Shown here one piece after another: positions 1 to 64,000 of a stretch of DNA of 64,000 nucleotides. The translations under genes were made by a program, and so were the position numbers. The notes below the pieces were generated by a model. The model made no database searches, was not told the origin of the DNA, and was given only the letters and a program-made list of their open reading frames with translations. Position 1 is the stretch's first letter. Each line of letters starts with the position of its first letter. Source of the stretch: Pseudoduganella violaceinigra DSM 15887 (GTDB lineage Bacteria; Pseudomonadota; Gammaproteobacteria; Burkholderiales; Burkholderiaceae_D); the NCBI RefSeq assembly GCF_000425385.1, contig NZ_KE384360.1:68196-132195 (forward strand), given 5' to 3'.

Positions 1-1158
<1,158 letters not shown>

Positions 1159-1192
1159 AATCGTCTTCAGGTGAGTTGAAACAGAGTTTACT

Positions 1193-2086
1193 TCAGTCTA
1201 CGTAAGCAGGTTCAATGCGCCCCGCCACCGGCATGCGCACCGACAGCAATTTGCCGGTCAGCGGAAGCGCTGCCAGTTCTTCCGCCGGACGCTTGCCGGC
1301 GGTGGTGATGTACAGGGTGCGCAGGTCGTCGCCGCCGAAGGCTACCATGGTCGGGCAGCGCACCGGCAGGCGGATCTCGTCGAGCTGGTCGCCTTGGGGC
1401 GACAGCTTGAGGATGCGGCCGCCCTCGAACATGGCGACCCAGTAATTGCCTTCGCTGTCGACCGCGGCGCCGTCCGGGCGGCCGCCGTAATCGGCTGCCG
1501 ATTTGTCGGTGGAGAAGCGGCGCACGTCGCGCTCGTCGCTGACGCTGCCGGACAACAGGTCGAACGCAAAGCGCGTCACGCGGTGGCTGGCCGTCTCGGC
1601 GTGGAACATGGTCTTGCTGTCCGGGCTGAAGCCCAGGCCATTCGAGTTGACCATGCCGCCGGACCAGACTTTGCGGACCTGGCCGCGTTCCAGCACATAC
1701 ATTTCGGCCGCCGGCTTGTCGCGCGGTTCGTAAATCGTGCCGCACCAGAAGCGGCCCGCGGCGTCGCACTTGCCGTCGTTGAAGCGGGTGGTGGACTGGT
1801 CGAAGGGCGCTTCCGCCACCAGTTCCAGTGCGCCGCTGTCCGGGTCGAAGTGCGAGAAGCCGCGCCGCTGCGCGACCATCAGGCCGCCGCTTGCCGCGCG
1901 CGCCAGCGCGGACGCTTCGCTGTCGACCTTCCATTGTTCATGCCGTCCGCTGGCGCTGCACAGGCGGTGGATGGCGAAGCCTTCGATATCGACCCAGTAC
2001 AGGGCTTTTTCATCGGGCACCCAGAGCGGGCTCTCGCCCACCGTCATGGTGGCGTCGCAGGCGACGTCGATCTGGTAGCTGTTCAT
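1193..2086 (-). CDS. SMP-30/gluconolactonase-family lactonase
   Basis: This 297-residue protein is a six-bladed beta-propeller of the SMP-30/gluconolactonase/regucalcin family, whose members are mostly metal-dependent lactonases. Expected metal and active-site positions are visible: the Glu of VGESPLW near residue 18, the Asn in a SNGLGFSPD segment and the Asp in [10 protein letters not shown]. Its ATG overlaps the pgi stop by four bases (ATGA), so the two are translationally coupled, and zwf follows 34 bases later. Lying between Pgi and Zwf, it is well placed to open 6-phosphogluconolactone or gluconolactone, but substrate is inference; SMP-30 proteins also act on other sugar lactones. No ordinary pgl is seen in the window, though one could follow zwf outside it. 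Confidence 0.85.
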
Positions 2087-3732
2087 TCGATCTGGGCCGA
2101 CTTGGCCATGACGATCAGGCCGTTGGTCGAGCTGTCATGGGCTTCCGGATCGACCTTGCCGGTCAACTCGGACTGGATCTTCTTGGCCAGCACCTTGCCC
2201 AGTTCCACGCCCCATTGGTCGAAGCTGGCGATGTTCCAGATGACGCCCTGCACGAAGGTCTTGTGCTCGTACAGCGCGATCAGGGCGCCCAGCGTCGATG
2301 GCGTCAACTGGTCCATCAGGATGGTGTTGGAGGGGCGATTGCCGGGGAAGGTCTTGTGCGGCACCAGCTCTTCGATTTCCGCCGCCGGCAGGTTGGCGCC
2401 TTTTAGCTCGGCGCGCACTTCATCCTCCGTTTTGCCCTTCATGAAGGCTTCCGACTGGGCGAAGCAGTTGGCCAGCAGGGCATCGTGGTGGCCGGGCAGG
2501 TCGTGCGTGGCGCGCAGGGCGGCGATGAAGTCGATCGGGGTCGTGTCGGTGCCCTGGTGCAGCAGCTGGAAGTAGGCATGCTGTGCGTTGGTGCCGCACT
2601 CGCCCCAGACGACCGGGCAGGTCGGGGTGTCGACCGGCTGGCCGTTTTTGGTCACGCGCTTGCCGTTGCTTTCCATGTCGAGCTGCTGCAGGTAGGCCGG
2701 GAAGCGGCTCAGGTCGTGGTGGTAGGGCGCAATGGATAGCGTGCCGGCGCCGAGGAACTGGCGGTTCCAGAAGCCGATCATGGCCAGCAGCACGGGCATA
2801 TTCGCTTCCAGTGGCGCTTCGCGGAAGTGTTCGTCCATGGCGTGAGCGCCTTCCAGGAAAGCCTGGAAGTAGCCGAAGCCGATCGCCAGCGCGAGCGGCA
2901 GGCCGATCGCCGACCATACCGAATAGCGGCCGCCGACCCAGTCCCAGAAGGGGAACATGTTTTCAGGATCGATGCCGAAGGCGCGCACCGCATCGGTATT
3001 GGTGGATACGGCGACGAAGTGGCGCGGCAGGTCGGCTTCCTTGCCCTTGGCCAGGAACCAGTTGCGCGCGGTCTGCGCGTTCAGCATGGTTTCGGCCGTG
3101 GTGAAGGTCTTGGAGGCGACAATGAACAGCGTGGTCTCGGGATTGACCTGCGCCAGCAGCGCGTCCATATCGTGGCCGTCCACGTTGGAGACGAAGTGCA
3201 TCTTCATGCGCGGGTGGCAGTAGGAGCGCAGGGCCAGCACCGCCATCTTCGGGCCCAGGTCGGAACCGCCAATGCCGATATTGACCACGTCCGTGACCGG
3301 CTTGCCGGTATGCCCCAGCCAGCCGCCGTTGCGCACCTTGTCGGTGAACACCTTGATGCGGTCCAGCACCGCGTGCACGTCGCCGTTCACGTCCTGGCCA
3401 TCCACATGCAAAGCCTTGCCGCGCGGCATACGCAGGGCCGTGTGCAGCACGCTGCGGCGTTCGGTAATATTGATCTTTTCACCGGCAAACATGGCGTCGC
3501 GCTGCTCTGCCACCCCGCGGGTGCGGGCCAGGTGCACCAGCAGGCGGATGGTTTCATCGTTCGCCCGATTCTTGGAATAGTCCAGGAACAGGCCTGCCGC
3601 GTCGACCGTCATGCGCGGAAAACGGCCGGAATCCTTCTGGAACAGTTGGCGGATGTGCCAGTCGCGGGCGTCGTGGGCGTGGTGTTCGAGGGCCTGGTAA
3701 GCGGCGGTGGAGGTCAGGGCAGGCGAGCGCAT
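2083..3732 (-). CDS. pgi: Glucose-6-phosphate isomerase
   Basis: Pgi interconverts glucose-6-phosphate and fructose-6-phosphate in the cytoplasm. The 549-residue length matches the bacterial enzyme. Family signatures are present: [11 protein letters not shown], the [10 protein letters not shown] phosphosugar-binding loop, ESNGKRV with the catalytic region, and [19 protein letters not shown] near the C-terminus with the active-site Lys. It is the first gene of the leftward operon with the SMP-30 lactonase and zwf. The 181-base gap to the divergent edd holds the likely promoter and two HexR-like elements. In an organism using the Entner-Doudoroff route, Pgi here would recycle fructose-6-phosphate back to glucose-6-phosphate. 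Confidence 0.97.
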
Positions 3733-3778
3733 AATGTCCTGTGAAGTTGGATCGTAGTGGCTAACTATACAGAAAAAT

Positions 3779-3795
3779 CGGTAAATTCACTACAA
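3779..3795 (-). promoter_or_regulatory. HexR-like operator, pgi side
   Basis: On the minus strand this reads TTGTAGTGAATTTACCG. It begins with the TTGTAGT half-site that resembles HexR operators of proteobacteria and lies 47 bases before the pgi ATG, next to a possible minus-strand -10 (TATAGT, bases 3769-3764). It matches the element at 3873-3889 in 14 of 17 positions but in the opposite orientation. HexR normally senses 2-keto-3-deoxy-6-phosphogluconate and controls zwf/edd/eda; no hexR gene lies in the window, so the assignment is inferred. Confidence 0.45.
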
Positions 3796-3872
3796 ATCTT
3801 TTAACGTGCTATAGGCTGCAAGGGGCGTGGAAGCGTAATTCAGCGCGTTGGAGGCGCTCGTTTCCGGAGATT

Positions 3873-3889
3873 TTGTAGTAAAATTTCCG
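3873..3889 (+). promoter_or_regulatory. HexR-like operator, edd side
   Basis: The plus strand reads TTGTAGTAAAATTTCCG, ending 24 bases before the edd ATG. It is the inverted partner of 3779-3795 (14/17 identical). The second half of the usual HexR palindrome (ACTACAA) is weak here, so this could be a half-site or another regulator's site. Binding here would block edd transcription start or early elongation. Confidence 0.45.
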
Positions 3890-3913
3890 TAAATTCATTG
3901 AAAAGGAACGATC

Positions 3914-5836
<1,923 letters not shown>

Positions 5837-5839
5837 TAT

Positions 5840-6460
5840 ATGACCCTGCTTGAAATTATGCGTACCTCGGCCGTGATTCCCGTCATCGCGATCGACGACC
5901 CCGACCACGCCGTGCCGCTGGCGAAAGCCCTGGTGGCGGGCGGCATCCGCGTGCTGGAAGTGACCCTGCGCACCCAGCACGGCCTGGCGGCGATCCGCGC
6001 CATGAGCCAGGTGGAAGGCGCGATCGTCGGCGTCGGCACCCTGACCCAGCCCGAGGAATTCGCGGCCGCGCGCGATGCGGGGGCGGTGTTCGGCGTGTCG
6101 CCGGGGCTGACCGATGCCCTGATCGGCGCCGCCAAGTCGAGCGGCCTGGCGCTGCTGCCGGGCGTGATGACGCCGTCGGAAGTGATGAAGGCGCGCGAAC
6201 AGGGCTTCAGGCAGCTGAAGCTGTTCCCGGCCGTTCCCGCCGGCGGCGTGGGCATGCTGAATGCGATTGCCGGCCCGCTGCCGGATGTGATGTTCTGCCC
6301 GACCGGCGGTATTTCGCAGGACACGGCGCCGGCCTTCCTGTCGCTGAAGAACGTCGCCTGCGTGGGCGGCTCCTGGCTGACGCCGAAGGACGCCCTGCAG
6401 GCCGGCGACTGGGACCGCATCACCGCCATCGCCAAGGCGGCCAGCGCGCTGCGCCACTGA
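5840..6460 (+). CDS. eda: KHG/KDPG aldolase
   Basis: Eda cleaves 2-keto-3-deoxy-6-phosphogluconate to pyruvate and glyceraldehyde-3-phosphate and also acts on 4-hydroxy-2-ketoglutarate. The 206-residue class I aldolase shows the catalytic Glu in RVLEVTLRT, the Schiff-base Lys in RQLKLFPA and the glycine-rich phosphate site around CPTGGI. It starts three bases after edd and its stop shares one base with the next start (TGATG), so three genes are translationally linked. Confidence 0.96.
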   Translation: MTLLEIMRTSAVIPVIAIDDPDHAVPLAKALVAGGIRVLEVTLRTQHGLAAIRAMSQVEGAIVGVGTLTQPEEFAAARDAGAVFGVSPGLTDALIGAAKSSGLALLPGVMTPSEVMKAREQGFRQLKLFPAVPAGGVGMLNAIAGPLPDVMFCPTGGISQDTAPAFLSLKNVACVGGSWLTPKDALQAGDWDRITAIAKAASALRH

Positions 6461-6972
6461 TGGAAGTCATTGCCCGGCCTTTGACGTCGGGCGAGATCGC
6501 GCTGGCCAGGCAGGTGTTCGGCAGCGCGATCGACTACCAGCGGGTGCGCGTCCACAACACCCGCTTCATTCCCTTCCTGCAGCACAAAGATGTCTGCATC
6601 ACGCCCAACGGCGAACTGTATTTCCACTTGTCGCGCTTTCGCCCGGACTTCTCGCTGGCCAGCGCGCGCGAGCAGCACTGGTTCATGCACGAGATGGCCC
6701 ATGTCTGGCAGTACCAGCTTGGCTACCCAGTGATGTGGCGCGGCGCCATCCGGATTGGGCTCAGCTACGATTACGAGGTGTCGCCCGAGCTGCGCCTATG
6801 CGACTTCAATATGGAGGCACAGGCCGAGGTGCTGGCGGATTATTTCGCGCTGGCCTTTTTGCACAAGCTCGATACCGGGGTCTATGCCGACATGCTGAGC
6901 GACTTCCTGCGCGACCCCGCATCGCACGCCAACTTGCCGAATATATTTTTTGCTAACAGTGTGGTATCGTAG
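6460..6972 (+). CDS. HEMAH-motif protein, Vgr-related type, appended to edd-eda
   Basis: The 170-residue product carries HEMAH at residues 77-81, the HExxH pattern of zinc metalloproteases, within HWFMHEMAHVWQYQLG. No signal peptide or membrane segment is visible, so it is probably cytoplasmic. It resembles small proteins often annotated as Vgr-related; the physiological role is unknown and proteolysis is not shown. Its start overlaps the eda stop by one base, so it is translated from the edd-eda message, yet nothing about it is obviously metabolic. Confidence 0.65.
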   Translation: MEVIARPLTSGEIALARQVFGSAIDYQRVRVHNTRFIPFLQHKDVCITPNGELYFHLSRFRPDFSLASAREQHWFMHEMAHVWQYQLGYPVMWRGAIRIGLSYDYEVSPELRLCDFNMEAQAEVLADYFALAFLHKLDTGVYADMLSDFLRDPASHANLPNIFFANSVVS

Positions 6973-6999
6973 TTGCTTTTGAGCATTTATTAAGTCGCT

Positions 7000-7599
7000 A
7001 TGCATAATCCCTATCAGGCACCCGTCGCCACCCTGGAACAAGGTAATCAGGAGGGCGATTCCACTCCGGCGGTCGGGGGCTTCTGGCCGCGCGTCGGCGC
7101 AAAAATCATCGATTTCCTCGTCATGCTGCCGATTGTCGGACTGACTATCTGGCTGAGCGCAAAGTCGCGTTCCTTCTATTTCTGGGCGGTGATTCCGTCC
7201 CTCCTGTTCGCCATGTTCTACTCGGTCTACCTGGTGCGCCGTTTCGGCGGCACCCCGGGCAAACTGGCATTGAAGCTGCGCGTGCAGATGAAGGATCATT
7301 CGCCGGTATCGTTCACGGCAGCCTTGATTCGCGAGGCGCCTTTGATGCTGATGGGAGCCGCCAGCAATCTTGGTCTGGGGATGGCCGCCATGCAGATGGA
7401 CGATGCGACGTATATGGCGCTGGGTTTCATGGAACGAAGCACGATGCTGGTGGCCACGGGCCCTGGCTGGGTGACGATTGTCAGTTGGCTGATCAATGCC
7501 TGGACCTTGGTGGGCGCCATCGTGCTGCTGTTGAACGAGCGCCGCCGTGCCGTGCACGACTTCCTGGCGGGCACCGTGGTCGTCAAAGTCAGCAAATAA
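7000..7599 (+). CDS. RDD-family membrane protein
   Basis: This 199-residue protein has an RDD domain: a hydrophobic first segment around IIDFLVMLPIVGLTIWL, a second around WAVIPSLLFAMFYSVYLV, then the family hallmark GGTPGKLALKLRV, and a last membrane segment before a short basic tail. The N-terminus MHNPYQAPVATL is typical of RDD proteins. RDD proteins are inner-membrane proteins, some implicated in ion exchange, but mostly uncharacterised. The sequence TTTGCTAACA, 41 bases upstream, recurs before the next gene. Confidence 0.8.
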   Translation: MHNPYQAPVATLEQGNQEGDSTPAVGGFWPRVGAKIIDFLVMLPIVGLTIWLSAKSRSFYFWAVIPSLLFAMFYSVYLVRRFGGTPGKLALKLRVQMKDHSPVSFTAALIREAPLMLMGAASNLGLGMAAMQMDDATYMALGFMERSTMLVATGPGWVTIVSWLINAWTLVGAIVLLLNERRRAVHDFLAGTVVVKVSK

Positions 7600-7745
7600 G
7601 ACGGGCCGGCGGGCCAGGTTGCAGCGCTGGTTGCGCTGCCTTGGGCGGCAGTTGGAGCCGTCATCGCCGTGGCCGCTGGCTTACTTAGCAATAAAGAGCA
7701 ATAATTTGCTAACATTGCCACTTTGCACTTGGTGGAGTGGCAGTG

Positions 7746-8978
7746 ATGGGACTCGAGATTGAAGCAGCAGGCGACCTGGTGACGGCCACCCTGGTGGCGA
7801 GCGAGGTGGAGGGCGAAGCCGGTCAATCCGGCGCACACGCGGATGCAGGCCCCTGCGCCAACTGCGGTACGCCGGTGACCGCCAATTACTGCGGCAACTG
7901 CGGCCAGAAAGGCCACCTGCATAAATCGGTGCTGCACCTGGGCGAGGAATTGCTTCACGGCCTGCTGCACTTCGACACCAAGGGCTGGCGCACCTTGCCG
8001 CTGCTGGTCATGCGCCCCGGCGAGCTGACGCGCCGCTACATCGACGGCCAGCGCACGCGCTTCGTTTCGCCGCTGGCGCTGTTCCTGTTCATGATGTTCT
8101 TCATGTTCTTCGTCTTCTCGCTGACGGTTGGGACCCATTCGACTTCGGATGCCGAAGACGGTAAAGACAGTGCGGTCACGTTCGAACAGAAAATCAACAA
8201 GAAAATCGCGGGCCAGAACGCGTTGATTGCCAAAGCCGAAAAAGAGCTGAAAGAGGTGGAGGCAGGCAGTCCGAAGGCGGAAAAAGCGCAGCGCCGTCTG
8301 GAAAAAGCGCAGAAAGAGCTGGCCGGATTGAATGTTGCCCTGCAGGCTGGCAAGGCTGCCTTGGGCGATCCTGCCAAGGTAAATGAGGCGAAGAGCAAAC
8401 CGGAAGAGGAAGGGAAGGCCGCCAGCCCGGATAGCTCGGAAAAAGATACCGGGAAGGATGACGATATCGCAGCGGAAGTCATTCGCGATGTAGCGACTGG
8501 CGTAGCAAACAGAGAGGACAAGGCCGAGGGGAAGCGTGGCCTGCATTCCGATCTTCCGTGGGTCGACAAGGCTATCAAGCATGCCGCCGATAATCCGGAG
8601 CTGGCCAAATACAAGCTGGTCAATGCGGCCTACAAATATGCGTTCCTGCTGGTGCCGATATCGCTGCCATTCCTGTGGCTGATGTTCTTCTGGCGTCGCG
8701 GCATCACGATGTACGACCATGCCGTGTTCTCGCTGTATTCGCTGTGCTTCATGTCGCTGCTGCTGGCGGTCTTTACGACACTGGGCCATTTCGGTTTCGG
8801 CGTCGCGGCAGGCCTGCTGCTCGTTTTCGCCCCGCCAGTACACATGTACCGGCAATTGCGCGGCGCATATGCGTTGTCGAACTTCGGCGCGTTATGGCGC
8901 ACCTGCTTCCTGCTGCTGATGGCGTTGATCGTGCTCTCAATCTACGCACTGGTGGTGCTGACGCTGTCTGCTGCATAA
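7746..8978 (+). CDS. DUF3667 membrane protein with zinc-ribbon N-terminus
   Basis: The 410-residue protein has a short zinc ribbon with Cys at about residues 37, 40, 49 and 52 (CANC...CGNC), followed by HFDTKGWRTLPLL and the DUF3667 membrane signature around RYIDGQRTRFVSPLALFLF. A long charged Lys/Glu/Ala-rich stretch (about residues 145-240) looks like a coiled coil or soluble loop, then several C-terminal membrane helices follow. GTG starts exist at 7737 and 7743; the ATG at 7746 is preferred because GGTGGAG ends eight bases before it. Function is unknown. Confidence 0.8.
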   Translation: MGLEIEAAGDLVTATLVASEVEGEAGQSGAHADAGPCANCGTPVTANYCGNCGQKGHLHKSVLHLGEELLHGLLHFDTKGWRTLPLLVMRPGELTRRYIDGQRTRFVSPLALFLFMMFFMFFVFSLTVGTHSTSDAEDGKDSAVTFEQKINKKIAGQNALIAKAEKELKEVEAGSPKAEKAQRRLEKAQKELAGLNVALQAGKAALGDPAKVNEAKSKPEEEGKAASPDSSEKDTGKDDDIAAEVIRDVATGVANREDKAEGKRGLHSDLPWVDKAIKHAADNPELAKYKLVNAAYKYAFLLVPISLPFLWLMFFWRRGITMYDHAVFSLYSLCFMSLLLAVFTTLGHFGFGVAAGLLLVFAPPVHMYRQLRGAYALSNFGALWRTCFLLLMALIVLSIYALVVLTLSAA

Positions 8979-8988
8979 GGAAAGGTTA

Positions 8989-10407
8989 ATGGTTTTTTCG
9001 TTTTTCAAGAATATTTTTCGCCGCCCCGATCCAGTAATTTCGCCGCCGCCGGCGGCAGGGCCCGCAGTTAAGCCGCAAAGCGTTCGCCCGGAAATTGCGG
9101 CGCAGAGCCGGCGATTGAAGTGGCATGATCTGGCTGAACTGGAGGAGCAGCTGGGGGACTATTCTGGATATGTGCGCCAGGCCGCAGTCGAGCGCTGCCT
9201 GGAGCTGAGCTTGCCAGGCACGCTGCCCTTGGTGGCCACTCGACTGAACGACTGGGTACCTCAAGTACGGGACGCGGCAAGGGCGGCAGTGCTGGCGATG
9301 CTGGCCGACGCCAGTCCGGAGGATCAGTGCGCCGCTTTGCAAATAGTGGGCGCGCTGCGGAATGCGAACCGCACAAGCCATGCCGAATGGATTTCTGCAT
9401 TCGAGGATATCCTTCTGTCTTCGGCAGGAGAGGATGGTATTTGGGATTGGTATGTGGCGGCACCAAATAAACTGGCAAGAATATGTTTTGAAATTTTGCT
9501 GAAGCGCTCATCGCGCATCCTGCCGAAAATGCTTGCCAACGGCGTTTCCTCCAGGCGCGATATTGTTATCGCTTGCCGAAGCGCGCAAATCGCCAGGGAA
9601 CTGCCTGTATCCGAGGGTCTGCCTGTACTGCGTATTGCGCTGAATTCACAGTTTGGCGCAGTCCGCCGGATTGCGTTGCAGGCCCTGCTGGCCAATGGTG
9701 GGGCGGGGGACTTGGTGCTCGATTATCTGCTGGATATGCACGGGACAGTGCGAGGAATCGCCATGTCCCATCTGCGTGAGCAGCAATTCGATTTGAACGC
9801 ATTTTATCGCAGCGCATTGCTTGATTCGGCTCAGCGGCCAACGACACATCGCATCGCTTTGCTTTCGTTGGCGTCGTTGGGCAGTTCCGGGGATTTGGCT
9901 CTGGTCAAGGAGTACACCAACGCCGCGGCCAGCAGGTTGAGAGGAGCGGCCTATGCCGCCTGGATGCGGCTTGCACCAAATGAAAAAGACGAACTGATGC
10001 TACGTGCCTTTTCGGACCGCTCACCATTGGTCCGCAAATTCGCCAGGCAGGTCTTGGAAAAGCACGGCGGATATGCGTCATTTCCCGACCTTCATGCGGC
10101 GATCGGGGCAAATGAATATCTGCTCGGTTTGATGTTTACTGTCCGCGGCCATAAATGGAACTGGCTGGAAGCGATATCGCTCGTTGCACGTGATATTGCT
10201 CCTGGTTCGCCATTGGAAAAGGATCTTGCTGCAGAATTGCTGCACTGGATATCAAGCGCACGCTGGTCGCGGCTTCGCCCAATCGGGGCGCAGGCACAAT
10301 CGCTCTCCGATCCAGTAACCGTCCAGCGCTTGGAAAGGTTGATTGCTGGGGATGCCGATTCGATTGGGCAGATGCGCGAACACCTAGCCCAAGGCTTGGC
10401 CGCCTGA
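8989..10407 (+). CDS. HEAT-repeat-like protein of unknown function
   Basis: The 472-residue protein is rich in Leu/Ala/Arg helices arranged as short paired repeats, for example YVRQAAVERCLEL, PQVRDAARAAVLAML, GAVRRIALQALLAN and PLVRKFARQVLEKH, which fit HEAT/armadillo-type repeats used for protein binding. No catalytic motif, signal peptide or membrane segment is seen. It starts 10 bases after the DUF3667 gene, so the two are probably co-transcribed. I do not recognise a specific family. Its codon use appears less uniformly GC-ending than the flanking housekeeping genes. Confidence 0.7.
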   Translation: MVFSFFKNIFRRPDPVISPPPAAGPAVKPQSVRPEIAAQSRRLKWHDLAELEEQLGDYSGYVRQAAVERCLELSLPGTLPLVATRLNDWVPQVRDAARAAVLAMLADASPEDQCAALQIVGALRNANRTSHAEWISAFEDILLSSAGEDGIWDWYVAAPNKLARICFEILLKRSSRILPKMLANGVSSRRDIVIACRSAQIARELPVSEGLPVLRIALNSQFGAVRRIALQALLANGGAGDLVLDYLLDMHGTVRGIAMSHLREQQFDLNAFYRSALLDSAQRPTTHRIALLSLASLGSSGDLALVKEYTNAAASRLRGAAYAAWMRLAPNEKDELMLRAFSDRSPLVRKFARQVLEKHGGYASFPDLHAAIGANEYLLGLMFTVRGHKWNWLEAISLVARDIAPGSPLEKDLAAELLHWISSARWSRLRPIGAQAQSLSDPVTVQRLERLIAGDADSIGQMREHLAQGLAA

Positions 10408-10443
10408 CCGCCTTGCTACCGCCAGGCGTGCCGTGCCGGCCGC

Positions 10444-10926
10444 TTACTCCTTCAACAGCGCCGCTCCGGCGCGGGCGATCTGTGCGTCCTGCGCCGCCTG
10501 GACGCCCGATACGCCGATGGCGCCGATCACTTTGCCGTCGGCCACCAGCCGCACGCCACCTTCGATCGGGAGCGAGTCCGGCAGGGCAAGGGCGGCTATG
10601 TTGCCTTTTTCCAGGACCTCCTGATGAAACTTGGTATCGCGGCGATAGTTGGCCGCGTGGCGGGCCTTCCCTTGCGACACCATGACCGAGGAATTGGGCG
10701 AGTCGTCCATGCGGATGAAATGCACCAGCTGCCCGCCTTCATCGACGATGGCAATCGATACGTTCCAGTTGTTCTTGCGCGCTTCCGCCTCGGCTGCCGC
10801 GGCAATCTGCTTGATCACGCTCAGGTTCATCACGGTACGCTGCGTGAGCTGTGCGTTGAGCGGAGCGGCGTGGGATGCGAGAGGTAGCGCGGTCATCATC
10901 AGGCAAAGCAGGGCGGTTCGCAGCAT
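10444..10926 (-). CDS. Secreted HbpS/GlcG-type (DUF336) protein
   Basis: The 160-residue product begins with a signal peptide (MLRTALLCLMMTALPLASHA) and continues into a GlcG/HbpS fold: an initial helix (VIKQIAAAAEAEARKN), the WNVSIAIVDEGGQLVHFIRMD strand region in part, and the glycine-rich end GGVRLVADGKVIGAIGVSG. This family includes heme-binding HbpS and the GlcG protein near glycolate oxidases; the substrate is unknown here. It is transcribed leftwards, divergent from the acyl-CoA dehydrogenase-like gene. Confidence 0.85.
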   Translation of the reverse strand: MLRTALLCLMMTALPLASHAAPLNAQLTQRTVMNLSVIKQIAAAAEAEARKNNWNVSIAIVDEGGQLVHFIRMDDSPNSSVMVSQGKARHAANYRRDTKFHQEVLEKGNIAALALPDSLPIEGGVRLVADGKVIGAIGVSGVQAAQDAQIARAGAALLKE

Positions 10927-10973
10927 GGGGGCCTCCGAGGTTAGAATGCTGGCAATTCTGTCACAAAATACCT

Positions 10974-11999
10974 ATGAACGTTGACATCGCTCGAATCCGG
11001 GCCGGCGCTGCTGGAGCCGAAGCCGCCGGCTTTCTGCTGGCGGACCAGCAGGCCCTGATCCATGAAAACGGCTGGCTGAAAATGCTGGCGCCGCGCGCTG
11101 CCGGCGGCGCCGAAATGCCCTTGCCGCAAGCCGTCCGGCTTGAGGAGGCAATCGCCGAGGCGGATGGCAGCATGGGCTGGGTGGTCACGCTGTGCGCCGG
11201 TGCGGGCTGGTTCGCGGGCTTCCTGCCGCCCGATACGGCGCGCGAAATCATCGCCACGCCGAACGCCTGCCTGGCGGGCAGCGGCGCGCCGACCGGCTAT
11301 GCCGACCGCGCGGGCGAAGGCTACCGCATCACCGGGCGCTGGGATATCGCCAGCGGGGCGCCGATGGCGACCCATTTCACGCTGAACGCAGTGGTGCGCG
11401 GCGAGGGCGAGGAGCGCATTCGGGCCTTTGTGGTGCCGGCGGCGCAGGTGGTGGTGGAAGCGACCTGGCGCAGCTTCGGCATGCGCGGGACGGCGTCGCA
11501 CAGCTACCGGCTCGACGCCGCCTGGGTACCCGCGAGCCATGGCTTCACGATCGACCCCGCCTGCACCACCGCGCCGGGTCCTTTATATCGCTTCCCATTC
11601 ATGCTGCTGGCCTGGGTGACCCTGGCGGCCAACCTTTCCGGCATGGCGCGCCATTTCCTGCAACTGGCGCAGGACATTGTCGCGCTGCGCCGCACGCCGT
11701 CCGCCAATGCCCAGGATGCGCTGGCACAAGCCGCGGTGGCGCTGGAAGGAGCGCGGGAACGCATGTATGCTTTGCTCGACCAGGCCTGGACGCAAGCTGA
11801 CGCGCCATCCGGCAGCGTCGGCGCGGCGCTGGACGCACGGCTGCGCGAGGCGTCGATGGCGCTGGTGCTGGCGGCGCGCCGGGCCGTGGCCGATATCTAT
11901 CCTTATTGTGGCCTGCGTGCGGCGCAAGAGGATTCCGACATCAACCGTGTCTGGCGCGACTTCCATACCGCCGGACAGCATGCCTTGTTCACCCCATGA
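10974..11999 (+). CDS. Acyl-CoA dehydrogenase-like flavoprotein
   Basis: The 341-residue protein resembles the acyl-CoA dehydrogenase/flavin-dependent monooxygenase oxygenase-component family, with an N-terminal helical domain (ADQQALIHENGWLKML), the central beta domain signature GEGYRITGRWDIASGAPMAT and SFGMRGTASHSYRLD, and a C-terminal helical bundle. It is somewhat shorter than full acyl-CoA dehydrogenases (~380), and the usual catalytic Glu is not evident, which favours the hydroxylase-like branch. The ATG at 10974 replaces a longer alternative start at 10875 that would overlap the divergent gene. The stop overlaps the next ATG by four bases. Confidence 0.75.
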   Translation: MNVDIARIRAGAAGAEAAGFLLADQQALIHENGWLKMLAPRAAGGAEMPLPQAVRLEEAIAEADGSMGWVVTLCAGAGWFAGFLPPDTAREIIATPNACLAGSGAPTGYADRAGEGYRITGRWDIASGAPMATHFTLNAVVRGEGEERIRAFVVPAAQVVVEATWRSFGMRGTASHSYRLDAAWVPASHGFTIDPACTTAPGPLYRFPFMLLAWVTLAANLSGMARHFLQLAQDIVALRRTPSANAQDALAQAAVALEGARERMYALLDQAWTQADAPSGSVGAALDARLREASMALVLAARRAVADIYPYCGLRAAQEDSDINRVWRDFHTAGQHALFTP

Positions 12000-12376
12000 T
12001 CGAATTCCTGTTCGAGCTCGTTGGCGAGTTCCTGTTGCAATTGCTGGTCGAGGCCTTGGCGGAATTGGGCCTGCATTCGCTGGGCGAGCCATTTCGCCGT
12101 CCGAAGAATCCCTGGCTGGCGGGCTTGGGCTACGCTATCTTCGGCGCCATTGCGGGCGGCATCACGCTCTGGTTGCTGCCCGACCACCTGGTGCGCAGCG
12201 AAGTTCTGCGCAAGCTCAACCTGCTGGTGACGCCGCTGGCCGCCGGCGGCACGATGTGCCTGATGGGCGCCTGGCGTGCGCGCCGCGGCGACGATGTGCT
12301 GCGCATCGACCGCTTCGCTTATGGTTATGTCTTTGCGCTGTCGCTGGCCTTGGTCCGCTACGCGTTTGCCCATTAG
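11996..12376 (+). CDS. Small membrane protein of unknown function
   Basis: This 126-residue protein starts at an ATG that overlaps the previous stop (ATGA). It has an amphipathic N-terminal helix (MIEFLFELVGEFLLQLLVEA), then about three hydrophobic segments, around GYAIFGAIAGGITLWLL, LVTPLAAGGTMCLMG and AYGYVFALSLALVRYAFA. No family is recognised. Tight packing with the genes on each side suggests an operon with the acyl-CoA dehydrogenase-like gene. Confidence 0.65.
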   Translation: MIEFLFELVGEFLLQLLVEALAELGLHSLGEPFRRPKNPWLAGLGYAIFGAIAGGITLWLLPDHLVRSEVLRKLNLLVTPLAAGGTMCLMGAWRARRGDDVLRIDRFAYGYVFALSLALVRYAFAH

Positions 12377-12385
12377 GAGAAGGCG

Positions 12386-12736
12386 ATGCTCTGGCTGATT
12401 TTCAAATACCTGGTTACTGCCGGTGTCGTGGTGGCGGTGTCGGAATTCGCCAAGCGCAGCGACCGCCTGGGCGGGCTGATTGCGGCGCTGCCCTTGGTGA
12501 CGGTGCTGGCGCTGATCTGGCTCTACGTCGAACGGCAACCGCAGGAGAAGATCGCCAACCACGCCTGGTACACCTTCTGGTACGTGGTGCCGACTTTGCC
12601 GATGTTCCTGGTCTTCCCCTGGCTGCTGCCGCGCCTGGGTTTCTGGCCCACCCTGGGCGTCAGCGTGCTGCTGACGGTTGCCTGCTTCGCCGCGTTTGCG
12701 ATGGCGGTGCGGCGTTTCGGCATCGAACTGCTTTAG
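12386..12736 (+). CDS. DUF3147/GlpM-like small membrane protein
   Basis: The 116-residue product has four predicted membrane helices (start LIFKYLVTAGVVVAVSE; then LGGLIAALPLVTVLALIWLY; VVPTLPMFLVFPWLL; LGVSVLLTVACFAAFAMA). The arrangement and the Pro-Leu-rich second helix resemble DUF3147/GlpM-type proteins; the exact family is uncertain. It lies nine bases after the previous small membrane gene behind AGGAGAAGG. The stop codon runs into a large inverted repeat. Confidence 0.6.
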   Translation: MLWLIFKYLVTAGVVVAVSEFAKRSDRLGGLIAALPLVTVLALIWLYVERQPQEKIANHAWYTFWYVVPTLPMFLVFPWLLPRLGFWPTLGVSVLLTVACFAAFAMAVRRFGIELL

Positions 12737-12837
12737 AGGCCGTTTCAAAATGGCCATGGCGTTGTTGCAGCTCCTTGCCGTGCAGGCGCACTGCCTTCGT
12801 CGCTGCGCCTAGCCACGCCCGTTTTGAAACAGCCTCT
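12735..12837. repeat. Long imperfect hairpin repeat between convergent genes
   Basis: The outer arms AGAGGCCGTTTCAAAA (12735-12750) and TTTTGAAACAGCCTCT (12822-12837) pair with one mismatch. Inside, the sequence keeps pairing imperfectly (TGGC...GCAGC against its partner), and the centre around CTTGCCGTGCAGG / GCACTGCCTTCG is itself nearly palindromic. It ends exactly at the stop codons of the two convergent genes, so it can serve as a two-way terminator; its size and structure look like a dispersed REP/MITE-type element rather than a simple terminator. Confidence 0.7.
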
Positions 12838-13373
12838 TAGCCGATAAGGCGCGTAGCGTAGGTGTTTTGCACCAGGCCGCCCGGCAGCTGGCGCGTGCCC
12901 ATCAGGCGCAGCGGGATGTCGCGGCTGGTATGCCCGAATAGCGGTATGCCGGCGCCGAGCAGGATTGGAATGGTGGTGACGGTCAGTTCGTCCACCAGGT
13001 CCTCGCGGATGAAACTTTGCACGGTCAGGCCGCCGTCCACATACAGGCCCCGGCAGCCGTTGGCGGCCAGCGAGTCATAGAGGGCGCGTACGGGGCCGCG
13101 GTGCAGCTGGACTTTGCCTTGAAGCGATGCGGGCATGTCGTCCATGGCGCGGCTCAAGACCACTACGCGCTTGCCTTCGTAAGGCCAGTCCTCGAAGCCG
13201 AGCACCGTCTCGAAGGTGTTGCGGCCCATGACGATCACGTCGATGCCAGCCATGAAAGTGTCGTAGCCGTTTTCGCCGTCGACCGGCGTGCGGGACATGA
13301 GCCAATCGAGGTTGCCGTCCTCGCGGGCGATGAAGCCATCCAGGCTGCAGGCGATGAAGACTGAAGTTTTCAA
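12837..13373 (-). CDS. RibD C-terminal/dihydrofolate reductase-family protein
   Basis: The product is a single-domain member of the RibD-C/DHFR-like family: KTSVFIACSLDGFIARE at the N-terminus, VIVMGRNTFETVL, VVVLSRAM and GLYVDGGLTVQSFIRE around the NADPH site. Such proteins are usually assigned as putative reductases without known substrate. A TTG start at 13373 is chosen because it gives the usual MKTS-like N-terminus and forms a TTGA overlap with the GGDEF gene stop; an ATG at 13400 would add nine residues and overlap that gene further. Confidence 0.8.
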   Translation of the reverse strand: MKTSVFIACSLDGFIAREDGNLDWLMSRTPVDGENGYDTFMAGIDVIVMGRNTFETVLGFEDWPYEGKRVVVLSRAMDDMPASLQGKVQLHRGPVRALYDSLAANGCRGLYVDGGLTVQSFIREDLVDELTVTTIPILLGAGIPLFGHTSRDIPLRLMGTRQLPGGLVQNTYATRLIG

Positions 13374-14326
13374 ATTGAATGCACCCGGTTGCGGCCGCAT
13401 GCCTTGGCCTGGTACAAGGCGCGGTCGGCGGCGTTGATCAATTCATACGCTTCGTCGGCCTGGCCGCTGTCGCTGCAAGCAACACCGATGCTGATGGTGA
13501 CGATGTGTTCGTCCATGCGGGCCGCCTGGTGCGGTATGCGCAAGTCGCGCACCTTGCGGCACATGGCGTTGGCCATCATCACGGCGGCGTCGCCCGGCGT
13601 GTCGGGCAGGATCACCGCGAATTCCTCGCCGCCGTAGCGCGCGAACAGGTCGCCCGGGCGCTGCTGCATGGTCGACAGCGCCGAGGCCACTGCCTCCAGG
13701 CAGGCGTCGCCCTGCTGGTGGCCGTAATGGTCGTTGTAGGCCTTGAAGTAGTCGATGTCGAGCATCATCAGCGAGAGCGACGTCCCCATGCGCCGCGCGC
13801 GCCGCGTTTCGCGGTCGATCGCCATATCGAAGTGGCGGCGGTTGGCGACGCCGGTCAGGTCGTCCAGCAAGGTTTGCGAGCGCAGGGCCACGGCTTGCTC
13901 GCGCAGCAGGTTTTCGCGCTGCACGGCGGCGCTGACGTCGTTGACCTGGATCAGGCAATAGCGCTCGTCGTCCGCGAGATGGAGCGGCGTGACCGTGATC
14001 TGCTGCTGCATGCGCTCGCCTTTTTCGGCGGTGGCCTTGTTGCTGTACAGCGGCAGCGGCCAGCGGTTCAGCGTTTGCGAGAGCAGGGACGGCAGGTTGC
14101 TGCGCAGCGCCTGGCCGATGGCGGCTTCCAGGCGCTTGCCGCGCTGCTCCGGGAACAGGTCGAAGAAATTGCGCTGCCGCGTTTCGGCATCGCACACGCC
14201 GGCGTGCTGGCTCATCCAGCGATTCCACAGCACCACGCGTTCATTCGCATCGAGCACGAGGGCGCCCATGTCGATGCAATCGAGCACGCCCTGCAATAGC
14301 GGCAGGGACTCGGCCGCGCTTTTCAT
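13370..14326 (-). CDS. PAS-GGDEF diguanylate cyclase
   Basis: The 318-residue protein has an N-terminal PAS-like sensor (about residues 8-130; GALVLDANERVVLWNRWM) and a C-terminal GGDEF domain (DDLTGVANRRHFD at about 155) with an intact GGEEF active site at 232-236. An RxxD product-inhibition site (R223-D226) is present, so the enzyme should make cyclic di-GMP and be feedback-inhibited. There is no signal peptide or membrane helix, so it senses a cytoplasmic cue. It overlaps the CheC-like gene by four bases (ATGA). Confidence 0.93.
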   Translation of the reverse strand: MKSAAESLPLLQGVLDCIDMGALVLDANERVVLWNRWMSQHAGVCDAETRQRNFFDLFPEQRGKRLEAAIGQALRSNLPSLLSQTLNRWPLPLYSNKATAEKGERMQQQITVTPLHLADDERYCLIQVNDVSAAVQRENLLREQAVALRSQTLLDDLTGVANRRHFDMAIDRETRRARRMGTSLSLMMLDIDYFKAYNDHYGHQQGDACLEAVASALSTMQQRPGDLFARYGGEEFAVILPDTPGDAAVMMANAMCRKVRDLRIPHQAARMDEHIVTISIGVACSDSGQADEAYELINAADRALYQAKACGRNRVHSI

Positions 14327-14952
14327 GGCAGGGCCCCGCCGACGTTGCGCTGCAGGAAATTGACGATATGCTGCTTCAGGTCCTGCAGCGCCGTCATGTC
14401 CATGATGAAGGCCACGTCGCCCGCAATCTGCTGGCGTTCGATGACGAATTCGATATGCAGCATGAGCACGGCGGTTTCGCCGCAGCCGGCCAGGGACAGG
14501 ATCTCTTCGCTGTAGCCGACCTGGTAATCGGGCAGCGATCCTTGCAGCTCATGCCCCAGCAGATTGGCCAGCGAACCGACGCAGCTGTTCAGCAGGATAT
14601 TGCCGATCTCGCTCATCGCCTCCTGCTCCATGGCCGACAGTTCCGCCAGCGGCATGCTGTCGCCGATCATCAGCCGGACGATTTCCTGGCTTTTCTCTTC
14701 GGGGAACATCAGGATCGCTTCGGTCTCGAAGGCGCCAGTGTAGTGCTGGCTGATGCCGCACAGGCGGCCATTGCCGCTGCTGCGGCTGGTCAGCAGCTTG
14801 GCGGCCGCGCCGCGCGTCAGGAAGCTGATGGCCGGTACCGACATGGTGACCGTTTCGTTGACGATCTCGCTCATGGCGGAGGCGGCCTGGCCCACGCCAA
14901 TATTGAACAGCTCGACGAGAGCGTCGTGCTCCAGTTCGGAGAGCCGGACCAT
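14323..14952 (-). CDS. CheC-family phosphatase
   Basis: This 209-residue protein is a CheC-type CheY-P phosphatase. Both copies of the active-site pattern (D/S-x3-E-x2-N-x22-P) are visible: D10, E14, N17, P40, and E111, E115, N118, P141, the second with an acidic residue in place of D/S. Two intact sites suggest real phosphatase activity, presumably on the CheY-like protein encoded one base upstream. CheC is usually found with chemotaxis operons in other phyla; here no other chemotaxis gene is near. Confidence 0.88.
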   Translation of the reverse strand: MVRLSELEHDALVELFNIGVGQAASAMSEIVNETVTMSVPAISFLTRGAAAKLLTSRSSGNGRLCGISQHYTGAFETEAILMFPEEKSQEIVRLMIGDSMPLAELSAMEQEAMSEIGNILLNSCVGSLANLLGHELQGSLPDYQVGYSEEILSLAGCGETAVLMLHIEFVIERQQIAGDVAFIMDMTALQDLKQHIVNFLQRNVGGALP

Positions 14953-14953
14953 G

Positions 14954-15319
14954 TCAGGCTTCCAGCGGCGCGATCAGTTGCGCGATGCGTTCGGCGGTAA
15001 TGGGTTTTTCCATGAAGCCGACGCCGATTTCCTGGGCGCGCTGGCGGGTGGCGGCCTGGATATTGGCGGTCAGCAGGGAGATATGGGCATTGGGCAGCAT
15101 CACGCGCAGGGCGGCGGCGGCGTCGACCCCGTTCATGCCGGGCATATTGACGTCGAGCAGGACCAGGTCGGGCTGCAATCCTTCGGCCTTGGCCAGGGCT
15201 TCGTCGCCATTGGCGGCCTCTTCCACAACCCAATCGGCATGGCGCACCTGGATATGCTGGCGCGTCAGCATGCGCGACACGCGGCTGTCATCCACGATGA
15301 GTACGGTACTTGGCTTCAT
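14954..15319 (-). CDS. CheY-like single-domain response regulator
   Basis: The 121-residue receiver has the acidic pair D10/D11, the phosphoacceptor D56 ([10 protein letters not shown]), T84 and K105 (EKPITAE), all the residues needed for phosphorylation. There is no output domain. The ATG at 15319 gives the standard [11 protein letters not shown] beginning; a TTG at 15346 would only add an unlikely leader. It is the first gene of the leftward operon CheY-like, CheC-like, PAS-GGDEF, reductase-like. Confidence 0.92.
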
Positions 15320-15399
15320 TGCGGTTTTCCCGGGTGAGTGTGGCAATTCGGATAAAATACGCCATCTTTTCTATCCGCCTTATTGATTCCATTGTAACT

Positions 15400-16077
15400 A
15401 TGACGCAAGACAAATTGAAACACGCTGTTGCTATTTCCGCGATCGACTACGTGATCGACGGCGAAATCATCGGCGTCGGCACCGGTTCCACCGCGAATTT
15501 CTTCATCGATGAACTGGGCAAGATCAAGCACCGCATCAAGGGCGCCGTGGCGTCGTCGGAAGCCACGGCGGCGCGCCTGGCAAGCCATGGCATTCCTGTC
15601 TACGATCTTAACGAGGTTTCGGAGATCGCGGTATACATTGACGGCGCCGATGAGATCAACGCGGCCGGCCACATGATCAAGGGCGGCGGCGCGGCCCTGA
15701 CCCGCGAAAAAATCGTGGCATCGGTGTCGAAACAGTTCGTCTGCATCGCTGATGGTTCCAAATTGGTAGAAACCCTGGGTAAATTCCCCCTGCCGGTGGA
15801 AGTGCTGCCGATGGCCCGCAATGCGGTGCTGCGCCAGCTGGTGGCCCTGGGCGGCCAGCCGAAGGTCCGCACCAAGGCCGGTTCCGACGAGATCTTTGTG
15901 ACCGACAACGGCGGCAACATCATCGATGTGGCCGGTTTGTCGATCAGCGACCCGGTGGCGCTGGAAACCCGGATCAACCAGATGGTCGGCGTGGTTGCCG
16001 TCGGCCTGTTCGCGGCGCGCGGCGCCAATGTGTGCCTGCTGGGTACGCCCGACGGTGTGCGCACCCTCAAATACTAA
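15400..16077 (+). CDS. rpiA: Ribose-5-phosphate isomerase A
   Basis: RpiA interconverts ribose-5-phosphate and ribulose-5-phosphate in the pentose phosphate pathway. The 225-residue protein shows [15 protein letters not shown] (phosphate loop), DGADEIN with the catalytic Asp, and [12 protein letters not shown]. It starts at ATG 15400; the in-frame upstream TTG codons encode no family sequence. It is divergent from the CheY-like operon. Confidence 0.97.
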
Positions 16078-16098
16078 TTCCTACTCGTGAAAGAGCCC

Positions 16099-16440
16099 AT
16101 GAAACGTTTTTCCCTGCTGTTGCTTGTTGCTGGTCTGTTAAGTGCATGTTCGCACGCTCCCAAGGTTGCCCAGGCGCCCGTCAATCGCAAACCTGTGGTG
16201 GCCACCGAAGGATCGTCCAAGACGGCGCAGAAAGTGGAAATCCGTTCGGGCGTGTCCTCGGCAACGGTGGAGCGCTTGGCATATGCGCAAGAATGCCGCG
16301 GCGGGCAGGGCGCAGGACTGGTATCGGCCCAGGGGCCGATCGAGGTATACCGCATGGCTTGCTCGAGTGGCAAGGTATTCATGGCGCGCTGCGAGCTGCG
16401 CCAGTGCAAGGCGATTGAGTCGGAAACGGCAAGCCGCTAA
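16099..16440 (+). CDS. Small lipoprotein of unknown function
   Basis: The 113-residue product begins with a lipoprotein signal peptide (MKRFSLLLLVAGLLSAC), with lipobox LSAC and acylated Cys near residue 17. The mature part is basic and has four further cysteines (ECRGG, ACSSG, ARCEL, RQCKA) that could form two disulfides in the periplasm. The ATG at 16099 is preferred over GTG 16087 because AAAGAG precedes it. No family is recognised. A strong terminator follows the stop codon. Confidence 0.7.
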   Translation: MKRFSLLLLVAGLLSACSHAPKVAQAPVNRKPVVATEGSSKTAQKVEIRSGVSSATVERLAYAQECRGGQGAGLVSAQGPIEVYRMACSSGKVFMARCELRQCKAIESETASR

Positions 16441-16447
16441 AAGAAAA

Positions 16448-16503
16448 GGGGCGCCGCCAAACGAAAGAGGCGTTTCCTCTTTATTTGGCGGCGCCCCGTT
16501 TTT
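16448..16503. terminator. Bidirectional intrinsic terminator
   Basis: A perfect 14-base stem pairs 16448-16461 (GGGGCGCCGCCAAA) with 16484-16497, with a second small hairpin (AAAGAGG/CCTCTTT) in the loop, followed by GTTTTTC. On the minus strand the other flank gives CCCCTTTTCTTTT. It separates the convergent lipoprotein and yggX genes. Confidence 0.92.
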
Positions 16504-16511
16504 CTCTCTCG

Positions 16512-16784
16512 TCAGGCCGGCGGTGGTACGTAGCCGGCGGCCTGGTCGGCGCCTTCGCCGAAGAAATGCTTTTCCATCTGTGCCGCCAGGTATTTGCGGG
16601 CGCGCACGTCCGCCAGGTTCAGGCGGTTTTCGTTGACCAGCATGGTCTGGTGCTTGATCCAGGCAGCCCAGGCTTCCTTGGACACGGATTCATAAATACG
16701 CTTGCCCAGCTCGCCCGGATATGGCGGGAAGTCCAGGCCTTCGGCTTCCTTGTTCAGTTTGATGCAGTGGACGGTACGGGCCAT
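16512..16784 (-). CDS. yggX: Fe(II)-trafficking/oxidative damage protection protein YggX
   Basis: YggX is a small cytoplasmic protein that protects iron-sulfur enzymes from oxidative damage. The 90-residue product starts [18 protein letters not shown] with the conserved Cys at residue 7, followed by [20 protein letters not shown] and the [15 protein letters not shown] segment, all family hallmarks. It sits 24 bases downstream of argA and is probably co-transcribed with it. Confidence 0.96.
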
Positions 16785-16808
16785 CTTCGGTGCTCCTAAA
16801 AAATACAA

Positions 16809-18119
16809 TTATAAGGTCTTGATCAGGACTTGCGACTTGCGCTGCCAGTTGTAGAGGCGCTGGCGGTCCTTCGGCAGTGCATCCACCGTGGCGGGGATGA
16901 AGCCGCGCTTGATGAACCAGTGCGCGGTGCGGGTGGTCAGCACGAACAGCTTGCTGATGCCCTGCGCCCGGGCGCGGTTTTCCATGTGCTTGAGGATGCG
17001 CTCGCCGTCGCCCTGGGCTTGCACGTCCGGGTTGACAGTAAGGCATGCCATTTCGGCCATTTTTTCTTCCGGGAAGACGTACAGCGCGGCGCAGCCGAAA
17101 ATCACGCTATCGTGCTCGATAACCGAGAACATCTCGATTTCGCGCTCGATCAGTTCGCGGCCGCGCTTGACCAGGGTGCCGTCGGCCTCCAGCGGTTCGA
17201 TCAATTTGATGATGCCGCCCACGTCTTCGATGGTGGCCGGGCGCAGCGATTCCAGGTTCTCGTGCGAGATCATGGTGCCCACGCCATCGTGGGTGAATAG
17301 TTCCAGCAGGGCCGAGCCGTCCATCGCGAACGGCACGATGTGGGCACGTTCGACGCCGTTGTTGCAGGCTTTGACGCAGTGCTTCAGGTAGTAGGCGGTG
17401 GCGTCGGGCAGGAAGCCGGCCTGCAGCACGGCTTCGGCCTGGTGCGAGGACAGTTCGCGAATTTCCGTGCCGGCGGCGTCGGCCATCATCTGGGTTTCGG
17501 TGATGAAGACCAGCTTGTCGGCATGCAGGGCGATGGCAGCGGTGCAGGCCACGTCTTCCATCGTCAGGTTGAAGGTCTCGCCGGTCGGCGAGAAGCCCAG
17601 CGGCGACAGCAGCACCACGCCGTCCGAGCCCATGATCGAATGGATGGTTTCGGCGTCGACCTTGCGGGTCAGGCCGGTCAGCTCGAAGTCCACGCCGTCG
17701 ATCACGCCGAGCGGGCGGGCCGTGATGAAGTTGCCGGAAATGATGCGGATGGCGGCATGCGACATCGGGGTGTTCGGCAAGCCCTGGCTGAAGGCGGCCT
17801 CGATATCGAGGCGCAGCTCGCCGGCCGCTTCCTTGGCGCATTCCATGGCGGCCGTGTCGGTGATGCGCACGCCGTTGTGGAAGCGGCCTTCCACGTTACG
17901 CAGGGCGAGCTGCTCCGCGACCTGGGGGCGCGAGCCGTAGACCACGGTGACGTTGATGTCCAGAGCGTGCAGCAGCGACAGGTCGTGCGCCAGCACCGGC
18001 AGGGCGCCGGCGGCAACCAGTTCGCCGGGGAAGGCGACCACGAAGGTCTTGCCGCGGAAGGCATGGACATAGGGCGCTACGGAGCGCAGCCAGGAGACGA
18101 ATTGGATAGGGTTTTCCAT
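16809..18119 (-). CDS. argA: N-acetylglutamate synthase
   Basis: ArgA acetylates glutamate with acetyl-CoA, the first committed step of arginine synthesis. The 436-residue protein joins an amino-acid-kinase-like domain (about 1-285, FRGKTFVVAFPGEL, LLSPLGFSPTGETFNL) to a GNAT acetyltransferase domain (about 290-436, MACLTVNPDVQAQGDGERIL). This is the classical E. coli-like length and architecture. It is divergent from hrpA, with a 16-base palindrome in the promoter gap. Confidence 0.95.
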   Translation of the reverse strand: MENPIQFVSWLRSVAPYVHAFRGKTFVVAFPGELVAAGALPVLAHDLSLLHALDINVTVVYGSRPQVAEQLALRNVEGRFHNGVRITDTAAMECAKEAAGELRLDIEAAFSQGLPNTPMSHAAIRIISGNFITARPLGVIDGVDFELTGLTRKVDAETIHSIMGSDGVVLLSPLGFSPTGETFNLTMEDVACTAAIALHADKLVFITETQMMADAAGTEIRELSSHQAEAVLQAGFLPDATAYYLKHCVKACNNGVERAHIVPFAMDGSALLELFTHDGVGTMISHENLESLRPATIEDVGGIIKLIEPLEADGTLVKRGRELIEREIEMFSVIEHDSVIFGCAALYVFPEEKMAEMACLTVNPDVQAQGDGERILKHMENRARAQGISKLFVLTTRTAHWFIKRGFIPATVDALPKDRQRLYNWQRKSQVLIKTL

Positions 18120-18124
18120 TATCC

Positions 18125-18140
18125 GCGCATTATAATGCGC
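18125..18140. promoter_or_regulatory. 16-base palindrome with overlapping -10 boxes, argA/hrpA
   Basis: The sequence GCGCATTATAATGCGC is perfectly palindromic and reads TATAAT on both strands (plus 18131-18136; minus 18134-18129). It lies in the 56-base gap between divergent argA and hrpA, so it may hold both -10 elements; for argA this would give a very short leader. It only weakly resembles an ArgR box. Confidence 0.5.
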
Positions 18141-18175
18141 TGCGCGGTTTTCGCGCCCAAACTATGTAAAAAACG

Positions 18176-22300
<4,125 letters not shown>

Positions 22301-22315
22301 TTGAGGAAGTATTTA

Positions 22316-23173
22316 ATGTTGAACTGGAAATGCCGTATTACCTTCTCTTTGCTCGCCCTGGCCGCCACCAGCGCCCTGGCAGTGGGCGCACCCTATGACG
22401 AGTCGTACGACCACAAATCCAGTGGTCCCGCGGTGATTCTTCCGGCGGGCGCCGACTCCGCTGCAGATCGCGATGCCTTGGCGGTGCACCTGGCCGGTCG
22501 CGAATATCGTTCAGGTTCCGGCTGGTGGGCGCTACGCTGCAATGATGCATGCGAATTGATTCCCTTGAGCGTGACGGTGACGTCCAAAGACCATGAGCGG
22601 TATGACGACACGCCAATGCCGGGGCAGCTGCTGCAGTTTTCTCCGCGCCTGCCGGCGGACGGCGTGATCGCGGTGTTCAAGCCTTTCCGTGCGCCGCTGG
22701 ACAAGCTGCAGTTGAAAGCCGGCCCGGTGACGTCGTGGATCCCGGGCCGCGAATGCAAGCCGAAAAAAGGCATCCGTCACCAGGGCGGGGATGTCATGGG
22801 CGGCGAACTGTCCCTGCCTGCAGGCGGGAAATTGCGCTTTGTTCCCCGACTGGATCAACCGGTGAAGGCGGCGGGGGCGGACGCTGCGCTCCCGCCTTCG
22901 GTCTGGCTGGAGCTGCAATCCGGCGCAAAGCGGCAGAGGATTGCTGAATTTCAATTTGACATCATGTGGGGCGAAGGCAGCGCCATGGGGACGGATTCGT
23001 ATGTCCGCTTGGTGGGAGACCTGGATAATGACGGCAAACCTGATTTCATCATCGATACCGGTGCCGTGAGGAAGGATCTGACGCTTTACCTCTCCTCGCT
23101 GGCGGGACCGGACGAAATTGTCGGCATGGCCGGCAGTTTCTCCTACCTTGCCCCAAACGATCCTGGCTGCTGA
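22316..23173 (+). CDS. Secreted protein of unknown function with an FG-GAP-like end
   Basis: The 285-residue product begins with a signal peptide (hydrophobic core ITFSLLALAATSALAVG, cleavage likely near residue 27). The middle has a Cys pair in WALRCNDACELIPL. Near the C-terminus VGDLDNDGKPDFIIDTG matches the DxDxDGxxD calcium-binding loop seen in FG-GAP/VCBS repeats. No enzyme motif is visible. The ATG at 22316 is preferred to TTG 22301 because GAGGAAG sits six bases upstream. It follows hrpA by 15 bases and overlaps the 3' end of the next convergent gene by 31 bases. Confidence 0.7.
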   Translation: MLNWKCRITFSLLALAATSALAVGAPYDESYDHKSSGPAVILPAGADSAADRDALAVHLAGREYRSGSGWWALRCNDACELIPLSVTVTSKDHERYDDTPMPGQLLQFSPRLPADGVIAVFKPFRAPLDKLQLKAGPVTSWIPGRECKPKKGIRHQGGDVMGGELSLPAGGKLRFVPRLDQPVKAAGADAALPPSVWLELQSGAKRQRIAEFQFDIMWGEGSAMGTDSYVRLVGDLDNDGKPDFIIDTGAVRKDLTLYLSSLAGPDEIVGMAGSFSYLAPNDPGC

Positions 23174-24159
23174 TCGGACTCTCGGCTGGAGAAGCGCTGA
23201 CGATATTCGGCGGGGTTCACACCGAGCAGGCGCTGGAAGGTGCGGCGCAGGTTCTGTTCCGTGCCATGCCCGGTGTTGGCGGCAATGGCCTTGAGGGGGA
23301 GCGTGGTTTCCTCCAGCGCCCGCCGTGCCGCTTCCATGCGCATCGCTTCGACGGTGCGCGCCGGGGTGCATCCGACTTCGCTGGCGTAGCTGCGGGCAAA
23401 GGTGCGCGGGCTCATATTCGCCTGCTCCGCCAACCGCTCCACGCGCAGGTCGCGGTGCAGATTGATGGCGATCCAGGCGTGCAGGTCGGAGAATTTACCG
23501 TTTTCGCGCGACTGTGCGGTCAGCGGGACGCTGAACTGCGATTGGCCGCCGGCGCGTTTCATATACACCACCATTTGCCGCGCTGTTTCGATGGCGACGC
23601 GGTGGCCGTAGTCGTCCTTGATCAGGGCCAGCGCGAGGTCGATGCCCGCACTGACGCCCGCCGACGACCATACCTGGCCGTCGCGGATGTAGATCTTGTC
23701 TTCGTCCACCCGCACCTGCGGATGCAGCCGGCGCAGGCGTTCCACCCATTCCCAGTGCGTTGCCACGCGGCGTCCGTCCAGCAAGCCGGCCGCTGCCAGC
23801 ATGAAGGCGCCGGTGCAGACCGACGCCAGGCGCCGCACCGATGGGGCGCGCCGGCGTATCCAGTTCACCAGCTCAGGCGGGGCGACGTAGGTATCGCCGG
23901 CGCAGCCTCCGGCCACGAGCAGGGTGTCGATCTCGCCGCCGTCGAGCAAGGCGACAGGGACTGTCATGCAGGACAAACCGGCGCTGCTGGCGACCAGTCC
24001 GCCCTCCGCGGAAGCGACGATCAGTTCATATAGCGGCGGGCCGCCGGCCGAATGGCGGCGGGTGGCGCTGGCGAAGGCCTGCAATGGACCAGTCAGGTCC
24101 AGCAGGTTCATGCCTTCATACGCGAGCAGGACGATGCGGCGGGGGCGGGTGGGCTGCAT
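23143..24159 (-). CDS. GlxA-family transcriptional regulator (DJ-1 plus AraC HTH)
   Basis: The 338-residue regulator joins a DJ-1/PfpI amidotransferase-like sensor domain (about 8-190; nucleophile-position Cys115 in SVCTGAFML) to a C-terminal AraC-type DNA-binding domain (about 225-325; LAEQANMSPRTFARSY and a second helix-turn-helix ending in VNPAEYRQRF). GlxA-type regulators respond to small molecules such as betaines or amines; the ligand here is unknown. It begins nine bases after a second DJ-1-type gene, forming a two-gene operon. Confidence 0.92.
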   Translation of the reverse strand: MQPTRPRRIVLLAYEGMNLLDLTGPLQAFASATRRHSAGGPPLYELIVASAEGGLVASSAGLSCMTVPVALLDGGEIDTLLVAGGCAGDTYVAPPELVNWIRRRAPSVRRLASVCTGAFMLAAAGLLDGRRVATHWEWVERLRRLHPQVRVDEDKIYIRDGQVWSSAGVSAGIDLALALIKDDYGHRVAIETARQMVVYMKRAGGQSQFSVPLTAQSRENGKFSDLHAWIAINLHRDLRVERLAEQANMSPRTFARSYASEVGCTPARTVEAMRMEAARRALEETTLPLKAIAANTGHGTEQNLRRTFQRLLGVNPAEYRQRFSSRESDQQPGSFGAR

Positions 24160-24168
24160 GCCCGCAGT

Positions 24169-25230
24169 TTACCTCACCGGATAGCCCGGGTACTCGAACT
24201 CCAGCGCGATACGATGGGCGGTACGCGGACCGTAGGAGCCGGCAATTTCTGTGAGCACTGCGTCCAGCGAACCCACCGGGGCGGGCAGCATTGCCGCAGG
24301 CGCTGCGGTGCTGCCGGCAACCCGGTCTGGCAGCACCTTCAGGCCATGGCTGCTGGCCACCGGCGCCTCGCTTGACGCCACGGCCAGCACGCGGCTGCGG
24401 TAGGTGCGGGTATAGGCGTCGCTGGCGTAAGCCAATGCGATTTCATCAAAACCCGTCGCCAGCGGCAGGCCGGTGTCATTCATGCTGTGCAGCCATTGGT
24501 CGGTGTAGCGCGTCAGCCAGACGTTCAGGTTGTAACCGAATCGCGGCGCGTAGACGCCGCTGTCGTGGCGGCTGCTCCAGTCTGCAACACCCAGGCTTGC
24601 CGCGACGGCTGCGGCTTTTTCGCGCCCGGCAATCGCTTCCACCAGGGCCAGCGAAACCGGCTGGGCGGCGCTGATCCCGGCGCTGGAGATCACCTTGCCA
24701 TCGGCGACGTAGCGCACGTTTGGCAGCCATTGGGTATCCGGATATTTTTCAAGACGGTAGTCATGGGTCGCCCAATGCGCCGTCCCGCGCCGGCCTTTCA
24801 TCAGGCCGCTATCGGCCACGCTCAGCGCACCGTCGCAGATGCTGACCATGGTGGCCCCTTTGGCTGCCTGTGCCTGCAGCCAGGCCAGCATGGGAGGAAA
24901 ATCCACGCGCTTCATGTATGGCACGATGACGTAGTCGGCGCCTTCGGGATAGCGCTGGTCGAAGCCCGCCATGTCCAGGTCTGGCTGCACACGCAGGCCC
25001 GTATTCATGGCGATGGTTGGGCCTGTGGTCGCGACCGCCAGCACTTGCGCGATATCGGCGCGCTGCAGCACGCCGTATGGCAACATGAAGTCGGTGATTT
25101 CAGTCGACGCGCTGTCGCCGAGGACGGCGATCAATGGGCGCTCGTGGCCGGGACGCGGCTGATAGGCGGGGAGTTCGCCAGCCTGGGCGCAGGAGAGTAC
25201 AAGCAGCGGGAGGGGGAGCAAGGTGCGCAT
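24169..25230 (-). CDS. Exported DJ-1/PfpI-family protein
   Basis: This 353-residue protein has an N-terminal signal peptide (MRTLLPLPLLVLSCAQAGE) and a DJ-1/PfpI fold: ADYVIVPYM, MVSICDGALSVAD with Cys132 at the nucleophile position, GTAHWATH and ISSAGISAAQPVSLALVEA. It resembles the sensor half of GlxA regulators but has no AraC domain and is predicted outside the cytoplasm. Whether it is a lipoprotein (VLSC) or is cleaved after AQA is unclear. It is co-transcribed with the GlxA-type regulator, so it may act on the same signal. Confidence 0.82.
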   Translation of the reverse strand: MRTLLPLPLLVLSCAQAGELPAYQPRPGHERPLIAVLGDSASTEITDFMLPYGVLQRADIAQVLAVATTGPTIAMNTGLRVQPDLDMAGFDQRYPEGADYVIVPYMKRVDFPPMLAWLQAQAAKGATMVSICDGALSVADSGLMKGRRGTAHWATHDYRLEKYPDTQWLPNVRYVADGKVISSAGISAAQPVSLALVEAIAGREKAAAVAASLGVADWSSRHDSGVYAPRFGYNLNVWLTRYTDQWLHSMNDTGLPLATGFDEIALAYASDAYTRTYRSRVLAVASSEAPVASSHGLKVLPDRVAGSTAAPAAMLPAPVGSLDAVLTEIAGSYGPRTAHRIALEFEYPGYPVR

Positions 25231-25316
25231 GGCAGATAAGCGGCTGTAATGTCAGCAGCCGATTATCTGCGCCTGGGATTGCTCAGGACTGCCAGAAAGC
25301 CGTCAATTCCTGCCAA

Positions 25317-25826
25317 TCAGTAATTGCCTTTATTGCCGCCGCTGTAGCTGCTGCCGCTGGTCGAGTCGCTTTGCATGGTGCTGGTGCCGGAGCCCATCAC
25401 GCTGCCGGTCGAGGTGCGCATGCCGGTGGACGTGGCGCCGTAGAAGTTGTGGATCTGGGTGGTGAATTCCGGATCCGCCATGTTGGGCCAGCGGTCCTTG
25501 TCGAAGCCCGGCGCGCTCTCCAGTTTTTCCTTGGTGCAGTCGAGCACAAAGCGTTTGTTGACGGTGTCAAGCTGCAAGGCCTGCCATGGCACGGCGAACA
25601 GCTTGTCGCCCAGGCCCAGCACGCCGCCGAAGGACAGCACGGCATAGGCGATCTGGCCAGTCTGCATGTCGAGCATGATTTCCTTGATGTCGCCGAGGTC
25701 TTCTTCCTGCCGGTTGTAGACGTCTTCGCCCATCAGTGTGTCGGCGCCCATCAGACGGGGGCCTGGACCATCGTTATCGTCACGGTCGCGATAGATGCCG
25801 AATTTGTCGCGGTCTAGATAGCTCAT
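25317..25826 (-). CDS. PRC-barrel protein, copy 1
   Basis: The 169-residue protein has a PRC-barrel domain (about 25-95: LMGADTLMGEDVYNRQEEDL, GDIKEIMLDMQTGQIAYAVL, KLFAVPWQALQLD) followed by a Ser/Gly/Thr-rich tail. Such proteins are often stress-induced in this group and may bind RNA or membranes; function is unknown. A close relative lies at 46894-47328. Start MSYLDRDKFG at 25826. Confidence 0.85.
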   Translation of the reverse strand: MSYLDRDKFGIYRDRDDNDGPGPRLMGADTLMGEDVYNRQEEDLGDIKEIMLDMQTGQIAYAVLSFGGVLGLGDKLFAVPWQALQLDTVNKRFVLDCTKEKLESAPGFDKDRWPNMADPEFTTQIHNFYGATSTGMRTSTGSVMGSGTSTMQSDSTSGSSYSGGNKGNY

Positions 25827-25928
25827 TCTGCCTCTCCTCATTTGTGTGAACGGGGTGAGATGAGAATAGCGCAGCTGGATTTTTCGCGTCCTTGTCGAAA
25901 TTCAATAGTGTGGGGCTACAATGCCACC

Positions 25929-26951
25929 ATGAATTACAAGCATGCCTTGGTGGTTGGTAAATTTGCGCCTTTGCACAAGGGGCACCAGCACTTGATTGAA
26001 TGCGCGCGCAGCGGGGCGCAGCGGGTTACTGTGCTGTGTTATGCCACGCCGGACTTCACGGACATGCCTTCCGGATTGCGTGCGCAGTGGATTGCGGCCT
26101 TGTATCCGGATGTGCAGGTGCTGGTGCCGGATGGCGCCCCGCCCGATAGTGCGCCGGGCCCGGCGCATTGGGCCTTCCTGCGCCAATGGCTGGCGCAAGC
26201 GGGTGTGGATGCCGACGTTGTGTTCTCCAGCGAACAATACGGGCCGCCGTTTGCCGCAGCCCTGGGGCTGGCGCACCGCATGGTCGACCATGCGCGTGCA
26301 TGCGTGCCGATTTCGGCCAGCATGATCAGGGCGGATGTGCATGCACAACGTGCCTGGCTTGCACCGGGCGTGTACCGCCATTTCGTGCAGCGCATCGTCC
26401 TGGTTGGCGCAGAGTCGACCGGCAAGTCGACGCTTGCCGCCTACATGGCCGAGCGTTGCGGCACGCGCTTCGTGCCGGAGATCGGGCGGGAAGTGTGGGA
26501 GGCGCGCCAGGGACAGCTGGCGCCCGCCGATTACGTAGCGATTGCTGAACGCCACCGCGCGGAGGAGGATGCGGCGCTCGAGCATTGCCATCGCTACCTG
26601 TTTTCCGATACCAATGCCTTGACCACGTTACTGCTTGGTTTCTGCTACGGACACTTGCACCAGGCCCCGCCGGCCTTGCTCGATTACGCGCAAGATTGTG
26701 CCCGGCGTTATGCGGCGCATTTCCTCTGCGGCGAGGAAATTCCGTTTCACCAGGATGGCTGGCGTGATGACGCCACGTGGCGTAGCCGCATCCAGGGCAT
26801 GGTGCGCTACGATCTTCAGGCAAGGGGTATTCCTTACCTGGAGTTGCGCGGCACGCTGGCGCAGCGCGCCGATCGGTTGATGGCCCGTTTAGAGGAAGAA
26901 GGCGGCCGCGGCGACCGCCGTTGGAGCGAGCGCGCCGGCCAGCAGGCCTAG
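25929..26951 (+). CDS. nadR: NadR-type NMN adenylyltransferase/ribosylnicotinamide kinase
   Basis: The 340-residue protein combines a nucleotidyltransferase domain (KFAPLHKGHQHLIE, with the xGH site; SASMIRADV later) and a P-loop kinase domain (GAESTGKSTLAAYMAERCG, Walker A; DTNALTT). This would convert nicotinamide riboside to NMN and then NAD. The N-terminal helix-turn-helix repressor domain of enterobacterial NadR is absent. ATG 25929 has no ribosome site, but TACAAT six bases upstream could be a -10 giving a near-leaderless message. Its 3' end overlaps the convergent antiporter gene by 63 bases. Confidence 0.88.
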   Translation: MNYKHALVVGKFAPLHKGHQHLIECARSGAQRVTVLCYATPDFTDMPSGLRAQWIAALYPDVQVLVPDGAPPDSAPGPAHWAFLRQWLAQAGVDADVVFSSEQYGPPFAAALGLAHRMVDHARACVPISASMIRADVHAQRAWLAPGVYRHFVQRIVLVGAESTGKSTLAAYMAERCGTRFVPEIGREVWEARQGQLAPADYVAIAERHRAEEDAALEHCHRYLFSDTNALTTLLLGFCYGHLHQAPPALLDYAQDCARRYAAHFLCGEEIPFHQDGWRDDATWRSRIQGMVRYDLQARGIPYLELRGTLAQRADRLMARLEEEGGRGDRRWSERAGQQA

Positions 26952-28112
26952 CGCCCCGATCGATTCATCGCGAAAGCCTTTGCGCAGCAGGGCGACGCCG
27001 GCTGGATTCGGCGCGTTGGCGATCACAGTCAGGCCGCCGCCCGCGACGGCGCCGGCGACCAGCATGTATTGTGCCTGCGGTTGAATGCCGTCGATCAGCG
27101 AGCCAAGATACGTGAGGGCTGCGTTGTCTGTGATCGCGGTCAGGCCCAGCGCGCCGAAGAAGAGCGCCAGCGGCTGCAGGCTTTCGACAATCGGTTGCAG
27201 CCACCATTGCTGCATGCTGCCCAACACCACCAGGCCAGCGAGGAAGAAACCGACCAGCAAGGCTTCTTTCAGGATCAGCGGCGACTGGTGCTGCGGATAC
27301 GCGCTGGTGAAGCCAAGAAAGAACAGGAACAGGCCAAGGAACAGCACCGGATGGTGGGCCAGCATCACCACGGCGGCGAGGAAAGCCAAGTGGATCATGC
27401 TGGTCGCCAGGGGAGCGCGGGTGCTGGCGGTGGGCCTTGGCGCATTGCCCTGGAGGCTATTGCGCAGCAGCCAGGTTAACGCGCTGGCGTTGACCAATAC
27501 GGCGAGCGTGGCTTTCCAGCCGAAGTTGGCGGCCATGAAGGCGCTGTCCCATTGCCAGGTCGCGGCCACCATCAGCACGGGCGGCGCGGCGTAGGCAGTC
27601 AGCGTGCCGCCGACCGAGACGTTGACGAACAGCACGCCCAGTGCCGCGTACTTCTGCCACTCCGGCAAGCCATCTCGGAAAATCTGCGGCGCCAGCATCA
27701 GTGCGGCCAGCGTCATGGCGGCGGGCTCGGTGATCAGCGAGCCTGCCAGCGGCACCAGGGCGAGGCCCATCCACGCCTGCAGCAGCGGGCGCCCGCCGGA
27801 GAGGATGTCGATCATCCGCTGCACGAAATCCAGTACCGGCTTCGATGCCGCCACCACCATCACCACGAAGACGAACAGCGGCTCGGTGTATTGCTGCGTT
27901 TCCGCGTAGGCGATGGCGTTTTGCGGACCGGCCACGCAGGCCATCGCCACCAGCAGCACCATGGCCCAGAAGCCGAATACCACCTCCACCTCGCCTAGCA
28001 AATGCAGCAAGCCGCCGTGGCGCGGATATTTGTGCGACAGCCGTTCAAAGGCTTTGGCGCTGAAAGTGTGCAGTAAGGCGAAGACAAACAGGATTGCGCC
28101 GATCAGTTGCAT
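26889..28112 (-). CDS. Putative Na+/H+ antiporter
   Basis: The 407-residue protein has about ten to twelve hydrophobic helices and matches the 'putative Na+/H+ antiporter' family: QLIGAILFVFALLHTFSAKA at the N-terminus, FGFWAMVLLVAMA, EPLFVFVVMVVAASKPVLDF, GSLITEPAAMTLAALMLAP and GLTAITDNAALTYLGSL. Charged residues within helices (D of TDNAAL) could bind the cation. Transport was assigned by family resemblance only. MQLIG at 28112 is chosen over longer upstream starts, whose sequence is not membrane-like. Confidence 0.85.
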   Translation of the reverse strand: MQLIGAILFVFALLHTFSAKAFERLSHKYPRHGGLLHLLGEVEVVFGFWAMVLLVAMACVAGPQNAIAYAETQQYTEPLFVFVVMVVAASKPVLDFVQRMIDILSGGRPLLQAWMGLALVPLAGSLITEPAAMTLAALMLAPQIFRDGLPEWQKYAALGVLFVNVSVGGTLTAYAAPPVLMVAATWQWDSAFMAANFGWKATLAVLVNASALTWLLRNSLQGNAPRPTASTRAPLATSMIHLAFLAAVVMLAHHPVLFLGLFLFFLGFTSAYPQHQSPLILKEALLVGFFLAGLVVLGSMQQWWLQPIVESLQPLALFFGALGLTAITDNAALTYLGSLIDGIQPQAQYMLVAGAVAGGGLTVIANAPNPAGVALLRKGFRDESIGALGLLAGALAPTAVAAAAFFL

Positions 28113-28246
28113 GGCTGTGGGACTTAAGTTGGCAATATTGCCGATTCTATCAGCCGAACTGGTGGCGGCAGGTTTCTTCGCACTCAGGTATCTGGACCGT
28201 TCTTGCCGCCCAAACGCGGAAACAGGTTTTCTCCGCGCGCTTGTAG

Positions 28247-28276
28247 GACTATACTGTATGCATGTACAGTATAGTC
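28247..28276 (+). promoter_or_regulatory. LexA box of imuA-imuB
   Basis: A 30-base perfect palindrome (12-base arms) contains CTGTATGCATGTACAG at 28254-28269, the CTGT-N8-ACAG LexA operator. It ends four bases before the imuA ATG and overlaps TATACT/TATAGT sequences that could be -10 elements, so LexA binding would block the promoter directly. Confidence 0.92.
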
Positions 28277-28280
28277 TGCC

Positions 28281-28967
28281 ATGGCGCTCGTTGACCCACA
28301 ACCCCTGCATCCGGCCCTCTGGCTGGCATCCCAACTCAGCAAGGGAGCCACGTCCTGTGTGGATACCGGAATCCCCGTCCTCTCCCACCAGTTGCCCGGG
28401 GGAGGCTGGCCGACGGGCGTCCTGACGGAGTTGCTACTCCAGCAACCTGGCATCGGCGAATGGCGCTTGCTGCAAGCCGCGCTGGCCGGCCAAAAGCTGC
28501 CGGTGGCATTGCTGCAACCGCCCTATGCCCCGCAAACCCTGGGCCTGGACTTGCATTCCCAGCAACTGCTCTGGATCCGCAACACCGGCAAGGCGGCTGA
28601 CTGCCTGTGGGCTGCCGAGCAAATCCTGCGCAGCGGCAGTTGCGGCGCCGTGCTGTTGTGGCAACAGCAGATCCGCAATGAATCGCTGCGCCGCCTGCAT
28701 CTGGCTGCCCAGTGTGGCGAGGCCCTGTTCTTCCTGCTGCGGCCGATTGCCGCGGCCCAGGATTCCTCTCCCGCGCCGCTGCGGCTGGCACTGCGGCCCG
28801 CCGCTGGCGGCATCAATATCGAATTCATCAAGCGCCGGGGACCGCAGCGCGACACGCCGCTGTTCCTCCCATTAACCCCCACCCTGTTGCAACGCCATGC
28901 GTCTGTGGATCGCTCTCTACCTGCCCCGGCTACCGCTCGAAGTGTTCTGTCCGAACTGGTCGGATGA
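28281..28967 (+). CDS. imuA: Translesion synthesis-associated protein ImuA
   Basis: ImuA is a RecA/SulA-like partner of the ImuB-DnaE2 mutagenic polymerase complex made under SOS. The 228-residue product has the family pattern LSHQLPGGGWPTGVLTELL (degenerate Walker region) and LLWIRNTGKAADCLWAAEQ. It begins just after a LexA box and overlaps imuB by 71 bases in another frame. The classical third gene, dnaE2, is not adjacent but 9.5 kb away. Confidence 0.92.
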   Translation: MALVDPQPLHPALWLASQLSKGATSCVDTGIPVLSHQLPGGGWPTGVLTELLLQQPGIGEWRLLQAALAGQKLPVALLQPPYAPQTLGLDLHSQQLLWIRNTGKAADCLWAAEQILRSGSCGAVLLWQQQIRNESLRRLHLAAQCGEALFFLLRPIAAAQDSSPAPLRLALRPAAGGINIEFIKRRGPQRDTPLFLPLTPTLLQRHASVDRSLPAPATARSVLSELVG

Positions 28968-30363
28968 TCAGTGCAGCGTGGTGCTGGAACAGGAGGGCGT
29001 GCTGGCCGTCTCCTGCCTGGCCCACAGGATGGGCGTGCGGCCCGGCATGCGCCGCAGCGGCGCCCTGATGCTGGCGCCGGAAGCCCAGATGCACGAACGC
29101 GCGCCGCAGCAGGAGCGGGAAGCCCTGCAGGCCGTCGCCTTGGCCATGTTGCAATACACGCCCCAGGTGGCGCAAGGCGAGGGCGCCACCCTGCTGCTGG
29201 ACGTGGGCGCCAGCCTGCGCCTGTTCGGCGGCATCCGCCGCCTGTGCCGCCTGGTGCGGGACAGCCTGCAAAAGCTCGGCTTCAGCGGCGTGCTGGGCGT
29301 GGCGCCGACGGCGCGCGGCGCCTGGCTGCTGGCGCGCGCCGGCGGCGGCCGCACGCTCAAACTGGACAGCCTGCTGCGTCGCCTGCATCTGCTGCCGGTG
29401 GGCCTGTTGCCGCCGTTGCAGCGCCACCAGCGCTGGCTGGAGGGCATCGGCTGCCGCGGTATCGGCGATCTGGTGCGCCTGCCGCGCCCGGGCCTGCAGC
29501 GCCGCTGCGGCATCGAAGTGCTGGATATGCTCGATGCCGCGCAAGGCCTGGCGCCGGAAATGCACGAATGGATCGCGGCACCGCCCAGCTTCAAGGCCAG
29601 GCTGGAACTGTTCGGCCGCATCGAAAACACCGACCTGCTGCTGGCCGGCGCCTGCCGCCTGCTGCAACAGCTGACCGGCTGGCTGTGCGCCCACCAGTTC
29701 GCCGTTTCGCGCATCCGCCTGCTGCTCGAACATGAGCGCGGCCGCGAAGCCTGCCCGCCCACGCCGGTGGACGTGATGCTGGCCGAGCCCACCTGGCGCG
29801 ATGCGCATATCGTGCGCCTGTTGAAGGAGCGCTTGGCCAAGGTGGAACTCCCGGCGCCGGTGATCGGGCTGGCGCTGGAAGCGGCCCAGGTTGAAGCGAT
29901 GGCGCCGCTCAGCGATTCGCTGTTCCCCGAACCCGGCGGCAGCCCGCAGGAGCGCCAGCGCCTGGTCGAAGTGCTGGTGGCGCGCCTCGGCGCCGACAAT
30001 GTGTTGCAGCCTTACCCCAAGGCCGACTACCGGCCCGAGGTGGCCAACCGCTGGGTGCCCCTGCACGAGCCAGTGCGCCCGGCCGACGTGGCGGGCCAGT
30101 TGCCGCCGCGTCCCTTGCCGCGCCCGGCCTTCCTGCTGCCCAAGCCGATCCAGCTGCTGATGCGCGACCACCGGCCGTTCTATTGCTCGCCGCTGCGCAT
30201 GGTGTCCAGCGGCGAGCGCATCGAAGCCGGCTGGTGGAGCGACACGCAAAGCCGCGACTATTTCATCGCCGAGGGCGAAGACCATGCCTACTACTGGGTG
30301 TTCCGCGAGCGCACGCCCGGTACGGACGAAACGCGCTGGTTCCTGCATGGTTTGTTCGCCTAG
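28897..30363 (+). CDS. imuB: ImuB, Y-family polymerase-like mutasome hub
   Basis: ImuB is a catalytically inactive Y-family polymerase relative that bridges the beta clamp, ImuA and DnaE2. The 488-residue protein keeps the fold (LWIALYLPRLPLEVFCP, GATLLLDVGASLRLFGG, GVAPTARGAWLLARAGG, LEGIGCRGIGDLVRLPRPGL helix-hairpin-helix-like) but lacks the usual pair of acidic catalytic residues. The C-terminus (PIQLLMRDHRPFYCSPLRM...AYYWVFRE) is the domain common to ImuB proteins. It overlaps imuA by 71 bases. Confidence 0.93.
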   Translation: MRLWIALYLPRLPLEVFCPNWSDDQCSVVLEQEGVLAVSCLAHRMGVRPGMRRSGALMLAPEAQMHERAPQQEREALQAVALAMLQYTPQVAQGEGATLLLDVGASLRLFGGIRRLCRLVRDSLQKLGFSGVLGVAPTARGAWLLARAGGGRTLKLDSLLRRLHLLPVGLLPPLQRHQRWLEGIGCRGIGDLVRLPRPGLQRRCGIEVLDMLDAAQGLAPEMHEWIAAPPSFKARLELFGRIENTDLLLAGACRLLQQLTGWLCAHQFAVSRIRLLLEHERGREACPPTPVDVMLAEPTWRDAHIVRLLKERLAKVELPAPVIGLALEAAQVEAMAPLSDSLFPEPGGSPQERQRLVEVLVARLGADNVLQPYPKADYRPEVANRWVPLHEPVRPADVAGQLPPRPLPRPAFLLPKPIQLLMRDHRPFYCSPLRMVSSGERIEAGWWSDTQSRDYFIAEGEDHAYYWVFRERTPGTDETRWFLHGLFA

Positions 30364-30482
30364 CGCATGTGCCGTGGACCTCACCCAGGGGCCGATCAAC
30401 GGCGCTGGCGGCGAACCCGTCGCGCATGGCAACCCCCATTTGAAGGAAGGCGTATGATGGGCGCAAAACGGGAGGAGCGCCT

Positions 30483-31241
30483 ATGTACGCACAACGACTC
30501 GAATTCCCTGGGGCCGCCGGGCAAAGGCTGGCGGCGCGGCTGGACTCTCCAGCGACCGGTGCAAGCGCCTATGCCTTGTTCGCGCATTGCTTCACCTGCG
30601 GCAAGGATGTATTTGCCGCGAACCGCATCGCGCAGGCCCTGACCGAACATGGCATCGCCGTGCTGCGCTTCGATTTCACCGGTTTGGGTGCCAGCGAAGG
30701 CGATTTTGCCAACACCAATTTCTCTTCCAATGTGGCGGACCTGCAGGCTGCCGCGGCCTTCCTGCGCCATGAATTCCAGGCGCCGCGCATCCTGATCGGG
30801 CATAGCCTGGGCGGTGCGGCGACGCTGGCGTTTGCGGGGACGGTGCCGGAAGCGCAGGCCGTCGTCACCATTGCCGCGCCGAGCGATCCGGTGCATGTCA
30901 CGCAATTGTTCGAAGAGCAGATTGACGAGATCACGGCCAAGGGCGAAGCCATGGTGCAGCTGGCCGGGCGCCCTTTCCGCATCAAGCGGCAATTCCTGGA
31001 AGATGTGGCGGAGCACAGCTTGCGCAACAAGATCGCCGGCATGCGCAAGGCCTTGCTGGTCATGCATGCGCCGGGCGACACGACGGTCGGCATCAACAAT
31101 GCGCTGGAAATTTTCGCGGCGGCCAAGCATCCGAAGAGCTTTATCTCGCTCGATACCGCGGACCACCTGTTGACCGTTCGCGAAGACGCGAGCTACGTGG
31201 CCGGCCTGATCGCCGCCTGGAGCTCGCGTTACCTCAAGTAG
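30483..31241 (+). CDS. Alpha/beta hydrolase of the OsmC-linked type
   Basis: The 252-residue protein shows the alpha/beta hydrolase nucleophile elbow GHSLGG with catalytic Ser, a start of [16 protein letters not shown] in the oxyanion region, and DTADHLL near the C-terminus that supplies the His. In many proteobacteria the same domain is fused to OsmC peroxiredoxin; here it stands alone. ATG 30483 is preceded by GGGAGGAGCGCCT. Substrate unknown. Confidence 0.88.
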
Positions 31242-31291
31242 CGGGGGAACCCTCCCGGATGGCCGAGTTCTGCCAGCGCGAGCAGGGGTGG

Positions 31292-31315
31292 GCGGGCGCA
31301 CCGCAGTGCGCCCGC
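31292..31315. terminator. Hairpin between convergent genes
   Basis: GCGGGCGCA (31292-31300) pairs perfectly with TGCGCCCGC (31307-31315) around a six-base loop, located between the convergent hydrolase and M61 peptidase genes. A U-tract is poor on both sides, so termination strength is uncertain. Confidence 0.4.
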
Positions 31316-31326
31316 AAGAGCGTGGT

Positions 31327-33219
31327 TTACTGTCGCGGCGCCAGGATCGCTTCCAGGCGGTCCGGCGTGCCGTCGATGCGTTCCAGGCGCGGATACTTCA
31401 GGCCTTCGTAATAAGGCAGGGCAACGGTGCTGTATTGCTGGCCGTGCTTTACCAGCAGTTCGATCGGCTTCCGGCTGGTCTTGGCTTCGGTGATCGCCTT
31501 GCGCAGCAGTTCGGCCTTGTAGGCGCGGCCGTTCACGGCCAGCAGGGTGGTATTGCCCGACAGGCCGGCCTTGAAGCCGACGCCTTCCCACTGGATGCTT
31601 TCGATCTTGCCTTCGCTGCCGACGTTGAAGCCGAGCGAGTAGGTGAAGTCGGCCGATTTGCCGCGCTCTTCGGCGGCTTTCAGGAAATCGGTCTGCTTCT
31701 CGGCAAATGCCAGCTTGTAGCCGGCGCGCGTGATGCCGTCCAGCGGCACCGGGCCCAGGTCTTCAATGCGGGTGCGCAGGAACGTGGCCCAGTCATGCGG
31801 CTGGACGCTGTTGAGCGCATGGACCACATCGTCGACGGTGTAGTGCAGGGCGGTGTTGCGGCCGTCTTCCACGCCGAAGAATTTGCTGGAGAAGTCGTCC
31901 AGCGAGCGCTGATCGCCCGACAGTTCGCGGATCTTGGTGTCCACGTCCAGCCAGATCAGCATGCCTTCGTTGTAGTAGTCTTCGCTGCGCTGGTAGTTCG
32001 ACCAAGGGATGGCGCGGCGCGCGTTGATGATCGGGTCGTAGGTGGTGTCCTGCACCGAACGCCATTCGCGGCCCTTCATGATGGCGTAGCGCGCGGCGGT
32101 GGCGGCGATGGCGTCCTTGATGCTGGCAGCCTTCATCAGGCCCGAGCGCGCCGCGAGCAGCTCGCCGTAGTAGGTGGTCTGGCCTTCATACACCCACAGC
32201 AGGTCGTTTTGCAGCGGCTGGTTGAAATTCAGGACGTCCTGGCCTTTCGGGCGGCGGAACTTGCCGTTCCAGGAGTGGGTGAATTCGTGCGGCAGCAGGC
32301 CGCGCTCGGATTCGGTCTTGTTCCAGTCGGTGAAGTAGTCGGTCTTCAGCGCGTTCTCGCTGGACTGGTGGTGTTCGCGGCCCACGCGGCCGAATTCATC
32401 GCTCAGGGCGAACAGGAAGTCGTAGTGTTTGAAGTGCTGCGAGCCGAATACCTTGTAGGCCTGCTTGACCAGGTTGCGGTGCAGTTCGATGTGTTCCGGC
32501 TTGGCTTCCAGCGCTTCGGCGTTGTCGGCCACCACGTTCAGGTAGACCGGCGCCTTGGCGCCCGGATCGAGGTCGAAGCGCTTGAAGTAGCGGCCGGCGA
32601 ACAGCGGCGAATCGACGAAGGTTTCGACGTCGGTGGTCTTGAAGCTCACCACGTCGCCATGGCGTTCGGCTTCTTCCAGCGCGGAGCCGTATTGCCAGCC
32701 GGGCGGCAGGGTCAGCGTGGCCTGGATCGGGATGCGGCGCGTGGCGTAGCCGGCCGGGTACATGGTCATCGACTGCCATTGGATGCCCAGGATGTCGGGC
32801 GTGATCGAGGTGCGGCCTTGCGCCGATTCGGTCGGCGCCAGGTGCTGGTATTCCACCTCGATCGCCTTGGCGCCGGACGGCACGTCGATATGGAAGGCGT
32901 AGACGTTCACGTTGTCGCGGCGCCAGGCCAGGGTCTTGCCGTTGGCGCTGACCTTGAAGCCGGCAAACTGGTTCAGCGCACCGGTCGGTCCGTGCTGCGC
33001 CGTCACCCACTGCGGGAACAGCAGCGTCATCTTGCCCGCTTTGGCGGGGATGGTCTGCTGGATGCGGTAAATGTTCTGGGCCGTGTTGGAGGCGTCGACC
33101 TTCATCACGATGGTGCCTGGATAAGGCTGGTCGGCTGGCGCCGGGATGGCCTGGCCGGCGTGGGCGCTGGAGGCGGCGCCCAGCAGCAGGGCGAGGGCGG
33201 TTTGGGTGAACAGTTTCAT
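31327..33219 (-). CDS. M61-family metallopeptidase (glycyl aminopeptidase-like)
   Basis: The 630-residue protein has a signal peptide (MKLFTQTALALLLGAASSAHA) and is probably periplasmic. Near residue 312 is the gluzincin motif HEFTHSWNGKFRRP, followed by WVYEGQTTYYGEL with the downstream Glu ligand. A PDZ-like domain lies near the C-terminus (GSEGKIESIQWEGVGFKAGL). Family M61 enzymes remove N-terminal Gly/Ala. The length is typical. Confidence 0.92.
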   Translation of the reverse strand: MKLFTQTALALLLGAASSAHAGQAIPAPADQPYPGTIVMKVDASNTAQNIYRIQQTIPAKAGKMTLLFPQWVTAQHGPTGALNQFAGFKVSANGKTLAWRRDNVNVYAFHIDVPSGAKAIEVEYQHLAPTESAQGRTSITPDILGIQWQSMTMYPAGYATRRIPIQATLTLPPGWQYGSALEEAERHGDVVSFKTTDVETFVDSPLFAGRYFKRFDLDPGAKAPVYLNVVADNAEALEAKPEHIELHRNLVKQAYKVFGSQHFKHYDFLFALSDEFGRVGREHHQSSENALKTDYFTDWNKTESERGLLPHEFTHSWNGKFRRPKGQDVLNFNQPLQNDLLWVYEGQTTYYGELLAARSGLMKAASIKDAIAATAARYAIMKGREWRSVQDTTYDPIINARRAIPWSNYQRSEDYYNEGMLIWLDVDTKIRELSGDQRSLDDFSSKFFGVEDGRNTALHYTVDDVVHALNSVQPHDWATFLRTRIEDLGPVPLDGITRAGYKLAFAEKQTDFLKAAEERGKSADFTYSLGFNVGSEGKIESIQWEGVGFKAGLSGNTTLLAVNGRAYKAELLRKAITEAKTSRKPIELLVKHGQQYSTVALPYYEGLKYPRLERIDGTPDRLEAILAPRQ

Positions 33220-33303
33220 TTATTTCAACAAGGAAAGTGCGACGGGCGAGTGTAGCACGCAGGGGGTGGGGAATTGTTTCAGAACGTAACGCTAAAAATT
33301 CCT

Positions 33304-33331
33304 CTTGAAATCCGTTTGGGCGAACTTATAT
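33304..33331 (+). promoter_or_regulatory. Candidate sigma-32 promoter of the small heat-shock gene
   Basis: CTTGAAA (33304-33310) is a perfect sigma-32 -35 element. After 13 bases comes ACTTATAT (33324-33331), which fits the CCCCATNT -10 less well. Transcription would start near 33337, leaving a leader of about 64 bases that contains the hairpin annotated at 33371-33395. Confidence 0.6.
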
Positions 33332-33370
33332 CGGAGTCAGCGGTTGCCCAGAAGGGGGCCGCAGGACCGT

Positions 33371-33395
33371 ATATCGCTTAACTTTGAAAGGATAT
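33371..33395 (+). promoter_or_regulatory. ROSE-like RNA thermometer candidate hiding the ribosome site
   Basis: In the leader, ATATCGCTT (33371-33379) can pair with AAGGATAT (33388-33395), forming eight pairs with one bulged G. The right arm includes the AAGGA Shine-Dalgarno sequence. ROSE thermometers of small heat-shock genes are recognised by exactly such a UYGCU anti-SD strand with a bulged G. A further weak stem can form upstream (33341-33361). No structure probing is available; this is read from sequence. Confidence 0.6.
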
Positions 33396-33400
33396 TGAAA

Positions 33401-33853
33401 ATGCGTACTTTTGACCTGACCCCACTGTATCGTTCCGCCATCGGTTTTGACCGCCTGGCCCAGATGCTGAATGATGCGCATCGCAACGAGCAGCCAAGCT
33501 ACCCTCCGTACAATATCGAGCTGGTGTCGGAAGACGAGTACCGTATCGTGATGGCGCTGGCCGGCTTTGACCGCAGCGAAATCGATATCACGACCGAACG
33601 CGACTCCCTGATCGTCGTCGGCCGCAAGCAGAAAGACAGCCAGGAAAAGACTTTCCTGCACCGTGGCATCGCCTTCCGCGACTTCGAGCAGCGCTTCCAG
33701 TTGGCCAACCACGTGCGGGTGAACGGCGCCTCCTTCGACAACGGCATGCTCACCATCGAGCTGCAGCGCGAAGTGCCGGAGGCCCTGAAACCACGCAAGA
33801 TCGCGATTGACGGCGTGGTCAATCATGCTGCCCTGGAGCAAAAAGCGGCCTAA
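33401..33853 (+). CDS. Small heat-shock protein, Hsp20/IbpA type
   Basis: The 150-residue protein has the alpha-crystallin domain (about 35-125): YPPYNIELVSEDEYRIVMAL, GFDRSEIDITTERDSLIVVG, HRGIAFRDFEQRFQLANHV and GASFDNGMLTIELQRE. The N-terminus MRTFDLTPLYRSAIGFDRL is the IbpA signature. It binds unfolding proteins and holds them for DnaK/ClpB. Expression is probably both transcriptionally (sigma-32) and translationally (leader hairpin) heat-controlled. Confidence 0.95.
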   Translation: MRTFDLTPLYRSAIGFDRLAQMLNDAHRNEQPSYPPYNIELVSEDEYRIVMALAGFDRSEIDITTERDSLIVVGRKQKDSQEKTFLHRGIAFRDFEQRFQLANHVRVNGASFDNGMLTIELQREVPEALKPRKIAIDGVVNHAALEQKAA

Positions 33854-33870
33854 ACGCGTCTGCTCCTATG

Positions 33871-33897
33871 AAAAGGCCGGGTTTCCCGGCCTTTTTG
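33871..33897 (+). terminator. Intrinsic terminator of the small heat-shock gene
   Basis: AAAGGCCGGG (33872-33881) pairs with CCCGGCCTTT (33885-33894) around a three-base loop and is followed by more T residues. It isolates the heat-shock gene from the HtrA operon. Confidence 0.93.
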
Positions 33898-33971
33898 CAT
33901 TAAGACGCGTCTAAGTTTCATGCCGCATATTGGAGCCGTTGAGAAACGCCATTTTCATCAGGAGTCAAATC

Positions 33972-35453
33972 ATGCGCAACACCACTACCATGTTCCTCGC
34001 CCTGGCCACCGCCGGCGTCGTCGGTGCCGGTGCAGCCATCGCTGTCCAGCATAGCCAGGCCATCGCCGCCCCAGTCGCCGCCCTTTCCGCCCCGGCCAAC
34101 GCGGCCCAGGGCGCCCCGGCGCCCGTGCCGGCACCGATGATTTCCTTGCCTGACTTCAGCGTCATCGCCTCGCGCAATGGTCCGGCGGTTGTCAATATCA
34201 GCACGGTCGGCAGCACCAAGGAAGCCAATTTCCGCGGCGGCGATGACGATGCCGACAACGACCCCTTCTTCGAATTCTTCCGCCGCTTCCAGGGCCCCGG
34301 CCAGCGCGGCCGCGGCGGCGCCGTGCCCACCCATGGCGTGGGCTCCGGCTTCATCGTCAGCGCCGACGGCATCATCCTAACCAATGCCCACGTGGTGCGC
34401 GACGCCAATGAAGTGACGGTCAAGCTGACCGACCGCCGGGAATTCCGCGCCAAGGTGCTGGGCTCCGACCCGAAAACCGATGTGGCCGTGCTGAAGATCG
34501 AAGCCAGGAACCTGCCGGTGGTGCCGCTGGGCCGCTCCACCGACGTGAAGGTGGGCGAGTGGGTGCTGGCCATCGGTTCGCCGTTCGGCCTGGAAAACAC
34601 CGTCACCGCCGGCGTGGTGAGCGCCAAGGGCCGTTCCCTGCCGGACGACTCCAACGTGCCCTTCATCCAGACCGACGTGGCGATCAACCCGGGCAACTCG
34701 GGCGGTCCGCTGTTCAACACCAAGGGCGAAGTGATCGGCATCAATTCGCAGATCTATAGCCAAAGCGGCGGCTACCAGGGCCTGTCCTTCTCGATCCCGA
34801 TCGATGTGGCGACCCGCGTGCGCGACCAGATCGTCTCGACCGGCAAGGTGGTGCATGCGCGCCTGGGCGTGATGGTGCAGGAAGTGAACCAGGGCTTTGC
34901 CGATTCCTTCGACCTGGAGTCGCCGGAAGGCGCGCTGGTGTCGAATGTGGAGCGCGGCGGCCCGGCGGAAAAACTCGGCCTGAAGGCGGGCGACGTGATC
35001 CGCAAGATGAACGGCCAGAAGATTATCGCCTCGGGCGACCTGCCGGCGCTGGTGAGCCTGGCCATGCCCGGTGATAAAGTGGAGCTTGAAGTCTGGCGCC
35101 AGGGGAAAAACGTTACGCTGGAAGGCAAGCTGGGCAATGCCGCCGACCGCAATGTGGCGGCGCTGAAGAACGACGAGGCGGCGGCCAAGCTGCGCCTCGG
35201 CCTGGCGCTGCGCCAGCTGGACCCGCAGGAACGGCGCGAATCGGGCCTGCCGTCCGGCCTGCTGGTCGAGGATGCCGGCGGCGCCGCCGCCAGCGCCGGC
35301 GTGCAGCCGGGCGATGTGCTGTTGTCGGTGAACGGCCGTCCGGTCAATTCCGTGAACGATGTGCGCGACCTCGTGGCAAAATCCAGCAAATCGGTCGCGC
35401 TGCTGATCCAGCGCGGCGAGGACCGCATCTTTATCCCGGTGCGCCTCGGTTAA
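33972..35453 (+). CDS. Do/DegP-family periplasmic serine protease
   Basis: The 493-residue HtrA/MucD/DegP-type protease has an N-terminal export signal (MRNTTTMFLALATAGVVGAG), the catalytic His in ILTNAHVV, Asp in DPKTDVAVLKI and Ser in GNSGGPLFN, followed by two PDZ domains (about 270-360 and 390-490). It degrades misfolded envelope proteins. A start at 33930 is possible but ATG 33972 has AGGAG behind it. The two-component genes follow after 25 bases, suggesting one operon. Confidence 0.95.
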   Translation: MRNTTTMFLALATAGVVGAGAAIAVQHSQAIAAPVAALSAPANAAQGAPAPVPAPMISLPDFSVIASRNGPAVVNISTVGSTKEANFRGGDDDADNDPFFEFFRRFQGPGQRGRGGAVPTHGVGSGFIVSADGIILTNAHVVRDANEVTVKLTDRREFRAKVLGSDPKTDVAVLKIEARNLPVVPLGRSTDVKVGEWVLAIGSPFGLENTVTAGVVSAKGRSLPDDSNVPFIQTDVAINPGNSGGPLFNTKGEVIGINSQIYSQSGGYQGLSFSIPIDVATRVRDQIVSTGKVVHARLGVMVQEVNQGFADSFDLESPEGALVSNVERGGPAEKLGLKAGDVIRKMNGQKIIASGDLPALVSLAMPGDKVELEVWRQGKNVTLEGKLGNAADRNVAALKNDEAAAKLRLGLALRQLDPQERRESGLPSGLLVEDAGGAAASAGVQPGDVLLSVNGRPVNSVNDVRDLVAKSSKSVALLIQRGEDRIFIPVRLG

Positions 35454-35478
35454 TCCATAGAACAAGAAAGGTAAGACA

Positions 35479-36138
35479 ATGCGCCTCCTGCTGGTAGAAG
35501 ACGACACCATGATCGGCGAGGTAGTGCTCGACCTGCTGCGGGCAGAGCACTACGCCGTCGACTGGGTCAAGGATGGCGCCATGGCCGATACGGCCCTGCA
35601 GACCCAGACCTACGACCTGGTGCTGCTGGACCTGGGCCTGCCCAAGAAGGACGGGCTGGAAGTGCTGCGCTCCATGCGCGCCCGCAAGGAACTGACCCCG
35701 GTGCTGGTGGCCACCGCGCGCGACGCCGTGGAGCAGCGCATCGCGGGGCTGGACGCGGGCGCCGACGACTATGTGCTCAAGCCCTACGACCTGGACGAGC
35801 TGCTGGCCCGCATCCGCGCCTTGCTGCGCCGCGCCGCCGGGCGCGCCGAGCCGGTGTTCGAGCACAAGGGCGTCTCGATCAACCCGCAGACGCGCGAGGT
35901 GATCGCCAACGGCCAGCCGGTCAACCTGTCGGCGCGCGAGTGGGCGGTGCTGGAAGCGCTGATCGCGCGCCCCGGCATCGTCTTGTCGCGCGCCCAGCTG
36001 GAAGAAAAGCTGTACAGCTGGAAGGATGAAGTCAATTCCAACGCGGTCGAAGTGTACATCCACGGCTTGCGCAAGAAACTGGGGGCGGAACTGATCCAGA
36101 ACGTGCGCGGCCTCGGCTACATGGTCCCGAAAGCATGA
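35479..36138 (+). CDS. OmpR-type response regulator, QseB/PmrA class
   Basis: The 219-residue protein has a receiver domain with phosphoacceptor D51 (DLVLLDLGLP), K in VLKPYDL, and an OmpR-type winged helix (SAREWAVLEALI, VYIHGLRKKL). It lies between htrA and the sensor kinase gene, which overlaps it by four bases (ATGA), so all three are probably made together and the regulator may control envelope-stress or polymyxin/quorum-type targets. Exact stimulus unknown. Confidence 0.93.
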   Translation: MRLLLVEDDTMIGEVVLDLLRAEHYAVDWVKDGAMADTALQTQTYDLVLLDLGLPKKDGLEVLRSMRARKELTPVLVATARDAVEQRIAGLDAGADDYVLKPYDLDELLARIRALLRRAAGRAEPVFEHKGVSINPQTREVIANGQPVNLSAREWAVLEALIARPGIVLSRAQLEEKLYSWKDEVNSNAVEVYIHGLRKKLGAELIQNVRGLGYMVPKA

Positions 36139-37472
36139 TGATGGCGGTGCCGAAGGTCAATGTCACGCACTCGCTGCGCGGGCGCCTGCTATGGTTCCTG
36201 CTGGCGGCCATCACCACGGCCGCCGTGGCGCAGGCCATGATCGCCTACAGTTCGGCGCTCAGCGACGCCGACCAGATCTTCGACTACCACATGCAGCAGA
36301 TGGCCATGTCGCTGCGCAGCAATACGCCGATGGCGGCCAGCCACAACACCGACCCCAACGATCCGGGCAACGACGAGATGGTGGTGCAGGTCTGGACGCC
36401 GGACGGCATCCAGGTCTTCCGCTCGCTGTCCCGGGCCGAGCTGCCGCAGCGCGCGGTGCTGGGCTTTTCCAATGTGCGCGCGAACGGCACGACCTACCGC
36501 GTGTTTTCGGCGCAGTCCGCCAACCAGACCATCCAGATCGCCCAGGACCTGGCCGTGCGCAAGCGCATGGCCGGCACGCTGGCGCTGCGCACCGTCGGCC
36601 CGATCGCGCTGATGGCGCCGGTGCTCATGGTGGTGGTGTGGTGGGTGGTCTCCGGCTCGCTGGCGCCGGTGGCGCGCGTGCAGCGGCAGCTGGCCCTGCG
36701 CAAGGCCGACGACCTGTCCGAGGTGTCCGACGCCGACCTGCCGGACGAAGTGCGGCCCCTGGTGCAGGAACTGAACCTGCTGTTCTCGCGCGTGCAGACG
36801 GCGTTCGAGGCGCAGCAGAACTTCGTCGCCGACGCGGCGCACGAGCTGCGCACGCCGCTGGCGGCGCTCAAGCTGCAGATCCTCAGCCTGGCGCGCGCCG
36901 ATTGCAGCGAGGCGCGCGAGGTGGCGATCGGCCGCCTGTCGGCCGGGGTGGAACGCGCCTCGCGCCTGGTGGAGCAGCTGCTGGTGCTGGCGCGCACCGA
37001 GGCCGCCGACGCCAAGCTGGAACCGGTCAGCCTGACCGAGCTGGCCAAGCGCAGCGTGGGCGATATGGCCGGCGCGGCGCAGGCGCGCGGCATCGACCTG
37101 GGACTGGCGCGGGCCGAGGAGGCCAGCGTGCAGGGCCAGGGCGACGCCCTGCTGATCCTGTTGCGCAACCTGGTCGACAACGCCGTCAAGTACACCCCGG
37201 CCGGCGGCATGGTCGACGTTTCGGTGCTGGCGGCGGCCGAGGGCCAGGGCGCGCGGCTGGTGGTGGAGGACAGCGGCCCCGGCATCGCGCCGGAAGAGCG
37301 CGAGCGCGTCTTCAACCGCTTTTACCGCGTGCCGGGCAGCGAAGCCCAGGGCAGCGGGCTGGGTCTGGCCATCATCCGCGCCATCGCCGAACGGCACGGC
37401 GCCACGTTAACGCTGGACGCTTCCGAGCGCCTGGGCGGCCTGCAGGTGACGGTGGAGTTTGCCTCGCGCTAG
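36135..37472 (+). CDS. Sensor histidine kinase, QseC/PmrB class
   Basis: The 445-residue kinase has an N-terminal membrane helix (LLWFLLAAITTAAVAQAMIAY), a periplasmic sensor domain (about 40-155), a second helix (LMAPVLMVVVWWVV), a HAMP region, the phosphorylation box DAAHELRTPLAALKLQI and the ATPase N, G1 and G2 boxes (NLVDNAVKYT, EDSGPGIAPEER, GSGLGLAII). All catalytic boxes are intact. Partner of the regulator just upstream. Confidence 0.93.
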   Translation: MMMAVPKVNVTHSLRGRLLWFLLAAITTAAVAQAMIAYSSALSDADQIFDYHMQQMAMSLRSNTPMAASHNTDPNDPGNDEMVVQVWTPDGIQVFRSLSRAELPQRAVLGFSNVRANGTTYRVFSAQSANQTIQIAQDLAVRKRMAGTLALRTVGPIALMAPVLMVVVWWVVSGSLAPVARVQRQLALRKADDLSEVSDADLPDEVRPLVQELNLLFSRVQTAFEAQQNFVADAAHELRTPLAALKLQILSLARADCSEAREVAIGRLSAGVERASRLVEQLLVLARTEAADAKLEPVSLTELAKRSVGDMAGAAQARGIDLGLARAEEASVQGQGDALLILLRNLVDNAVKYTPAGGMVDVSVLAAAEGQGARLVVEDSGPGIAPEERERVFNRFYRVPGSEAQGSGLGLAIIRAIAERHGATLTLDASERLGGLQVTVEFASR

Positions 37473-37501
37473 AATGTCGTTTTTGACAAGTGGAGCAGGG
37501 C

Positions 37502-38632
37502 ATGCAGAAGATCGGTTTCTCGGGCACTTTGGATCCCATCACCAATGGCCACATGTGGGTCATTGGCGAAGCGCGTTCGCTGGCGGACGAAGTGGTCGTA
37601 TTCCTGTCCGAGAACTCCACCAAGGCGCCCAAATTCACCGCCGAGGAGCGCAAGGGCATCGTGCTGGCCAGCTGCGCCGAGCGGGGCTGGGGCAATGTCA
37701 GCGTGCAGATCGTGAAAAGCGAATACACGGCGCGCGTGGCCAAGCGCAACGGCGTCGACTACCTGATCCGCGGCATCCGCAGCACTGCCGATTTCGACTA
37801 TGAAAACCTGATCCAGCAAACCAATGTGGAAGTGATCGGCGGCGCCAAGACGCTGTTCGTGATGCCGCCGCGCGACCTGGGATCGGTCAGCTCCAGCTTC
37901 GTGAAAGCGCTGGAAGGCCCGGTGGGCTGGAACTGGACCATGAAGAAATTCGTGCCGGCCCCGGCCTACGAGGCCTGGATCCTGGCCTGGCTGCGCAAGG
38001 AATGGGACAGCCTGTGGCGCGAGCGTCCGCATTCGGCCGACTGGTTCGAGCGCCTGACCGGCGAGCAGGCTTACGGCGGCGCCGATCGCCATTACCACAA
38101 CCTCGACCATCTGGTGCACGGGCTGGCGGAAATCCGCGCCTGGGCCGCCAATACCGGCGCCTCGGCGGCCGATGTGGCGCTGGTGAAGGCCGCCTTCTGG
38201 TTCCACGATGCCGTGTATGCCCATGGCGCCGGCGATGTGACGAACGAGGAAGCCAGCGCCCGCCTGTGGCTGGGCAGCGGGCTGGAGCCGGACGCCGTGC
38301 GCGCCGACGAAGTGGCGACCCTGGTCCGCACCACCGACCACTTCCAGGGCGGCGCCATGGTGCATCCCCTGAAGGACACCATGCTGTCGGTGGACCTGGC
38401 CATCCTCGGCCAGGAAGCCGAGGTCTACCAGGCCTATGCGCGCGGCATCCGCGCCGAATACGCCCATGTGCCGGAAGAGCGCTACAACAGCCAGCGGGCC
38501 CAGGTCCTGGCCCACCTGCGGGGCAAGGCCGAGGCGGGCACGCTGTTCGCGGACCCCTTCTTCACCGATAACTACACGGCCGCGGCCATTGCGAACATGG
38601 GCGCGGAACTGGCCCTAATTGCCGGCCGTTAA
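37502..38632 (+). CDS. Fusion of CoaD-like adenylyltransferase and HD-domain phosphohydrolase
   Basis: The 376-residue protein has two parts. Residues about 1-160 are a phosphopantetheine adenylyltransferase-like domain: GTLDPITNGHMWVIG (TxGH nucleotide site), STKAPKFTAEER, YLIRGIRSTADFDYE and SVSSSFVKALEG, all intact. Residues about 165-376 are an HD-superfamily metal-dependent phosphohydrolase of the COG4339 type, with YHNLDHL, WFHDAVY and LSVDLAILG supplying the H-HD-D metal ligands. CoaD is normally a separate ~160-residue enzyme of coenzyme A synthesis; another coaD probably exists elsewhere. Start ATG 37502 lies seven bases after GGAG. Role of the fusion is unknown. Confidence 0.82.
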   Translation: MQKIGFSGTLDPITNGHMWVIGEARSLADEVVVFLSENSTKAPKFTAEERKGIVLASCAERGWGNVSVQIVKSEYTARVAKRNGVDYLIRGIRSTADFDYENLIQQTNVEVIGGAKTLFVMPPRDLGSVSSSFVKALEGPVGWNWTMKKFVPAPAYEAWILAWLRKEWDSLWRERPHSADWFERLTGEQAYGGADRHYHNLDHLVHGLAEIRAWAANTGASAADVALVKAAFWFHDAVYAHGAGDVTNEEASARLWLGSGLEPDAVRADEVATLVRTTDHFQGGAMVHPLKDTMLSVDLAILGQEAEVYQAYARGIRAEYAHVPEERYNSQRAQVLAHLRGKAEAGTLFADPFFTDNYTAAAIANMGAELALIAGR

Positions 38633-38806
38633 TGGACGCGCCAGGTCGAGCCAGAACAGCTCGACCTCCTCCAGCGCATTGGCCTTGGCGCATTTTTCGG
38701 AAACGGCACTGAGGATGAATTCCTCCGCCGACATCTGTTCTATCGGGGCCCATTTGGCGATTGCGGAAATAACGTCGCCGGCTAAGTGGATCGTCATTGC
38801 AGCCAT
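38615..38806 (-). CDS. Small ribbon-helix-helix-like protein
   Basis: The 63-residue product MAAMTIHLAGDVISAIAKWA... has a short beta strand (TIHLA) and two helices (VISAIAKWA and EEFILSAVSEKCAKA), the layout of CopG/Arc ribbon-helix-helix proteins, though the match is weak. GGAGGAGG lies four bases before its ATG but is paired in a hairpin (38811-38861). Its 3' end overlaps the CoaD-HD fusion gene by 18 bases, convergently. No toxin gene is adjacent, so an antitoxin role is doubtful. Confidence 0.6.
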   Translation of the reverse strand: MAAMTIHLAGDVISAIAKWAPIEQMSAEEFILSAVSEKCAKANALEEVELFWLDLARPLTAGN

Positions 38807-38810
38807 AGCA

Positions 38811-38861
38811 CCTCCTCCGAGTGGGTTGTGATTCCACCTTGCATCATTTGCCCGGAGGAGG
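38811..38861 (-). promoter_or_regulatory. Hairpin sequestering the ribosome site of the RHH-like gene
   Basis: On the minus strand CCTCCTCCG (38861-38853) is a perfect nine-base complement of CGGAGGAGG (38819-38811), the ribosome binding site of the small gene starting at 38806. The loop holds a second small stem (GTGG/CCAC). Folding would block translation, so this is a candidate riboregulator or autoregulatory site. Confidence 0.5.
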
Positions 38862-38996
38862 CTTTGCGGTATATCAAAGCGATTCAGAACTTCAGCAGCA
38901 GGCGTGCGAAGTCGCCCACACGTTCTCGTACCTGAAGCGGCGCCGACGTTCATTCCGCACCATGCCCGGTTCAAACGTGTCGTGCTCTGCCCCAAC

Positions 38997-39776
38997 TCAA
39001 ACGTAGTCCGCCGCCCCGCCGATCTGGATGTGTGCGCCGTCCAATTGCGTGCGCAGCAGGCAGGGTTGACCGAGCTGGGCGCCCTGGTAGAGGTCGAGCG
39101 AGCGGCCCAGGTGCAGCGTCAGCGCCCCAGCGGCCACGCCGGTGGCGCTGTCTTCCTTGGCGGGGTCCAGGTGGTTGAAGTTACGGCCCTCGAAGGCGCC
39201 GTCGGGGCGGCGGCACCAGGCATAGATGCCATTTACGCCGTGCTCCTGGCCCCATTCAAAGATCGCCGCCAGGTTCGGGCGCAAGGACTGCAGCGTGGCG
39301 CTGTCGGCCACTTCGACCAGTAGCTTGGGGCTGCCGACCGAGGCGACCGCGGGCGCCGAGACCAGCGGCAGGCCGGGCGCCGCCAGCAGGCGTTCGGCAA
39401 GGTCGGCCGGCGCAGCGGCATCCGGTGCCGGCTGGCGCGCCAGGCTGATGAAGGCCCCGGTGGCGCTGCGGGTCAGCACCAGTTCCTGGCCGCGCATGGC
39501 GCTGCGCACTGTGATCGGGCCGGGCGCATCGGCCAGCAGCACGCGGGCGGCGGCCAGGGTGGCATGCAGGCAGAGGGGAGAGCGCGTGTGCGGGTAGAAG
39601 TAGTCCAGTGTCCACGATGCGCCGCCGGTGCCCGGGTCGACGAATACGCTGGCGCTTTTATTGGCCGCCTTGGCAAAGGCTTGCCGGTCCTCGGCACGGA
39701 TGCCGCCAAGTATCACCAGGGCAGGATTGCCCGCGCCGGGGCGGGTGCCAAAACAGTTCAGCTCGTAAATAGTCAT
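38997..39776 (-). CDS. PhzF-family isomerase
   Basis: The 259-residue protein belongs to the PhzF/diaminopimelate-epimerase-like family: IYELNCFGTRPGAGNPALVI at the N-terminus, DYFYPHTRSPLCLHATLAAA with the conserved substrate loop, and FNHLDPAKEDSATGVAAGAL near the C-terminus. No phenazine genes are nearby, so it is a general PhzF-like isomerase of unknown substrate. MTIYELN at 39776 is chosen as start. Confidence 0.85.
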   Translation of the reverse strand: MTIYELNCFGTRPGAGNPALVILGGIRAEDRQAFAKAANKSASVFVDPGTGGASWTLDYFYPHTRSPLCLHATLAAARVLLADAPGPITVRSAMRGQELVLTRSATGAFISLARQPAPDAAAPADLAERLLAAPGLPLVSAPAVASVGSPKLLVEVADSATLQSLRPNLAAIFEWGQEHGVNGIYAWCRRPDGAFEGRNFNHLDPAKEDSATGVAAGALTLHLGRSLDLYQGAQLGQPCLLRTQLDGAHIQIGGAADYV

Positions 39777-39827
39777 CGGCGCAGGATACAACAGTGTGGC
39801 GCAGGGCGCCGGCGGTGGTGTAGAATG

Positions 39828-39843
39828 CTGTATGGGTATACAG
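39828..39843 (+). promoter_or_regulatory. LexA box overlapping the dnaE2 start
   Basis: CTGTATGGGTATACAG is a CTGT-N8-ACAG LexA operator. The dnaE2 ATG (39832) lies inside it, and TAGAAT (39821-39826) just upstream could be the -10. If so the message would be nearly leaderless. Confidence 0.85.
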
Positions 39844-42800
39844 TTATTGCGCGCCGGGCTGCCCGCCTATGCGGAGCTGTTTTGCCTGTCAAACTTTTCA
39901 TTTTTGCATGGCGCCTCCCATTCGGAAGAACTGGTGGAGCGGGCGATCAAGCTCGGCTACAGTGCGCTGGCGATCACGGACGAATGCTCGCTGGCCGGTG
40001 TGGTGCGGGCACACGCGGCGGCCAGGGAGCGTGGCCTGCAATTGCTGATCGGGGCCCATTTCCACCTGACCCATGCCGACGGCAGCCCGGCGCTCTCGCT
40101 GCTGGCGCTGGCCACCAACCGCAATGGCTACGGCAACCTGTCGGAAATGATCACCCTCGGCCGCATGCGCGCCGACAAGGGCAGCTACCAGCTGCACCCC
40201 GACGATTTCGCCCAGCCCCCGCCCGAACGCGAACATTTGCGCGGGCTGCCCGATTGCCTGCTGCTCCTGCTGCCGGAATACCCGGCCGAGGTGGAACGCC
40301 TGCACCGGCAGGCGGCATGGATGGCCGCCACTTTTGGCGAGCGCAGCTGGATCGGCTTGACCATGCTGGGCCGCGCCTTCGATGAGGCGCACGACGCCGC
40401 GATCGAGGAAGTCGCGCTGCAGCATGGCTTGCCGGTGGTCGCTGCCGGCCACGTGTGCATGCACGTGCGTTCGCGCAAGCCCCTGCACGATACCCTCACG
40501 GCGGTGAGGCTGGGCAAACCCGTCCAGGAGTGCGGCTATGCGCTGGGGCAGAACGCCGAGCAGCATCTGCGCTCGCGGCTGCGCCTGGCGAACGTCTACC
40601 CGGCGCCGGTGCTGGCGGAGACCATGCGCATCGCCGGCATGTGCCGTTTCTCGCTGGAGGAGCTGCGCTACGAATATCCGCATGAGCTGATCCCGCCGGG
40701 CCATACGCCGGCCAGTTTCCTGCGCCAGGAAACCTATAAGGGCGCCGAGGGGCGCTACCCGCACGGCATCCCGCCCGCGGTGCAGGCGCAGATCGAGCAG
40801 GAGCTGGAGCTGGTGAAGGCGCTGGAATATGAATACTTCTTCCTGACCGTGTACGACATTGTTCGCTATGCGCGCTCGGTCGGCATCCTGTGCCAGGGGC
40901 GCGGATCGGCCGCCAACTCCGCCGTCTGCTATTGCCTGGGCGTGACCTCGGTCGACCCCATCCGCGGCAACAGCGTCGTAGGGCGCTTCATGTCGATCGA
41001 GCGCAAGGAGCCGCCGGACATCGACGTCGACTTCGAGCACCAGCGGCGCGAAGAGGTGATCCAGTACATCTACGAAAAGTATGGCCGCCACCGTACGGCC
41101 CTGGCGGCCACCGTCATCTGCTACCGCACCAAGAGCGCATTGCGCGACAGCGGCAAGGCGCTCGGCGTGGACCTGGAGATCGTCGAAAAGGTCGCCAAGT
41201 CGCACCGCTGGTTCGACCGCAAGCAGGAATTGATGGAGCGCTTCGCCGAGTGCGGGCTCGATCCCGATTCGCCGGTGGCGCACCAGTGGGCCCACCTGGC
41301 GCTGCAGATGCTCAGCTTCCCGCGCCATTTGTCGCAGCACGTGGGCGGCTTCGTCATTTCGCAGGACAAGCTTTCGCGCCTGGTGCCGATCGAGAACGCT
41401 GCGATGGAGGACCGCAGCGTCATCCAGTGGGACAAGGACGACCTGGAAGAACTGGGCCTGCTGAAAGTGGACGTGCTGGCGCTGGGCATGCTGACTGCCA
41501 TGCGCCGTACTTTCGACCTGATCTCGCAGCGCTATCAACTACCGTTCGGCATGACCAGTGTGCCGCCGGAAGACGACGCGACGTATGACATGATCTGCCA
41601 GGCCGATACCATCGGCGTGTTCCAGATTGAATCGCGCGCGCAAATGAGTATGCTGCCGCGCCTCAAGCCGCGCAGGTTCTACGACCTGGTGATCGAGGTG
41701 GCCATCGTACGGCCCGGCCCGATCCAGGGCGGCATGGTGCACCCATATTTGCAGCGGCGCATGGGGAAGGTGCCGGTCACTTATCCGGATGGGCTCGAGA
41801 AAGCGCTTGGCCGCACCCTGGGCATTCCGATCTTCCAGGAGCAGGTGATGCAGGTGGTGATTGACGGTGCCGGCTTTACGCCGGGCGAAGCGGACCAGCT
41901 GCGGCGTTCGATGGCGGCCTGGAAGCGCAAGGGCGGTTTGGAAAAGTATCAGGAGCGCATTGTCAGCGGCATGATAAAGCGCGGCTTGGGCGAGGAGTTT
42001 GCGCTGCAGATCTGCCAGCAGATCCAGGGCTTCGGCGAATACGGCTTCCCCGAGTCGCATGCGGCGAGTTTTGCGCTGTTGACGTACGCGAGTTCCTGGC
42101 TCAAGTGCCATGAGCCGGCGGCTTTTCTGTGCGCTTTGTTGAATAGCCTGCCGATGGGCTTCTACAGCGCGTCGCAGCTGGTGCAGGACGCGAAGCAGCA
42201 TGGCATCGAAGTGCGGGCAGTGGATGTCACGATCAGCGCCTGGGAATCGTCGCTGGAAGAAGTGGAGGAGGCCGCACCGGCGCCCATGCAGCCGCTTGGG
42301 CGCGATGTGACGCCGGACGAATTCCTTGCGGCGTTGTCGGCCCAGGGCCAGCGCCGGCAAGCCGCCGTGCGGCTGGGCATGTCGCGGCTGTACGGCATGC
42401 GCGGGGACGCGGCTGCGCGCATCATGGCCGCGCGTGCAGTGCGGCCCTTCGCCAGCGTGGCCGACCTGGCGCGGCGCGCCGACCTCAATCGCCACGACCT
42501 CCAGGTGCTGGCCGGCGGCAATGCCTTGCATGCGCTGGCAGGCAACCGCAGGCAGGCGCTGTGGGACGCGGCAGGTGCTGTGCCCGACAAGGACTTGCTG
42601 CGCCCGACCGAAGTGGAAGAGGAAACCCCGCAGCTGGTTCCGCCGACCGAAGGCGAGGAAATCGTCGGCGACTACCGCGCGCAGGGCTTGACGCTGGGGC
42701 GCCATCCGTTGGCGCTGTTGCGGCCGGCGCTCCTGGCCAAGCGTTTCCTGCCGGCCGAGGTGCTCAACACCTTCAGCAACAATCAGCTGGCGCGCGGCGC

Positions 42801-43065
42801 CGGCATCGTCACCGGCCGCCAGCGCCCCGGCACGGCAAAGGGGGTCTTGTTCGTCACCATTGAAGACGAAACCGGCTACGTCAACGTGATCGTCTGGCCC
42901 GACCTGGTGGCGCAATACCGGCGCGAAGTGCTGGGCTCCACGCTGCTTGGGGTGTACGGCGTGTGGCAGCAGGAGGGCATCGTGCGCCACCTGGTGGCGC
43001 GCCGCCTGGTCGACCTGTCGCACCTGCTGGGCCGATTGCCGACCGCCAGCCGTGATTTTCAATGA
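39832..43065 (+). CDS. dnaE2: Error-prone DNA polymerase DnaE2 (ImuC)
   Basis: DnaE2 is the catalytic subunit of the SOS mutagenic polymerase complex with ImuA and ImuB. The 1077-residue C-family polymerase has an N-terminal PHP domain (AELFCLSNFSFLHGASH, YSALAITDECSLAGVV), the polymerase core with PPDIDVDFEHQRREEVIQYI containing the catalytic acidic residues, GAGFTPGEADQLRRSMAAWK, EYGFPESHAASFALLTYAS and a C-terminal OB fold. The likely start ATG 39832 lies in a LexA box; a TTG at 39847 is an alternative. Lipoprotein genes follow after 35 bases and may be co-transcribed. Confidence 0.95.
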   Translation: MGIQLLRAGLPAYAELFCLSNFSFLHGASHSEELVERAIKLGYSALAITDECSLAGVVRAHAAARERGLQLLIGAHFHLTHADGSPALSLLALATNRNGYGNLSEMITLGRMRADKGSYQLHPDDFAQPPPEREHLRGLPDCLLLLLPEYPAEVERLHRQAAWMAATFGERSWIGLTMLGRAFDEAHDAAIEEVALQHGLPVVAAGHVCMHVRSRKPLHDTLTAVRLGKPVQECGYALGQNAEQHLRSRLRLANVYPAPVLAETMRIAGMCRFSLEELRYEYPHELIPPGHTPASFLRQETYKGAEGRYPHGIPPAVQAQIEQELELVKALEYEYFFLTVYDIVRYARSVGILCQGRGSAANSAVCYCLGVTSVDPIRGNSVVGRFMSIERKEPPDIDVDFEHQRREEVIQYIYEKYGRHRTALAATVICYRTKSALRDSGKALGVDLEIVEKVAKSHRWFDRKQELMERFAECGLDPDSPVAHQWAHLALQMLSFPRHLSQHVGGFVISQDKLSRLVPIENAAMEDRSVIQWDKDDLEELGLLKVDVLALGMLTAMRRTFDLISQRYQLPFGMTSVPPEDDATYDMICQADTIGVFQIESRAQMSMLPRLKPRRFYDLVIEVAIVRPGPIQGGMVHPYLQRRMGKVPVTYPDGLEKALGRTLGIPIFQEQVMQVVIDGAGFTPGEADQLRRSMAAWKRKGGLEKYQERIVSGMIKRGLGEEFALQICQQIQGFGEYGFPESHAASFALLTYASSWLKCHEPAAFLCALLNSLPMGFYSASQLVQDAKQHGIEVRAVDVTISAWESSLEEVEEAAPAPMQPLGRDVTPDEFLAALSAQGQRRQAAVRLGMSRLYGMRGDAAARIMAARAVRPFASVADLARRADLNRHDLQVLAGGNALHALAGNRRQALWDAAGAVPDKDLLRPTEVEEETPQLVPPTEGEEIVGDYRAQGLTLGRHPLALLRPALLAKRFLPAEVLNTFSNNQLARGAGIVTGRQRPGTAKGVLFVTIEDETGYVNVIVWPDLVAQYRREVLGSTLLGVYGVWQQEGIVRHLVARRLVDLSHLLGRLPTASRDFQ

Positions 43066-43100
43066 GAATGTGCGCGGGTTCCGGGTGTTACCATGCCGGC

Positions 43101-43991
43101 ATGAATTTAGCTATCAAGAAAATATCGATTTTGCTCCCTGTGGCTGTCCTTGCAACTGCCTGCCAACGCGGCGAAAAAGCTGCCCCGCCATCGGTCATAC
43201 AAGTTAAAACGCCAGTGGCCGCGCCACAGGAAGTGGCCGGAGCACCCGCTGCGCCGGTGGATCCGGAAGAAATCCGCATGATGGAGCTGATGCACGTCAT
43301 CTATGGAACTGCCGCCAATACGCCCTTGATTGTCGATCTGCCGGACTACGACAAGCGCAGCGAAAAGAGCAGCTATCGCATCACCCCTCTCAGCATGCAC
43401 GGCATTGGAACGGACCGCGTGGCCCTGGTGGCGAGCGCGAACTACGCGCACGACGATAATCCCAGTCACGGCCAGCCCGGTTTGTTGAATGCCTATGTGC
43501 TGCAAAAACAGGACGGCAAATGGAAAGTGGAGCGTCGCTTTGAAAACGTCGATGCAATGGGGACGTGGGGCAAGCTGGGCACTGTCGCCTGGGTCGAACT
43601 GGGGCCGGGACAGCCGGGTTTCGTGATCGAGTGGGGCGGGACCTGGCAAGGCAATACCGTCCAGTATATGTCGGTGTTTGATCTCGGCGACCCGAAGCTG
43701 CATGACCTGGCAAAGAAAGTCGGGCTGGTCGGCTCCGATAACGGCGGCGATTGTGACGAGCGGCGACATCGCTGCTGGAGCGTTGAAGGTAAATGGCGCT
43801 TTGAGCGCAAGACGCAGCAACCCTACGACGATCTGGTGTTCGATTTCAGCGGATATACCGAGTCCCGGCCCGAAGATTCCGCCGAAACGGTCGCACGCAC
43901 CCGCACTGAGGTGAGCAACACAGCGCGATACGCATTCCGCAGCGGGGAATACGTCCTTGCCAGCGGCGAACATTCCGTTCCCAATCCGTGA
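43101..43991 (+). CDS. Lipoprotein A of a tandem family
   Basis: The 296-residue protein has a lipoprotein signal (IKKISILLPVAVLATAC; lipobox ATAC). The mature part contains the shared family pattern: MMELMHVIYG, LLNAYVLQKQDGKWKVERR, GTWGKLGTVAW, GQPGFVIEWGGTWQG, then the Cys pair C...CWSVEGKWRFE, YDDLVFDFSGY and the end SGEYVLASGE. No known domain is recognised. It is the first of four related genes (43101-46437) placed directly after dnaE2. Confidence 0.8.
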   Translation: MNLAIKKISILLPVAVLATACQRGEKAAPPSVIQVKTPVAAPQEVAGAPAAPVDPEEIRMMELMHVIYGTAANTPLIVDLPDYDKRSEKSSYRITPLSMHGIGTDRVALVASANYAHDDNPSHGQPGLLNAYVLQKQDGKWKVERRFENVDAMGTWGKLGTVAWVELGPGQPGFVIEWGGTWQGNTVQYMSVFDLGDPKLHDLAKKVGLVGSDNGGDCDERRHRCWSVEGKWRFERKTQQPYDDLVFDFSGYTESRPEDSAETVARTRTEVSNTARYAFRSGEYVLASGEHSVPNP

Positions 43992-43996
43992 AATAT

Positions 43997-44875
43997 ATGA
44001 AACCTGGCCAGACCAAACTGACGCCGCTGCTTGGCGCGGCACTACTCCTCGCTGCCTGCTCCAAACAAGAAGCGCCGCATGCCCCCGCCAAACCTGATCC
44101 TGCGCCAGTGCCAGCGCTTGCGCAAGCCAAGGCCGCTGGCAGCGGCAGCCTGCCGAGCATGATGGACCTGATGCGCGTCGTCTATGGACGCACGGAGGGC
44201 GACCACGTCATCGCCACCTTTCGAAACGAGGAGGCTCCTCTCGTGCGGGAGCGCTTTCGTCTCGAACCAGTCAGCATGCGTGCACTTGGCGCTGACCGTG
44301 TGGCCCTGGTCGCAAATGGGGTTCTTGACGAAATCCGGGATCCGAAATACGAAAATGCCGGTCGCTTGAGCGCCTACCTGTTGCAGAAGCAGGATGGGGA
44401 ATGGACAGTTGAACGCAAGTTCGAGAACGCCTCCAGCTCGGGCACTTTCGGGCAGCTGGGTAACGTCAGCTGGCTGGACCTTGGTGCGGGAAAGCCGGGT
44501 TTCGGCATCGAGAGTACTTATACGCCGGATGGTCTCGAAATACGGCAAATTTCGCTGTTCGACCTGGCCGCTCCACGTATGAGAAATATGTCGATCTTTA
44601 TGCGCTCGCTCGCATCGGACAACGAAAAGATATGTGACGCAGCAAAGCCGGAATGCTGGAGTATCAAAGGGACGTGGCGTTTCGAGCGCCAGCCGCAGCA
44701 GGTATACGACGATGTGGTGGTCGATTACGTCGGCTATGTCGAGACCAGGCCAAACAACGCGCCGGAATCGGAGCCCCGCAGCCGCAGCGAGGTCAATTCC
44801 ACCCTGCGCTATACCTATCGGCATGGCGAATATTATCTGGTCAGCGGCGAGCTGCCGTCGGTGCCGGGGCTTTGA
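43997..44875 (+). CDS. Lipoprotein B of the tandem family
   Basis: This paralogue of lipoprotein A (292 residues) has the lipobox in GAALLLAAC and repeats the core pattern: LMRVVYG, GRLSAYLLQKQDGEWTVERK, GKPGFGIEST, C.....ECWSIKGTWRFE, YDDVVVDYVGY and HGEYYLVSGE. A GTG at 43988 overlaps the previous stop (GTGA) and would add three residues; ATG 43997 gives a cleaner signal peptide. The GGTWQG loop is lost (STYTPDG), so this copy is the most divergent. Confidence 0.78.
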   Translation: MKPGQTKLTPLLGAALLLAACSKQEAPHAPAKPDPAPVPALAQAKAAGSGSLPSMMDLMRVVYGRTEGDHVIATFRNEEAPLVRERFRLEPVSMRALGADRVALVANGVLDEIRDPKYENAGRLSAYLLQKQDGEWTVERKFENASSSGTFGQLGNVSWLDLGAGKPGFGIESTYTPDGLEIRQISLFDLAAPRMRNMSIFMRSLASDNEKICDAAKPECWSIKGTWRFERQPQQVYDDVVVDYVGYVETRPNNAPESEPRSRSEVNSTLRYTYRHGEYYLVSGELPSVPGL

Positions 44876-45533
44876 TGATCGATACGAATAAGCTTGCGCT
44901 GCTTGGCGTGGCGCTGCTCCTCGCGGCATGCGGCAGGAACGAAACACCCCAGCCGGCTGCTGTCAACCCCGCCCCTGCAAAAGCCTCCGCGGCCGTAACG
45001 AAGGCGCCGGCCGCTTCAAATGCCGCCAGCTGCTGAATGCCTACGTACTGCGCCGGCAAGGCGAGCAATGGAAAGTCGAGGCGAGCCATGAAAACATTGC
45101 CTCCCTGGGCTCCTTCGGGCTATTCGGCGAGGTGACGTGGGTCTCGCTGAGAAGCGGGCGGCCAGGTTTCACCGTGCGGCATGGCGGCACCTGGCAAGGC
45201 CAGTCGATCAGCTACCTGTCCGTATTCGGTCTGGCGGATCGCTCCATGCACGACCTGACGAAGGGCGTGCCGGTATTTTCGACCAGCGGCAACTGCGGCA
45301 GCGACAGTCCCTCATGCTGGTCGGTTGAGGGCAAGTGGCAGTTCGAGCAGCGCCAAGGCGCATCGTATGATGACCTGGTGCTGCGCTTCTCCGGGTACGC
45401 TAAAAGTAGTGCCGAGGAGGCACCGGAAAAGTCGTCGCGCGAGGGGAAGACCTTGCGCGGCATGGCACGCTACAAATTCGACGGCAGCCAGTATGTATTG
45501 ATTGAGGGCGAAAATATTGTCCCGGAAATTTGA
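44875..45533 (+). pseudogene. Broken lipoprotein C of the tandem family
   Basis: An ATG at 44875, overlapping the stop of lipoprotein B, opens a normal lipoprotein start (KLALLGVALLLAAC; 53 codons) that runs into a stop at 45034-45036. The rest of the family sequence resumes in another frame from about 45031: LLNAYVLRRQGEQWKVE, GRPGFTVRHGGTWQGQ, CGSDSPSCWSVEGKWQFE, YDDLVLRFSGY, YVLIEGE, ending at 45533. About 85-90 codons present in the intact copies are missing at the junction, so an out-of-frame deletion inactivated it. Confidence 0.82.
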
Positions 45534-45555
45534 GTTGAACCCTACAAGGATTGCG

Positions 45556-46437
45556 ATGAAGAACACGAAAAAGCTGATGCTGCTTGGTGCGGCGTTGATC
45601 CTGTCGGCCTGCGCCAAAAAGGAAGTTCCGCCGGCCGTTGCAGAACCCGTGCCCGCGCAGCCGGTGGCGGCCGAGGCGAAAAAGCGGGTCAGCGCCGAGA
45701 CGGTGCGCATGATGGAGCTGCTGCGCGCGGTGTACGGCAACGAAGGGGCGCACGAGGATTATCTGGTGGCGCAACTGCCGGACCATGAAGAAGGGCACAA
45801 TGCGACAGGATCATATCGCCTTGAACCAGTCGCCATGCACGAACTGCCGGATGGCCGGGTAGCCGTTGTTGCCAACGCCCAGCAGCTGGATGAACAAGGC
45901 GAAGCCATGGCCTACCATGCCACCTCCGGCTTGTTGAGCGCATACATCCTGCGCAAAGACGGCGGCAAATGGACAGTCGAAGCGCGTCACGAAAATATTG
46001 CCGAAGTCGGTTCGAACGGCGTGTTTGGCCAGGTGCAGTGGGTGTCGCTGGGCCAGGGCAAGCCTGGCTTTATGGTGCGGCATGGCGGCACCTGGCAGGG
46101 CGCCTCTGTCGAATTCGTTTCCATCTTTGACCTGGCGGATGGCCCCATGCACGACCTGGCCCACAGCCTGTCGCTGTCATCGGACAATGAGGGCGCCTGC
46201 GGCGAAGAAACCTCGCACTGCTGGTCGATTGAAGGCAAACTGCAGTTCGAGAAGCGCGAAGGCGCTGCGTTCGACGATGTGGTGCTGCGCTTTACCGGGT
46301 TTGAGGAAAACAGGGGCGACGATGCGCCGAAAAATCAGGCGCGCCAGCACGAGGAGCGGAACGGGATGGCGCGCTATAAATTCGACGGCCAAAGCTATGT
46401 GCTGATTGAAGGTGAGAATATTGTCCCGGGCGTTTGA
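45556..46437 (+). CDS. Lipoprotein D of the tandem family
   Basis: The 293-residue product has lipobox LSAC (KLMLLGAALILSAC) and the complete family core: MMELLRAVYG, LLSAYILRKDGGKWTVEA, GQVQWVSLGQGKPGFMVRHG, C....SHCWSIEGKLQFE, FDDVVLRFTGF and QSYVLIEGENIVPG. Its 3' part is very close to the broken copy C, including the last ~28 bases, so C and D are the most recent duplicates. AAGGA precedes ATG 45556. Confidence 0.82.
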   Translation: MKNTKKLMLLGAALILSACAKKEVPPAVAEPVPAQPVAAEAKKRVSAETVRMMELLRAVYGNEGAHEDYLVAQLPDHEEGHNATGSYRLEPVAMHELPDGRVAVVANAQQLDEQGEAMAYHATSGLLSAYILRKDGGKWTVEARHENIAEVGSNGVFGQVQWVSLGQGKPGFMVRHGGTWQGASVEFVSIFDLADGPMHDLAHSLSLSSDNEGACGEETSHCWSIEGKLQFEKREGAAFDDVVLRFTGFEENRGDDAPKNQARQHEERNGMARYKFDGQSYVLIEGENIVPGV

Positions 46438-46897
46438 GGTCCGGCCAGGCGTGCCTGACGACGCAGCTGCGATCAGTGCCCTGATCCTGTCGCTGCAGCC
46501 ATTCCTGACCATCGAACCCGATGGCGCTGGCGCGGAAGAGTTCCTGGTGTCGCTGTCGCCGGACATCATCCGCCGCAATCTGCAGGCCGACAACTATCGC
46601 TACCAGTTGGCCTTCGACGGCGCTACGCTGGCCGGGGTGGTGGCTGTGCGCGACAACGCGCATTTGTTCAGTCTTTATGTGGGATCGGCCTGGCACGGGC
46701 GGGGCGTCGGCAGGCTGCTGTGGGAGGCGGCCCGGGACGCGGCGCTGGCGCGCGGCAACCCGGGCAGCTTCACCGTGAACTCCTCGGCCTTTGCGGAAGG
46801 CCTGTACCTCCACCTGGGCTTCACGGCGACCGGCCCGGTGGCGGAAATGCACGGGATACGCTTTATCCCGATGCGGCTCGACCTGCAGTCCGCCTAG
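46421..46897 (+). CDS. GNAT-family N-acetyltransferase
   Basis: The product (about 159 residues) has the GNAT fold: VRPGVPDDAAAISALI at the N-terminus, AGVVAVRDNAHLFSLYVGS, the acetyl-CoA loop WHGRGVGRLLWEAARDAAL and GLYLHLGFTATG. It overlaps the end of lipoprotein D. The start is uncertain: TTG 46421 follows AAGGTGAG; GTG 46412 or TTG 46406 are alternatives. Substrate unknown; it may be co-translated with lipoprotein D. Confidence 0.82.
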   Translation: MSRAFEVRPGVPDDAAAISALILSLQPFLTIEPDGAGAEEFLVSLSPDIIRRNLQADNYRYQLAFDGATLAGVVAVRDNAHLFSLYVGSAWHGRGVGRLLWEAARDAALARGNPGSFTVNSSAFAEGLYLHLGFTATGPVAEMHGIRFIPMRLDLQSA

Positions 46898-47328
46898 CGC
46901 GAGCTTTGGTCCAGGTGGCTGGGACCGCTGGTGCTGCTGCTGGTGCCGTAGTAGTTGTGCACTTCAGTGGCCCAGCTCTGGTTGGCCATATCCGGCCAAT
47001 GGCTCTTGTCGAAGCCGGGCGCCTGGTCGATGCGCTCCTTCTCGATGTTGAGCGTCATGCGGTGATTGGACGTGTCGAGCGTGAGCGCCTCGAACGGCAC
47101 CGCGAACAGCTTCTCGCCGATGCCCAGCACGCCGCCGGTGGCCATCACCACATAGGCGACATGCCCGGTCTGCATATCGAGCATGATTTCCTTCACCGTG
47201 CCCAGGTGTTCATTCTGCAGGTTGTGGACGTGGTCGCCGATCAGGGTGTCCGCGCCCATCAGGCGGGGACCGGGGCCCTGGTGCCCAGTGTCGACATAGT
47301 TGCCGTACTCGTCGCGGTCAAGACTCAT
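46894..47328 (-). CDS. PRC-barrel protein, copy 2
   Basis: The 144-residue protein is a paralogue of 25317-25826: GPGPRLMGADTLIGDHVHN, GTVKEIMLDMQTGHVAYVVM, GGVLGIGEKLFAVPFEALTL and WPDMANQSWATEVHNYYG match closely; the Ser-rich tail is shorter. A strong CAGGAGGCCACC precedes ATG 47328. It is divergent from pyrG and convergent with the GNAT gene (four-base overlap of ends). Confidence 0.85.
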   Translation of the reverse strand: MSLDRDEYGNYVDTGHQGPGPRLMGADTLIGDHVHNLQNEHLGTVKEIMLDMQTGHVAYVVMATGGVLGIGEKLFAVPFEALTLDTSNHRMTLNIEKERIDQAPGFDKSHWPDMANQSWATEVHNYYGTSSSTSGPSHLDQSSR

Positions 47329-47417
47329 GGTGGCCTCCTGTTGAAATAATGTCATTGTTGCGGCCTGGCGGGGCCCGGGTCTGTTCGGTGCCGCACGCAT
47401 TTGCTTCCAAAATGAGC

Positions 47418-50001
<2,584 letters not shown>

Positions 50002-50010
50002 GTTGTCTGC

Positions 50011-50042
50011 AAAGGGGCCGCAATGTTTTGCGGCCTTTTTTT
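50011..50042 (+). terminator. Intrinsic terminator after kdsA
   Basis: GGCCGCAA (50016-50023) pairs with TTGCGGCC (50028-50035), extended by A-T pairs, followed by seven T residues. It separates pyrG-kdsA from eno, which must therefore have its own promoter in the remaining ~60 bases. Confidence 0.93.
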
Positions 50043-50090
50043 GGTCCTGTCTGTTATCCTTGCAACAATTTTGCCCAGAATTCGCTTTAA

Positions 50091-51389
<1,299 letters not shown>

Positions 51390-51399
51390 TTAAGTACCC

Positions 51400-51428
51400 A
51401 CCGGCCGGGTCTCCCGGCCGGTTCCGTT
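51400..51428 (+). terminator. Hairpin terminator or attenuator between eno and ftsB
   Basis: ACCGGCCGGG (51400-51409) pairs with CCCGGCCGGT (51413-51422) around TCT, followed by a short TTCCGTTTT. The U-tract is imperfect, so some read-through into ftsB is likely. Confidence 0.8.
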
Positions 51429-51436
51429 TTGAGCCA

Positions 51437-51727
51437 ATGCGCCTGATTACCCTCGTTCTTGCCCTGCTGCTGATGCTGATCCAATACCCGCTCTGGTTCG
51501 GGAAGGGCGGCTGGCGGCGCGTGGGAGAGCTGGAAAAAGAAGTCGCGGCTGCGCAGGAAAAGAATGAAGGCCTGCGCCAGCGCAACGCCAAGCTGGCTTC
51601 CGAGGTGAACGACCTGAAAGACGGCACCGGCGCCGTCGAAGAGCGGGCGCGCTTCGAGCTCAGTATGATCAAGCAGAACGAAATCTACGTGCAGATCCTC
51701 GGCAAAGACCAGGCCAAGCCGCGATAA
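51437..51727 (+). CDS. ftsB: Cell-division protein FtsB
   Basis: FtsB is a small bitopic inner-membrane protein that works with FtsL and FtsQ to activate septal peptidoglycan synthesis. The 96-residue product has one membrane helix ([19 protein letters not shown]), a leucine-zipper-like coiled coil ([20 protein letters not shown]) and the family end [19 protein letters not shown]. It ends the conserved pyrG-kdsA-eno-ftsB group. Confidence 0.95.
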
Positions 51728-51776
51728 TTGTCGGGCTCGTGTCCGATTGCCAGACCTGACCCCGACTTTCTGTTGC

Positions 51777-53594
51777 TTACTTCTTCGCTTTGGCGATCCA
51801 CTCGTTGACGCGCGTCTCCAGAATAGGCAGCGGCAAGGTGCCGTCTCCCAGCACCACGGCGTGGAAGGCCGGGTAGCTGAATTTTGCGCCCAGTTCACGC
51901 TGGGCCCTGTCGCGCAATTCCAGGATCTTCATCGCACCAATCTTGTAGCTCAGAGCCTGCGCAGGCCAGACCATATAGCGCTCAACCTGGTTCTTGGCTC
52001 GTTCTTCCGGGACGCCCAGCGTTTCGACCATATAGGCGATAGCCTTCTCCCGGGGCCAACCCATCGAGTGCATGCCGGTATCGACCACCAGACGCACAGC
52101 GCGTAGCAATTCCGCATTCAGGTGGCCGTAGTGCCAGACCGGGTCTTCGTATAAGCCGAAGTTTTTGCCCAGCGTCTCGGCGTACAGCGCCCAGCCTTCG
52201 GTGTAGGCTGCGTTGTTCTGGTTTTCAGTGCTGAACTTGCGGAAATCGGGCAGCGGCATTTCCTTCAACAGCGCTGCGTGGAAGTGGTGGCCGGGCACAC
52301 CCTCATGCAGCAGCAGGCTGGCCATGCCGGTGCGGTTGTAGTCCTTCGGATCGTTCACAACGGCCCAGAATACGCCGGGGTGGGAACCGTCGGCCGCCGG
52401 CGGCGTGTAATGGTCGGACGCGGTGGCACGCGTCAGAGCAGGTTCCAGGTCGACCACCAATTTGGATTTCGGCACGAGGCTGAAATAGGCGGGCAGCCTG
52501 GCCTGTACCAAATCGTAGATCTCGCGGTACTCGTCCAGCACTTCCGCTTCCGTGGCGAAGGGCGTGAAGCGCTTCTGGCCGCGCATCCATTGCGTGAAAC
52601 TCTGCGTAGATCCGGCGAAATCCAATTTGAGCCTCAGGCTTAGCATCGTGGCGCTGATACGGGCGACTTCCTTCAATCCCAGGTCGTGGATCTCTTGCGG
52701 CCCCAGCGGCAGGTTGGTGCTGTCATGGATGCGAGCCTGGTACCATGCCCCGCCGTTCGGCAGGGAGTTCCAGCCGGTGCTCTTGCGGCTGGCGGGCAGG
52801 TATTCCGATTCCAGGAAGCGCACCAGGCGTTCCAGCGCCGGATCGAGTTGCTCCACCGCTGTACGGTAGTCGCGCGCCAGACGCGCCTTGTCCGCGGCGC
52901 TGAACGATGCGGGCATGCGCGCAATCGGCGAGTAATACACGCTGGATTCCGCGCTCTTGCTGCGCAGCGCTGCCATCTGCGGCAGCATCGCTTGCGTGAT
53001 GGCCTTGGGGTGGACGACACCCTTCTTGATGCCTTCGCGCATATTGGCGATGGCCTGGTCGATCCAGGGCGCCAACTGGCGCACCCGACTCAGGTAGTCT
53101 TGGTATTGCTTGACGGTGCCCAGCGGCTGGGAGCCGGTGCCGCTGGCGTAATTGGCCAGGGTGCTCGGAATATTGTCGAAATGGTTCAGCGGCAGCAGGT
53201 GTTCGGGGAAGGGGGCCAATGCCAATGCCGCATCCAGCTCATAGGCCAGCAGGTCGAGCGTCATCTTGTCCTGGTCCGCCAGCTGGGTGCGCGGGATCGT
53301 TGCGAGGCGGGCCTGCATCTGGCGGTAGGCTGCGAACTGCTTGGCGCGCACGTCGGGGGCGATGGCCATGCCGATCTGGTCGTTGTAGCGGCTGTCGCCG
53401 TTGGCAGTCGCGAACAGCAGCGGGTCGAAGCTGGCGCGGGCGATGTGGAAGTCGTTTGCCAACTGGGCCAGTTGGCGACTGGCCTGGCTTGCCTCTTGTT
53501 TGACGGCCGGCGCCGCCAGTGCAGCGTCGAGGGCGAGTGGACTGGCCAGCAGGCTGGCTATAAGGACGGCGGCGGAAAGACGGGAAGACTGCAT
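51777..53594 (-). CDS. Exported DUF885 protein
   Basis: The 605-residue protein begins with a signal peptide (MQSSRLSAAVLIASLLASPLA) and is a DUF885 family member, a group related to M32-type zinc carboxypeptidases. The motif HEGVPGHHFHAAL fits HExxxxH-like metal binding, and YTEGWALYAETLG could hold a further Glu ligand. Start MQSSRLS at 53594. It is divergent from the TonB-dependent receptor, sharing the gap that contains a Fur box. Confidence 0.85.
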   Translation of the reverse strand: MQSSRLSAAVLIASLLASPLALDAALAAPAVKQEASQASRQLAQLANDFHIARASFDPLLFATANGDSRYNDQIGMAIAPDVRAKQFAAYRQMQARLATIPRTQLADQDKMTLDLLAYELDAALALAPFPEHLLPLNHFDNIPSTLANYASGTGSQPLGTVKQYQDYLSRVRQLAPWIDQAIANMREGIKKGVVHPKAITQAMLPQMAALRSKSAESSVYYSPIARMPASFSAADKARLARDYRTAVEQLDPALERLVRFLESEYLPASRKSTGWNSLPNGGAWYQARIHDSTNLPLGPQEIHDLGLKEVARISATMLSLRLKLDFAGSTQSFTQWMRGQKRFTPFATEAEVLDEYREIYDLVQARLPAYFSLVPKSKLVVDLEPALTRATASDHYTPPAADGSHPGVFWAVVNDPKDYNRTGMASLLLHEGVPGHHFHAALLKEMPLPDFRKFSTENQNNAAYTEGWALYAETLGKNFGLYEDPVWHYGHLNAELLRAVRLVVDTGMHSMGWPREKAIAYMVETLGVPEERAKNQVERYMVWPAQALSYKIGAMKILELRDRAQRELGAKFSYPAFHAVVLGDGTLPLPILETRVNEWIAKAKK

Positions 53595-53662
53595 CAGGGA
53601 TCCTGGACAAAAGGGAAGCCGCAAGCATACTCCAAAATCTTCCCTCCTTAACGTCTTGCGAA

Positions 53663-53677
53663 TGAGAATTATTCGCA
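53663..53677. promoter_or_regulatory. Fur box upstream of the TonB-dependent receptor
   Basis: TGAGAATTATTCGCA matches the 7-1-7 Fur consensus TGATAATNATTATCA at 12 of 14 informative bases. It is embedded in the inverted repeat GCGAAT/ATTCGC (53658-53676) and lies 62 bases before the receptor ATG and 69 bases before the divergent DUF885 start. Iron repression of the receptor is therefore likely. Confidence 0.8.
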
Positions 53678-53739
53678 TTAGAATGGCGTTCCCGTGCCAG
53701 CCGAGAGCCAGCGTTTGACCGACTCTCTACTGGAAGATC

Positions 53740-55962
53740 ATGACTGCATCCGTATTGCGGCCGCAGCGCCTGGCGCTGTTGCTGGCTGCCGCCCTGGGCG
53801 CGAACGCCCATGCCCAAGAAACCACCCGCCTGGGCGAAATCCTCGTTACGGCCAAGCCTGAGGAAAACAAGACGATTACTGCGCGCGAGCTCGAGCGGCG
53901 CGGCGTGACCGATATGGCGCAAATGGCCCGCTACGAAACGCTGGTCACCGTACCGGCGGCGCTGAGCGGCGGCGCCAATATCTGGGATGGCGCGGGCAAT
54001 ACGGGCTTCAACATCCGTGGTGTGGAAGGCAACCGCATCGGCCTCGATCTGGACGGCATTGCGCTGCCCGATGCGGCGCCGCGTCCGGACAATTCGACGC
54101 TGAACAGCTTCGGCGTCGGGCGCGACTATTTCGACCCCGAAACCTTCCGCGAAGTGCGCATCGGCGCAGGTAGCACCGCAGCCGACGGCGGCAGCGCAGG
54201 CCTGGGCGGCAAGGTATCTTTTGTGACCAAGTCGCCATCCGACTTCGTGAGCGCGGAAAAACCCGTCTATGCCGAGTACAAATTTGGCTACCACGGCGCC
54301 AACGACGCGCGCATGCATGCCCTGACCGGCGCCGTGCAGTCAGGCTCGTTGCAGGCATTGGCGGTGGCGGTACGTCGCAACGGCGAACAGTCCCAGAGTG
54401 AAGGCAGCGTGGCGCCCAATCCGGATGACTGGCGCTCCGATGCGCTGCTGGCCAAGCTGGCGTGGCGCCTGGCGCCGGGCCAGAAGCTCGGCTTCACCTT
54501 CGACGGCTTTCGCGCCGGGCATGACCGCAAATTCGACAACAAGCTGAACGCCATGTACCCCCAAGGCGCAGCGCAGGCTTCGAATACGCACCGCAACCGG
54601 GCCAGCCTGGAACATGAATACACTTCCGGCACCTGGCTGGTCGAGAGCAGGGCTTATGTGCAGAATTCGCGCGTGGAAGACCATACCGATGCAGCCTATG
54701 TGGCCGGTCCCCAGCGCTATGCGCGCAGCATCGACACGGGCTACTTTAACAAGAGCAAAGGCCTGGCCAGCAGCGCGACGCGCCAGTTCGGCGCCGACAG
54801 CATGTCATTCGGCGCGATGGTGGAAGACCAGGCGTCGCGCCGCCCCTGGAGGGAAGACCGCACGGTGTTGGCAAGCGGCGCGCACCAGGTCACCAACAAG
54901 AACCGCATGGCCGACATGGATACCTTGAAACTGTCGGCCTTCGTGCGCGGCGAGTATGTGTTCCCGCTGGCGGGCCTGCGCGCCACCGTGTCCCCAGGGC
55001 TGCGCGCCGAGTACCGCAAGCTGGAGCCGAAAAACCTGCAGAACTACGTGATCGCGGTACCGGCCGCAGCCAAGGAATTGAAGGACGACAGCGACAGCTT
55101 CCTGTCCCCGAGCCTTGGCCTGACGGTGGCCGTGACGCCGCAGGTCGACGTGTACGGCAAGTACACGCACGGCTACCGCATGCCGACCGCCGCCGAGCGC
55201 ACCGGCACATACGATTCGTTCAGTTACACGGGAGCCGGCAACGGTTACGCGACGCTGGGCAACGCGAACCTGGGCAAAGAGAGCAGCAACACCTTTGAAC
55301 TGGGCTTGCGCGGGCAGGCGGCAAGCTGGCTGACGGTGAGCGCCTCCACTTTCTACAACCGCTACAAGGATTTCATCGAGTACGTGGCGCAGCCGGCCGA
55401 CCCGGTCAACTTCCCGACCGTGACGTTCGGCCTGTTCCGGCCTGAGAACATCGGAAATGCGCGCAGCTGGGGTGGCGAGTTTTCCGCGCTGGCGCAGATG
55501 GGGCAGGGCTTCAGCGCCGCGCTGTCGGCAGGCGCTTCGCGCGGCACGCTGGAAAACAAGCGCACCGGCCAGAAAGGCGGCATGAACTCCATCCAGCCGT
55601 ACAAGGCCACGGCCAGCCTGGCCTGGGACGACCCGCAAAAGCGCGGCGGAGCATCGCTGACCGCCGTCCACATGCGCGGCAAACAGGCGCAGGCCGATGT
55701 GACCGCTGCGCCGGCGCAGGCGCCGGCGGGTGCGTATTTCGCGGTGCCGGCGGCGACCGTGGTTGACCTGGCGGGCTACTGGAATATCGGCAGGAACGCG
55801 GTGCTGAATGCCGGCATCTATAACGTGGGCGACAAGAAGTACTGGGATTACGCCGCCGCGCGCAGCTTGGCCGCAGGTAGCACCGCCGCCGCGCGGGCCG
55901 AGATCGAGCGCCAGGCGCGCCCGGGCCGCCATGTCGCGCTCAACTTCAAACTGATGTACTGA
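53740..55962 (+). CDS. TonB-dependent heme/hemoprotein receptor
   Basis: The 740-residue outer-membrane protein has a signal peptide (RLALLLAAALGANAHAQ), a TonB box-like ETTRLGEILVTA, a plug domain (ANIWDGAGNTGFNIRGVEGN, GRDYFDPETFREVRIGAGS) and a 22-strand barrel with FRPENIGNARSWGGEF and the terminal aromatic residue MY. FRAP/NPNL-type heme-receptor motifs are not clearly seen; the assignment to heme rests on the HemS-like gene 13 bases downstream and the Fur box. A haemoglobin/transferrin-class or siderophore receptor are alternatives. Confidence 0.85.
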   Translation: MTASVLRPQRLALLLAAALGANAHAQETTRLGEILVTAKPEENKTITARELERRGVTDMAQMARYETLVTVPAALSGGANIWDGAGNTGFNIRGVEGNRIGLDLDGIALPDAAPRPDNSTLNSFGVGRDYFDPETFREVRIGAGSTAADGGSAGLGGKVSFVTKSPSDFVSAEKPVYAEYKFGYHGANDARMHALTGAVQSGSLQALAVAVRRNGEQSQSEGSVAPNPDDWRSDALLAKLAWRLAPGQKLGFTFDGFRAGHDRKFDNKLNAMYPQGAAQASNTHRNRASLEHEYTSGTWLVESRAYVQNSRVEDHTDAAYVAGPQRYARSIDTGYFNKSKGLASSATRQFGADSMSFGAMVEDQASRRPWREDRTVLASGAHQVTNKNRMADMDTLKLSAFVRGEYVFPLAGLRATVSPGLRAEYRKLEPKNLQNYVIAVPAAAKELKDDSDSFLSPSLGLTVAVTPQVDVYGKYTHGYRMPTAAERTGTYDSFSYTGAGNGYATLGNANLGKESSNTFELGLRGQAASWLTVSASTFYNRYKDFIEYVAQPADPVNFPTVTFGLFRPENIGNARSWGGEFSALAQMGQGFSAALSAGASRGTLENKRTGQKGGMNSIQPYKATASLAWDDPQKRGGASLTAVHMRGKQAQADVTAAPAQAPAGAYFAVPAATVVDLAGYWNIGRNAVLNAGIYNVGDKKYWDYAAARSLAAGSTAAARAEIERQARPGRHVALNFKLMY

Positions 55963-55975
55963 TAAGGAGAATACG

Positions 55976-57088
55976 ATGAAAAAGACTTACGCCTTCCTGC
56001 TGCTTGGCGGTGCCATCGCCTTGGCTGCCGGCGCCGCGGGCGCAGCCGCGCTGAACGAACGCTGGGATGCACTGCGCGCCGAACAGCCAAAACTGCAGAT
56101 CCGCGACGCCGCCCGCACGCTCGGCACATCCGAAGCCGAGCTGCTGGCGACCGGGATCGGCAAGACCGTGATCCGCCTGTCCGATGCGGAACACGCGGTG
56201 AACGACATCATGATCCGTGCGCTGGACCTGGGCACCGTCATGGCCCTGACCCGCAATGAGAACGGCGTATTGGAACGCACCGGCGTGGCAAGCCGGGCCA
56301 AGCCGGAATCCTTCAGCGACAAGGAACGCTACCGTGCCGTGGGCGGAGGCTATCTCGGCGGCGAGATCGACCTGCGCTTCCACTTCGCCAACTGGAAGCA
56401 TGCCTTCGCGGTCGTGCAGCCGGGCCGCGACGGCGCGACCAGCCGCAGCCTGCAGTTCTTCGACGCGCAGGGCAATGCCGCGCACAAGGTCTATGTGAAG
56501 AGCGAGGCTGGCGTGGCGGTGTTCGACAAGATCGTGGCAGAATTCAAACATCCGCAGCAAAGCGGCGCGCTAAAGATTGTCGCCGCCGAGCCGAAGGCGC
56601 TTGAACTGGCGGACAGCGCCGTGGACGTGAAGGAATTCCAGCTGGCGTGGAAAGAGATGACCGATGTGCACCAGTTCAACCGGATTGTCGGCGAGTTCAA
56701 ACTGAGCCGCGAACAAGCGATGCGCCTGGCTCCCGAGGGCGCGGTGCAGAAAATCGGACCGCAAGCGATGCGCAAGCTGCTGGAAGAATCGGCGAAGCAG
56801 CAGATGCCGATCATGGCCTTCCTGGGAAATGGCGCGGTGACGCAGATTTTCAGCGGCAAGATCAGCAAGACTGCTGCCAGCGGCGAGTGGTACAACGTGC
56901 TCGATCCGGAATTCAACCTGCACATCCGCGAAACCACGCTGAAGAGCGGCTATGTGGTGCAGCGCGCCGGCGTCACGTCGGTGGAATTCTTCGATAAGGA
57001 CGGCGAGCTGGTCGTGACCTTCTTTGGCGTGCGGGAAAGGGCAAAGCCGCAGACGCAGGCGTGGGTTGACTTGACGCGCAGCCTGTAA
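55976..57088 (+). CDS. HemS/HmuS-like heme-handling protein with signal peptide
   Basis: The 370-residue protein matches HemS/HmuS over most of its length: LNERWDALRAEQPKLQIRDA, TSEAELLATGIG, VMALTRNENGVLERTG, LQFFDAQGNAAHKVYVKSE with the likely heme-ligand His. HemS-type proteins are cytoplasmic heme-transfer or degrading factors of about 350 residues. This one carries an extra N-terminus (MKKTYAFLLLGGAIALAAGA) that looks like a Sec signal, so it may act in the periplasm. It follows the receptor by 13 bases. No heme ABC transporter genes are adjacent. Confidence 0.85.
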   Translation: MKKTYAFLLLGGAIALAAGAAGAAALNERWDALRAEQPKLQIRDAARTLGTSEAELLATGIGKTVIRLSDAEHAVNDIMIRALDLGTVMALTRNENGVLERTGVASRAKPESFSDKERYRAVGGGYLGGEIDLRFHFANWKHAFAVVQPGRDGATSRSLQFFDAQGNAAHKVYVKSEAGVAVFDKIVAEFKHPQQSGALKIVAAEPKALELADSAVDVKEFQLAWKEMTDVHQFNRIVGEFKLSREQAMRLAPEGAVQKIGPQAMRKLLEESAKQQMPIMAFLGNGAVTQIFSGKISKTAASGEWYNVLDPEFNLHIRETTLKSGYVVQRAGVTSVEFFDKDGELVVTFFGVRERAKPQTQAWVDLTRSL

Positions 57089-57098
57089 GAACGGCCGG

Positions 57099-57178
57099 GT
57101 CCGTGGCAACCTTGGGGTCAGGCTCTTGGCTTGCCACGCGTGGCAACCCAAGAGCCTGACCCCAAGGTTGCCACGGAC
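57099..57178. repeat. 80-base near-perfect palindrome
   Basis: Left arm 57099-57138 and right arm 57139-57178 are inverted copies of 40 bases with a single mismatch and no spacer at the centre (TTGCCACG/CGTGGCAA). The arms contain TTGGGGTCAGGCTCTTGG. It lies between the convergent HemS-like and hslO genes. It can terminate transcription both ways but is far longer and more exact than a terminator needs; it looks like a dispersed palindromic element. Confidence 0.92.
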
Positions 57179-57187
57179 TCGGCTGGA

Positions 57188-58135
57188 TCAGTGCTTGGCT
57201 TCGGTACCGTGCATCAGGGCTTCGGCCGGTGCGTCGGTGACGAACAGCTGCGCGCAGTCGACCGCGTCGTATTCATAGTGCTTGCCGCAGAAGTCGCAGT
57301 TGATGCCCAGCTTGCCTTGCTCGGACAGCGCGTCTTCCACTTCCTGCTGGCCCAGCATCTTCAGCATATTGCCCACCTTCTCGCGCGTGCAGGAGCAGTG
57401 GAAGTGCGGGTGCAGCGGCTCGAAGACGCGCAGGGTCTCTTCCCAGAACAGGCGCTTTTGCAGTTCGTCGATGCCGTGTTCCAGCATCTCCGCTTCCTTC
57501 AGCGTGTCGCCCAGCATGACCACGCGGTTCCAGGTTTCCTGCGAGTGTTCGATGGCGTGCGCCGTGGTTTCGGCCTTGCCGCCATGCAGGGGCAGCTTTT
57601 GCAGCAGCAGGCCGCGCGAGACCTTGTCGTCCGCCGCCAGCCACAGTTTGGTGTCCAGCTGTTCGGAGCGCAGCATATAGTGCTCGATCACGGTCGCCAC
57701 GTCGTCGCCGTCCAGCGGTACGATGCCCTGGTATGGCTGCTGGCCCGGCACTTTTTCGGCTGGATCCAGGGTGATCACGAAACGGCCGTGGCCTTGGGCG
57801 TTGACCAGCGCCTGCAGGCCGGCGTCTTCCGCGATCGCGAACTCGGCATTCAATTTGGCGGTGGCGCGCATGCGCAGGTCGGAATCGCATTCCACCACCA
57901 GCAGGCGCACCGGGCCGTCGCCATGCAGCTGCATGATCAGCGAGCCGTTGAATTTGAGGTTGGCTGACAGCAGCGCCGCCGCCGACACCATCTGGCCCAG
58001 CAGGCGCTTGACAGCGACCGGGTAGTGGTGGCGGGCCACGATCTCGCGCCAGGTGGCGGAGATGTCGACCAGCTCACCGCGCACGGCGGCGTCTTCGAAA
58101 ACAAACTTCTGCAGGGTATCCGGGGTGTTCGTCAT
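57188..58135 (-). CDS. hslO: Redox-activated chaperone Hsp33
   Basis: Hsp33 is a holdase switched on by oxidation of its zinc-bound cysteines. The 315-residue protein has the N-terminal folding domain and the C-terminal redox switch CSCTREKVGNML followed by INCDFCGKHYEYD, so the CxC and CxxC zinc ligands are intact. The gamma carbonic anhydrase-like gene ends three bases upstream of its start, so the two are co-transcribed. Confidence 0.96.
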   Translation of the reverse strand: MTNTPDTLQKFVFEDAAVRGELVDISATWREIVARHHYPVAVKRLLGQMVSAAALLSANLKFNGSLIMQLHGDGPVRLLVVECDSDLRMRATAKLNAEFAIAEDAGLQALVNAQGHGRFVITLDPAEKVPGQQPYQGIVPLDGDDVATVIEHYMLRSEQLDTKLWLAADDKVSRGLLLQKLPLHGGKAETTAHAIEHSQETWNRVVMLGDTLKEAEMLEHGIDELQKRLFWEETLRVFEPLHPHFHCSCTREKVGNMLKMLGQQEVEDALSEQGKLGINCDFCGKHYEYDAVDCAQLFVTDAPAEALMHGTEAKH

Positions 58136-58138
58136 TGC

Positions 58139-58663
58139 TTATCCAATCTTTTTCAGTTGCGACTTGAACAGCTGGCCACGTTTGACATAGCTGTCGGCGC
58201 TGCCTTGCAGGCGCGCCACGTCTTCCGCTGTCAGCTGGCGCACCACCTTGGCGGGCACGCCGACGATCAGCGAGTTGTCGGGAAACTCCTTGCCCTCGGT
58301 GACCAGGGCGCCGGCGCCGACCAGGCAGCCCTTGCCGATCCTGGCGCCGTTCAGCACCACGGCCTGGATGCCGACCAGCGAACCGTCGCCGATGGTGCAG
58401 CCATGCAGCATGGCCTGGTGGCCGATGGTCACGTCCTTGCCCACCGTGAGCGGGAAGCCCATATCGGTGTGCATCACCGTACCTTCCTGCACATTACTGT
58501 TTTCACCAATTGTGATGCGCTCATTATCGCCGCGGATGGTTGCGCCAAACCAGACGGAGCTGTTTGCCTGCAAGGTCACCTTGCCGATCAAGGTGGCATT
58601 CTCCGCCACGAAAGCGGAAGCATCAATCTCTGGCGCGTGTTCGCCAAGCTGGTAAATTGTCAT
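58139..58663 (-). CDS. Gamma-class carbonic anhydrase-like hexapeptide protein
   Basis: The 174-residue protein is a left-handed beta-helix of hexapeptide repeats: [56 protein letters not shown] with the His residues that bind zinc (H in VMHTD, IGHQ, LHGC). It fits YrdA/CaiE-like gamma carbonic anhydrases, many of which lack proven activity. [11 protein letters not shown] at 58663 is chosen; earlier starts give no family sequence. Confidence 0.9.
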
Positions 58664-58766
58664 GGACGGTCCGGTAGGAGGGAAGGGAAGTGGCGCTATT
58701 GTACGCCAAGCAGGTTTTAGCACGGTCGTGCTATTATCGTGGTTCACCCATTTTTAGGCAGGCATC

Positions 58767-59642
58767 ATGATTCCATCCCGTTCCGATTTTATCGATGTGC
58801 GCGGCATGCGCACCCACGTACTGCATTGGGGCCGCGAAGGCGCGCCCAAGATCTTCATGGTGCACGGCTGGATGGATGTGGGCGCCAGCTTCCAGTTCGT
58901 GGTCGATTGCCTGAAAGGGGACTGGCATGTGATTGCGCCGGACTGGCGCGGTTTCGGCCAGACCGAGCGCAATGGCACGGATACTTACTGGTTCGCCGAC
59001 TATGTGGCCGACCTGGATGCGATCCTGCGCCATTACCAGCCAGAGGGCGCGATCAACCTGCTGGGCCACAGCATGGGCGGCAACGTGGTCAGCCTGTATG
59101 CCGGCATCCGTCCGGAGCGCATCCGCCGCCTGGTCAACCTGGAAGGCTTCGGCCTGAAAGCGACCGTGCCGGAGCAGGCGCCTTCGCGCTACCGCAAGTG
59201 GCTCGACGAATTGCTGGTGGCGCCAGAAATGCGCACCTACGACAGCCAGGCCGCCGTCGCGGCCCGTCTGCAGAAGACCAATCCGCGCCTGTCCGATGAA
59301 CGCGCCGCCTTCCTGGCCAGCCATTGGTCGGCGCGCAATGCGCAGGGACAGTGGGAAATCCTGGGCGACCCGGTGCATAAGCGTCCCGGCCCGTCGCTGT
59401 ACCGGGTGGAGGAAGTCCTGGCGTGCTGGAAGAAGATTACGGCGCCGGTGCTGTGGGTCGAGGCCGAGGATACCAATATGTGGCTGTGGATGGGCCCCAA
59501 GGACGAGGCGCGCGCGGAAATCGACCGCCGCCTGGCGCATCTGGCGCAGGTTACGCCGAAGATGATGCCGGACGCCGGCCATATGCTGCACCACGACCAG
59601 CCGGAACTGCTGGCCGAAATGCTGGAGGAATTCCTCGCTTGA
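58767..59642 (+). CDS. Alpha/beta hydrolase
   Basis: The 291-residue protein has the alpha/beta hydrolase motifs MVHGWMDVGASFQF (oxyanion hole), GHSMGGN (nucleophile Ser), and DAGHMLHHDQPELLA (catalytic His). A hydrolase acting on esters or similar small substrates is likely; the substrate is unknown. It is divergent from the carbonic anhydrase-like gene and followed 42 bases later by the PHP protein. Confidence 0.88.
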   Translation: MIPSRSDFIDVRGMRTHVLHWGREGAPKIFMVHGWMDVGASFQFVVDCLKGDWHVIAPDWRGFGQTERNGTDTYWFADYVADLDAILRHYQPEGAINLLGHSMGGNVVSLYAGIRPERIRRLVNLEGFGLKATVPEQAPSRYRKWLDELLVAPEMRTYDSQAAVAARLQKTNPRLSDERAAFLASHWSARNAQGQWEILGDPVHKRPGPSLYRVEEVLACWKKITAPVLWVEAEDTNMWLWMGPKDEARAEIDRRLAHLAQVTPKMMPDAGHMLHHDQPELLAEMLEEFLA

Positions 59643-59684
59643 GCTTTCAGCGTACAATGAATGCTTCGCAATATTGCAAAGCGT

Positions 59685-60518
59685 ATGCTGAACGTAGACC
59701 TCCATTGCCATTCGAACGTGTCCGACGGGGTGCTGCCGCCTGCGGCGGTGGCCGAGCATGCCCATAAGGCGGGCGTCAATGTCTGGGCCCTGACCGACCA
59801 TGATGAAGTGGGCGGCGTCGCCACGGCGCGCGCCGCGGCGCAGCTGTATGGCATGCGCTTCGTGTCGGGGGTGGAAATTTCCATCACCTGGGCCGGCGAG
59901 ACGGTGCATATCGTCGGCCTGCAGCTGGACGAAAATAATGCCACCCTGCTCAAAGGCCTGGAGGATACCCGTTCCGGCCGCGATAACCGGGGCCGCGAAA
60001 TTGGCCGCCAGCTGGAGCTGGCCGGCATTCCCGGCGCCTACGAGGGCGCGCTGCATTATGTCGACAATCCATCGCTGATGTCCCGTACCCACTTCGCACG
60101 CTTCCTGGTGGAGCAGGGGATTTGTTCCTCGGTGCCGGAAGTGTTCCGCAAATATCTTTCGCCAGGCAAGCCGGGCTTCGTCGAGCACCGCTGGGCGAGC
60201 TTGCAGGATGCGGTCGGCTGGATTCTGGGCGCGGGCGGGATCGCGGTGATCGCGCATCCGGGGCGCTACAAATTCACGCCGCTGCAGGAGGGTGTGCTGT
60301 TCGACGAATTCAAGCAGCTGGGCGGCACGGCAATCGAGGTCGTGACCGGCTCGCATACGCCGGACCAGTATCCGAAATATGCGAACCTGGCGAACAGCTA
60401 TGGCTTCCTGGCGTCGCGCGGGACCGACTTCCATGCGCCGGGCGAGGCGCGCGTCGACTTCCGCCTACTGCCGCCGCTGCCGGGCAATGTGACGCCGGTC
60501 TGGCACGACTGGTTCTGA
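59685..60518 (+). CDS. PHP-domain phosphoesterase, RNase AM/YciV type
   Basis: The 277-residue protein has the polymerase-and-histidinol-phosphatase metal site: VDLHCHSNVSDG, ALTDHDEVGG, GVEISITW, IAVIAHPGRYKF and RGTDFHAPGE. YciV/TrpH-type members hydrolyse 3',5'-nucleoside bisphosphates and trim 5' RNA ends. Start ATG 59685 fits the family; ATG 59661 is an in-frame alternative eight residues longer. Neither has a clear ribosome site. Confidence 0.9.
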   Translation: MLNVDLHCHSNVSDGVLPPAAVAEHAHKAGVNVWALTDHDEVGGVATARAAAQLYGMRFVSGVEISITWAGETVHIVGLQLDENNATLLKGLEDTRSGRDNRGREIGRQLELAGIPGAYEGALHYVDNPSLMSRTHFARFLVEQGICSSVPEVFRKYLSPGKPGFVEHRWASLQDAVGWILGAGGIAVIAHPGRYKFTPLQEGVLFDEFKQLGGTAIEVVTGSHTPDQYPKYANLANSYGFLASRGTDFHAPGEARVDFRLLPPLPGNVTPVWHDWF

Positions 60519-60525
60519 CGCGGGG

Positions 60526-60552
60526 CTTGTAATTCCCTACTGCCGACCATAG
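60526..60552 (+). promoter_or_regulatory. Candidate sigma-32 promoter of htpX
   Basis: CTTGTAA (60526-60532) differs by one base from the sigma-32 -35 CTTGAAA, and GACCATAG (60545-60552) partly matches CCCCATNT, with 12 bases between. HtpX is a heat-shock gene in E. coli, which fits, but the -10 is weak. Confidence 0.4.
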
Positions 60553-60587
60553 ATTATCATTCGGTAAAGTTGTCCGGAGCTTGTTCT

Positions 60588-61487
60588 ATGAAACGCATCA
60601 TCCTCTTTATCGCCACCAACCTGGCCGTGGTGGTGGTGCTCTCGATCGTGCTGTCCCTGCTCGGGATAGGCCGTCCCGGCTCGGGAATGAGCATGGGCGG
60701 CTTGCTGGCGTTTTCCTTGGTGGTGGGTTTCACCGGCGCCATTATTTCGCTGCTGATGTCCAAGCAGATGGCCAAGTGGTCGACCGGCGCGCGCGTGATC
60801 GACCATCCGCAGAATTCCCATGAGCAGTGGCTGCTTGGCACCGTGCATGCGTTGGCCGACAGGGCTGGCATCGGCCGTCCGGAAGTGGCGATTTATGATG
60901 GCGCCCCCAACGCCTTCGCCACCGGCGCATTCAAGAACGACGCCTTGGTTGCCGTGTCCACCGGCCTGCTGCAATCGATGAACCGGGAGGAAGTGGAGGC
61001 CGTGCTGGGACATGAAGTGGCCCACATCGCCAATGGCGACATGGTGACGCTGACCTTGATCCAGGGCGTCGTGAACACCTTTGTCGTGTTCCTGTCACGC
61101 ATCGTCGGTAGCATCGTCGACAGCGTCCTGAACGGCCAGAACGACGACGAGCGTGCCTCATACCGCGGCCCAGGCATCGGTTATACCGTGACGGTGATCG
61201 TTTGCGAACTGGTGTTCGGCCTGCTGGCCTCCATGATCGTGGCCTGGTTCTCGCGCCAGCGCGAATTCCGGGCCGATGCCGGCTCGGCGCGCCTGCTGGG
61301 CTCCACCGTGCCCATGCAGCAGGCACTGGCGCGTCTGGGCGGCATCCAGCCCGGACAGTTACCGCAGGACATGGCCGCATCCGGGATCACATCGCCCAGC
61401 GGCTGGGGCGAGCTGTTCTCCAGCCATCCTCCGATCGAAGAACGTATCGCAGCCCTGCAACGGCTGCGCCAACAAGCTGAAACATGA
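60588..61487 (+). CDS. htpX: Membrane protease HtpX
   Basis: HtpX is a zinc metalloprotease that removes damaged membrane proteins. The 299-residue protein has two N-terminal membrane helices ([36 protein letters not shown]), the active-site HEVAH within [16 protein letters not shown], and further helices around [10 protein letters not shown] and [27 protein letters not shown] supplies the third ligand region. It overlaps yciO by four bases (ATGA). ATG 60588 is chosen over TTG 60570. Confidence 0.96.
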
Positions 61488-62107
61488 CCCAATTCTTCCA
61501 GGTACACCCTGATAACCCGCAGCTTCGCCTGATCAAGCAGGCGGCGCAAATCATCCAGGGCGGCGGCATCGTCGCGCTGCCGACCGATTCCTGCTACGCG
61601 CTGGTGTGCCAGCTGGATGACAAGGCCGCGGTCGACAAGCTGCGCCGCATCCGCGGCATCGACGAGCGGCACCACCTGACCCTGTTATGCCGCGACCTGA
61701 GCGAAATCGCCGTCTATGCCCGCGTCGACAACAAGCAGTTCCGCCTGTTGAAAGCGGCGACGCCTGGCCCCTACACCTTCATCCTGGAGGCGACGCGCGA
61801 AGTGCCGCGCCGCCTGTCCCACCCGTCACGCAAGACCATCGGCTTGCGCGTGCCGCAAAATCCGATCACCGAATTGCTGATGGCTGAACTGGGGCAGCCG
61901 CTGCTGGGGACTACCCTGATTTTGCCGGGCGACGACGAGCCGCTGACCGACCCCGAGATTGTGCTGGAGCGCCTGTGCAAGCAGGTCGACCTGGTGATCG
62001 ACGGCGGCGCCTGCAGCCTGGAGCCCACCACGGTGGTGGACCTGACCGGCGACGAGCCGGAACTGGTGCGCACCGGACGCGGCGACCCCGCTGCCCTCGG
62101 CCTTTGA
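61484..62107 (+). CDS. yciO: YciO, Sua5/YrdC-family protein
   Basis: The 207-residue protein belongs to the YrdC/Sua5 superfamily, YciO branch: [60 protein letters not shown] and [15 protein letters not shown]. Sua5/TsaC makes threonylcarbamoyl-AMP for tRNA modification; YciO is a paralogue with weak or different activity, so the precise role is uncertain. It overlaps htpX by four bases. Confidence 0.9.
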
Positions 62108-62126
62108 GACCCATGGGCATCCTCCA

Positions 62127-62143
62127 CCCGCCGTGTAGGCGGG
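62127..62143 (+). terminator. Weak hairpin between yciO and the site-2 protease gene
   Basis: CCCGCC (62127-62132) pairs with GGCGGG (62138-62143) around GTGTA, with a second small inverted repeat (GGGCAT/ATGCCC, 62141-62156) overlapping it. There is no U-tract; it may only slow transcription or stabilise the message end. Confidence 0.35.
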
Positions 62144-62174
62144 CATGCCGATGCCCTCTGATAAAATCCCAGTT

Positions 62175-62846
62175 ATGAATACCGACCAGATAATCCAGGC
62201 AATCGCGGTCTACGCAATTCCCGTCCTGTTTGCTATTTCCCTGCATGAAGCTGCCCACGGTTACGTGGCGCGCTATTTTGGCGACAATACCGCCGAACAA
62301 ATGGGCCGACTGACCCCCAACCCGATCAAGCATATCGATCTGTTTGGCACGATCATCCTGCCGATCGTCCTGCTATTTACTGCGCATATGGCATTCGGCT
62401 ATGCCAAGCCGGTGCCGGTGGATTTCGGCCGCCTGCGCAATCCGAAAAAGCAAATGGGTTTTGTCGCCGCGGCGGGACCGGCTGCCAACTTTGTCATGGG
62501 GATCGCTTGGGTCCTATTGCATGTGCTGCTGGTTGCTGCCGGTGTTACGGAACCGTTCCTTCTTGGGATGTGTCAGGCCGGATTGTGGGTGAACGCGATC
62601 ATGTGCGGCTTCAACCTGCTTCCGATCCCGCCATTGGATGGTGGCCGCATCGTGACGGCCATGTTGCCGCGCGACCTGGCGATCAAATTCGCCAGCATTG
62701 AGCGCCTTGGCCCCTTCATTTTTATCGGCATCATCCTGTTGCTGAATACGGGGCCATTCCGGGTTCTACTGGGCGCACTTGTACTGTTTGTGAAGAGCCT
62801 GATCCTTCTGCCGTTTAGCGCGCTCCCAAGTTACTATGTACCCTGA
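62175..62846 (+). CDS. Site-2 protease family (M50) membrane metalloprotease
   Basis: The 223-residue protein has the M50 zinc site in a membrane helix (ISLHEAAHGYVA) and the second motif NLLPIPPLDGGRIV, together with four to five other hydrophobic segments. It lacks a PDZ domain, so it belongs to the small rhomboid-like YwhC/Rip-type branch. TAAAAT, about ten bases before ATG 62175, could be a -10 giving a very short leader. trpS overlaps its end by 11 bases. Confidence 0.92.
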   Translation: MNTDQIIQAIAVYAIPVLFAISLHEAAHGYVARYFGDNTAEQMGRLTPNPIKHIDLFGTIILPIVLLFTAHMAFGYAKPVPVDFGRLRNPKKQMGFVAAAGPAANFVMGIAWVLLHVLLVAAGVTEPFLLGMCQAGLWVNAIMCGFNLLPIPPLDGGRIVTAMLPRDLAIKFASIERLGPFIFIGIILLLNTGPFRVLLGALVLFVKSLILLPFSALPSYYVP

Positions 62847-64000
62847 CCGCGTCGTCTCCGGCATGCGCCCGACGGGCAGTATGCATCTGGGCCACTACCA
62901 CGGCGCCCTGAAGAACTGGATCCGGATGCAGTCCGAGCAGCCTTGCCTGTTCTTCGTGGCCGACTGGCACGCCCTGACCACGCATTACGACGACCCGTCC
63001 ATCATTGAGCAGTCCACCTGGGACATGCTGGTGGACTGGCTGGCGGCCGGCATCGACCCGACCCAGGCGACGCTGTTCATCCAGTCGAAAGTCCCGGAGC
63101 ACGCCGAGCTGCACCTGCTGCTGTCGATGGCCACCCCGCTGGGCTGGCTGGAGCGCGTGCCGACCTACAAGGACCAGATCGACAACCTGGCCAACAAGGA
63201 CTTGCAGACCTACGGCTTCCTCGGCTACCCGCTGCTGCAGGCGGCCGATGTGCTGATCTACCGCGCCAGCGAAGTGCCGGTGGGCGACGACCAGGTGCCG
63301 CACGTGGAAATGATGCGCGAGATCGCGCGCCGCTTTAACTACCTGTACGGCAAAGAAAAGGGCTTCGAGGAAAAGGCGCAGGACGCGGTCAAGAAGCTGG
63401 GCAGCAAACGCGCCAAGCTGTACCACGAACTGCGCACGGCCTACCAGCAGGAAGGCGACGACGCCGCGCTGGAGCAGGCCAAGGCCATGCTGGACGATGC
63501 GCAGAACCTGTCGATGATCGACCGCGAGCGCCTGTTCGGTTACCTGGAAGGGGCGCGCAAGCTGATCCTGGTGGAGCCGCAGGCCCGGCTGACCGAGGCG
63601 TCGCGCCTGCCGGGCCTGGACGGCCGCAAGATGTCCAAGAGCTACGGCAACGCGATTGCCCTGCGCGAGGACAAGGAATCGGTCACGAAAAAGATTCGCA
63701 CCATGCCGACCGACCCGGCCCGCGTGCGCCGCACCGATGCCGGCGAGCCGGAGCGCTGCCCGGTCTGGCAATTCCACGTGGTGTATTCGGACCCGCCGAC
63801 CCAGGAATGGGTGCAGCAGGGCTGTAAATCGGCGGGTATCGGTTGTCTCGAATGCAAGCAGCCGGTGATCGACGCCATCCTGAAAGAACAGGAACCGATG
63901 CATGAGCGTGCCCAGCCCTACCTGGACGATCCTTCCTTGGTGCGTGCTATTGTGGCGGACGGAAATGAAGCGGCGCGCAAGCAGGCGCAGGAAACCATGC
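62836..64000 (+). CDS. trpS: Tryptophan-tRNA ligase, 3' end cut by the window
   Basis: TrpS charges tRNA-Trp. The visible 388 residues hold the class I HIGH-type site (MRPTGSMHLGHYHGALKNW), GYPLLQAADVLIY, GDDQVPHVEM and GRKMSKSYGNAIAL (KMSKS). The longer insert between the motifs (about residues 175-235) is the form found in many beta- and gammaproteobacteria. The start ATG 62836 lies inside the end of the preceding gene (11-base overlap). The remainder runs off the window. Confidence 0.96.
   Translation, partial: MYPDRVVSGMRPTGSMHLGHYHGALKNWIRMQSEQPCLFFVADWHALTTHYDDPSIIEQSTWDMLVDWLAAGIDPTQATLFIQSKVPEHAELHLLLSMATPLGWLERVPTYKDQIDNLANKDLQTYGFLGYPLLQAADVLIYRASEVPVGDDQVPHVEMMREIARRFNYLYGKEKGFEEKAQDAVKKLGSKRAKLYHELRTAYQQEGDDAALEQAKAMLDDAQNLSMIDRERLFGYLEGARKLILVEPQARLTEASRLPGLDGRKMSKSYGNAIALREDKESVTKKIRTMPTDPARVRRTDAGEPERCPVWQFHVVYSDPPTQEWVQQGCKSAGIGCLECKQPVIDAILKEQEPMHERAQPYLDDPSLVRAIVADGNEAARKQAQETM

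Follow-up and report, generated by a model that had tools for sequence, protein, structure and literature searches.

A CoaD–HD phosphohydrolase fusion suggests an undescribed coenzyme A module in bacteria, a plasmid and large phages

The synthesis of coenzyme A (CoA) is usually seen as a closed five-step pathway, in which CoaD and CoaE carry out the two steps that lead from 4'-phosphopantetheine to CoA. Why, then, does the window (the 64,000-nucleotide stretch of Pseudoduganella violaceinigra DNA analysed here) encode a protein in which a CoaD-like phosphopantetheine adenylyltransferase (PPAT) is continued by an HD phosphohydrolase (Table 1)? The mechanically called open reading frame opens further out than the gene's ATG, with an in-frame GTG at 37490. 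The sequence-only reading had described two complete domains in one frame, and this was borne out by the intact 376-aa frame, by matches to TIGR01510 and to the PHROG family phrog_19425 and by the retained metal ligands; the motifs on which that reading relied lie where it had placed them. By these features, the protein combines a complete CoaD and a complete HD phosphohydrolase in a single frame, both of them apparently active. A small open reading frame on the opposite strand (38615-38995, -) runs into the extreme 3' end of the fusion gene and is possibly a real small gene.

Table 1. Positions, in window numbering, of the fusion gene, its parts and the genes upstream of it
Feature	Position	Strand	Extent and basis
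HtrA-like protease gene	33972..35453	+	named by eye
Response regulator gene	35479..36138	+	named by eye
Histidine kinase gene, directly upstream of fusion	36135..37472	+	named by eye; homolog in 72/80 loci
GGAG, probable ribosome-binding site	37492..37495	+	sequence, 5' of ATG 37502
CoaD-HD fusion gene	37502..38632	+	ATG at 37502, stop codon end at 38632; 376 aa + stop in one continuous frame; fused in 80/80 kept loci
CoaD/PPAT half	37502..37996	+	about residues 1-165; TIGR01510 match at residues 6-156
HD phosphohydrolase half	37997..38629	+	about residues 166-376; phrog_19425, model comparison to class I PDEs
TNGH adenylyltransferase motif (H17)	37541..37552	+	residues 14-17; alignment, sequence
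LIRGIRS, with R90 and R93	37763..37783	+	residues 88-94; alignment, sequence
VSSSFVK motif	37886..37906	+	residues 129-135; alignment, sequence
HNLDH, with HD-site H199 and H203	38096..38110	+	residues 199-203; 43/43 aligned fusions
FHD, with HD-site H235 and D236	38201..38209	+	residues 234-236; 43/43 aligned fusions
D298, last HD ligand	38393..38395	+	42/43 aligned fusions, N in L057

The N-terminal half scores 110.2 bits against TIGR01510, the CoaD equivalog of NCBIfam, which lies above but near the cut-off of 103.3, and the canonical CoaD of the same genome reaches 182.3 bits. The window protein scores only 12.2 and 11.7 bits with the NadD models, whose cut-offs are 167 and 150. The PPAT positions T9, H17, K41, R90, R93, Y100, E101, N108, S130 and S131 are invariant in all 43 aligned fusions, and their active-site roles (T, H, K, two R, Y, E, N and SS) are presumably those of E. 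coli CoaD. Together with H199, H203, H235 and D236 of the HD half, this makes 14 listed positions without a single exchange, D298 being the one ligand that varies; a degenerate paralogue is ruled out, as the active-site residues are kept across the 43 fusions. AlphaFold2 modelled the whole protein with a mean pLDDT of 86.4 and a pTM of 0.84, residues 100-110 being of low confidence (largely <50 pLDDT). The CoaD half of this model superposes on 6ccq with a Z-score of 20.1 (154 aligned residues, rmsd 2.2), solved PPATs generally giving a Z of about 20. The window protein thus shares the above-cut-off score, the active-site residues and the fold with canonical CoaD; however, the latter usually stands alone and measures about 160-180 aa, whereas the window protein is extended by a hydrolase.

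The HD half is matched by phrog_19425, annotated as 'phosphohydrolase', with an E-value of 4e-18; the members of this family are likewise HD proteins of the same kind, but stand-alone. No Pfam family scores above its cut-off on the HD half (searches to E<=10 with the window protein and to E<=1 with 29 HD halves found no HD-type family), and NCBIfam holds no family for it. Pfam HD-type families are profile-specific, so that this miss weakens no more than the assignment to one of Pfam's families. Modelled alone, the HD half reaches a pLDDT of 88.9 and a pTM of 0.86 and resembles the class I cyclic-nucleotide phosphodiesterases (PDEs), which have the HD fold, with Z-scores of 16-17 over about 203 aligned residues at 12-15% identity. 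Foldseek E-values are weak (best 0.011), as are the matches of a profile of the HD family to PDB sequences (3dto, E 0.0045; 2pq7, E 0.58). A class I PDE function was considered and rejected, the likeness being structural only (13% identity) and a Pfam PDEase_I match being absent; we do not file the HD half under this class because the PDEs are structural neighbours without a family match. One stand-alone HD gene on a Gloeothece plasmid (L183:3974-4618) is annotated as 'N-methyl-D-aspartate receptor NMDAR2C subunit', a database misnomer.

When one genome per species was scanned, 106 relatives came up, the best 80 of which were kept. These 80 come from Duganella, Pseudoduganella, Massilia, Rugamonas, Janthinobacterium, Undibacterium and metagenome-assembled genomes, show 62-94% identity and without exception carry both domains in one frame. 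The same was found in 35/35 loci of a second set, the window itself among them. An artefact or frameshift between the domains, which the sequence-only reading had named as the finding that would undo it, is ruled out by these counts, and the fusion is genuine. The HD family is present in 60 of 195 genomes sampled from the same family. In 40 of the 60, the window's own genome included, the match reaches E <= 7.1e-43 in a frame of 377-506 aa; domain searches of 35 of them returned fusions throughout, and the other five (G353, G332, G305, G386 and G319) were assigned by frame length (385-412 aa). The remaining 20 genomes hold weaker HD matches (E 1e-10 to 1e-20, frames of 204-340 aa), which we read as probable stand-alone HD genes. 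Among 199 other genomes of the order none came near the fusion score (best E 4.5e-34, CoaD part only), and among 273 other genomes of the class there was one match at E<=1e-30, again to the CoaD part only; both searches are samples with cut-offs, which distant fusions would escape.

A canonical CoaD accompanies the second CoaD match in 39 of the 40 fusion genomes, with a best E-value of 1e-93 or lower; the exception, G238, is 68% complete. The sequence-only reading had proposed to look for a separate coaD, and the window's own genome has one, encoded on a different contig and 28% identical to the CoaD half of the fusion. A replacement of the normal CoaD by the fusion is ruled out by the 39/40 count. 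Because the canonical enzyme is also present, in these genomes as in that of the window, the fusion is an accessory PPAT. Two CoaD matches also occur in five genomes without the fusion (G211, G255, G270, G337 and G358).

The order HtrA, response regulator, histidine kinase and fusion recurs among the relatives. Directly upstream of the fusion, the 80 kept loci have a histidine kinase homolog in 72 cases, a CoaE homolog in four (L111, L113, L114 and L115) and neither in four; the corresponding counts for the 35 further loci, some on short contigs, are 23, four and eight. The genes for this second CoaE (CoaE2) and for the fusion share an ATGA start-stop overlap in L113, L115 and L161, overlap by position in L111 and are separated by one base in L114. 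Against TIGR00152 (dephospho-CoA kinase, cut-off 65.55 bits), CoaE2 scores 91.6 in L113, 99.8 in L115 and 97.3 in L161. A second CoaE (E <= 5.4e-34) was found in 8/195 genomes of the family sample and adjoins the fusion in all eight; in G254, which lacks the fusion, CoaE gives two weaker matches. In the window's own genome CoaE2 is absent beside the fusion, the single CoaE lying at C1:691173. From gene positions and profile scores, the predicted kinase CoaE2 overlaps or abuts the fusion in basal relatives.

Several further neighbours were read from the sequence. The metabolite-repair enzyme Nnr is encoded divergently to the fusion in L162, L163 and L165, and a NudC-like gene is convergent to it in L108. 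Similar TetR-like regulators are divergent to the CoaE2/CoaD-HD pair in L115 and L161, and a regulator of the same kind lies next to, or two genes from, a stand-alone HD gene in L147 and L159. In L149, L150, L151 and L154 the gene directly downstream of a stand-alone HD gene, and on its strand, encodes a family III CoA-transferase (named by eye), with recR upstream of the HD gene in L150, L151 and L154.

HD domains of this family are also joined to enzymes of CoA synthesis on plasmids. Plasmids of four Variovorax strains encode a 405-aa CoaE-HD fusion, 100% identical among them at the protein level, and a 172-aa CoaD gene overlaps the end of its gene by 4 bp. The CoaE part scores 65.7 bits against TIGR00152 (cut-off 65.55) and 81.4 against Pfam CoaE (cut-off 27). 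A viral scan with the CoaE-HD protein as query returned no relative. Pseudomonas plasmid matches, among the 30 of 125 listed, cover the HD part only, and the one on a P. silesiensis plasmid (L182) is a stand-alone HD gene. On plasmid 2 of Variovorax sp. SRS16 (L181) type I-E CRISPR genes and a DpdB gene are found within a few kb of the CoaE-HD/CoaD pair.

CoaD-HD fusions were found in four phages, all of which keep the active-site residues of both halves. The first is LR756500.1 (462 kb, L194; the same DNA as IMG/VR L205/L217). In the second, IMG/VR 3300033067_001111 (L207), the fusion is overlapped by CoaE (TAATG), and in the third, IMG/VR 3300012232_000010 (L215), a NAMPT gene, identified by Pfam NAMPT_N and NAPRTase, lies one small gene upstream. 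The fourth is represented by 3300009285_006704 and 3300025117_000031 (L258/L262), counted as one phage because they are 99.7% identical over 6.5 kb, and has an IMPDH/GMP-reductase gene downstream. Other viral loci show different combinations of the same parts: a separate HD gene abuts or overlaps CoaD in L208, an HD gene overlaps a CoaD-CoaE fusion in L212, CoaE-CoaD fusions occur in L227 (= L243) and L233, and CoaE stands beside CoaD in L196, L235, L236, L239, L240, L242, L244, L277 and L278. CoaD parts score above the TIGR01510 cut-off in all seven proteins tested, and the CoaE parts of L207 (56.9) and L196 (36.7) are below the TIGR00152 cut-off but above that of Pfam CoaE. No Pfam domain that could be another fusion partner of the HD family was found in the long frames of L251, L255, L260, L265 and L268, and a PADLOC search of three proteins gave no match.

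In one viral genome (L196:2655-3663) the CoaD frame is cut short near an opposite-strand GIY-YIG-like endonuclease frame, perhaps an intron. Prevotella Lak phages, which use code 15, encode a plain 163-aa CoaD followed by an ATP-grasp-like frame (L195:4001-4492 and others). Stand-alone HD genes lie directly after the ribonucleotide reductase (RNR) genes in Stenotrophomonas phage RAS14 (L201) and a few genes after dCMP deaminase in Rhizobium phage RHph_I42 (L197).

How tightly, then, is the HD family bound to CoaD and CoaE? Non-seed loci were counted because the seeds had biased some scans, and near-duplicates were kept in these counts. Among 34 non-seed viral CoaD loci, CoaE is present in ten and HD in two (L212 and L215) within the fetched stretch; among 27 non-seed viral HD loci, CoaD is present in two (L258 and L262, the same phage) and CoaE in none. 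Neither CoaD nor CoaE was found at 15 bacterial stand-alone HD loci, nor at eight HD loci of the phage collection, one of which (L203) reads as host chromosome. Most examined genes of the HD family thus lie away from CoaD and CoaE. In the examined viruses CoaE is often linked to CoaD, and HD joins the two in a minority of cases, then by fusion or overlap. Among the examined loci, CoaD and CoaE are the only enzymes seen fused to this HD family, and through these two types of fusion it is linked to the final two steps in the making of CoA.

In trees of the CoaD halves (66 rows) and HD halves (67 rows) the bacterial fusions form one clade with full support and a long stem. A single origin of all CoaD-HD fusions was not rejected by the AU test, either on the CoaD tree (p 0.47; 62 rows, four long phage rows dropped) or on the HD tree (p 0.43; 67 rows), so that a separate origin for each fusion is unsupported. 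CoaD trees in which the bacterial fusions were held together with L194, or with L207, were better than the free search. Since a single origin was not rejected and the held-together trees were better, the phage and bacterial CoaD-HD fusions may go back to one event. The CoaE-HD protein has a different partner, which implies at least two fusion events.

The sequence-only reading had called the pairing unusual and its function undescribed, and a literature search agrees, having turned up no characterised enzyme of this build, the other finding that would have undone that reading. Searches of the open-licence literature yielded no description of a CoaD-HD or a CoaE-HD protein, nor of the set of three domains. 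The main texts of PMC9503650, PMC7824862 and PMC12908238, searched by word, do not mention CoaD or CoaE ('coad' in the last stands for 'coadapted'). Genes coaD and coaE are listed among the abundant viral genes of snow viromes, and the HD domain or a fusion is not mentioned in the accessible part of that source (PMC11097641). The occurrence of the CoaD/CoaE/HD set in bacteria, on a plasmid and in large phages suggests an undescribed CoA module, and some phages are shown to carry CoA genes together with a hydrolase.

We consider it likely, with a probability of about 0.75, that the window protein is coupled to the CoA pathway, most likely as a bifunctional accessory enzyme at the end of CoA synthesis. 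Evidence for this coupling comes from the fusion with its conserved active sites, from the CoaE2 genes that overlap or abut it (L111, L113, L114, L115 and L161), from the Variovorax CoaE-HD gene overlapped by CoaD, from the four phage CoaD-HD fusions and from the two further phages in which HD overlaps CoaD or CoaD-CoaE. Counted against it are the stand-alone HD relatives, mostly far from CoaD and CoaE, the lack of CoaE2 in the window genome and the phage HD copy beside RNR genes, which would fit a general nucleotide hydrolase. The single origin that the AU tests did not reject also counts against it, as the phage and bacterial CoaD-HD cases may then be one event. The sequence-only reading had suggested a two-way or sequential nucleotide reaction, for example on dephospho-CoA. 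Chemistry around dephospho-CoA gains support because CoaE belongs to the same CoaD/CoaE/HD set, and a two-way or sequential reaction would be one of several options.

We hypothesize that the PPAT half forms dephospho-CoA by adenylylating 4'-phosphopantetheine (or acts on a near analogue of it) and that CoaE2, where present, would phosphorylate this product. As for the HD half, we tentatively favour, at somewhat less than even odds, the hydrolysis of an unwanted nucleotide of the CoA pathway. Its substrates would be mis-made dinucleotides, most likely non-adenine or deoxy analogues of dephospho-CoA, and a permissive adenylyltransferase would carry its own clean-up hydrolase, as in the pairing of NadD with YqeK. 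For the HD substrate we infer candidates throughout, among which the sequence cannot choose. A metal-dependent hydrolase at the last two CoA steps would imply a clean-up, turnover or restoring function beyond the standard pathway, and provides a short substrate list for an uncharacterised HD family whose members bear misleading database names.

In a minimal mycoplasma, YqeK hydrolyses wrong dinucleotides made by the unspecific NadD to which it is fused, and a NadD-YqeK protein mutated at the YqeK site supported normal growth without a growth defect (PMC9426524, in excerpt); this normal growth counts against the clean-up explanation. YqeK also has two extra metal-binding histidines (PMC8177086, in excerpt). 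Like the window protein, the mycoplasmal NadD-YqeK couples an HD phosphohydrolase to a cofactor adenylyltransferase; the adenylyltransferases of both proteins share a fold class, and YqeK is an accessory hydrolase thought to clean wrong products. However, NadD-YqeK serves NAD and the window protein CoA, the N-terminal half of the window protein is not NadD and its HD half matches no YqeK model of NCBIfam or Pfam. Among the options considered, a clean-up role would nevertheless have in NadD-YqeK the closest described precedent. Human CoA synthase, COASY, is a PPAT-CoaE fusion that joins the last two CoA steps. The viral CoaE-CoaD fusions (L227 and L233) and the CoaD-CoaE fusion of L212 are alike in content, but COASY lacks an HD domain and the window protein lacks a CoaE part.

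It is unlikely that the HD half is instead a general hydrolase of the nucleotide pool, acting for example on dNMPs and fused to CoaD for stability or co-expression only. The stand-alone HD genes of RAS14 and RHph_I42, with their neighbours of nucleotide metabolism, and the distance of most stand-alone relatives from CoaD would be in line with such a role, and dNMP phosphatases are known among the HD enzymes, YfbR being an example (PMC8177086, in excerpt). However, both CoaD and CoaE, which catalyse successive reactions of the same pathway, occur fused to the HD domain, and in L208 and L212 a free-standing HD gene overlaps CoaD; this argues against such a role.

We also give little credence to a role in CoA turnover, in which the HD half would remove the 3'-phosphate of CoA to yield dephospho-CoA and the reversible CoaD reaction would convert this to 4'-phosphopantetheine and ATP. 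The protein would then set the balance of CoA and dephospho-CoA, with CoaE2 as the opposing kinase. This proposal is as concrete as the clean-up role, CoaE2 would be its exact opposite activity, and CoA 3'-dephosphorylation is performed by the HD enzyme MESH1 (PMC13221220, in excerpt). However, MESH1 belongs to a different HD family, and a kinase and a phosphatase in one operon would form a futile cycle unless regulated.

It seems quite improbable that, once CoA has been split, CoaD and CoaE rebuild it from 4'-phosphopantetheine while the HD half clears the by-product 3',5'-ADP; such a set would be useful to phages and kept by some bacteria. It would explain why many viral loci have CoaD and CoaE side by side or as one protein (CoaE in 10/34 non-seed CoaD loci) and why NAMPT is close to one CoaD-HD fusion (L215). 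However, the HD domain is absent from most viral CoaD loci, the 3',5'-ADP phosphatase activity is putative, and we know of no bacterial defence that depletes CoA, which counts against the proposal. Phage NAD+ reconstitution is a described parallel, likewise a small phage set that remakes a nucleotide cofactor (PMC12846349, in excerpt). It concerns NAD+ rather than CoA, and for the CoaD-HD set a link to defence is hypothetical. In a bolder form, which we regard as very unlikely, CoaD-HD would be a retained part of a phage-borne module that restores CoA split by host enzymes and whose HD half destroys 3',5'-ADP or a CoA-derived signal. If true, this would point to a bacterial defence, so far unknown, in which CoA plays the part that NAD+ plays in others.

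Least probable is an action on RNA ends, in which the PPAT half would add phosphopantetheine to pppA-RNA and the HD half would remove or edit such caps: CoaE requires a free adenosine 3'-OH, which RNA does not offer, and an accessory PPAT is not needed for capping. In vitro, pppA-RNA receives a phosphopantetheine cap from E. coli PPAT, but ATP strongly inhibits this capping (PMC10761072, in excerpt).

In the window, the protease, two-component and CoaD-HD genes sit between an ImuB-type (28897-30363) and a DnaE2-type (39796-43065) polymerase gene, both named by eye. The latter is followed by a row of several similar lipoprotein-like genes (43062-46437), which we read as tandem duplicates.
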